NCBI GenBank assembly: GCA_013372975.1
Contig: JABXIS010000093.1
Span: forward strand, 1-33,792
DNA from: Alphaproteobacteria bacterium
GTDB lineage: Bacteria; Pseudomonadota; Alphaproteobacteria; Sphingomonadales; Kordiimonadaceae
Direction of reading: 5' to 3'
DNA: 33,792 nt
Part shown: piece after piece, positions 1-33,792 of the stretch
How positions within the stretch are numbered: position 1 is the first letter of the stretch
How the letters are laid out: each line of letters starts with the position of its first letter
Notes under the pieces: model-generated
What the model was told of the DNA's origin: nothing
Seen by the model: only the letters and a program-made list of their open reading frames with translations
Databases searched by the model: none
Made by a program: the position numbers and the translations under genes

Positions 1-375
1 CGGGCCAGTTGTGGTTTCAACGCCCGGGCACTCACCAAACTCAGGGTGGCCAGCGGTTGGGCTGTGAAGCTGACGGAAGTTCTTGATGTCTTCCATTGTC
101 GGGTTTTCATAGCCTGTCAGGTGAAGGAGCGAATAAATCAGCATCGAACCATGGCCAGCAGACAGCACGAAGCGGTCCCGGTTTGGCCATGCTGGCCACT
201 TTGGGTCAAACTTCATGAATTTGGAGAAGAGAACCGTCGCAACGTCGGCCATACCCATCGGCATGCCGGGGTGGCCTGAATTGGCTTTCTGGATCGCATC
301 CATAGACAGGGCGCGGATCGCATTTGCCATCTTTTGGTTCAGGATATCTTCTTGCTGGATGTCAGTATCGGGCAT
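1..375 (-). CDS. tkt: Transketolase, N-terminal part (gene runs off the left edge)
   Basis: The minus strand translates to the thiamine-diphosphate enzyme transketolase, which moves two-carbon ketol units between sugar phosphates in the non-oxidative pentose phosphate and Calvin-type pathways in the cytoplasm. The first 125 residues are present. Family hallmarks are the early [19 protein letters not shown] segment, [20 protein letters not shown] (ThDP-binding region), and LRQLH-like [15 protein letters not shown] with the ETTTGP motif at the window edge. The start is taken as the ATG at 375. An in-frame ATG at 387 would add four residues, and neither has a clear Shine-Dalgarno sequence. It is divergent from the coiled-coil/zapA genes, a common arrangement in alphaproteobacteria. 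Identification is secure; only the exact start and the missing C-terminus are open. Confidence 0.95.
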
Positions 376-507
376 GGTTTCAAGCATCTTATAAAAAGGA
401 GCACGAAACTGGCGGCTGTCCCGTGCTGCGTTGGGGCCAAAAAATCGGGGCCAAAATGGCGGGGAAGCCCGCTTTAGTCAACCGTGTAGCATGATTTAGC
501 GCCCAAG

Positions 508-548
508 CCCTTCTGAATGATTGCATATGTGCCCCTTCTGCATGATTG
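508..548. repeat. Two 16-bp direct repeats in the tkt/zapA divergent promoter region
   Basis: CCCTTCTGAATGATTG (508-523) and CCCTTCTGCATGATTG (533-548) match at 15 of 16 positions with a 25-bp period. A shorter GCATGATT also occurs at 489-497. They lie in the 270-bp gap between the divergent starts of tkt and the coiled-coil gene. This gap holds no other gene that I can see. The repeats could be binding sites for a regulator of either gene; no known consensus is recognised. Confidence 0.35.
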
Positions 549-647
549 ACGACAGGGCCTATCCGCCCCTATCTTTGGCAGAAACCAGCCGAATCCCGTC
601 GTCAGATGGCGCACGCACATATCGGCACCCAAGGGGGATGAGAGGAT

Positions 648-1160
648 ATGACAGACAAGACAAACAACAGCGCCCTCGAGGACGCAAGGGCGCGACTCGA
701 AAGCGCCATGTCCCGTCTGGCGCAGGAAGTGGCCGGAGCCCGCGCGGCCAAAATCACCACCGCCAAACTGTCTGCCGAAAAAGCAACCTATGAAAGCCGG
801 ATCGCATCGCTTGAGCAGGAAAACCTGAAACTGCATGAGCAGGTTGCGACCCTGTCGCTGCAGGACAATACGGCCGCAGACGACGGTGCGCTCGCCGCCC
901 TCAAGGAAGAGAAGCAGGCGCTGGAGCATAACTATAACCTCTTGAAACGCCAGTATGCGACGCTGCAGGACGAGATGGAGGCCCGCGAGGATGCCGCCCC
1001 CGCGCCCGAGGGCGGTGACGCCGAGATGGAAGCAAAACTGCGCGGTGAGAATGCCGAACTGAAGAAAGCCATCATGGCACTGAAGGCAGAGCGGGACACC
1101 ATTCGCGACGAGCTGGATACCGCCATTGCCAAACTGGAACCGCTGGTAAAGGAAGCCTGA
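648..1160 (+). CDS. Coiled-coil protein upstream of zapA
   Basis: A 170-residue soluble, acidic protein, predicted almost entirely alpha-helical. Heptad-like patterns rich in Leu, Glu, Lys and Ala run from about residue 8 to 100 and from 125 to 165, broken by an Ala/Pro/Gly/Glu-rich hinge near residues 112-124. There is no signal peptide or membrane segment. A short coiled-coil protein of the DUF4164 type is commonly found directly upstream of zapA in alphaproteobacteria, and this gene ends only 1 bp before the zapA start. That supports co-transcription and a role linked to the division ring, but the function is inferred from position. An AGAGG-type ribosome binding site precedes the ATG at 648. 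The family assignment is tentative because coiled coils are poorly diagnostic. Confidence 0.8.
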   Translation: MTDKTNNSALEDARARLESAMSRLAQEVAGARAAKITTAKLSAEKATYESRIASLEQENLKLHEQVATLSLQDNTAADDGALAALKEEKQALEHNYNLLKRQYATLQDEMEAREDAAPAPEGGDAEMEAKLRGENAELKKAIMALKAERDTIRDELDTAIAKLEPLVKEA

Positions 1161-1161
1161 G

Positions 1162-1479
1162 ATGCCCCAGATCAATGTGGAAGTGAATAAAAAATCCTAT
1201 CCTCTGGCATGCGGCGAAGGCGGTGAAGAACGCTTGCGCAAGCTGGCCACCTATGTAGACACCAAGGCAAAGGACCTCTCAGGCAAGCTGGGCGCCGTGG
1301 CGGAAAACAAGCTTTTGTTGATGGCCGCGATCCTGATTGCAGATGAATTGCATGACGCGCTGGAAGGCCAGGGCGGCGCCGGAATTATGGGTGCTTTATC
1401 AGAAGAAGATATGGCTGCGGTCCTGAATGAAGTGTCTGCAGATGTGGAAGCTATTGCAGAAAAGCTCGCGAACGCTTAA
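1162..1479 (+). CDS. zapA: Cell division protein ZapA
   Basis: A 105-residue protein matching ZapA, which binds FtsZ and promotes bundling of its filaments at the division septum. The N-terminal globular part reads INVEVNKKSYPLACGEGGEERL, followed by RKLATYVDTKAKDL. The C-terminal two thirds is helical, including AENKLLLMAAILIADELHDAL, the usual ZapA coiled-coil region. Length is typical. It begins 1 bp after the coiled-coil gene and is followed immediately by 6S RNA and then the 5-FCL gene. This zapA - ssrS - fau order is conserved widely in proteobacteria and supports all three calls. Confidence 0.93.
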   Translation: MPQINVEVNKKSYPLACGEGGEERLRKLATYVDTKAKDLSGKLGAVAENKLLLMAAILIADELHDALEGQGGAGIMGALSEEDMAAVLNEVSADVEAIAEKLANA

Positions 1480-1487
1480 ATACACGG

Positions 1488-1652
1488 CGCGGGTTCTGCG
1501 CTGTGCGCAAGATACGAAGTAATCCCCGGGGCTATAATTTCTCCTAGGGAGCTGTCCCTGGTTCGGGCCGTGGCCTTTACCATTACGGCGCCCACCTGAT
1601 CTTATCAGGCGACGGAGGATACATACGTCAACGCGGCAGAGGTGGTCCCGCA
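1488..1652 (+). ncRNA. ssrS: 6S RNA
   Basis: 6S RNA binds the sigma-70 RNA polymerase holoenzyme and lowers transcription in stationary phase. Position is the strongest evidence: the stretch lies between zapA and the 5-FCL gene, the classic location. A closing stem can be drawn: GCGGG (1489-1493) with CCCGC (1647-1651), and TTCTGC (1494-1499) with GCAGAG (1636-1641), separated by an internal loop on the 3' side. The middle holds a purine/pyrimidine-rich segment around 1555-1615 that could form the open promoter-mimic bubble. Ends are approximate. A covariance-model search with the 6S family would settle it. Confidence 0.75.
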
Positions 1653-1685
1653 CCCTTCCAAAGCTATTGAGAAAGAGACGCCTTT

Positions 1686-2162
1686 GTGAGTTCAGTCGTT
1701 TCTATCGGCAAAAGAAGGTTCGGCGACACCAAATGGGTCGCCTTGGGAACCTGTGGCGGCGTTTATCTACTATCTCTCGCCTTTCCTGCGTTCCATTGGT
1801 ACGAGGCGACAAACGTGGTTCTCGAAACCAGAACCCTTCACTCCACGCAAGCGATAGAACTCCTATTCATAGGGTGGTTGGGCATATTTGACCAGCACAA
1901 TCCGGCATGGCTTGCAAACATCACATTCTGGATCGCATTTTTCCTGTCGGCACGTGAGCGAGCAACCAAGGCCTTGACTTGGGCAGTCATTACGATTGCC
2001 TTGCAACTATTCACATTCCGGCTTGAGGAGACAATGTGGACTGAAAAGGTCTGGGTGCCTATTGATAGCTTTGGCGCTGGGTTTTACCTATGGCTTACCA
2101 GTGCAACTGCACTGGTTTTATGGTGCGTAATCCAGATACAAAAACAGAGGCGTTCGAAGTGA
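1686..2162 (+). CDS. Small multi-pass membrane protein, unknown function
   Basis: A 158-residue hydrophobic protein starting at GTG 1686. About five membrane segments are visible, near residues 17-35, 53-69, 73-89, 95-111 and 132-150, with a positively charged C-terminal tail (QIQKQRRSK). I recognise no family. It sits between 6S RNA and 5-FCL, where most relatives have nothing. Its stop overlaps the 5-FCL start as GTGA, so translation of the two is probably coupled. Its base composition is somewhat more AT-rich than the neighbouring genes, which could mean recent acquisition. The start is uncertain: the purine-rich GAGAAAGAGA upstream is only a weak ribosome binding site. Confidence 0.65.
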   Translation: MSSVVSIGKRRFGDTKWVALGTCGGVYLLSLAFPAFHWYEATNVVLETRTLHSTQAIELLFIGWLGIFDQHNPAWLANITFWIAFFLSARERATKALTWAVITIALQLFTFRLEETMWTEKVWVPIDSFGAGFYLWLTSATALVLWCVIQIQKQRRSK

Positions 2163-2746
2163 GCCATTCTGAAATATCCGAGAAGAAAGCAATGCGCGAG
2201 GATGCCAGACGCATCCGCATGGGCGCCCATGAAATGTACGGGATGGAAGCAGCCGAAAAGGCCACGAAACATGGCATGGGGTTGCTTGGCAGTTTCGAGA
2301 AACACGCCATCATCGGCGCCTATTGGCCGATGGACGATGAGCTGGACCCGCGTTTTCTGATGCTTGAGCTTGCCCGAGCGGGCTACCAAACCGCGCTGCC
2401 GGTCGTAACAGGCAAGGACAGCCCCCTCACATTCCGCCTGTGGGGCGCGGGGGACCCGCTGGAGGCTGGCAGTTTTGGCACACAGCACCCAAGTGCGGAC
2501 GCACCCACGGTGGTACCCAATGCGCTGATCGTGCCCCTCCTCGCGTACGATGAAGATTGCTACCGCCTTGGGTGGGGCGGCGGGTTTTATGACCGCACGC
2601 TGGCGGCCCACAGCGAAATAAAAGCATTTGGCTTTGCCTTTGGCGCCCAAATCGTTGATCATGTGCCCCGAGAGGCGCACGATTGGCCACTGCAGGGCGT
2701 GATTACGGAAGAAGGTGTGATCCTGCCCCGCAAACTGAGCGCTTGA
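2159..2746 (+). CDS. 5-formyltetrahydrofolate cyclo-ligase
   Basis: A 195-residue enzyme that converts 5-formyltetrahydrofolate plus ATP to 5,10-methenyltetrahydrofolate, clearing an inhibitory folate from one-carbon metabolism. Family features are the helical N-terminus SEKKAMREDARRIR, the IIGAYWPMDDELDPRFL strand region, PNALIVPLLAYDEDCYRLGWGGGFYDR-type segment (the glycine-rich LGWGGGFYDRTLA is the signature) and the late FGFAFGAQIVD. The start is set at GTG 2159, 4 bp overlapping the upstream membrane-protein gene, because an AGAGG site lies 8 nt before it and the length then matches the family. Longer in-frame starts would add residues unlike the family. Known as fau or ygfA in other bacteria. 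Confidence 0.92.
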   Translation: MSHSEISEKKAMREDARRIRMGAHEMYGMEAAEKATKHGMGLLGSFEKHAIIGAYWPMDDELDPRFLMLELARAGYQTALPVVTGKDSPLTFRLWGAGDPLEAGSFGTQHPSADAPTVVPNALIVPLLAYDEDCYRLGWGGGFYDRTLAAHSEIKAFGFAFGAQIVDHVPREAHDWPLQGVITEEGVILPRKLSA

Positions 2747-2784
2747 AAAGGCGCACAGCAAACAAAAAGAAAAACAGGACAGGT

Positions 2785-3600
2785 ATGCGACTATTATTCC
2801 TTGGCGATCTGATGGGCCGGAGCGGACGGACGGCAGCCATCGACGCGCTCCCCGACCTTCGGGAAAAGCTTAAACTGGATTTTGTGGTGGTAAATGCGGA
2901 AAACGCCGCATCGGGTTTTGGCACCACTGGCAAGATCGCGGGCGCCGTAATTCAGGCGGGCGCCGATGTGATCTCAGGCGGCAACCACACGTTTGACCAG
3001 AAAGATATCCTCAGCGTTATCGATAATGATAACCGCATCCTGAGGCCGGTGAATTACCCAGAAGGCACGCCCGGGCGCGGCTATGCAGTTTACGATGCGC
3101 CGCGCGGCAAAAAGGTGCTTGTGATCAACGCCATGGGCCGGGTGTTCATGAACCCGCTTGAGTGCCCCTTCCGGGCGATCGACAAGGTGCTTACAAAATA
3201 CCGGCTGGGTGTGACCGTGAATGCCGTTATCGTGGATTTCCATGGTGAAGCAACGTCAGAGAAGATGGCCATGGGCCAGTATCTGGATGGGCGCGTGAGC
3301 CTTGTGGTCGGAACCCACAGCCATATTCCCACAGCCGACTGCCAAATCTTCCCAAAAGGCACTGCTTACCAGACAGACGCGGGCATGTGCGGCGATTATG
3401 ACAGCGTGATCGGCATGGAAAAATCCGAGCCCATCAACCGATTCATCAGCCGCCTGAACAAGGAACGCTTCACACCGGCAAGCGGCGAAGCCACGGTGTG
3501 CGGTACCTTCGTGGAAACTGACGATCGCACGGGGCTGGCGAAACGCATTGAACCTGTGCGCCTGGGCCCCCGCCTGATGGAACATATGCCTGAGGTGTGA
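2785..3600 (+). CDS. YmdB-type metallophosphoesterase (2',3'-cAMP phosphodiesterase family)
   Basis: A 271-residue cytoplasmic calcineurin-like phosphodiesterase of the TIGR00282/YmdB family. Bacillus YmdB hydrolyses 2',3'-cyclic nucleotides and affects biofilm and motility choices. The two-metal site is complete: D8 (LFLGDLMGRSG), E39 and N40 (VNAENAASG), N67 and H68 (GGNHTFDQ), H153 (DFHGEATSEK), H178 and H180 (GTHSHIPTADC). The first five fall at the same residue numbers as I recall for Bacillus YmdB. The start ATG 2785 follows an AGG-containing site; upstream in-frame codons would add an unrelated basic stretch. It lies 38 bp after 5-FCL and is probably co-transcribed. The physiological substrate here is inferred. 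Confidence 0.88.
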   Translation: MRLLFLGDLMGRSGRTAAIDALPDLREKLKLDFVVVNAENAASGFGTTGKIAGAVIQAGADVISGGNHTFDQKDILSVIDNDNRILRPVNYPEGTPGRGYAVYDAPRGKKVLVINAMGRVFMNPLECPFRAIDKVLTKYRLGVTVNAVIVDFHGEATSEKMAMGQYLDGRVSLVVGTHSHIPTADCQIFPKGTAYQTDAGMCGDYDSVIGMEKSEPINRFISRLNKERFTPASGEATVCGTFVETDDRTGLAKRIEPVRLGPRLMEHMPEV

Positions 3601-3602
3601 TC

Positions 3603-4217
3603 CTAACCCGCGTATGCCTTCAGGGCCTGCACCAGTTCGCGGACAAAATCCTCTCGCCCGATAGCGGCCGCGACAGCGGGTGTCATTTCGGGGTAGATCA
3701 CGGCCTCAACCGTGCTGCTCACCATCATCAACACGGCCATACGCGCCTTCAGAAGCCGCTGTTCCTGCGTGATGCCGTCAGGCGACACCAGCACCTCGGC
3801 GGCCCGATACAGGCTGCCGCGCGCCGCCGTGCTGCCTTCAGGCACCAGATCGGGCTTCAACCTGCTGTGTAGATGCAGGGCGCGAATGAGCCCCCTGTTC
3901 TCCTCGAAAAAACCAACGGTTGTTTCCACCATGGCGCGCCATGGATCGGCGTCCTGCAGGGAATGTTGCATACCGGCGAAGGCGGCAAAGCGGTTGTTAT
4001 ATTCAGCGTAAAGGGGCGGCAAAAGCGCCTCCTTGTTTTTGAACCGCTTGTAGAAGTTGCCCACAGCCATACCCGCGCGCGCCGCAATATCAGCGATCGT
4101 CAGCGCCTCAAAATGCCGATCTTCCAACAACGAAAGCGTTGCATCCAGTATCTTCCGTCGTGTTTCGTGCCCCCGCGCCTGTTTGGGTTCAAGCACTGTT
4201 CCCCGATTATCTGTCAT
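3603..4217 (-). CDS. TetR-family transcriptional regulator
   Basis: A 204-residue repressor-type protein. The N-terminal helix-turn-helix is clear (residues about 18-65: ETRRKILDATLSLLEDRHFE, then LTIADIAARAGMAVGNFYKR and FKNKEAL). The C-terminal two thirds is the ligand/dimer domain and does not identify a ligand. ATG 4217 is preferred because AAGG lies 7 nt upstream; a GTG at 4241 would add eight residues. It is divergent from the CPBP protease gene, and a dyad at 4257-4278 sits between the two starts, so it probably controls itself and the protease gene. It converges with the phosphodiesterase gene, the two ends being 2 bp apart. Confidence 0.9.
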   Translation of the reverse strand: MTDNRGTVLEPKQARGHETRRKILDATLSLLEDRHFEALTIADIAARAGMAVGNFYKRFKNKEALLPPLYAEYNNRFAAFAGMQHSLQDADPWRAMVETTVGFFEENRGLIRALHLHSRLKPDLVPEGSTAARGSLYRAAEVLVSPDGITQEQRLLKARMAVLMMVSSTVEAVIYPEMTPAVAAAIGREDFVRELVQALKAYAG

Positions 4218-4256
4218 GCCGCTGCCTTGACTCTTCTTCACATCATCACTATCTAA

Positions 4257-4278
4257 AAGGTGAATTCATATTCACTTT
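4257..4278. promoter_or_regulatory. Inverted repeat, likely TetR operator
   Basis: Arms AAGGTGAAT (4257-4265) and ATTCACTTT (4270-4278) pair at 8 of 9 positions around a TCAT centre. The dyad lies between the divergent TetR and CPBP genes, 16 bp before the CPBP start. Size and placement suit a TetR dimer site. Binding by the neighbouring regulator is inferred. Confidence 0.6.
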
Positions 4279-4294
4279 ATGATGCGAGGATAAA

Positions 4295-5050
4295 ATGAAC
4301 AAGAATAAAATAGCTTTAATTGCCGGCGGAACACTGCTGCTGTTTCTGGTGTGGGGCGCGGGCGTAAATGCGGTTTTACGCGAACTGGCACCCGATATCG
4401 ACATGCTAGCCAAAATGCTGATCTCCAAGGGCAGTCTGGCCATGGTGATGCTGGCGGCCATGTGGCGATTTGGCGGCCTCAGCTATTTCGGCATGACACG
4501 CGGCAAAGATTGGTGGTTCATGGTGCCAGCCCTGCCCTTCATTCTGATGACCTTGATGGTGCTCATGAACCCGGAGGCGGCATTTGGCCTGCCTGCCACT
4601 GCCATGATGGGCTGGGCGCTGGTGGCGCTCGCGGTCGGAATCAGCGAAGAAGCCATGTTCCGCGGTATCCTTTGGCGTGCCGTGGAAGACAGGGGGCTTC
4701 TGGTTACCAGCCTCGTCACATCCCTGCTGTTCGGCGCTGTGCACCTGAGCGGGCTGATGACCGATATCCCCGCCGAGATTATCCTGAGCCAGGCCGTGTT
4801 CGCCGCAGGCGTGGGCATGATGTTCGCAGCCGTTCGGCAAGTGGGCGGCTCATTGCTTGCCCCCATCTTCTTCCACTGGATTTTCGACGCCGCTGCCATC
4901 ATTGCTGCAGGCGGTGTGCGCGAATTATTTGACGACACCATGAGCCCCGCACGCCTGCTGGTGCCGGGCATGATCTTTTTCATCTGGGGGCTGGGCGCCA
5001 TACTTCTGATCAGGCGCCGCCAGCGGCTTCAGCAAAGCGCGGTAAACTGA
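4295..5050 (+). CDS. CPBP family intramembrane metalloprotease
   Basis: A 251-residue multi-pass membrane protein of the CPBP/Abi (CAAX protease and bacteriocin-processing) family. The three family motifs are present: EE in SEEAMFRGILWR (about residues 116-127), the first His in FGAVHLSG (about 148-155) and the second His in IFFHWIFDAAA (about 191-201). Roughly seven membrane segments can be drawn, beginning with IALIAGGTLLLFLVWGAG. Bacterial members process peptides or act in self-immunity; the substrate here is unknown. A GCGAGGA site precedes the ATG. The last 22 bp overlap the convergent MOSC gene. Probably under the divergent TetR regulator. Confidence 0.87.
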   Translation: MNKNKIALIAGGTLLLFLVWGAGVNAVLRELAPDIDMLAKMLISKGSLAMVMLAAMWRFGGLSYFGMTRGKDWWFMVPALPFILMTLMVLMNPEAAFGLPATAMMGWALVALAVGISEEAMFRGILWRAVEDRGLLVTSLVTSLLFGAVHLSGLMTDIPAEIILSQAVFAAGVGMMFAAVRQVGGSLLAPIFFHWIFDAAAIIAAGGVRELFDDTMSPARLLVPGMIFFIWGLGAILLIRRRQRLQQSAVN

Positions 5051-5790
5051 TCGCCTGCAGTGATGGTGCCAGCCGTATCTACCGTGCAATAGATACCCAT
5101 CAGGTTGGCACCAAATTCTTTCTGAAGCGCCTTGGGAAGGTTTTGGTCCACTTCGGCCGTCTCAAGGTTCACATTGGTGGCGTTGCAGCGCACTATTGGC
5201 TTCATCAATGTCAACTGCACGTTCCCGGCCGAAAACTGCTGTCCGGCTTCCCAATCACGCTCTGCCCAGGCGGGCAGGTTGGCCAGATAGATGTTGGCAC
5301 GGAACCGCAGCGGATCCAGCTCTGCCCCCACGTGATCCGAAAGCGCCTTCACACTTGCAAGGTTAACAACCGAAAGGCATTTTTCCGGCACATCAGAAAA
5401 CATATGGTTTTCGGCCTGTTCCAGTCTTGGCGCACCCTTGGCGCGCTCCCCTATAAAACTTGCCATGAAAGTTTCCAGCCGGTGCACGTAATCGGCATTC
5501 TCAAGGCTGCCATGGAACATCAATTCACCATCTTTCGACAGCGTCATAACATCCGCCGTATCGGCAAAGCTGACATCAAGCGCGGCCAGCTCGGCGTGAG
5601 TCATCAGGGCGAGAAACTTGGTCTTCGATAGATGCACGGGGTTATCGCGGTCAAATTCGGTAGTCCCGTGCCTGAGCGCATAGGCGCGGTCACCCGAAAT
5701 GGCCTGACCCGGCGCCAATTCAACCGCAGGAAGCGCCTGCCCCGCCAACCCCTTAACGGGATAGCGCATGAGAGATGAAATTACCGCCAT
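5029..5790 (-). CDS. MOSC domain-containing protein (YcbX/mARC-like)
   Basis: A 253-residue protein. It opens with the MOSC N-terminal beta-barrel signature ISSLMRYPVKGLAGQALPAVEL followed by ISGDRAYALRH, then carries a C-terminal MOSC domain. The conserved Cys that binds molybdenum cofactor sulfur appears in MKPIVRCNATNVN. Such proteins handle Moco sulfuration or reduce N-hydroxylated compounds; which one applies cannot be told. No iron-sulfur domain is fused. The 3' end overlaps the CPBP gene by 22 bp on the opposite strand. It starts at ATG 5790 with no upstream gene closer than 110 bp. Confidence 0.87.
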   Translation of the reverse strand: MAVISSLMRYPVKGLAGQALPAVELAPGQAISGDRAYALRHGTTEFDRDNPVHLSKTKFLALMTHAELAALDVSFADTADVMTLSKDGELMFHGSLENADYVHRLETFMASFIGERAKGAPRLEQAENHMFSDVPEKCLSVVNLASVKALSDHVGAELDPLRFRANIYLANLPAWAERDWEAGQQFSAGNVQLTLMKPIVRCNATNVNLETAEVDQNLPKALQKEFGANLMGIYCTVDTAGTITAGDQFTALC

Positions 5791-5900
5791 TCACGCCTGC
5801 TCCTGATGCCTTGATCCTTCCCGCACCATAAGGATGGGGAAGATGCATAGCAATAGCAGGCCTTTTGAACACAGCCGATTATGGCAGATGCTGGGGCGCG

Positions 5901-6713
5901 CTAAAGAAAACGCCCAACAACATCCTTGTAGGAGCGGCTGACCTTCAGTTCGGTCCCGCCTTCGAGGGTGAGGAAACATTCGCCATTTGAATGGGGTTTC
6001 ACCTCACGCACTTTGTCCAGGTTCACGATGGTGGAGCGGTGAATGCGCTGGAAGATTTTCGGGTCCAGCCGCTTTTCCATGGTTTTCATGGTTTCCCTGA
6101 GGATGTGCGTTTTCTCCCCCACATGGATGCACATATAGTCCCCCGCCGCGTCGATATATTCCACGTCAGACACACTGACGATTGTGATATGGCCACGGTC
6201 CTTGATCCTGAGGTGGGGGTCAAAGCGGCTGTCAGACGCCTCTGATGGCTTCTCCAGAAGTGCGGTCAGCGCTTCCTTGGGCGGCTGTTCCATATTTTCG
6301 ATCAGCTCAACAAGCCGGGCGTTCTGCTCGATCGCGATCCGCTGCGCCATGGCCTCGCGCACCCGCACGATGGCTTCGGCAAGGCGCTCTTCCTCAACCG
6401 GCTTCAGAAGATAATCAAGCGCGTGGGCCTCAAAGGCATCAAGGGCATATTGGTCGAAGGCAGTGACAAAAATCACGAGCGGGATTTCCGCTTCCCCCAC
6501 CAGGGACCTGAGCACGGAAAAGCCATCAAAACCGGGCATCTGGATATCCAGAAACACCAGATCGGGCTTCTGTTCCTTGATCGCCTTCACGGCTTCGCGC
6601 CCGTTCGAGCAAGTGCCGATGATCTCGACATCCTCGAACTTGTCGAGCCTGATCTTCAGGCCGCGGATTGCCAGTGGTTCGTCGTCCACCAATATGGTGC
6701 GGATTTTCCCCAT
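5901..6713 (-). CDS. LytTR-family response regulator
   Basis: A 270-residue two-component regulator. The receiver domain spans about residues 4-120, with acidic pocket D10/D11, phospho-acceptor D56 (LVFLDIQMPG), the Thr/Ser switch in IFVTAFDQYA and Lys in DYLLKPVEEE. A linker follows to a LytTR DNA-binding domain at about 165-268 (IVSVSDVEYIDAAGDYMCI, FQRIHRSTIVNLDKVREV, and LKVSRSYKDVV at the end). It is the last gene of the RND-MFP-kinase-regulator run and follows the kinase by 76 bp, so it most likely answers to that kinase. The pump genes are the obvious, unproven target. Confidence 0.93.
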   Translation of the reverse strand: MGKIRTILVDDEPLAIRGLKIRLDKFEDVEIIGTCSNGREAVKAIKEQKPDLVFLDIQMPGFDGFSVLRSLVGEAEIPLVIFVTAFDQYALDAFEAHALDYLLKPVEEERLAEAIVRVREAMAQRIAIEQNARLVELIENMEQPPKEALTALLEKPSEASDSRFDPHLRIKDRGHITIVSVSDVEYIDAAGDYMCIHVGEKTHILRETMKTMEKRLDPKIFQRIHRSTIVNLDKVREVKPHSNGECFLTLEGGTELKVSRSYKDVVGRFL

Positions 6714-6789
6714 GTCTCTGTTCCCCTGTTGCCCTTTTGGGTCATTCTTTTCGGGTTTGTGCGCTGATGCGCCTCGTCAGTTCCCAAGT

Positions 6790-8049
6790 TTACGGGCGTT
6801 TTTCCCGTTCGCAAGGAATTTCAATAAAGATACCAAGGCCTTGTGGCTCCAGATTCTGGAGCGTGATCGAATGGTCATCGCCATAAATCTGCTGCAGGCG
6901 TTCTTTGGTATTGGTTATGCCGACGCCCGAGCCCGACTGGCTGACGATGTTCGACAGGTCATCGATGCCGGGGCCGGAATCCTTCAGGGAGATCAACAGC
7001 CGGCTACCGAGCGTGGAGGCCTCCACCTTGATTGTGCCGCCGTCAATCGCCGGGGCGATCGCATATTTGATGGCGTTTTCGATAAGTGGTTGCAGCAATA
7101 GGCTGGGGATCAGGGCCTTGCGCGCCTGATCATCGATTTCGAATTCCACATTCAGCCGATCGGAGAAGCGCACCTTCTCGATCTCCAGATAGAGCCCCAA
7201 AGCATGCAGCTCCTGATCCAGGGAAATGCGCTGCGTTGGCTGGTTTACCAGTGTAAACCTGAGGAAGCTTGAAAGCTTCGTCAGCATCTTGTTGGCGTCT
7301 TCCTCTGCCTTTTCAAGCACAAGGGTTGAAATGGCATTCAGCGTGTTGAACAGAAAATGCGGATTCAGCTGATACCTGAGCATCTTCAGCTGCGCCTGAT
7401 GCGCCATAGCTGTTGCCTTCAGGGCCTGTTCCTTCTGCTCCTGCATGCCCTGATAATAGTGATAGCCAAAATAGATGGCTGACCAGGCAAACAGCGCCGT
7501 GGCCTCAAACATGGCGTTTGCGAACAGGCCAAGCCCAGTGGGGCGCGAAAAGCCCGGTATCAGCGACGGGCCAATAGTGACTTCAAGATAGGAGAACAAT
7601 AGCCCAAGCGACGCGCAGGCCCCAATCACACACAGAAGCACGGCCGGAAGCGGCCATTCGCGCACCAGGCGATAGCCATACCGCATCACCGTCGTCATGA
7701 TGAGGCCAATCACAATTGCCGCCAAAATCAGCAGTGAGTGGAAGCGAAGGTCTGACTGCAGTGTCATCGCCTGAAAAGTTCGCACCAGCCCATAGCCGGC
7801 CCATCCAAGCGCCTGAAATGTCCAGAACGTGCGTTCTTTGGAGCCAAAGAAAAAATTCATATTGGCGGATGCCCCTTGAAAACCCCGGTCTTTTTCTATC
7901 ATTTCCGAGGCAAGATCAAGAAGCCCCGGCACTTCAACCGGCGCATCTTGTCGTGCACCAGCCGATTGTGTCGGGGCATTATGGGGCGCGGCCCCTTGTT
8001 CGCCAACAGGGTTTTTGGGGCCAATATGATTTTTTGGCTGTTTATCCAT
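6790..8049 (-). CDS. LytS/YehU-type sensor histidine kinase
   Basis: A 419-residue membrane kinase of the His_kinase (PF06580) type. A soluble Pro/Gln/Ala-rich N-terminus of about 70 residues comes first. Four membrane segments follow (about 77-95, 104-124, 133-156 and 174-196), then the phosphorylation motif MLRYQLNPHFLFNTLNAIS with H231. The ATPase domain shows the N box LLLQPLIENAIKYA, DSGPGIDD and the glycine motif GVGITNTKERLQQIYG. The membrane part lacks a recognisable extracellular sensor domain, so the stimulus may be sensed in the membrane. It lies 28 bp after the membrane fusion protein gene and 76 bp before the LytTR regulator, in one operon. Confidence 0.92.
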   Translation of the reverse strand: MDKQPKNHIGPKNPVGEQGAAPHNAPTQSAGARQDAPVEVPGLLDLASEMIEKDRGFQGASANMNFFFGSKERTFWTFQALGWAGYGLVRTFQAMTLQSDLRFHSLLILAAIVIGLIMTTVMRYGYRLVREWPLPAVLLCVIGACASLGLLFSYLEVTIGPSLIPGFSRPTGLGLFANAMFEATALFAWSAIYFGYHYYQGMQEQKEQALKATAMAHQAQLKMLRYQLNPHFLFNTLNAISTLVLEKAEEDANKMLTKLSSFLRFTLVNQPTQRISLDQELHALGLYLEIEKVRFSDRLNVEFEIDDQARKALIPSLLLQPLIENAIKYAIAPAIDGGTIKVEASTLGSRLLISLKDSGPGIDDLSNIVSQSGSGVGITNTKERLQQIYGDDHSITLQNLEPQGLGIFIEIPCEREKRP

Positions 8050-8077
8050 TTAGTTACTCAGAACATAACTGGCCGAC

Positions 8078-9181
8078 TTAGCGGCCAGTGGTTGCTTCTG
8101 CTGTCTGGCGCTGTTGCACCGGCTGGCCTTCACGCAAGCGCTCACCACCGCGGATCACAATACGGTCACCGCTATTGATACCACCGGTTACTGCAACCAG
8201 CGAACCTGTCGCTGCCCCTGTTGTTACCATCAGGCGCTCGGCTGTATTGTCTTCCTTCACACGGAAAACATAGGTGCCGTCGCGGCGCAGGATCAAGGCA
8301 TCACGTGGCACAGCCACGACTTCTTCCGGACGATTGGACGGCACACCAACCTGAAGCGCCGCGCCAACCACATACTGGCCGGCAGGCAAGGACACGCGCA
8401 GCTCCATTGTACGGCTCAGCGCGTCGCCCACAGGCACGAGGGCGCGAATGCGACTGTCTTTTAGCTGGGCATCTTCCCGCAGCACAACTTGTTGACCATC
8501 TGACAACACACGCGCAAGCGCTACTGGTGCTGTTGCAGACACTTCAAGATGCTCAGTGTCGACAAGGCGGGCAATCTGGCGACCCGGATTGGCATATTCA
8601 CCGATCTGGGCCAAACGCTCCACCACACGGCCAGGGAACGGCGCGCGCACTTTGGTGCGATCAAGGTCCACTTCGGCCTGCTCGGCAGCCACGCGGGCCT
8701 GCGCCAGTTCTTCCTGTGTCATCAACAGCGTGCTTTCCGCCTCTTCGAGGCGGCTTGCCGGGATATTGCTGTTAGAGGCCAGCTCCTGCAGGCGGGTCAG
8801 GTCACTTTGCAAATAGCGGATACGCGCCTCAAGGCGGGACACCTGGCTTTTGTTACGCTGGAGAGCAAGTTTCAGATTGCGATCATCGATCTCTGCGATC
8901 ACATCCCCTTCCTTCAGAAGAGTGCCTTCTGTAGCAATCCACGTAACACGACCCGAAATTTCAGCCGCGATCCGGCTGTCATTCAGGCTTACCACGGTAC
9001 CGGGCAAGTAAGATTGTGGGGCCATCATGGCATTGCTGGCTTCTGCCAATTCCACAAGTGCCGGCGGCATCTGGCGTTGCTGTTGTGCTTCGGCACTGCC
9101 TGCCATCAACCCTGTCGCGGCTGCGGCAAACATCAGCGCCCCCATCAGGGAAGTTGCTTTCTGTTTCAGTTGAATACTCAT
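8078..9181 (-). CDS. RND efflux periplasmic adaptor (membrane fusion protein)
   Basis: A 367-residue HlyD/AcrA-type adaptor. A cleavable signal peptide (about 1-32, ending AGSAEA) has no lipobox Cys, so the protein is probably soluble in the periplasm or tethered only by the pump. Domains in order: first lipoyl half (SGRVTWIATEGTLLKEGDVIAEID), an alpha-helical hairpin of about 70 residues rich in Gln, Glu and Arg, second lipoyl half (TKVRAPFPGRVVERLAQIGEYANPG), beta-barrel and membrane-proximal domains (VPRDALILRRDGTYVFRV). ATG 9181 is supported by a GAGG site. It follows the pump gene by 22 bp. No outer-membrane channel gene is present in the window. Confidence 0.93.
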   Translation of the reverse strand: MSIQLKQKATSLMGALMFAAAATGLMAGSAEAQQQRQMPPALVELAEASNAMMAPQSYLPGTVVSLNDSRIAAEISGRVTWIATEGTLLKEGDVIAEIDDRNLKLALQRNKSQVSRLEARIRYLQSDLTRLQELASNSNIPASRLEEAESTLLMTQEELAQARVAAEQAEVDLDRTKVRAPFPGRVVERLAQIGEYANPGRQIARLVDTEHLEVSATAPVALARVLSDGQQVVLREDAQLKDSRIRALVPVGDALSRTMELRVSLPAGQYVVGAALQVGVPSNRPEEVVAVPRDALILRRDGTYVFRVKEDNTAERLMVTTGAATGSLVAVTGGINSGDRIVIRGGERLREGQPVQQRQTAEATTGR

Positions 9182-9203
9182 GTTCTTGTCCTCGCGTTTA
9201 TAT

Positions 9204-12200
9204 TTATTCAGCTGGGTGCAGCGTACGACCGCCACGGAACAGCTTTGCCAACATGCCAAATTCGCGGAAGCGCAAGAGGCACGGCAGCAGCACCAGCGTA
9301 AAGATTGTTGAAACAGCCATCCCACCCACAATGGTGGTGGCCATGCCGCGATAAATATCGCTACCCGCGCCGGGGAACAGCACCAGCGGCAGCATACCCA
9401 TGATGGAGGTAAGCGTGCTCATGAAGATCGGGCGCAGACGCAGAGCCAAAGCACGTTCAACTGCCTCATCGCGTGTCAGGCCTTCGTCCTCGCCTGACCG
9501 GGTTTGAGCCACCAGGAGGATGGCGTTGTTGACCACCAATCCAAGCAAGATGATAAAGCCGATCATCGTCAGCAGATCGAGCGGCGCAAAGGAGATCAGG
9601 TTAAGGATCCACAGCGCCAGCACACCGCCTACTGTGGCAAGCGGGATAGTGATAACCACGAAGAGGGCATCTTTCGCAGACCGGAACAGCGCCGCCAAAA
9701 TCATGAACAGCAGGCCAAGCGCCAGCACGAAGTTCATGGTCAGCGAGCCAACGGCGCGCTCGAGGGCGTCCGCACTGCCACCATAGCTGATCGTTCCATC
9801 AGCTGGCATCAATGGCCGCAGTTCTGGCTCAACTTTCTCTTTCAGAATGGCAACCATGTCCTCAAGCGCCATACCTTCCGGCTGGTTGATATTGAGGGTT
9901 ACAGTCCGCTTGCGATCCACCCGTTGCACGAAGGTTGGGCCCACACCGCGTTCGATGGAAACAAGGTCACCCAGCAGTACCGTACCGCCACGTGGCGTTG
10001 CCACTGGCACGCTTTCAAGGGCTTCAGGCTCAGACCAGTCTTGAGACTTGAGGATCATATCCACCCGGCGTTCGCCATCGAAATGTTCGCCAAGCCACAA
10101 CCCGTCACCCAGAGCCCGCACAATACGCGCCACATCCTGGCGGCTGTAGCCAACCTCCGCGAGACGGCGATCATTAGGAATGATTTTCAGCTCTGGAGAT
10201 ACAACATTGGGATCAGGGTTTGGCTGCGCACGCGCACCCGGCAGGGCTTCCTGCACAAGCTGCATCGCTGTCATCGTTGCATCACGCATGCCATCCATAT
10301 CTCGGGACTGAAGATGAAGCTGCACAGACCCGTTGCCGCCAAAACCACCAAACAGGTTACCCTGCTGACCAAAGGCGAATACATCCGGGAAACCTGCGAG
10401 GATTTCCTCATTCACCAGTTTCTCGAGCTCTTTCACACGCTCCTGGTCTTTGGCGCGAATACCAAGGGAACCGCCTTGCCCGCCCGGGAAGGTAATGAAA
10501 TAATAATTGCGAAGCGCTGGTTCCTTTTCGCCACTCATATATGGTTTCAGGCGCTCTACGATGACGCTCACGATTTCACGGTCAATGGTTTCAACATTGG
10601 CGCCAGATGGGAAGGATACGAATGCATCCACGGCATCCCGTTTAACCGGCGGCAGATAGTTAAGGTTTGGCAACAGCCAGTAGCTCAGCCCAACAGCGCC
10701 AGCCATCAGGCCAACGATCAGGCCTACACGGCGCAGTGGATGGCCGGTCAAGGTCATCAACTTGCCGGCCCAGCGTTTGGCACGCGCACCTGCCGCTTCA
10801 TTGGCTGGCAGTTTCTTAAGCCAGCTTTCCGCTGCCACGGGCAGAACGGTCACGGCAACAATCAGGGACAGGCCAACACCGATGGCAATCGTGAGCGCCA
10901 GGTCAGCAAACAGCTGACCTTCCACATCCTTCAGGAACAGGATCGGCACAAAGATCGCGACTGTCGTGGTTGTAGAAGCCAGAAGCGCACCCCAAACCTG
11001 ATTGGCACCCAAGAGGGACGCCACACCCGGTTTTTCACCGCGTTCGCGCAAGCGCACGATATTTTCAAGCACAACAATCGCAGCATCAAGCACCATGCCA
11101 GTGGCGAATGCCAACCCCGCCAGCGATATCACATTCACGGTTCGACCAAACAGCGCCAGCACAATAACTGTGGTGAGCAAGCAAACCGGGATAGTCAATG
11201 CAATCAGCAGGGTTGCCCGCACCTGACGCAAGAACCACCACAACACACCCACTGCCAGAAGAATGCCGATCAACAGATTTGTCGAAAGCAAGTTAATCGC
11301 CCGTTTGATAAATACTGATGGGTCGAAAGATTTCTCGATTGCGATGCCGCGCTCTGCCAGCATGCCTGCATTGAGCTCATCAAGGCGCTCCGTCAGGCGA
11401 TCAATGGTGGCCAACACGTTAGCGCCGCTTTCACGGATCACCCGCATCCCAACGGCAGGATTGCCGTTTTGGTACACAACCTGCTGGGCGTCTGGCGGGC
11501 CTACCTCAACAGTGGCAATGTCACCCAGTGTTACCGGGCGGCCATCACGCCATTCCAGAATTTGTGCACGCAGCTCATCGGGCTCGTACCGGCCCTGGAA
11601 ATTCAGCATATAGCGACGACGGCCTACTTCCAGGAATCCGCCGGAACTATCTACTGTGCGGCCAACAAGGCGCACGATGCTATTGATATTCACACCCAGT
11701 TCGGCTGCGCGAACGGCATCAAACTCGACCGTCAACTGTTCGCCAAAGCCGGCACCTGCTTCAACAGAAATACGCGAAACGCCTTCAACACTTTCCAGAC
11801 GCGGCACCACTTCATCGCGGATAAAGCTGACATATTCATCCTGTGGCAAGGCACTGCCTTCCCGGAACTGGGTAAACAGATAGATCAGCGTTTCGCCTGT
11901 CGGGTTCCCGCCATTCATAAGGATCTGGGGGCGGTCGGCGTCAGCCGGCAAAGGCGGCAAGCGGTTGATCCGACTGATAACCTCCATCAGCGTGCGGTCC
12001 ATATCCGCCTCAAGAGCGAATTCCAGAGAGACAAATCCGAAACTGTTGTTGGAGAAAGATCGCATTTCTTCCATGCCAGGGATGCCCTGCATCACTTCTT
12101 CGATCGGCTCCACAATCTCGGATTCAATCTCGGATGGGCTCGCCCCGCGCCAGAAGATTTGAACCGCAAGCTGCGGACGCTCAATGGCTGGAAACAGTTG

Positions 12201-12302
12201 TACGGGAAGCTTGGTCAGCATCACTGCGCCAAGCACCAGCGCCATCGCGGCAATCACGATCACCGCGGCTGGGTTTTTCAGGCTTTTCTCTGTCAATTTC
12301 AT
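9204..12302 (-). CDS. RND efflux transporter permease
   Basis: A 1032-residue AcrB/MexB-like inner-membrane pump that exports substrates using the proton gradient. The N-terminus MKLTEKSLKNPAAVIVIAAM begins the first membrane helix, followed by LPVQLFPAIERPQLAVQIFW and the porter domain, TM2-TM6 (about 337-500), a second porter half and TM8-TM12. In TM4 the motif reads FATGMVLDAAIVVLEN, with one proton-relay Asp (D406) and Ala where AcrB has a second Asp, a variant seen in several RND subfamilies. ATG 12302 follows GAGGAA; in-frame codons upstream would only add a polar stretch. It is the first gene of the operon, an inverted order compared with the usual adaptor-then-pump layout. Confidence 0.95.
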   Translation of the reverse strand: MKLTEKSLKNPAAVIVIAAMALVLGAVMLTKLPVQLFPAIERPQLAVQIFWRGASPSEIESEIVEPIEEVMQGIPGMEEMRSFSNNSFGFVSLEFALEADMDRTLMEVISRINRLPPLPADADRPQILMNGGNPTGETLIYLFTQFREGSALPQDEYVSFIRDEVVPRLESVEGVSRISVEAGAGFGEQLTVEFDAVRAAELGVNINSIVRLVGRTVDSSGGFLEVGRRRYMLNFQGRYEPDELRAQILEWRDGRPVTLGDIATVEVGPPDAQQVVYQNGNPAVGMRVIRESGANVLATIDRLTERLDELNAGMLAERGIAIEKSFDPSVFIKRAINLLSTNLLIGILLAVGVLWWFLRQVRATLLIALTIPVCLLTTVIVLALFGRTVNVISLAGLAFATGMVLDAAIVVLENIVRLRERGEKPGVASLLGANQVWGALLASTTTTVAIFVPILFLKDVEGQLFADLALTIAIGVGLSLIVAVTVLPVAAESWLKKLPANEAAGARAKRWAGKLMTLTGHPLRRVGLIVGLMAGAVGLSYWLLPNLNYLPPVKRDAVDAFVSFPSGANVETIDREIVSVIVERLKPYMSGEKEPALRNYYFITFPGGQGGSLGIRAKDQERVKELEKLVNEEILAGFPDVFAFGQQGNLFGGFGGNGSVQLHLQSRDMDGMRDATMTAMQLVQEALPGARAQPNPDPNVVSPELKIIPNDRRLAEVGYSRQDVARIVRALGDGLWLGEHFDGERRVDMILKSQDWSEPEALESVPVATPRGGTVLLGDLVSIERGVGPTFVQRVDRKRTVTLNINQPEGMALEDMVAILKEKVEPELRPLMPADGTISYGGSADALERAVGSLTMNFVLALGLLFMILAALFRSAKDALFVVITIPLATVGGVLALWILNLISFAPLDLLTMIGFIILLGLVVNNAILLVAQTRSGEDEGLTRDEAVERALALRLRPIFMSTLTSIMGMLPLVLFPGAGSDIYRGMATTIVGGMAVSTIFTLVLLPCLLRFREFGMLAKLFRGGRTLHPAE

Positions 12303-12361
12303 GGATCGGGTTCCTCGCGTCGTATCCATTTGTGTCGTTACCACGCGGTATGAACCGTTAT

Positions 12362-12367
12362 ATTATA
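12362..12367 (-). promoter_or_regulatory. Putative -10 box of the RND operon
   Basis: A perfect TATAAT lies on the minus strand 60 bp before the pump start. No good -35 is visible at 16-18 bp (TCCGTC at 17 bp), so it may need an activator, perhaps the operon's own LytTR regulator. Confidence 0.4.
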
Positions 12368-12415
12368 ATGCGAAACCCTTGTGCGACGGATCGCCTGACG
12401 CTTGCGATAAAATGC

Positions 12416-12438
12416 AAAAAAGGGCCCAGACGGGCCCT
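12416..12438 (-). terminator. Rho-independent terminator
   Basis: On the minus strand AGGGCCC, a GTCT loop and GGGCCCT form a 7-bp perfect GC-rich stem followed by a run of T. It lies 31 bp after the stop of the small exported protein gene and separates it from the RND operon. Confidence 0.85.
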
Positions 12439-12469
12439 CACTCACAGCTAATCTTTTGATATATCGACG

Positions 12470-12916
12470 CTAATTCGACTCGGATTTTTCTGCTGCTTTC
12501 TCATCAGCAGACTTCTTGGCATATTCCTCAAAGTCGCCCAAGCCACAGCTGCCCCACTGGCGCCCAAAACTATCCAGAACCGTAATAATTTCATTCCGGC
12601 AAAGCTGCGCGATAGACGTGCTATACATAAAACGCTCTTCACGTTCGAGGCCGTTGCACTGATGGGACATCTTGTTCATATAAGCGCGCTTGCCAACACC
12701 TTTAAAGAAGATGGTTTTATCATCGATGATACGGGAATCCCGCAAAAACCTCAGGGAAACGCAGCTCTTGGTTTCGCCCGTTGGTTTGTAATCTTCCATG
12801 ATTTTCGCCAGGCGTTTTTCGCCACGCGTCATCTTGTCTTCTTCATCCGACACCGCGCCGGTGCTCAAACTAATCGCGGTGATCATCGCTGTTGAGAATA
12901 GAGTTTTATAATTCAT
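12470..12916 (-). CDS. Small exported protein, DUF6491-like
   Basis: A 148-residue protein with a likely signal peptide (about 1-23, MNYKTLFSTAMITAISLSTG). The mature part has a Cys in ETKSCVSLRFLRDSRIIDDKTIFF, a second in MSHQCNGLER, a third in IAQLCRNEIITVLD and a fourth in WGSCGLGDFEEYAKK, so two disulfides are possible in the periplasm. The layout of C-x-R-I-D strand, K/R-A-Y, C-x-GL and LCR-x-D/E-I-x-V resembles the DUF6491 family known mostly from alphaproteobacteria, a recollection not checked here. Function is unknown. ATG 12916 is preferred to a GTG at 12928. The gene is followed by its own strong terminator, so it is probably monocistronic. Confidence 0.72.
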   Translation of the reverse strand: MNYKTLFSTAMITAISLSTGAVSDEEDKMTRGEKRLAKIMEDYKPTGETKSCVSLRFLRDSRIIDDKTIFFKGVGKRAYMNKMSHQCNGLEREERFMYSTSIAQLCRNEIITVLDSFGRQWGSCGLGDFEEYAKKSADEKAAEKSESN

Positions 12917-13002
12917 GTTATTTCTCACTTATGGCAACTTTCCCGGATACGGTACATCTTGCAGCCTGAATATCAGGTGAACAGCGGGTGACGCAATGTT
13001 TG

Positions 13003-13518
13003 TCACATCACATTATCGAGTTCTTGCTGCATCAGGATACGCAAATCAGCACCAAGACGCGCTAGCGCGATCTGCTCGTCTTTACCCACACGCTGGAGAC
13101 TATCATCAAAGGCCAATCCGTGCACCTGGGCCACCTGCAACAAATAAGCGACAAAGGCATCAGCCCTTGCCCTGATTATCCAAGAAAACGGCCCAACGGG
13201 TACACCACGCGCATCGCAAAGGCCTTTGAATGTGCTTACCAGGTGCGGCAAAAGGCTGCCACCAATGCGCCGCAGCCCTACGCAGAAGGCTGCAAACGGC
13301 GGCAATTCCTCTTCGGGGGTATCATCGTCTTCATCTTCTTGCTGGCAGGATGCTACTGACTCCAGCTGCTTGACCATATCTTCCAGTTCATGATCCAGCT
13401 TGTCGGCAATGCTATCCGCCACCTGTTGTTCGGCAGGGCTGAGGACAGCACGGCCCGACGCCTCAAGCCCGCGAAGGCTGGCGCTGAGAAAATCAATAAT
13501 GGTGGCTTGTTCGCCCAT
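13003..13518 (-). CDS. Hypothetical protein with a DUF-like helical fold
   Basis: A 171-residue protein that I do not recognise. It starts at ATG 13518, with GAGGG 5 nt upstream (a TTG at 13530 is in frame but poorer). It is largely helical with an acidic low-complexity linker (QQEDEDDDTPEEELPP, about residues 61-77). A hydrophobic Gly/Leu-rich part (FAAFCVGLRRIGGSLLPHLVSTF) follows, then a C-terminal helical region. It has no signal peptide or convincing membrane helix. Divergent from the DUF1295 gene, with palindromes in the shared upstream region. The acidic linker and two Cys (residue 60 region and CVG) are the only notable points. Confidence 0.65.
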   Translation of the reverse strand: MGEQATIIDFLSASLRGLEASGRAVLSPAEQQVADSIADKLDHELEDMVKQLESVASCQQEDEDDDTPEEELPPFAAFCVGLRRIGGSLLPHLVSTFKGLCDARGVPVGPFSWIIRARADAFVAYLLQVAQVHGLAFDDSLQRVGKDEQIALARLGADLRILMQQELDNVM

Positions 13519-13587
13519 AGCATCCCTCAATCTTCAGCCTTCATATACCGCGCGCAGGCAATTCCGCCAACAATCTTCACAAAATTG

Positions 13588-13622
13588 GTCGCATTATGCC
13601 GACCTTTTGGCCAATATTGGCC
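13588..13622. promoter_or_regulatory. Two dyads in the divergent promoter region
   Basis: GGCCAATATTGGCC at 13609-13622 is a perfect 14-bp palindrome ending 20 bp before the DUF1295 start. Next to it (about 13587-13604) GGTCGCAT and ATGCCGACC form a near-perfect inverted repeat. They could be operators shared by the divergent hypothetical and DUF1295 genes. No regulator is identified. Confidence 0.4.
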
Positions 13623-13642
13623 TTCAAAGGGGAGTTTTTGAT

Positions 13643-14410
13643 ATGGCAGATCTGTATTTCGTTGCGGCTCAAGCACTTGGGGTTGCTCTCATATTGTTGT
13701 GGGGCCTCAGCATTATCCGGAAACACGTAAGTTTTATCGACGCCTTTTGGGGAGCAGGCTTTATTGTGGCTGCACTGGCTGCAGCCAGTACCTTGTCGGG
13801 ATTGGGCGAGGCGCAGTTCCTGGCAATGATCCTCCTGTTCCTGTGGGGTGGGAGGTTATCGGTATATTTGCTACGCCGGTATCTCACACATGGGGAAGAC
13901 GCCCGATACATCAAAATCATCGGCGAGCGCACAGGCATTTCCCGCCATATCTTTTCCCTTTGGTTCGTGTTTGGCCTTCAGGGCATTCTTATCCTGATCA
14001 TTGTTGCACCCGTTATCGGGCTATTGGCAGAACCACCAAAGGCGATCGATAGCATGGTCCTTTTGGGGGCCGCGGTATGGTTGTTGGGCGTGTTCTTTGA
14101 ATGGGTCGGTGATTGGCAGCTTGGCCGCTTCAAAGCTGACCCGGAAAATGCCGACAAGGTATTGGACACGGGCCTTTGGGCCTGGACCCGGCACCCCAAC
14201 TATTTTGGTGATGCCTGCGTATGGTGGGGGCTGTGGCTGATCGGCCATGACCTGACACTTGTTTTCGCACCCGTTGTCATGAGTTTCCTGCTCATGAAAT
14301 GGTCAGGCGTTCCGCTTTTGGAGCGAGGATTGAAAAAGCGGCGGCCCGGATATGAAGACTATATCAAACGCACAAGCGCCTTCTTTCCCATGCCGCCAAA
14401 GAAAGGCTAA
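13643..14410 (+). CDS. DUF1295 membrane protein (steroid 5-alpha-reductase-like)
   Basis: A 255-residue membrane protein of the DUF1295 family, related in fold to steroid 5-alpha-reductases and isoprenylcysteine methyltransferases. Family features are KHVSFIDAFWGAGFI near the N-terminus, GGRLSVYLLRRYLTHGEDARY, and the C-terminal GLWAWTRHPNYFGDACVWWGLWL with ERGLKKRRPGYEDYIKRTSAFFP, which would contact a NAD(P)H-like cofactor. About seven membrane helices are visible. ATG 13643 has AAGGGGAG upstream; longer in-frame readings are not supported. The substrate is unknown. It ends 3 bp from the convergent binding-protein gene. Confidence 0.9.
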   Translation: MADLYFVAAQALGVALILLWGLSIIRKHVSFIDAFWGAGFIVAALAAASTLSGLGEAQFLAMILLFLWGGRLSVYLLRRYLTHGEDARYIKIIGERTGISRHIFSLWFVFGLQGILILIIVAPVIGLLAEPPKAIDSMVLLGAAVWLLGVFFEWVGDWQLGRFKADPENADKVLDTGLWAWTRHPNYFGDACVWWGLWLIGHDLTLVFAPVVMSFLLMKWSGVPLLERGLKKRRPGYEDYIKRTSAFFPMPPKKG

Positions 14411-14413
14411 AGC

Positions 14414-15172
14414 TTAATCCTGCTGGCAGGGGCCGTCAGGGCAGACCGGGCCTTTCTGCAGCAAAATCTGGTCCATTCTATCGGTCAGGCTGGTTGGAGT
14501 AGTGTGGGTGCAGCCCAGAAAGAACAACACATGATCCTGCATATCCGACAGGTCTGACCGGATCTTAAGACTGTTTTCAAAACCGTATTTGGGCACAAGG
14601 CGCTCGAATGTTGGCGCTGTCGCCAACAAATAATCGGCCTTGCCTTCAACGATATCGCGCATAGCACGCAGTGTCGGATCCGGCGAAACAATCAGCTCAT
14701 GCCCTTCGAGGATCTTGTCAACGATGGGACCATAGGATGTGTTTTTCTGCAGCATCCCTGTCAGGTCACCATCTTCCAGCATATCCTGAAGGCTGTCATG
14801 AACCATCCGGCCATCATCTTTGCGTACAGCAACGGCAATACCATAATCTTTACCTATCGGCACACTGAAGCGCAAAAAGGACCTTCGTTCCGGAATATCG
14901 AACAAACCAACGCCGCACACATTGGGCGGCTTGCGCTTCAACAGAGGTATTTGCTGTTCCCACGGAATATATTGCCAGTTGATAGTAATTCCGGCCTCAT
15001 CGCCAACCTGATTGAGGTGATGTGCCAAAAACCCTTCAACACCATTTGATGTAGAAACAACATAGGGTTCCAGATCGCTGAACAACAGGGTCAGTGTATC
15101 CGAGGCGCGCGCGGCCACCGGGGCCAGAGCCAACCCCAGAATGATACTTGAAAGCGACAGTATTTTGCGCAC
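14414..15172 (-). CDS. Periplasmic substrate-binding protein (SBP_bac_3-like)
   Basis: A 252-residue exported protein with a signal peptide (about 1-23, ending PVAARA). The mature part has the two-lobe layout of family 3 solute-binding proteins: LLFSDLEPYVVSTSNGVEGFLAHHLNQVGDEAGITINW at the start, a hinge with FSVPIGKDYGIAVAV and MLQKNTSYGPIV, and VEGKADYLLATAPTFE near the second lobe. Cys residues at the C-terminus (GPVCPDGPCQQD) could form a disulfide. It starts with GTG 15172 after GGGAAAG. It lies 97 bp downstream of a sensor kinase gene on the same strand and no permease or ATPase is nearby. It may therefore present a ligand to the kinase rather than feed a transporter, which is inference. 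Confidence 0.85.
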   Translation of the reverse strand: MRKILSLSSIILGLALAPVAARASDTLTLLFSDLEPYVVSTSNGVEGFLAHHLNQVGDEAGITINWQYIPWEQQIPLLKRKPPNVCGVGLFDIPERRSFLRFSVPIGKDYGIAVAVRKDDGRMVHDSLQDMLEDGDLTGMLQKNTSYGPIVDKILEGHELIVSPDPTLRAMRDIVEGKADYLLATAPTFERLVPKYGFENSLKIRSDLSDMQDHVLFFLGCTHTTPTSLTDRMDQILLQKGPVCPDGPCQQD

Positions 15173-15269
15173 CCACTTTCCCTTCCGACCACTCAGGAAA
15201 TGTCCAGAAGGGGCTAGGCTAGCGCGCTGACCTTTCCAAAAGGTTTATAGGCCAAGGTAAGGCTGTGCC

Positions 15270-16817
15270 CTAAACGTTCTCTTTTGCCTTTTCCATTGGG
15301 AATTTCAGGGTCACACAGGTGCCCTCTCCTGGCGCGGATCTGATATCAAACCGCCCCTCCATCAATCGCATAAATCGCACCACAAGCGGCAGGCCCAACC
15401 CTGTGCCTGCATGCTTGGTTTCGAGGCCAGTCGGCACCTGACCAAAAAGCTCCAATGCTTTCTCAAGTTGGTCTTCGGTCATGCCTGGGCCGTCATCAGC
15501 GACAGAGAGCGTGTACCAAGGCGGGCTTACATCACCGGTCACTCGGATATGCCCACCCTCAGGCGTATATTTCACAGCATTTGAAAGAATATTCAGGAGG
15601 ACCTGCCGCGTTACCCGCTCATCGGCAAAAATATCGGCATTTTCCACGGTCATGGATACCTGAATATTTTTGTCTTCCGCCATGGTGTGTATAAATTCTT
15701 CGCTTGAAGAAACAATTTCCTTGATATGCAACATCTTCGGGAACATCTCGAAACCGCCGGCTTCCAGTTTGGACATGTCCAGTATGTCATTGATGATGGA
15801 AAGAAGGTGCGCCCCGCTTTCCCTGATCAGCTGAACATATTGTTTGTTTTTCTCGCCCTCTACCTTGCCGAACATCTCAAGGGAAAGGATTTCAGAAAAT
15901 CCGATAATCGCATTCAAAGGTGTCCGAACCTCATGGCTTGTGGAAGCAAGAAACTCGGATTTTGCGCGGTCTGCCGCTTCCACTTTTGCGAGGGTCTCAC
16001 GCACCTGGGCTAAAAATTTACGGCTAAGAAAGCCAATAATCAGCAACATGCCAAGCGTAGGCCAGACAAGCGTGATCAAAAGATCGGTTCCTGCACGAGT
16101 TGGAGACCACGATATCCGCCCCACTGGCTCTCCCAGAGGTGTCAGGCCCAGATCAATGTTGGGGGACCGGGCCTTGTCTGCGCCATGATACTGAAGTTGT
16201 TCGAGGGTATATTCCGTTCCGACCTCAGCCAGAATGGCAGGCGTAATCTCCGAGATAAACACCAGCACGGGGCGTGGTGAAGAGAAAAAGGATTCGGAGA
16301 CATTCGAAGCATATCCAAGCCCCGTCGTAAACATACTGGCCCCAAAGGCATAAAGCCGTCCATCATGCACAAGCATGCCCTTGGTGCTTTGCGGTTGGTC
16401 AATTTCAGGAAGTTCTTGCGTCCGGAGAGCCTGCCAAAGCCCCATATTCAAAAATTCAATCTCTGAAGGCAGCCCATCCTTAATGTGGCTGAAAATGGGG
16501 TCACCGTCGGTGCCCACCACCACCACACCAACAACACGATTGTAGGTGTAGGTTGTTTCTGCAATCGATTCGATCAACCATCTTTCGTCGTATTCCAAGA
16601 CAACATTCTTAACAGCAGCGTCCCACCAGGCGTTATCCTCAGCCAGAAGCTCAAGCGTCCGACAATATTGATCCATCACCGATTGAAGTTTCTGGCGTTC
16701 CGCCGCGATGGAGCTTTTGTCTTGCAAGTAGGCAAGGAAACCGGCAAGGGAGAAATACCCAAGCATACAAAGCAGCATAGCCGTGAAAATGGGTCGCACG
16801 AACTGGCGAACGTCCAT
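15270..16817 (-). CDS. CHASE4-type sensor histidine kinase
   Basis: A 515-residue membrane kinase. TM1 is at about 9-30. A periplasmic domain of about 210 residues begins with the CHASE4-like helix and DNAWWDAAVKN motif, and TM2 is at about 246-264. The cytoplasmic part has HisKA (ASTSHEVRTPLNAIIGFSEIL, phospho-acceptor H295) and HATPase_c with N box (LLNILSNAVKYTPEGG), DDGPGMTED and GTGLGLPLVVRFM. No receiver domain is fused and no response regulator gene is adjacent, so it is an orphan kinase with an unknown partner. ATG 16817 follows GGAGGAAC. The downstream gene encodes a periplasmic binding protein that may belong with it. Confidence 0.92.
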   Translation of the reverse strand: MDVRQFVRPIFTAMLLCMLGYFSLAGFLAYLQDKSSIAAERQKLQSVMDQYCRTLELLAEDNAWWDAAVKNVVLEYDERWLIESIAETTYTYNRVVGVVVVGTDGDPIFSHIKDGLPSEIEFLNMGLWQALRTQELPEIDQPQSTKGMLVHDGRLYAFGASMFTTGLGYASNVSESFFSSPRPVLVFISEITPAILAEVGTEYTLEQLQYHGADKARSPNIDLGLTPLGEPVGRISWSPTRAGTDLLITLVWPTLGMLLIIGFLSRKFLAQVRETLAKVEAADRAKSEFLASTSHEVRTPLNAIIGFSEILSLEMFGKVEGEKNKQYVQLIRESGAHLLSIINDILDMSKLEAGGFEMFPKMLHIKEIVSSSEEFIHTMAEDKNIQVSMTVENADIFADERVTRQVLLNILSNAVKYTPEGGHIRVTGDVSPPWYTLSVADDGPGMTEDQLEKALELFGQVPTGLETKHAGTGLGLPLVVRFMRLMEGRFDIRSAPGEGTCVTLKFPMEKAKENV

Positions 16818-17134
16818 GGAACTGTTCCTCCATGACCCCCTTTGCGCACAAAATACCTCAAAACAGCCAATAAGGGAAATTTCAGGCCAAATCCCCGCTA
16901 GTTCACCGAACTGCTGAGCCTAACAGCAAAAACCGCCCTTCATTTTCCACCCTCTTAAAAGAATATGGTCGGAGTGCAATAATTGAGATTGATTATTAAT
17001 ATCATATATGGAATAAAGGTTCTCGAGAGGCCGGCCTGGATGCCCCGGCCTTCTCACAGCACCGGGCCTGACAGCGGTGCTTTCCTGGCGGGTGGCGGAA
17101 TGATTGGCCCTAACTTTCGCGCCGTCACCCGCCC
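16818..17134. other. Intergenic region with three hairpins after the anti-sigma gene
   Basis: No gene is seen. Next to the anti-sigma stop lie three hairpins: 17025-17055 (GAGAGGCCGG with CCGGCCTTCTC, one bulge), 17058-17081 (AGCACCG with CGGTGCT) and 17087-17133 (GGCGGGTG with CACCCGCC, long loop). The first, read on the minus strand, ends in a weakly T-rich stretch and may end the sigma operon. The AT-rich part (16975-17010) could hold the kinase promoter, but no clear boxes are visible. Confidence 0.5.
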
Positions 17135-17782
17135 CTACTCATTCCGTGTCAGCAAGGCCCGCTCGGCACCCGGTGCTAGCTGCTCCATCATGCTCAATTG
17201 TGTATTGACGTCGTCCGCTTCTTCCATCCCCGCTGGTGCGAATTTCCCCTCACCAACCTGCTTGACCGAAGCCACCGCCTGCCATCCACTATCTTCCCGA
17301 CAGGCAAGAGTTCTGTTTCCCTCTGCATAATAGTCGCGACACAACGTACCATCCTGCCGGAGATAACTTTCTCCAACCTGCACTACGGCTGTTTGTTCGC
17401 CATCTGCTTTTGTTTCAAGTGTTTGAGCAATCGACCATGGGACAGCCAAACTGGAAGCTTCCTGTTTTGGCGAACCCACAAATACAACAGCGATAAGAAG
17501 CGATGCCGCCAAGCTGGTAAATCCAATAACCACCGGTTTCCGCCGATAAAATGGTATGATCTCGGCCCTCGGCGCTAACATTGTTTCAAGCCTCTCAGGA
17601 AGAGGAGTATCATCCAGAAAGGCAAACGCCTGATCAATCTCTGCCTTGAGGGCAAAATGCCGTGTCAACTTGGCCTTCAAAGATGGATCAGCCTTCAGTG
17701 CCGCCTCAACCAACTCCCGCTCCTCCAGAGATAGTTCGTCGTCAGCATAGGCCATCAACATTTCATCACTGATCACTGTCAT
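17135..17782 (-). CDS. Anti-sigma factor, membrane-bound
   Basis: A 215-residue protein. The N-terminal ~70 residues hold an anti-sigma (zinc-less ZAS-like) helical domain: MTVISDEMLMAYADDELS, then ERELVEAALKADPSLKAKL and HFALKAEIDQAFAFLDD. One membrane helix at about 84-103 (VVIGFTSLAASLLIAVVFVG) anchors it, with a periplasmic domain of about 110 residues. That domain carries DGTLCRDYYAE and TLACREDSGW, two Cys (148 and 161) likely to form a disulfide. It probably holds the sigma factor at the membrane until released. The start ATG 17782 overlaps the sigma stop as ATGA, which implies coupled translation. No site-1/site-2 protease gene is beside it; the divergent S8 protease is exported and might act on it, which is speculation. 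Confidence 0.85.
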   Translation of the reverse strand: MTVISDEMLMAYADDELSLEERELVEAALKADPSLKAKLTRHFALKAEIDQAFAFLDDTPLPERLETMLAPRAEIIPFYRRKPVVIGFTSLAASLLIAVVFVGSPKQEASSLAVPWSIAQTLETKADGEQTAVVQVGESYLRQDGTLCRDYYAEGNRTLACREDSGWQAVASVKQVGEGKFAPAGMEEADDVNTQLSMMEQLAPGAERALLTRNE

Positions 17783-18279
17783 TGAATTGCCTCCGTGCCG
17801 AGAACCTCGGCTTCCAATGTTTTGCGGGCACGCGACAGACGGCTCATTACTGTGCCAATGGGCACTCCCAGGCAATCGGCTGCTTCGCTGTAGGATTTTC
17901 CGTCTACCAGAACGTGCCCCACAACAAGGCGCTGTTGTTCCGGCAAAGCTGCGATGGCTTCAAGAACCTTGCGGGTCATTTGCCGCTGTTCCAGGTGCAC
18001 TCTGCCGTCGTCACCGGCCAAATCCGTTTGATCATCAATATCCACTGATTGTCCCCGGCGTTTTTCGGACCGCTTCTGGTCTATCCAAATATTCTGGGCG
18101 ATCTTGAAGATCCAGCTGTCCATTCGCAGGCTACGGTCAAAGGTTTCACGCCGACGCAAAGCCCGCTCGACCGCGGCTTGCAGCAAATCGTCACCATCGG
18201 CAAGGTTGCCCGTTAGCGCGACAGCAAACCGCCGAAGTCTCGGGATCAATTCCAGCAACTGGTTCTGAAAGCTTGTCAC
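17779..18279 (-). CDS. ECF (extracytoplasmic function) sigma factor
   Basis: A 166-residue sigma-70 family protein with regions 2 and 4 only. Region 2 (about 10-75) contains RLRRFAVALTGNLADGDDLLQAAVERAL and MDSWIFKIAQNIWIDQKRSEKRR. Region 4 (about 104-155) contains AIAALPEQQRLVVGHVLVDGKSYSEAADCLGVPIGTVMSRLSRARKTL, with the usual helix-turn-helix. GTG 18279 is chosen because AAAGGAG lies just upstream; a longer reading would include the promoter. It is read with the anti-sigma gene from a promoter at 18306-18332 that has the same boxes as those before the S8 protease and RTX genes, so it probably controls itself and both of them. Confidence 0.93.
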   Translation of the reverse strand: MTSFQNQLLELIPRLRRFAVALTGNLADGDDLLQAAVERALRRRETFDRSLRMDSWIFKIAQNIWIDQKRSEKRRGQSVDIDDQTDLAGDDGRVHLEQRQMTRKVLEAIAALPEQQRLVVGHVLVDGKSYSEAADCLGVPIGTVMSRLSRARKTLEAEVLGTEAIQ

Positions 18280-18305
18280 ATGCTCTCCTTTATCACCACG
18301 CCTAG

Positions 18306-18332
18306 AATACGAAACAAAGGAAGGTTTATTCC
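18306..18332 (-). promoter_or_regulatory. ECF-type promoter of the sigma/anti-sigma operon
   Basis: On the minus strand GGAATAA (18332-18326), 14 bp, then CGTATT (18311-18306). The -10 box lies 26 bp before the GTG start. GGAAT...CGTA is the general form of ECF promoters. Self-activation by the encoded sigma is inferred from the match to the two neighbouring promoters. Confidence 0.75.
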
Positions 18333-18358
18333 AGTGCGTATCAAAAATTATGAAGGCT

Positions 18359-18386
18359 GGAATAAAACGAAAGACTATGGCGTAGT
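18359..18386 (+). promoter_or_regulatory. ECF-type promoter of the S8 protease gene
   Basis: GGAATAA (18359-18365), 15 bp, then CGTAGT (18381-18386). It points away from the sigma promoter, only 26 bp from it, and would give a leader of about 38 nt before GTG 18431. Confidence 0.7.
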
Positions 18387-18430
18387 AGACCATAGGTAAT
18401 CCCGGCGGCTATAGTTGGATACGCAGATCA

Positions 18431-19798
18431 GTGGCACAAACATTCGCAAAATCAATATTTCTGTCTGGATTGGCGGGCTTGATGCTCTGTCTTGGCCCGG
18501 CCCCATCTGCCTATTCGGCTACTGTGGGACGCTGGGTAGCGCCGCCACCGAAGCCACCTACTGCGCGGCAGCATCAGCCTCAGAAAGCAAAGGGGCACCC
18601 CCATCACAATCGGCAGCGAAAAGCCAAACGCCAACAACAGCGTGAACGCAAGCAGGATGCGCGCCATCTCATGATAGCGCTACGCGCGGCGCCTCCAGGC
18701 AGCGCCGAGCGCGCGCGCATCAGGGCAGAACTCCGCAGCCGCTATGGGTTGGAATTTGCCAAGATCAAACGAAAGGAACGGCTGGTCCGGCGGGGCGAGA
18801 TTGTAGCAATTGATATGTCACCCGCTGCCGCCCGGATGGCCAGGCAAATGGGATTTCGGTGGCTACGGCGGAAATCATTGCCCGTAATGGGGCTCCGCAT
18901 CGATATGTGGCGTCCACCCGCCAAAATGTCCCTTGAGGTGGCGCTTGCGAAACTGCAAGCCGCTGACAGGGACGGCAGATACGAATTGAATTCAGCGTTC
19001 GAGCCTTCCGGCAACGGCACAATGCCCGAAGGGGCATTGCCCAAGTTTGCGCATGGTCACTTCAAGATTGGCATGATTGACACGGGAGTTTTGGCAAGCC
19101 ACCCGGCCCTTGAAGAAGCATCCGTGGCGCAAAAGAACTTCGGTCGTGGTGAAGCAATCACTGAACGCGATCATGGAACCGCCATAGCGTCGCTATTAGC
19201 ACAGTATGGCACCGCTGACATCAAGGTGGCTGACGTGTTCTCGGGCGATGCCGCCTATTCCGACGCTGAAGCCATCGTGCTTGCCATGGAATGGCTTGCA
19301 GGCGAGGGGGTAGCTGTAATGAACCTGAGCCTCGCGGGCCCGGACAGCCTGCTCCTGGAACTTGCCACAGAAAAACTCACCTCCAAGGGCTACGTCATCG
19401 TGGCGGCCGTCGGGAACGATGGCCCTGACGGGGTCGCACGCTATCCTGCTGCTTATGACGGCGTGATCGGAGTGACCGCCGTTGATAACAGCAAAACCAT
19501 TCTGGAACACGCCAATCAGGGCAGCTTTGTTGATTATGCTGCAGTTGGTGTAAACATTGAGGCCGCCAGCATGGATGGAGCCAAACCCTATTCAGGCACG
19601 TCCTTCGCTGTCCCTATAATTGCCGCCCAACTTGCCCTTGAAGCCAAATCACCAGACCCAGCGTCTCTGATGGCGATACTCGATCTTCTTGAAAAACGAG
19701 TGGAAGACCTGGGTATCCCGGGCCGAGATCCCGTTTATGGCAAAGGGTTGGTACCAAGGACACCGCCAGAGGTGAAAAATTCGATATCGGGGGAATAG
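18431..19798 (+). CDS. Exported S8 (subtilisin-like) serine peptidase
   Basis: A 455-residue peptidase. A signal peptide (about 1-30, ending PSAYSA) precedes a Pro/Gln/His/Lys/Arg-rich basic stretch (about 36-78) and a propeptide-like region to about 205. The subtilase domain follows, with D217 (IGMIDTGV), H248 (RDHGTAIASL), oxyanion N329 (AAVGNDGPDG) and S391 (YSGTSFAVPI), so the triad is intact. The His motif is HGTAIAS where most subtilases have HGTHVAG. It starts with GTG 18431, no strong ribosome binding site. Divergent from the ECF sigma operon and read from a matching ECF-type promoter, so it is a likely regulon member. Secretion and targets are unknown. Confidence 0.92.
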   Translation: MAQTFAKSIFLSGLAGLMLCLGPAPSAYSATVGRWVAPPPKPPTARQHQPQKAKGHPHHNRQRKAKRQQQRERKQDARHLMIALRAAPPGSAERARIRAELRSRYGLEFAKIKRKERLVRRGEIVAIDMSPAAARMARQMGFRWLRRKSLPVMGLRIDMWRPPAKMSLEVALAKLQAADRDGRYELNSAFEPSGNGTMPEGALPKFAHGHFKIGMIDTGVLASHPALEEASVAQKNFGRGEAITERDHGTAIASLLAQYGTADIKVADVFSGDAAYSDAEAIVLAMEWLAGEGVAVMNLSLAGPDSLLLELATEKLTSKGYVIVAAVGNDGPDGVARYPAAYDGVIGVTAVDNSKTILEHANQGSFVDYAAVGVNIEAASMDGAKPYSGTSFAVPIIAAQLALEAKSPDPASLMAILDLLEKRVEDLGIPGRDPVYGKGLVPRTPPEVKNSISGE

Positions 19799-19819
19799 TT
19801 TCCCGCCGCCAACCGTAGT
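19792..19819 (+). promoter_or_regulatory. Possible fourth ECF-type promoter, spanning the protease stop codon
   Basis: GGAATAG (19792-19798), 15 bp, then CGTAGT (19814-19819) resembles the protease promoter box for box. It would read rightward into the 19820-20126 gap, where no convincing plus-strand gene is seen. It may drive a short RNA, or be chance. Confidence 0.3.
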
Positions 19820-20126
19820 CAGACAACGGCAATAATCTGGAAATAATGTCATGACCTGCCCTACCTGGCATTCCATGTTTCATCAGCTAACAAGCAATTG
19901 CGCAACAAAACCGGCGTGCACGATAGAGGCCGCCTCCGGTCGTGCTCCCATAGCGCCAAGGCTTCATAAAAACCAGAAACACACCAGCCAATTCTGCCAA
20001 CCAGAAAGTAATGCTCGCGATAATCGCGCCAGCTATAAAACCGGGACACATTAAAACACGGGTCGAAAAAATGGGCCGGCACTACGCACCAGCCCAATGA
20101 TCTGATCAGTCAGGGTCCTAAAGCGC
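19799..20126. other. Gene-poor gap between protease and RTX genes
   Basis: No supported gene. A 54-codon minus-strand reading frame (19887-20051) encodes one hydrophobic segment (AGAIIASITFWLAELAGVFLV) but has no ribosome binding site, so it may be a tiny membrane protein, a remnant or chance. A tentative ECF-type promoter enters from the left. Confidence 0.35.
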
Positions 20127-20981
20127 TCAGGCGTCCCAGGTATCCAGCCTGTCCACCGCAGCAAAGCCGCCAGGCCGTACCACGATATCCTCTTCCGTGA
20201 GGATCGCATCCAAGACCGTGATAGTGCCAAGCGCATCGCCGTCATGGGCACCGCCACCATTGGCACTTTGGTCGCTTGAAAGGGTCAACAGGGTATAATC
20301 GTCGATGCCGTCATCATCGCTATCGCCATAGCTGATATCCACAGAAACCGTGTGGCCGGAAATCACAATGGTATCGCCCTCTTCGGCGGAATAATCAGTG
20401 ATAACATCATTGCCGATGCCTTCCACCCAGTGGTCGTGCACATTGTCATTTTCCTTGGCAACCGCACGCCAATCAACACGCCCGGTTTCTGGATCAGTAT
20501 GAGCAGCAATTACCTCTTCAGTGGCATTGATAAGCGGGCGGAAGATAAACTCATCGGCACCGTCACCGCCTGTGAGTGTATCGTCTGCCGCCAGGTCCTG
20601 ATCTGCGGTTACCCTGCCATCCGGGTCTTGCGCCGGGTCTGGCTCTCCCGCATCCGCAAGCGAGATCAACTTGTCATTACCATCCCCGCCTTCCAGTTTG
20701 TCCGCGCCGAGCGAAGCACGCAGGCCATCGTCACCGGCACCGCCAGAAAGGGTATCGTCACCACTGCCGTCGCCAAGCCGGTCGTTGCCTGCATCGCCCG
20801 AAAGTTGATCGTCGCCAAAGCCGCCCGCGAGCAGATCGTCACCCTCGCCACCGGCAACTGTGTCGTCTCCCTCACCTGCGAGCAACGCATCGGCCTCGTC
20901 AGTCCCCACAAGCTGGTCGTTTTCCTCAGTGCCTTCAATGATGTTTTTATCTTCAAGGGAAGGTTTTGCGTGTTTGGGCAT
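20127..20981 (-). CDS. RTX-type calcium-binding repeat protein
   Basis: A 284-residue acidic protein with no N-terminal signal peptide. From about residue 17 to 145 it holds eight or so RTX nonapeptides of the GGxGxDxLx type (for example AGGEGDDLL, SGGAGDDGL, EGGDGNDKL, TGGDGADEF), which form a calcium-bound beta-roll. The rest includes a second acidic Ca-type loop (GDSDDDGIDDY) and a C-terminal stretch GTITVLDAILTEEDIVV typical of type I-secreted RTX proteins. Secretion through a type I system is therefore likely; no ABC/adaptor genes are in the window. ATG 20981 has an AAAGGAGA site. An ECF-type promoter precedes it, tying it to the sigma and protease genes. No enzymatic domain is seen. Confidence 0.9.
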   Translation of the reverse strand: MPKHAKPSLEDKNIIEGTEENDQLVGTDEADALLAGEGDDTVAGGEGDDLLAGGFGDDQLSGDAGNDRLGDGSGDDTLSGGAGDDGLRASLGADKLEGGDGNDKLISLADAGEPDPAQDPDGRVTADQDLAADDTLTGGDGADEFIFRPLINATEEVIAAHTDPETGRVDWRAVAKENDNVHDHWVEGIGNDVITDYSAEEGDTIVISGHTVSVDISYGDSDDDGIDDYTLLTLSSDQSANGGGAHDGDALGTITVLDAILTEEDIVVRPGGFAAVDRLDTWDA

Positions 20982-21030
20982 AGGTATCTCCTTTACGTTC
21001 ATTGCGCCCCACCTCGGGGGCATTGAAGGA

Positions 21031-21057
21031 AATACGACTGCGGGCAGGATTTATTCC
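21031..21057 (-). promoter_or_regulatory. ECF-type promoter of the RTX gene
   Basis: On the minus strand GGAATAA (21057-21051), 14 bp, CGTATT (21036-21031): identical in both boxes and spacing to the sigma-operon promoter at 18306-18332, with unrelated spacer sequence. The -10 lies 50 bp before the RTX start. Confidence 0.75.
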
Positions 21058-21128
21058 CCGCGCATCAAAGTTTTTTACGCCCAAATTTCATAAAAATTAT
21101 TTTAAATCAACAAGCTAAAGAACCATCC

Positions 21129-21159
21129 AAAAGAAAAGGCCACCCCGCAGGATGGCCTT
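21129..21159 (-). terminator. Terminator of the pnt operon
   Basis: On the minus strand AAGGCCA and TGGCCTT form a 7-bp stem around a 10-nt loop, followed by TTCTTTT. It is 22 bp after the pntB stop. Confidence 0.8.
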
Positions 21160-21180
21160 GAAGTCTTCAGCCTGTTAAGC

Positions 21181-22599
21181 CTAATGGAAGCTCTTGACGA
21201 TCTCTTCCACCATTTTTTTGGCGTCGGAAAACAGCATCATGGTGTTGTCGCGGAAGAAAAGCTCGTTCTCCACACCAGCATATCCGCTGCCCATGGACCG
21301 CTTGATGAACAGCACGGTCTTGGCCTTCTCTACATCCAGAACCGGCATGCCGAAAATCGGGCTTTGCGGATCGGTTTTCGCGGACGGGTTGGTCACATCA
21401 TTCGCACCGATCACAAAGGCTACATCAGCCTGCGCGAATTCGCTGTTGATGTCCTCCAGCTCGAACACTTCGTCATAAGGCACGTTGGCTTCCGCCAGCA
21501 GCACGTTCATATGCCCCGGCATCCGGCCCGCCACAGGGTGAATGGCATATTTCACTTCCACACCCTCTTTCTTCAGCATGTCAGCCATTTCCTTGAGGGC
21601 ATGCTGTGCCTGCGCAACCGCCATGCCGTAACCGGGCACGATGATCACCTTGGATGCATTCTTCATAATGAAGGCCGCGTCTTCGGCGCTGCCCTGTTTC
21701 ACCGGCCGTGTTTCTGCAGCACCTCCAGCGGCGGCGGCAGCGTCACCACCGAAACCGCCAAGGATCACACTGATGAAGGATCGGTTCATGCCCTTACACA
21801 TGATGTAGCTGAGGATTGCGCCCGAAGAGCCCACCAGCGCACCCGTCACGATAAGCGCAGTGTTCGCCAGCGTGAAACCGATGCCTGCCGCCGCCCAACC
21901 GGAATAGCTGTTCAGCATGGAGACCACCACCGGCATATCCGCGCCGCCAATAGGGATGATCAAAAGGAAACCGATAAGGAAGCTGAGCGCCGTCACGATC
22001 CAGAAGATGTGAACACCTGCGATGTCAGCGTTTTGGTCCATCACGAACATGGCGATACCGCCCACGATGCCCGCAGCAAGCGCGATGTTGATCAGGTGCC
22101 GTGCCGGCAACATGATCGGCGCACCGGACATATTCCCGTTCAGCTTGGCAAAGGCGATCACCGAGCCAGAGAAAGTGATGGCACCGATGGCGATCCCGAG
22201 GCTCATCTCGATCTTGGAGGCTGTATGGATATGGCCAACCATATCCGCAATCCCGAACGATACCGGATTGAGGAATGCCGCCGCCGCCACAAACACCGCC
22301 GCAAGGCCCACAAGGCTGTGGAAGGCGGCCACCAACTGGGGCATCTGGGTCATGGCGATCTTGCGCGCAATGACAAAGCCGATGCCGCCACCGATGACAA
22401 TCGCACCGATGATCCAGTCATAGGACACGATCTCGGGGTTCATGATGGTAGTGACGACCGCAATGGTCATGCCGACAATGCCGAACATATTGCCCTTGCG
22501 GCTGGTTTCAGGGCTCGAAAGCCCACGCAGGCTTAGGATGAAAAGAACAGCAGCCACCAGGTAGGCGACGGCTGTGAGGTCCGCATGCATTTGTGTCAT
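21181..22599 (-). CDS. pntB: NAD(P) transhydrogenase, beta subunit
   Basis: A 472-residue membrane protein that, with PntAA and PntAB, uses the proton gradient to reduce NADP+ with NADH. The first ~280 residues carry eight or nine membrane segments (domain II part). The C-terminal ~180 residues are the NADP(H)-binding domain III, with VIIVPGYGMAVAQAQHALKEM, YAIHPVAGRMPGHMNVLLAEANVPYD and FVIGANDVTNPSAKTDPQSPIFGMPVL, all strongly conserved. It starts at ATG 22599 after GGGGGCGAG. It is the last gene of the operon and is followed by a terminator. Confidence 0.97.
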   Translation of the reverse strand: MTQMHADLTAVAYLVAAVLFILSLRGLSSPETSRKGNMFGIVGMTIAVVTTIMNPEIVSYDWIIGAIVIGGGIGFVIARKIAMTQMPQLVAAFHSLVGLAAVFVAAAAFLNPVSFGIADMVGHIHTASKIEMSLGIAIGAITFSGSVIAFAKLNGNMSGAPIMLPARHLINIALAAGIVGGIAMFVMDQNADIAGVHIFWIVTALSFLIGFLLIIPIGGADMPVVVSMLNSYSGWAAAGIGFTLANTALIVTGALVGSSGAILSYIMCKGMNRSFISVILGGFGGDAAAAAGGAAETRPVKQGSAEDAAFIMKNASKVIIVPGYGMAVAQAQHALKEMADMLKKEGVEVKYAIHPVAGRMPGHMNVLLAEANVPYDEVFELEDINSEFAQADVAFVIGANDVTNPSAKTDPQSPIFGMPVLDVEKAKTVLFIKRSMGSGYAGVENELFFRDNTMMLFSDAKKMVEEIVKSFH

Positions 22600-22610
22600 A
22601 TGCTCGCCCC

Positions 22611-22907
22611 CTATTTCTTTTTCTTGTACATGGACAGCATGCGCGCTGTCACGGCAAAGCCGCCAAAGATATTCACAGCAGAAAGGCCAATGGCGATGGC
22701 GCCCAATATCTTGGAAATAGACATGCCCTCAGGCCCCGCGGCAATCAGCGCACCCACGATGATCACGCTTGAGATGGCGTTGGTTACGCTCATCAGCGGT
22801 GTGTGCAAGGCAGGCGTCACCGACCAAACCACATAATAGCCAACAAAAATCGCCAACAGGAAAACGGAGAATTGCTGGATAAACGGATTTACAATGATGT
22901 CATGCAT
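22611..22907 (-). CDS. pntAB: NAD(P) transhydrogenase, alpha-2 subunit (membrane part)
   Basis: A 98-residue membrane protein, the small domain II piece of a split alpha subunit. Three to four hydrophobic segments are seen (FSVFLLAIFVGYYVVWSV, SSVIIVGALIAAG, ILGAIAIGLSAVNIFGGFAVTARML), with the conserved TPALHTPLMSVTNAISS loop. ATG 22907 follows GGGGGAG; a longer reading would run into pntAA. Only 1 bp separates it from the pntAA stop, and 11 bp from pntB. Confidence 0.95.
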   Translation of the reverse strand: MHDIIVNPFIQQFSVFLLAIFVGYYVVWSVTPALHTPLMSVTNAISSVIIVGALIAAGPEGMSISKILGAIAIGLSAVNIFGGFAVTARMLSMYKKKK

Positions 22908-22908
22908 C

Positions 22909-24039
22909 TTATTTCTCCCCCTTGAGGCGATCATTCACAACAGCGCCATCTTTGGTGACCACAGACTCTTTGATCACTTCGTCCTCGAAATCAAAGGCGA
23001 GCGCGCCGTCCTTGACCATGGGCGTGATGAAATGAACCAGGTTGCGGGCATAAAGTGCGGACGCGTCTGCCGCCAGCCGCGACGGCACATTCCGGTGCCC
23101 CACGATCTTCACACCATGCGCTTCCACCACCTCGCCGGGTTTTGAAAGCTCGCAGTTGCCGCCCATTTCAACAGCCAGATCCACGATCACGCTGCCAGGC
23201 TTCATGCTTTTCACCATCTCTTCGGTGATCAGCTTGGGTGCCGGGCGACCCGGGATCAGCGCTGTAGTGATGGCCATATCCTGTTTGGCCAGCGTTTCAG
23301 CGATCAGCGTCGCCTGCTTGGCCTTATATTCATCGGACATTTCCTTGGCATAACCACCAGCAGTTTCGGCCGCTGCGGTTTCCTCGTCTTCCACCATCAC
23401 GAATTTGCCGCCCAAGCTTTCAACCTGTTCCTTGGCCGCCGGGCGCACGTCTGTGGCCGATACGATGGCACCAAGGCGTTTGGCTGTGGCAATAGCCTGA
23501 AGGCCCGCAACGCCCGCGCCCATCACCATCACCTTGGCGGGCGGCACCGTGCCCGCGGCTGTCATCATCATTGGGAAAGCGCGACCAAATTCAGCCGCAC
23601 CGTCCAGCACAGCCTTATAGCCCGCCAGGTTCGATTGGGATGACAGAACATCCATGGATTGCGCCCGCGTGATCCGAGGCACAAACTCCATGGCGAAGGC
23701 CATCAGGCCTGCGTCTGCATAGGCATCAATGCGGTCACGCTCCACAAAAGGATTGAGCACAGCCAGCTGCGCCGCGCCTTTTTTGGTGTGCTTGGCGTCC
23801 TTGGCCTCAAGCCCCTGCACGGAAAAGATTACATCGGCATCCTTCACCGCCGCCTTCAAATCCTTGGCGATGGAGGCACCGGCCTCTTCATATGATTTAT
23901 CTGGAATGGAGGCGCCGTCGCCAGCCCCCGCCTCAATGATGACCTCAAATCCTAGGGCCATCAGTTTCTTGACTGTTTCGGGGCTGGCCGCAACGCGCTT
24001 TTCCGCATCTCGCCGCTCCCGAAGGACCGCCAGTTTCAT
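22909..24039 (-). CDS. pntAA: NAD(P) transhydrogenase, alpha-1 subunit (NAD-binding)
   Basis: A 376-residue soluble subunit that binds NAD(H), domain I of transhydrogenase. It starts MKLAVLRERRDAEKRVAASPETVKKL, the alanine dehydrogenase/PNT N-terminal pattern. The Rossmann fold reads VMVMGAGVAGLQAIATAKRLGA with SATDVRPAAKEQVESLGGKF. The mobile-loop segment AITTALIPGRPAPKLI and the following MKPGSVIVDLAVEMGGNCE are present. The split AA/AB/B form is common in alphaproteobacteria. ATG 24039 has GGGAG upstream. It is the first gene of the operon and divergent from an NtrC-type regulator. Confidence 0.97.
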   Translation of the reverse strand: MKLAVLRERRDAEKRVAASPETVKKLMALGFEVIIEAGAGDGASIPDKSYEEAGASIAKDLKAAVKDADVIFSVQGLEAKDAKHTKKGAAQLAVLNPFVERDRIDAYADAGLMAFAMEFVPRITRAQSMDVLSSQSNLAGYKAVLDGAAEFGRAFPMMMTAAGTVPPAKVMVMGAGVAGLQAIATAKRLGAIVSATDVRPAAKEQVESLGGKFVMVEDEETAAAETAGGYAKEMSDEYKAKQATLIAETLAKQDMAITTALIPGRPAPKLITEEMVKSMKPGSVIVDLAVEMGGNCELSKPGEVVEAHGVKIVGHRNVPSRLAADASALYARNLVHFITPMVKDGALAFDFEDEVIKESVVTKDGAVVNDRLKGEK

Positions 24040-24133
24040 AAGCAGTTCTCCCTGAACTTTTAAAAGACAACAAAACAGGCACTTCAGCACTTAACACATT
24101 TATATTCTGGATTGCCCCCTCGAGCTGCCAGAG

Positions 24134-24218
24134 CCTTGAAATTCAAGGGTAGCGCAATTGCGCGTTTGAGCAACATTATTTCTTCTGATGTCTGTAATCG
24201 ATAAAATTTTACGATTAC
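24134..24218. promoter_or_regulatory. Three palindromes between pntAA and the NtrC-type regulator
   Basis: CCTTGAA-A-TTCAAGG (24134-24148), GCGCAATTGCGC (24152-24163), and a longer dyad at 24194-24218 with arms GTAATCG(A)TAAAA and TTTTACGATTAC (12 bp, one bulge). All three are perfect or nearly so, within 85 bp of a divergent promoter region. They look like operator sites; no factor is assigned. Confidence 0.5.
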
Positions 24219-24277
24219 CAGTTTGTTAAGAAGTGTCCTGAAATGATACAGTCTGGAATCGAGGACAGGGGCACAGC

Positions 24278-25717
24278 TTGGCAATCGAACGCATATTGAT
24301 CGTGGAAGACGAAATCACCCAAAGCACGTTGCTTTCGGGCATTGTCGGCCGTGCGGGCTATGAAGCCGAAATCGCCATGAGCGGTCAGGAAGCTGTTGAC
24401 CGGCTGGCTGATGCATCAAGACCCGCAATCGATGTGATGCTGCTGGATCTTGTGATGCCCGGCATGGACGGCATTGAGGTTTTGAAAGCCATCCGCCCCA
24501 AGATGCCTGCGCTGCCGGTGATCATGCTCACCGCCCACAGCAGTATCGCTACTGTGGTCGATGCCATGCGCGCGGGCGCCAATGATTTTATCGTCAAGCC
24601 CGCCAGCGCCGAACGCATCCGCACGGCTATCGAGGCAGGCCTCAAGACAAGCGCCTTTGTGGGCGAGATTGGCCCCATGCGGGACCAGATCAGGGGCCGC
24701 GCCACAGGCCATGGCTTTGAAGGGCTGGTGGGCACATCAGAAAGCATGCAACGGGCCGTCGGGCTGGCGAAAAAAGCCGCCAAAGCCATCATCCCAGTGC
24801 TGATTGAAGGCGAAAGCGGTGTGGGCAAGGAAGTTTTCGCCAACGCCATTCATGACGCCAGCGACCGGTCGGGCACACCTTTTGTGGCCGTCAACTGTGG
24901 CGCCATCCCGGAAAATCTGGTGGAAAGCATCCTGTTCGGGCACGAAAAAGGCGCCTTCACCGGCGCCACCGAAAAACGCATCGGTAAATTCCAGGAAGCC
25001 GACGGCGGCACGCTGTTTCTGGATGAGGTGGGCGAACTGCCGCTCGATGTGCAGGTAAAGCTTCTGCGTGCGATCCAGGAAAAAGAAATTGACCCCGTGG
25101 GCGGGCGGCAATCCATTAAGGTCAACATAAGGATCATTTCGGCAACGAACAGAAATTTGGCAGAGCGTGTGGCCGAAGGCGCTTTCCGGGAAGATCTGTT
25201 TTACCGGCTGAATGTATTCCCGATCCATCTGCCGCCACTGCGGGACCGGAAAAGCGATATCCGGTCCCTTACCGAACATTTCCTCGACCAGATCGCCCAT
25301 ATGGAAGATATCGACCGCCGCCAGATATCGGTGGCGACACTGAAATTGCTGGAAGGATATGACTGGCCGGGCAATATCCGGCAACTTCAGAATGCGCTAT
25401 TCCGCGCCGTTATCCTTTCAGACAGCGAAACTCTGACCCCCTCTGACTTCCCTCATCTAACGCCCACTCAGCCAATTTATAGCGCAGAGGCGACGGCTCC
25501 CCCTTCCTCCCCCGTTTTGCCTGTGCCAGAAGGCATGACCCTGCCGCTGTTGGGCGCCGACGGTCACATTCGATCATTTGAAGACCTTGAAGCCGCCATC
25601 ATTGCGATGACACTGGAGAAATACGATGGCAAGATGGCTGAGGTTGCGCGCAGGCTTGGCATCGGTCGTTCAACCCTGTATCGCAAGGTGGCCGAGTACG
25701 GCCTTGATAACAACTGA
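24278..25717 (+). CDS. NtrC-family sigma-54-dependent response regulator
   Basis: A 479-residue activator. Receiver domain (about 4-118): D11/E12 pocket, phospho-acceptor D57 (VMLLDLVMPGMDG), IMLTAHSS and FIVKPAS. AAA+ domain (about 150-385): Walker A GESGVGKE (178-185), the sigma-54 contact loop GAFTGA (225-230), Walker B GGTLFLDEVGELP, and ALRDR-like PPLRDRKSDI. A Fis-type helix-turn-helix ends the protein (AEVARRLGIGRSTLYRKV). So it activates sigma-54 promoters when phosphorylated. It starts with TTG 24278, with AGGGG 6 nt upstream; no ATG alternative keeps the receiver domain. No kinase gene is adjacent. The murI start follows by 15 bp. Confidence 0.95.
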   Translation: MAIERILIVEDEITQSTLLSGIVGRAGYEAEIAMSGQEAVDRLADASRPAIDVMLLDLVMPGMDGIEVLKAIRPKMPALPVIMLTAHSSIATVVDAMRAGANDFIVKPASAERIRTAIEAGLKTSAFVGEIGPMRDQIRGRATGHGFEGLVGTSESMQRAVGLAKKAAKAIIPVLIEGESGVGKEVFANAIHDASDRSGTPFVAVNCGAIPENLVESILFGHEKGAFTGATEKRIGKFQEADGGTLFLDEVGELPLDVQVKLLRAIQEKEIDPVGGRQSIKVNIRIISATNRNLAERVAEGAFREDLFYRLNVFPIHLPPLRDRKSDIRSLTEHFLDQIAHMEDIDRRQISVATLKLLEGYDWPGNIRQLQNALFRAVILSDSETLTPSDFPHLTPTQPIYSAEATAPPSSPVLPVPEGMTLPLLGADGHIRSFEDLEAAIIAMTLEKYDGKMAEVARRLGIGRSTLYRKVAEYGLDNN

Positions 25718-25732
25718 GGGAAACCTTGATCC

Positions 25733-26569
25733 ATGATCGGTGTATTTGATTCAGGCTCCGGAGGCCTGACCATTCTGGAAGCCCTGCATGAACACATGCC
25801 CGATCAGGATTTTCTGTATCTGGGGGATCATGCCAATGCGCCATATGGCCACCGATCCAACGACCAGATCGTGGACATGACGCGCGCCAGCATGGAAATC
25901 CTGTTTGATGCGGGGTGTGACCTGGTTGTCCTTGCCTGCAACACTGCGGCCGCCATCGCCCTCAGGACATTACAACAGGACTGGCTGCCGAAGGCCTATC
26001 CGAACAAGCGTATTCTTGGGGTGCTTGTACCCATGGTAGAGGCCCTAACGGGTGTACCATGGTCGCAAGAGCATCCTGACCGACAAGAGCAAAAGAACCG
26101 CTCTATCCTCTTGTTTGCCACCCGGAAAACAGTGGATAGCGGCTCGTATCTGGATGAAGTCCGGAAAAGGGCGCCACATGTTACATTACACCAGAAAGCT
26201 TGCCCCGGCCTCGTGGACGCCATCGAAGGCGGTGCTGGGAAGGCGCCCGTCCGTGGCCTGATCGGCGGTTACATCGAAGAAGTGCTTGCGGCTTGCCCTA
26301 CACCCGAAGCAGCTGTTTTGGGGTGCACCCACTTTCCGCTTGTGAAAGACTATTTTCGGAGTGCCCTTCCAAAGGGAGTAGAGCTTCTTTCCCAACCGGA
26401 GATCGTGGCTGCTTCCCTTGTGGATTACTTGAAGCGGCACCCGGAATTTATGGTGGCTGGCAACGGCCATATACGACTACTGACCACAGGCAAACCAGAA
26501 GACGTAACGATGGCAGACGCTTACCTGCCGGAAAAACTGCGCCACTTTGAAGATCACAGAGACATTTGA
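25733..26569 (+). CDS. murI: Glutamate racemase
   Basis: A 278-residue cytoplasmic enzyme that makes D-glutamate for peptidoglycan. Catalytic pattern: N-terminal FDSGSGGLTIL with YLGDHANAPYG, first catalytic Cys C69 in LVVLACNTAA, second Cys C198 in AAVLGCTHFPLV. Length is normal for the family. A GAGGGAAACC site precedes ATG 25733. It follows the NtrC-type regulator by 15 bp, so the two may be co-transcribed although unrelated in role. It converges on the PAS gene, 16 bp apart. Confidence 0.95.
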   Translation: MIGVFDSGSGGLTILEALHEHMPDQDFLYLGDHANAPYGHRSNDQIVDMTRASMEILFDAGCDLVVLACNTAAAIALRTLQQDWLPKAYPNKRILGVLVPMVEALTGVPWSQEHPDRQEQKNRSILLFATRKTVDSGSYLDEVRKRAPHVTLHQKACPGLVDAIEGGAGKAPVRGLIGGYIEEVLAACPTPEAAVLGCTHFPLVKDYFRSALPKGVELLSQPEIVAASLVDYLKRHPEFMVAGNGHIRLLTTGKPEDVTMADAYLPEKLRHFEDHRDI

Positions 26570-26585
26570 ATTGGCTTGTCAGCCC

Positions 26586-27128
26586 TTATAGCTTCGGCAC
26601 ACCAAAGCCCAGATCGATATAGTCTTCTGCAGTGATATCCACAGTCTGAATATCTTGGGGCTTACCGAACTCGGTTAGCAAGGGCTGTTCCTTTGAAACG
26701 GAAACAATACCTACCAACCGATCAATCTGGCCACTTGCACTCCGCAAAGGCAACTGTGTGCTGTGATACCCGCGCATCAATCCATTTTCGCCCGCCAGGG
26801 TGCGCACCATGTGACCGCAGCAAGGTATATCGGTGATGTTGGTGTAAAAGGCATCAAATCGGTCCGCCACCTCTTTCGGCATGAAGTCGAACAGATTCAC
26901 ACCCGTGAAGCTGGCCTGCAACACATCATCAATCGCACTGCCAACAATGGTTGGGATGAGGTGCCGCGTGCCCTGCCGTTCAGCCATCGTCACCCACGGC
27001 AACAAAGGCTTGATATCGCTTGGGCGTAATTTGCTGCGATAAGGAATATCGCCGCCGGCATCTGACATTAGCTGACGATAATAACTCAGAAATTGTTTGT
27101 GGGACGTCGGTAAAGACACAAAAGGCAC
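26586..27128 (-). CDS. PAS domain protein (PAS_5-like)
   Basis: A 180-residue protein with a single PAS-like domain of the kind frequent in alphaproteobacteria (PAS_5/PF07310 style). Typical points are FLSYYRQLMSDAGGDIPYRSKLRPSDIKPLLPWVTMAE near the start, TRHLIPTIVGSAIDDVLQASFTGVNLFDFM, and TRTLAGENG-like HMVRTLAGENGLMRGYHSTQLPL. There is no output domain. It probably binds a small ligand or mediates protein contacts; function unknown. The start is GTG 27128 or GTG 27119; both lie in or next to a long hairpin. Confidence 0.75.
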   Translation of the reverse strand: MPFVSLPTSHKQFLSYYRQLMSDAGGDIPYRSKLRPSDIKPLLPWVTMAERQGTRHLIPTIVGSAIDDVLQASFTGVNLFDFMPKEVADRFDAFYTNITDIPCCGHMVRTLAGENGLMRGYHSTQLPLRSASGQIDRLVGIVSVSKEQPLLTEFGKPQDIQTVDITAEDYIDLGFGVPKL

Positions 27129-27180
27129 CCGCTACTAATACTTCCCCATACGGGGGCTAGCTTGCCAAGTAGCGGATGCC
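27124..27180. repeat. Long hairpin between gapR and the PAS gene
   Basis: Arms GGCACCCGCTAC (27124-27135) and GTAGCGGATGCC (27169-27180) pair at 11 of 12 positions, with an inner CCCC-ATAC-GGGG stem (27144-27155). On the minus strand the 3' arm covers the PAS start codon region. It might end gapR transcription or mask the PAS start. Confidence 0.55.
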
Positions 27181-27220
27181 TTGTCTATTTTCTTTTTCTC
27201 ACCTTTCAGGCGAGAACAGC

Positions 27221-27499
27221 TTATTCTTCACCCGGTGCGCTGGCTTCCGGCAACTGACCGCCTTCGATAGCATGCAGATACACATCCAGAAGCGCTTCCT
27301 GCTCCTGCCGGTCCGCCTGATCCATCTTGCGGATGGAGATCACCTTGCGCATTACCTTGGTGTCAAAACCAACAGCCTTGGCACCCGCATAGACTTCCTT
27401 GATGTCTTCCGCGATGCCTTTTTTTTCTTCTTCCAAGCGTTCGATCCGCTCGATAAAGGAACGAAGCTGTTCCCCTGCTACGCCGCCAGCCTGTACCAT
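27221..27499 (-). CDS. gapR: GapR-family DNA-binding protein (DUF2312)
   Basis: A 92-residue protein of the DUF2312/UPF0335 family; Caulobacter GapR is a chromosome-structuring protein that clamps overtwisted DNA and aids replication and cell growth. The conserved core [20 protein letters not shown], then [26 protein letters not shown] and [11 protein letters not shown], is clear. It is a helical, coiled-coil-forming, mostly basic core. ATG 27499 has GGGAG upstream; upstream in-frame codons are not family-like. It is alone between the DUF1244 gene and the PAS gene. Confidence 0.92.
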
Positions 27500-27618
27500 G
27501 TGGCTATACTCCCTGATTTCTTTTGTCTGTTTACCAGCTGCCGCCCTGCGGCCCTGAATCGGCGCGCACTGTAGCCGCGCACCGCACACCGTTCAATCCC
27601 GATTTATGGGCAAGGCGA

Positions 27619-27942
27619 CTAACCGTTTGCTTTCGCTACCTTGTTTTTTGCAACGCTGATTTCCATGCGCCGCATTTGCTCTTCGGTCGCGGGCGTCTGA
27701 TACTGCTCTTTGTACTCGTCGTAGGACATGCCGTAGACCCGCTGTTGTGCCTCTTCCTTCGACACATCCACGCCCAGCTCTGCCGCTTCCTCGGCATACC
27801 ATTTATAGAAACAGTTGCGGCAGAAGCCGCCATACCCCATCAGGTCGATATTCTGCACATCGGTACGATCCTGCAGGTGCTTCAGCAAGCGCCGAAAAAC
27901 AGCCGCGTCGATCTTGTCCTGCATATCCTGGTCTGTCGCCAT
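27619..27942 (-). CDS. DUF1244 family protein
   Basis: A 107-residue protein with the DUF1244 hallmark VQNIDLMGYGGFCRNCFYKWYAEEA, containing a CxxC pair that may bind a metal (FCRNCF). The remainder is polar and helical. Function is unknown. ATG 27942 has a GAGGAGAAAG site, 11 bp after the stop of the amidohydrolase gene, so both are probably one operon. The family is common in alphaproteobacteria and some gammaproteobacteria. Confidence 0.88.
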   Translation of the reverse strand: MATDQDMQDKIDAAVFRRLLKHLQDRTDVQNIDLMGYGGFCRNCFYKWYAEEAAELGVDVSKEEAQQRVYGMSYDEYKEQYQTPATEEQMRRMEISVAKNKVAKANG

Positions 27943-27953
27943 TATCTTTCTCC

Positions 27954-28724
27954 TCATCTGAAATGTTCAATGCGCGCGATATCATCGCGCTGCATGCATT
28001 CGTCCAACAGGTCCGCCATCAGGGCCGCCCATTCGTCTGTCATGGATTGTTTCGCCAGAAGGTCCTGCCTGATCTCGATGGTGGTCTGTGGCAGGCCATG
28101 TGCCGCGCCGTGGCGCTCCATGGTGTGATAAAGGTCCTTACCCGAATAAGGCAGATTATCGCCGATCACCAAATCGGTTTCGCGCTCCATCAGGCCGATC
28201 ATGGCCTGGGCGAGACGCGGATCCTTGTTCCACAGAAACCCGGCATGCCATGGGCGCTTCTCGCCGCCCATCTCGTCCGTAAAGCTGTGCATGCCTACTA
28301 CAAGCGGCACAACGCCCGCGTCCAGATGCGCCTCAACCAGATGCGCACAAGCATCGTGGAAAGGGGTGTAATAGGCATCCATCCTCGCCCGGATTGCCCC
28401 GGCGGACAAATCCCCGTTGCCGGGGATGCTGATGCCGTCACTGATGGCAGGTACCAATGTCGGGCTGTCTGGTTCGCGGTTACAATCAATCAACAGGCGC
28501 GATACCGGCGCCAGCACCGCCGACACACCCATCAATTCACACATTTTCCGGGTAACGGCCTCGGCCCCGATATCATAGGCAACATGTTGCGCCAGAACAT
28601 CATCTGGCAGCCCGAGCTGTTCAAATCCTGCAGGGATATGATTGGTGGCATGATCGCACAAAATAATCAGCCCTTCGCGTGCATCGGGGTTCAGGATTTC
28701 AGGCTGGACAGGAGAACTGGACAT
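27954..28724 (-). CDS. N-formylglutamate amidohydrolase-like protein
   Basis: A 256-residue enzyme of the PF05013 family (N-formylglutamate amidohydrolase), which hydrolyses N-formyl-L-glutamate in histidine breakdown, although many members have unproven substrates. Recognisable segments are LIILCDHATNHIPAGFEQLG, AYDIGAEAVTRKMCELM, SRLLIDCNREPDSPTLVPAISDG, VVGMHSFTDEMGGEKRPWHAG, and the late GLPQTTIEIRQDLL. No hut genes surround it. The start is uncertain: ATG 28724 is chosen, ATG 28745 adds seven residues (MRATVYL), and neither has a strong ribosome binding site. It is divergent from pyk. Confidence 0.87.
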   Translation of the reverse strand: MSSSPVQPEILNPDAREGLIILCDHATNHIPAGFEQLGLPDDVLAQHVAYDIGAEAVTRKMCELMGVSAVLAPVSRLLIDCNREPDSPTLVPAISDGISIPGNGDLSAGAIRARMDAYYTPFHDACAHLVEAHLDAGVVPLVVGMHSFTDEMGGEKRPWHAGFLWNKDPRLAQAMIGLMERETDLVIGDNLPYSGKDLYHTMERHGAAHGLPQTTIEIRQDLLAKQSMTDEWAALMADLLDECMQRDDIARIEHFR

Positions 28725-28910
28725 GAGATACACCGTTGCGCGCATATGAAACTTTATGGTCAGCCCCATAAAAAAGCTGGACCTTGACACCGCTATCAAG
28801 CAGCATGTGCGCCGAAAAGTAATGATCTGAACAGACAAGTCAACAAACACTGAGCCGCGGCCGGCCTTCGCCCCGCGCCCTGTACCGCAGGCTCTCGCCC
28901 GGGAGGCAAA

Positions 28911-30359
28911 ATGACGTCCGAGACTATTTCCATCCGCCGACAACGCAAAACACGCATCGTCGCAACCCTGGGGCCTGCCAGCAGCAGCCATGAACGCATT
29001 CGCGAGCTTTTCCTCGCCGGTGTGGATGTGTTCCGGCTGAACATGAGCCATGGCGAACACAAGGACAAGGAAGCGCTGGTGCATACCATTCGTGCGGTAG
29101 AGCGCGAACTTAACCACCCGATTGCCATCTTGGCTGACCTTCAGGGCCCGAAACTTCGCATCGGCCTGTTCGAAGATGGCAAGATCACATTGAAGGAAGG
29201 GCAGCCTTTCAAGCTCGACCTTCTGGATCAGCCGGGCAATAACGAGCGTGTGTATCTGCCGCACAAGGAAATCTTCGACGCCCTTGAAGTTGGTACCAAC
29301 ATCCTGCTGGATGACGGCAAGATCCGCCTTGAAGTGGAGGCCGTGGAAGAAAACCGCGCCCGCACCCGCGTGATCGTGGGTGGCGTGCTGTCCGACCGGA
29401 AAGGCGTGAATGTGCCAAACGCCGTTCTGCCACTGGCGGCCCTTACAGAGAAAGACCGCAAAGACCTTACCTTCGCGCTGCAGTGCGGCGTGGACTGGGT
29501 GGCGCTTTCCTTCGTGCAGCGCGCAGCAGATGTGGCCGAAGCCAAAAAGCTTGTGGGCAAAAAAGCCTCGGTAATGGCAAAGATCGAAAAGCCCGCCGCT
29601 GTAACGGCGCTCAATGAAATTATCGAGCTGGCTGACGGTGTGATGGTTGCCCGCGGCGATCTGGGCGTTGAGGAACCGGTTGAAAATGTACCGGGCATCC
29701 AGAAAATGATCGTGCGTCAGGCGCGTCAGGCAGGCAAGCCTGTTGTTGTGGCCACGCAGATGCTGGAAAGCATGATCAAGTCGCCCGTGCCTACCCGCGC
29801 CGAAGTGTCAGACGTTGCCACCGCCGTACAGGATGGCGCGGATGCCGTGATGCTGTCGGCCGAATCCGCCGTTGGCGATTATCCGATCGAAGCCGTGCAG
29901 GTGATGAACCGGGTGGCAGAACGCGTGGAAAACGAGCCCAACTATCTGATGACGGGCGCTGAAGAGCGCACCAACCCGAACGCCACCACGGAAGACGCTA
30001 TCACGGCGGCTGCCAAACAGGTGGCACGCACGGTGGGCGCCAAAGCGATTGTTACCTTCACCACATCGGGCGCCACGGCCCTGAGGGCCGCGCGGGAACG
30101 CCCCGACGCCCCGATCCTGACCCTCACACCCAAGCTCGCCGTTGCACGCCGCCTCTCGATCGTGTGGGGCCTGCATACGGTCAAAACCAAGGATGTGGGC
30201 GCGTTCGAGGAAATGGTTGGCAAATCCAAGCGCATGGCCCTGAGGGCTGGCCTCGTGAAAGCAGGGGACCGTATCGTGGTGACCGCAGGCGTACCCTTTG
30301 GCACGCCGGGCGCCACCAACGTGCTGCATATCGCCTGGATTAGCGGAAGCGAACTTTAG
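28911..30359 (+). CDS. pyk: Pyruvate kinase
   Basis: A 482-residue cytoplasmic glycolytic enzyme making pyruvate and ATP from phosphoenolpyruvate and ADP. Active-site features: KTRIVATLGPAS, R42/N44/S46 in VDVFRLNMSHG, the LADLQGPKLRIG segment, MAKIEKPAAV with the catalytic Lys-Glu, and GVMVARGDLGVE with the metal/phosphate site. A C-terminal allosteric-type domain follows (AITAAAKQVARTVGAKAIVTFTTSGATA). ATG 28911 has GGGAGG upstream. It ends in a 4-bp overlap with the convergent HAD gene. Confidence 0.97.
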   Translation: MTSETISIRRQRKTRIVATLGPASSSHERIRELFLAGVDVFRLNMSHGEHKDKEALVHTIRAVERELNHPIAILADLQGPKLRIGLFEDGKITLKEGQPFKLDLLDQPGNNERVYLPHKEIFDALEVGTNILLDDGKIRLEVEAVEENRARTRVIVGGVLSDRKGVNVPNAVLPLAALTEKDRKDLTFALQCGVDWVALSFVQRAADVAEAKKLVGKKASVMAKIEKPAAVTALNEIIELADGVMVARGDLGVEEPVENVPGIQKMIVRQARQAGKPVVVATQMLESMIKSPVPTRAEVSDVATAVQDGADAVMLSAESAVGDYPIEAVQVMNRVAERVENEPNYLMTGAEERTNPNATTEDAITAAAKQVARTVGAKAIVTFTTSGATALRAARERPDAPILTLTPKLAVARRLSIVWGLHTVKTKDVGAFEEMVGKSKRMALRAGLVKAGDRIVVTAGVPFGTPGATNVLHIAWISGSEL

Positions 30360-30967
30360 GCAAGCAAGCCATGCTGGCGCAGATCGGCCTCAAGCCTGTC
30401 TGCGCCGGTGAAATGATGCCCCACCATGCCCGCCTGTTCTGACGCGCGCACATTATCAATGCGGTCATCGATATACAGCGTGGCTTCCGGATCAAGCCCG
30501 AACCGCGAGATTGTCAGATCAAAGATGCGTGGGTCCGGCTTCACAAGCTTCACCTCACCTGACACCACCACCCCTTCTAACAGATCTGTGTAGGCGTTCT
30601 TGCGGCAGAAGGCGGGCCATTTTTCGTGCGAGAAGTTGGTGAGCGCATAACAGGGCACACCCTGTTCTGTTAGCTGCTCCAACAACCGCACTGTGCCATG
30701 GATGGTATCCCCGATGGTTTCATCCCAGCGCTCGTCGAAAGCGCGGATCAGATCTTCATGTTCGGGGAACTGTTCCGAAAGAATCCGCACCCCTTCCGCA
30801 AACGGTCGCCCACGATCATGTTCTGTGTGCCAGTCAAGCGTCACCACATCCTGGAGGAAGGCATCCAGCGCATCCGGACAGTCGATCAGTTTCTGGTACA
30901 ACAGGCGCGGGTCCCAGCGCACAAAAACATTGCCAATATCAAAGAGAACGGTGTGAAGCCTGGCCAC
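30356..30967 (-). CDS. HAD-superfamily hydrolase (YihX-like, class IA)
   Basis: A 203-residue phosphatase. HAD motifs: I, LFDIGNVFVRWD (nucleophile and general acid Asp replaced as in IGNV-type members); II, YALTNFS; III, KLVKPDPRIF; IV, LYIDDRIDNV. The IGNV form and WHTEHDRGRPFAEG cap match YihX/alpha-D-glucose-1-phosphatase-like proteins; the substrate here is unproven. GTG 30967 is chosen since GGGGG lies about 9 nt upstream, and a TTG at 31000 would extend into the terminator hairpin. The rpmJ-side repeat lies directly upstream and contributes bases of the ribosome binding site. Confidence 0.88.
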   Translation of the reverse strand: MARLHTVLFDIGNVFVRWDPRLLYQKLIDCPDALDAFLQDVVTLDWHTEHDRGRPFAEGVRILSEQFPEHEDLIRAFDERWDETIGDTIHGTVRLLEQLTEQGVPCYALTNFSHEKWPAFCRKNAYTDLLEGVVVSGEVKLVKPDPRIFDLTISRFGLDPEATLYIDDRIDNVRASEQAGMVGHHFTGADRLEADLRQHGLLA

Positions 30968-30977
30968 GATCGAAAAC

Positions 30978-31077
30978 CCCCAAATGAGAAAGCCGCGCAA
31001 CTCTATCAGAGCGCACGGCTAAATCAATCAGGCTGGATAACCAGACCCAGCTGAAGCGAGAGGCTTAGCCCTGGCGC
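30978..31077. repeat. Direct repeat, left copy (rpmJ 3' end and terminator)
   Basis: This 100-bp block matches 32651-32749 with four differences (one extra A at 31008 and three substitutions). On the minus strand it begins with the final codons of rpmJ (CGC CAG GGC TAA), continues through the rpmJ hairpin terminator (stem 30992-31019) and ends in the CCCC that forms the ribosome binding site of the HAD gene. It is a duplicated, non-functional remnant of the rpmJ tail. Confidence 0.92.
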
Positions 31078-31098
31078 ACACAACACACTCAGAGTCGG

Positions 31099-31132
31099 TT
31101 GACATATTTTCAAGTCGCCGCAACACTAATTC
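31099..31132 (+). promoter_or_regulatory. Possible promoter of the TPR module
   Basis: A perfect -35, TTGACA (31099-31104), lies just inside the left repeat. A -10 is unclear: TAATTC (31127-31132) is 22 bp away, and the closer AACACT at 17 bp is poor. It would serve the two module genes. Confidence 0.35.
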
Positions 31133-31158
31133 CGTGCATGGCAGATAGGGAAAGTTGT

Positions 31159-31368
31159 ATGGACGATATTCTGAATTGGATCAGCGCAAACCCCAAACAG
31201 GCAGGTGGAATAGGTGTAGCCCTTGCGGCAGGCATCGCTGCAGTGTGGAAATGGGCCACACGCGACAAGACAGGTATTTCACAGTCGACACAAGGCAGCC
31301 AATCCCCCGCCATCAACGCGGGCGGCGATGTTGATATCAGCTATGGTGACAAGCCTGATGCGCAGTAA
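31159..31368 (+). CDS. Small membrane-anchored protein of the TPR module
   Basis: A 69-residue protein starting at ATG 31159 with AGGGAAAG upstream. A short polar N-terminus (MDDILNWISANPKQAG) is followed by one membrane helix (about 17-33, GIGVALAAGIAAVWKW). The tail contains the motif GSQSPAINAGGDVDISYG, which also occurs in the next protein as GTQSPAIHSGGDTTINYG. The topology is probably N-out/C-in or a simple tail anchor, exact side unknown. Its stop overlaps the next gene by 11 bp. Similar small TM proteins with a GGD-x-x-I motif exist in accessory regions of many bacteria to my recollection, with no established role. Confidence 0.75.
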   Translation: MDDILNWISANPKQAGGIGVALAAGIAAVWKWATRDKTGISQSTQGSQSPAINAGGDVDISYGDKPDAQ

Positions 31369-32620
31369 GAAGCCTTCTGAACCGGCACAGCAAACCGAAG
31401 GCACCCAGTCCCCCGCCATTCACTCGGGCGGCGATACCACCATCAATTATGGCCTGACCCCGGCACTTCAAGACGCGTTAGCGAAAGAGATTGAATCGAA
31501 AAGCCTGGCGCTTGCGGAAAAAGAAGAGCTGGTTGCGAAACAGGCACAAACCATCCGGAAATTGCAAGCAAGCCTGAACAACCGCCCGGCTGACCAGTCC
31601 CTCGCCGTGGAGGCCAAAGCCAAGCTGGATGAAGGCGACCTGGATGAAGCCCGCGGCCTTCTGGAACAATCCTTCAAAAGCAACAAGCTGAAGGCTACAG
31701 AAAAGGCCGAACAAGCCGCCGCAGATGCCTTTGAGCTTGCAAAGCTTCATGAAGCACAACTCGAATATTACGAGGCGCAGGCATGGCATGAACGGGCTGT
31801 GAAACTGGCTCCCACGAATACCGTCTATCTGAACGAAGCGGGATTGAATGCGCAAGTAATAGGACAAAACAAGCTGGCTATCGCCCATCTTGAGAAAGCA
31901 CTTGAAAGGCTTATAAGCGCCAATGGCGACGAACACCCTCACGTCGCGTCTATTCGAAATAACTTAGGTGGCGTGTGGCAAGATCTAGGAGATCCACTCA
32001 AAGCTATTGGCTACGTTGAGAAAGCGCTAGAAAGTGATTTAAAGACCTATGGAGAAAATCATCCCAAAATCGCTATCCGTTGGAATAATCTTGGCGGCGC
32101 ATGGCAGGACTTAGGAGAGCCACAAAAGGCACTCGAATATTATGAAAGGGCACTGGAAAGCGACTTGAAAACCTATGGCACATCTCATCCAATTGTTGCG
32201 ATCCGCTGGAACAATCTAGGAAGCACTTGGTCTGCATTGGGAGAGCCTCTGAAGGCTATTGAGTATTTTGAAAAATCGCTGGAAAACGGTTTAAACACCT
32301 ATGGAGAAGGACACCCCAAAGTCGCCATCCGTAGAAACAACCTGGGAAGTGTCTGGAATGAACTGGGGGAACCTAAAAAAGCTATCGAATATTTTGAAAA
32401 GGCGTTAAAAAGCGACTTAAAGACCTATGGTGAAAACCATGCAGATGTCGCCATTGATCTGAATAACCTAGGCAGAACATGGCAAGACCTTGGAGAGCCC
32501 AAGAAAGCCATCGAGTATTACGAGAAAGCTCTTTCCACAGCTTTGACCTGTTGGGGAGAAAACCATCCGAATACACAAGTAATCCAGAACAATCTGGATG
32601 CATGTAAAGCGTCTCTTTAG
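31358..32620 (+). CDS. TPR repeat protein with N-terminal GGD motif
   Basis: A 420-residue soluble protein. Residues 15-32 carry the shared motif G-T-QSPAI-H-S-GGD-T-T-I-N-YG. A coiled coil follows (about 38-75), then helical TPR-like units (about 80-185), then five 42-residue repeats of kinesin-light-chain type starting at residues 190, 232, 274, 316 and 358 and a partial sixth at 400. The repeat consensus is YGENHPxVAIRxNNLG, then W-x-x-LGEPxKAIEYxEKAL. No enzyme or NTPase domain is present, so it is likely a scaffold or ligand sensor. ATG 31358 overlaps the small membrane protein gene. The shared motif suggests the two proteins contact one another. Recruitment to the membrane is inferred. 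Closely related repeats are a sign of recent tandem expansion. Confidence 0.85.
   Translation: MRSKKPSEPAQQTEGTQSPAIHSGGDTTINYGLTPALQDALAKEIESKSLALAEKEELVAKQAQTIRKLQASLNNRPADQSLAVEAKAKLDEGDLDEARGLLEQSFKSNKLKATEKAEQAAADAFELAKLHEAQLEYYEAQAWHERAVKLAPTNTVYLNEAGLNAQVIGQNKLAIAHLEKALERLISANGDEHPHVASIRNNLGGVWQDLGDPLKAIGYVEKALESDLKTYGENHPKIAIRWNNLGGAWQDLGEPQKALEYYERALESDLKTYGTSHPIVAIRWNNLGSTWSALGEPLKAIEYFEKSLENGLNTYGEGHPKVAIRRNNLGSVWNELGEPKKAIEYFEKALKSDLKTYGENHADVAIDLNNLGRTWQDLGEPKKAIEYYEKALSTALTCWGENHPNTQVIQNNLDACKASL
31925..32617 (+). repeat. Tandem 126-bp coding repeats (42-residue TPR units)
   Basis: Units begin at 31925, 32051, 32177, 32303, 32429 and a partial one at 32555. They are in frame, so copy number can change without a frameshift. 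This part is visibly more AT-rich than the flanking housekeeping genes. Confidence 0.8.
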
Positions 32621-32650
32621 CTCCAAACTACCAGCCTCTAGTCCTCCACA

Positions 32651-32749
32651 CCCCAAATGAGAAAGCCGCGCAACTCTATCGAGTGCACGGCTAAATCAAT
32701 TAGGCTGGATAACCAGACCCGGCTGAAGCGAGAGGCTTAGCCCTGGCGC
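32651..32749. repeat. Direct repeat, right copy (functional rpmJ 3' end)
   Basis: The 99-bp partner of 30978-31077, same orientation, 1.67 kb apart. This copy overlaps the real end of rpmJ (32737-32749) and its terminator. No inverted repeats are visible at the inner ends of the module, and no recombinase gene lies between the copies. Confidence 0.92.
32655..32691 (-). terminator. Terminator of rpmJ
   Basis: On the minus strand GCCGTGCACTC, loop GATA, GAGTTGCGCGGC form an 11-bp stem with one bulge, followed by TTTCTCATTT. On the plus strand the same stem may also end the TPR gene, though its tail is less T-rich. A near-identical hairpin is in the left repeat. Confidence 0.65.
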
Positions 32750-32862
32750 GCTTTAAAGCGACGCTGAGTCTTGTTGATCACATAAGTGCGGCCCTTGCGG
32801 CGAATCACACGACAATCGCGGTGACGGCTTTTCAAAGACTTCAAGCTATTACGAATTTTCAT
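32737..32862 (-). CDS. rpmJ: Ribosomal protein L36 (bL36)
   Basis: A 41-residue basic protein of the large ribosomal subunit, reading [18 protein letters not shown], then [23 protein letters not shown]. This is the longer L36 type used by alphaproteobacteria; it lacks the full zinc-binding Cys set. ATG 32862 is 5' of GAGACGAACG. Its last codons and terminator are duplicated 1.67 kb away, on the far side of the TPR module. The gene itself is intact. Confidence 0.95.
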
Positions 32863-32974
32863 CGTTCGTCTCACTACACAACCGGCTAAAACCTTACCCC
32901 TGTCTGGCCAGCCGGCGCTTGGCACACAGGGCGGGGGCGACGAATCCGTCACTCCTCGAATCCATTGGCGGCGG

Positions 32975-33003
32975 ACCATAATGATGAGCCCCCTATCTGT
33001 CAA
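32975..33003 (-). promoter_or_regulatory. Sigma-70 type promoter of rpmJ
   Basis: On the minus strand TTGACA (33003-32998), 17 bp, TATGGT (32980-32975). The -35 is perfect and the spacing ideal. It would give a leader of about 105 nt. Confidence 0.75.
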
Positions 33004-33078
33004 TAGCCTACAGACGGGAAATTGCCAGGTTTCTTGCGGGTCCCCGGAATCTCTTACATGTGCTCGCGGAATCGCCAT

Positions 33079-33170
33079 AAAAAATAGAGGCGCCCCCCAT
33101 GCCCGGTAGGACGCCTCCAAATTTTCCCTGATCGTTAACAGGGATAGTCCGCTCACGCCTGTGCGTCAGT
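33079..33170 (-). ncRNA. Candidate small RNA
   Basis: About 92 nt on the minus strand. It begins near 33170, seven bases after a good promoter. It contains a CCCTG/CAGGG hairpin (about 33125-33143) and ends in a strong terminator: GGAGGCGTCC pairs with GGGCGCCTC(T) (33118-33087) followed by TATTTTTT (33086-33079). No reading frame explains it. It could also be an attenuated long leader of rpmJ, whose own promoter lies further downstream, so an independent RNA is preferred. Confidence 0.5.
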
Positions 33171-33176
33171 AAGAAG

Positions 33177-33205
33177 ATAATACCAAAACGGGACCATCTT
33201 GTCAT
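33177..33205 (-). promoter_or_regulatory. Promoter of the candidate small RNA
   Basis: On the minus strand ATGACA (33205-33200), 17 bp, TATTAT (33182-33177): five of six consensus bases in each box. Confidence 0.55.
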
Positions 33206-33257
33206 GAAAATTAAGCGGCAGCACCCCTGCCCTATGATTCGCGCCATACCTGCGCCA

Positions 33258-33286
33258 TTGACCGTACGGCCACATCGCTGTAGGCA
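33258..33286 (+). promoter_or_regulatory. Possible promoter of the M14 carboxypeptidase gene
   Basis: TTGACC (33258-33263), 17 bp, TAGGCA (33281-33286). The -10 is weak. It lies 46 bp before the start. Confidence 0.35.
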
Positions 33287-33331
33287 CACGTAAAGAAGGG
33301 CAACCCGCAAGCATAATAAGGAGCATCAAAG

Positions 33332-33792
33332 ATGCTGATTTCCAGCCAGTTCGATAGTGGCAATATCGAGGTCGTCAACGCCGATAGCGCCGCTGACATC
33401 CGCCTCAATATCCGCAAGGACCATCAGTCTGATTTTTATCAGTGGTTTCATTTCCGCGTTTCGGGCGTTGAAGACACCGAGTGCAAATTCACCATCGAGA
33501 ATGCGGGCGGCGCCGCCTACCTTGAAGGCTGGGACGATTATAAGGTGTGTGCCTCCTACGACCGGGAAACATGGTTCCGGATCGACACGGCCTATGACGG
33601 CAAGGAACTGTCGTGGGAAGCCCTGCCCGAGCAGGATTTCATCTATTTCGCCTATTTCGCGCCCTACTCCATGGAGCGCCACGCCGACCTGATCGCCGAA
33701 GTGGCCCAGTCGCCGCTGGTGCGCACCAGCGTTCTCGGCCACACACTGGATGGGCAGGACCTTGATCTGGTGGAACTGGGCTATGGCCCCGA
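33332..33792 (+). CDS. M14-type carboxypeptidase, N-terminal part (runs off the right edge)
   Basis: An open frame from ATG 33332 to the window end, 153 codons. The translation starts MLISSQFDSGNIEVVNADSA, then DIRLNIRKDHQSDFYQWFHFRVSG and WDDYKVCASYDRETWFRIDT, with the AYFAPYSMERHADL stretch. This is the beta-sandwich N-terminal domain of M14 carboxypeptidases of the cytosolic (AGBL/CCP-like) group. The zinc-binding catalytic domain lies beyond the window. An AAGGAG site is 8 nt upstream of the ATG. Bacterial members are cytosolic peptidases of uncertain substrate. Confidence 0.9.
   Translation, partial: MLISSQFDSGNIEVVNADSAADIRLNIRKDHQSDFYQWFHFRVSGVEDTECKFTIENAGGAAYLEGWDDYKVCASYDRETWFRIDTAYDGKELSWEALPEQDFIYFAYFAPYSMERHADLIAEVAQSPLVRTSVLGHTLDGQDLDLVELGYGP

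Follow-up and report, generated by a model that had tools for sequence, protein, structure and literature searches.

A module of two accessory genes lies in the spacer between rpmJ, the gene for ribosomal protein L36, and a resident gene for a HAD-family hydrolase, and it is flanked by direct repeats that each cover the spacer. We tentatively favor an origin by homologous recombination of a DNA molecule that carried a copy of the spacer, to which we assign a probability of about 0.45. The favored reading is based on the lineage of the two repeat copies, on the extent of their identity, and on a survey of rpmJ loci that returned no integrase-bearing counterpart.

A two-gene module lies between direct repeats of the rpmJ-HAD spacer

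The window, by which we mean the whole stretch of DNA analyzed, is an entire contig (G000:C3, 33,792 bp) from a draft genome of 96 contigs. rpmJ sits near the contig end; some 1.8 kb beyond it comes the HAD gene, and then pyk on the opposite strand. The relevant features are as follows.

30356 to 30967, minus strand: resident HAD-family hydrolase gene (Pfam PF00702, PF13419), adjoining copy A and found next to rpmJ in the family
30978 to 31077, minus strand: repeat copy A, 100 nt; spans the rpmJ tail, the hairpin of the spacer, and the G run ahead of the HAD gene
31078 to 32650, plus strand: module of unique DNA enclosed by the repeats, 1573 bp with 49.7% GC (window 55.1%), missing from empty sites
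31159 to 31368, plus strand: gene for a small protein of 69 aa with a weakly hydrophobic segment and the motif GSQSPAINAGGDVDISYG; no family match
31358 to 32620, plus strand: gene for a TPR protein with TPR_12 repeats, which shares 11 nt (ATGCGCAGTAA) with the small gene
32651 to 32749, minus strand: repeat copy B, 99 nt; completes rpmJ and supplies its spacer hairpin
32737 to 32862, minus strand: rpmJ, type B ribosomal protein L36, 41 aa (NCBIfam NF002021)

Alignment confirmed the arrangement described in the first-pass annotation, in which two repeats of about 100 bp from the rpmJ 3′ end, 96% identical and in the same direct orientation, surround the 1.57-kb module. Three substitutions and a 1-nt indel separate the copies. 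Each block extends from the last rpmJ codons through a hairpin to a run of G just before the HAD start. Copy B carries the last codons and the stop of rpmJ and completes that gene, and copy A abuts the HAD gene, ending 10 bp from the GTG at 30967 that we read as its start; both points had been claimed at the outset and both were borne out. A whole-genome search with the block returned copies A and B as its only matches (E ≤ 0.001), and the block is thus not repeated at unrelated loci of this genome.

The repeat pair is not a chance occurrence: in 61 stretches (the window and 60 rpmJ loci, 1.2 Mb in total), a filter for repeats of at least 50 bp with at least 85% identity and a spacing of 150 to 6000 bp passed, in addition to this pair, no more than a single 53-bp pair (L140) and three pairs within L158. 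A longer, ancient duplication of rpmJ was considered and rejected, since neither the 60 bp upstream of the copies nor the 60 bp downstream of them show significant similarity. Under strict scoring, 268 and 329 of 500 shuffles reached the score of these flanks, and under loose scoring 60 and 423 did so. The module also stands out in composition: when 1573-bp intervals were taken at steps of 200, five of the six with the lowest GC started at 31000 to 32000.

The empty arrangement in relatives is ancestral by parsimony

In the family survey of 29 genomes, which included that of the window, rpmJ was found in 27, the HAD gene in 27, and both on one contig in 25. The site is empty in 21 of these 25, with an rpmJ-HAD gap of about 72 to 111 bp when the extrapolated start of the HAD match is taken as its end. 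The comparison of relatives proposed with the first description of the module therefore yields empty sites, and recombination between copies A and B would restore a gene order, rpmJ-spacer-HAD, that is common in the family. Outside the family, a HAD match lay 25 to 227 bp from rpmJ in 15 of 16 loci of the order (16 fetched of 28 with a hit). Two more loci of the order differed from each other, with a distance of 13 bp in G030 and no HAD match in G029. Among 20 loci of the class, chosen by hand, a HAD gene was near rpmJ in 3. Judging by these gene orders, rpmJ-HAD is evidently an old neighborhood in the order. By parsimony, the empty arrangement would be ancestral and the state of the window derived, and the module is a lineage-specific insertion with a duplicated spacer and was probably acquired. 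Of the species compared, only that of the window carries it in this spacer.

The interval is mildly variable, being filled in three of the 25 genomes besides that of the window and interrupted at contig ends in two others. In G019 the gap is 232 bp and noncoding as far as it was read, in G005 it is 369 bp and holds a MITE-like insert, and in G023 it is 675 bp and contains a cupin-domain gene, so that cargo stands there beside a single spacer. In G004 and G008, both members of the genus (loci L037, L038, and L039), rpmJ and the HAD gene are on separate contigs and other genes lie beside rpmJ up to the contig ends, namely a gene with a subthreshold alpha/beta-hydrolase match in G004 and an opposite-strand IF-2B-family gene in G008. 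The HAD gene of G004, on its other contig, adjoins an aldolase/short-chain-dehydrogenase fusion gene and an IF-2B-family gene. The IF-2B family includes MtnA, and the IF-2B-family neighbors in G004 and G008 are presumably MtnA-like. Other cargo of the kind to be looked for in relatives is thus present in G023 and, up to the contig ends, in G004 and G008, but no spacer or tail repeat accompanied the filling in G005, G019, or G023.

The MITE-like insert of G005 (L035, about 376 to 641) is approximately 266 bp long; read by eye, it is bounded by terminal inverted repeats (AGCATTYTTAGYCCCAATAAA) and by what looks like a TA target duplication. Elsewhere in the window, a gene with RTX-type calcium-binding nonapeptide repeats (20130 to 21023) lies near a subtilase-family gene (18431 to 19795), and no known RNA or tRNA was detected in the window at the thresholds of the tools used.

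Both repeat copies derive from one lineage

The nearest spacer found was that of G006, which is 89% identical to each of copies A and B, while the copies are 96% identical to each other; the other genomes match over parts only. Compared with G006, A and B have seven substitutions and a 2-nt gap in common, a count made without outgroup polarization, and with G006 as the reference the four differences between A and B split two per copy. Copies A and B are of one lineage, because they are closer to each other than to any spacer compared and because they have these changes in common. The duplication would then have occurred after the split from G006, or the donor was nearer than G006 is. A very rough comparison of 3 substitutions with 8 to 9 suggests that the duplication is about a third as old as the G006 distance. 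Three substitutions in about 99 bp are too few to tell an in situ duplication from a conspecific donor.

The spacer encodes a conserved hairpin

A 12-pair hairpin was predicted from an alignment (A1) of 22 spacers, comprising those of 20 other family genomes and copies A and B, and in 5 of the 12 pairs at least one row has a compensatory change on both sides. Most of the aligned family genomes conserve the hairpin. Of the 26 other family genomes in which rpmJ was found, six are not in the alignment: the spacers of G012 and G021 are like rows already included, that of G026 forms a comparable G+C-rich hairpin, and those of G019, G022, and G025 differ in sequence, that of G025 being by eye an ordinary hairpin with a T run. 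The compensatory pairs and the T-run hairpin of G025 support the likely role of the hairpin as a terminator. The repeated rpmJ terminator of the first-pass annotation therefore holds as a hairpin present in both copies, for which terminator is the likely reading, but a consensus terminator scan called none in copy A or copy B and the T tract is weak. The spacer hairpin had no Rfam match at gathering scores. It may be either a terminator or a regulatory leader of the HAD gene.

The cargo genes probably arose by the splitting of one ancestral gene

The module contains the small gene and the TPR gene only; integrase, relaxase, and conjugation genes are absent from it. Because these two genes are oriented opposite to rpmJ and HAD and are located between two hairpins, the cargo is probably a self-contained transcription unit. 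No complete promoter was found ahead of them by consensus scan. The hydrophobic stretch of the small protein has a 19-residue mean of 1.39. The TPR gene starts 11 nt before the end of the small gene, repeats the motif of the latter (TQSPAIHSGGDTTINYG), and continues into TPR_12 repeats. At the nucleotide level, a 67-bp repeat with a spacing of 106 bp (31280 to 31452) doubles a GSQSPAI motif across the two genes, and 106 is not a multiple of three. Six homologous loci were read, and several of them encode a hydrophobic N-terminal stretch and TPRs in one frame, most clearly L041 and L042, while in L044 the motif is fused to TPRs. Because some homologues are fused, the pair probably represents a split of one ancestral protein through a frame-shifting duplication of the motif. 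The cargo products are probably a TPR protein-interaction scaffold and a membrane-associated partner. No defense family or named family beyond TPR was assigned to the cargo proteins; a defense system was considered and rejected, the defense search having returned no more than a generic TPR model plus a single hit at an E value of 0.058.

Relatives of the TPR protein are patchily distributed. Among 19 genomes of the genus (E ≤ 1e−10), the genome of the window and one 30% partial match were the only hits, and the 18 other genomes have no close counterpart. When 296 genomes of the order were searched with the whole protein (E ≤ 1e−15, with at most six first-look candidates scored per genome), 8 others matched, and 4 others did so with the first 170 residues as the query. 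The best match in the order, from G092 of another family, was 56% identical over residues 252 to 392 and 46% over residues 83 to 416. A wider search of a genome collection by peptide patterns gave 114 confirmed loci, of which 80 were listed. Among the matches listed, the best near-full-length relatives were TPR_12 proteins of SAR324, Scalindua, and Nitrospinota, with 43 to 49% identity over most of the protein, and four records were alphaproteobacterial by title, the best with 45% identity over part of the TPR protein. Several of these TPR_12 relatives have a hydrophobic N-terminal segment ahead of the TPRs, but the fused examples examined are single proteins, whereas the window has two overlapping genes. 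This patchy spread suggests that the cargo was acquired rather than kept vertically with losses elsewhere. Given the 56% partial match in G092, the cargo is best termed accessory and not foreign.

A pattern scan found no viral relative of the TPR protein, and there was no phage DNA match; 184 plasmid records had TPR matches, all with less than 60% identity. A viral or phage origin was rejected. A 15-base piece of the hairpin occurs in six viral contigs, in none of which it continues as a hairpin in the sequence read around the match, and none of the viral stretches examined on these contigs encodes rpmJ, HAD, or pyk.

A single crossover would account for the repeat-flanked module

In the favored reading, a DNA molecule of the same or a very near lineage, in which the cargo had been joined to a copy of the rpmJ-HAD spacer, would have recombined with the resident spacer. 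The donor could have been a recircularized fragment or one that was homologous at one end and joined illegitimately at the other. A single crossover within the resident spacer would duplicate the spacer around the cargo, and with a whole spacer at both ends rpmJ and HAD would each keep their normal flank. The resident sequence is in fact duplicated around the insert, in copies of the same or a near lineage, as a single crossover would leave it. We prefer this route because the copies are of one lineage, because their identity extends over the whole spacer, the stretch before HAD included, and because no integrase-bearing counterpart was found. The identity runs up to the run of G before HAD, past what restoring a gene 3′ end requires.

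Several points count against recombination. The initial joining of cargo and spacer would need one illegitimate event, and the same anatomy would also be expected from an integrase. A length of 100 bp is short for efficient RecA recombination, and the flanks beyond the block have no significant homology. Neither a donor nor a second strain with the cargo was found, and this cargo was seen next to a single spacer in none of the 19 genus genomes, which represent one genome per species.

There is a laboratory precedent for such an event. In Escherichia coli, 14 sequenced clones carried duplications of 109 to 950 bp after recircularized DNA had integrated by single crossing-over (PMC3240628). As in the window, foreign DNA in that homology-facilitated recombination assay lay between direct duplications of resident sequence, the smallest of 109 bp. 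The assay used a laboratory plasmid in lacZ, whereas the window holds a natural, older insertion whose copies have diverged by 4%.

Alternative origins of the repeats

The main rival, which we consider unlikely, is a decayed or trans-mobilized integrative element, similar to a cis-mobilizable element (CIME), inserted by an integrase at the rpmJ 3′ end. Copy B would then be the replacement tail carried in by the element and copy A the resident tail that it displaced, the integrase having later been lost or having always acted in trans. The anatomy agrees with this: the gene 3′ end is completed by the inner copy, cargo lies between att-like direct repeats of which one restores the target gene, no integrase, relaxase, or conjugation gene is inside, and relatives have empty sites. 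The 3′ ends of ribosomal protein genes (rpsI, rpmG, rplL) are known tyrosine-integrase targets, and the composite islands at rpmG, rpsI, fda, and rplL of Streptococcus salivarius contain cargo-carrying CIMEs of 1.2 to 13 kb (PMC7563491). The module resembles those elements in being cargo only, in its size class, in lying between direct repeats where a ribosomal protein gene ends, and in its lack of an integrase. However, CIMEs were detectable in that study only when an ICE or IME stood in tandem with them at the same gene (PMC7563491), and the module differs in that no integrase-bearing element was found at rpmJ and its repeats cover the whole intergenic spacer.

The survey of other rpmJ loci also speaks against an integrase. 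Up to 20 kb downstream of rpmJ was searched in 60 genomes, one per species (24 of the family, 16 others of the order, and 20 of the class, without G004 and G008; four stretches were clearly shorter at contig ends), and the rpmJ tail of each genome recurred in 0 of 60, the best matches being 9 to 19 bp long. Phage-integrase hits (PF00589) are present in 28 of 29 family genomes. None of the listed hits on rpmJ contigs falls within 90 kb downstream of rpmJ, several of these contigs ending sooner. Among 39 hits examined, 20 were within 120 kb of rpmJ: 19 lie 12 to 49 kb upstream, one per genome in 19 family genomes, and this gene is probably a housekeeping Xer, while the remaining hit is 97 kb downstream in G019. 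A search of the open-library literature found no paper on rpmJ as an integration site or tyrosine-recombinase target. In addition, copy B is nearest to copy A and not to another species. The site therefore does not resemble an integrase hotspot, and the initial proposal that rpmJ is an att-type insertion hotspot is poorly supported.

Duplication in situ during break repair or replication is less probable again. Here the spacer and its hairpin would have been doubled as a stray fragment was captured in one step, with a long target duplication made by template switching or by fill-in of staggered nicks. Hairpins of this kind can stall replication, and the block does hold a stable hairpin, with both copies of one lineage. 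The step from hairpin to break is itself inferred, and no other example was seen in the 60 loci. Ku was absent from the 29 family genomes (E ≤ 1e−8; of 14 in a control search, one had it, Bacillus subtilis), which makes Ku-dependent, classical end-joining capture unlikely.

It is very doubtful that the spacer hairpin serves as the attachment site of undescribed, integrase-less mini-cassettes, each trans-mobilized with its own spacer copy and leaving both neighbors intact. A transposon that duplicated its target, or an integron-type cassette, would explain direct repeats around the module but is highly improbable: the module, which holds only the TPR gene and the small gene, gave no transposase match and lacks inverted repeats at its ends, the known target duplications of transposons are far shorter than the block of about 100 bp, the GTTRRRY attC core was absent by eye from both strands of the block, and no integrase was among the 24 window proteins scanned, a set smaller than the full list of ORFs. 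An assembly artifact, conceivable in that the window makes up an entire contig of a draft in 96 contigs, is likewise highly improbable, since four positions distinguish the copies and the flanks on either side, on one contig, fit the order usual for rpmJ and HAD.

Implications

The repeats could allow low-frequency deletion of the module through RecA-type recombination or slippage. The locus combines CIME-like anatomy with a site at which no integrase-based element was found, and it calls for caution in annotating such elements by their flanking repeats alone. It offers a clean natural example of accessory genes in the spacer of a core gene, with neither neighbor damaged and the empty site kept in relatives.
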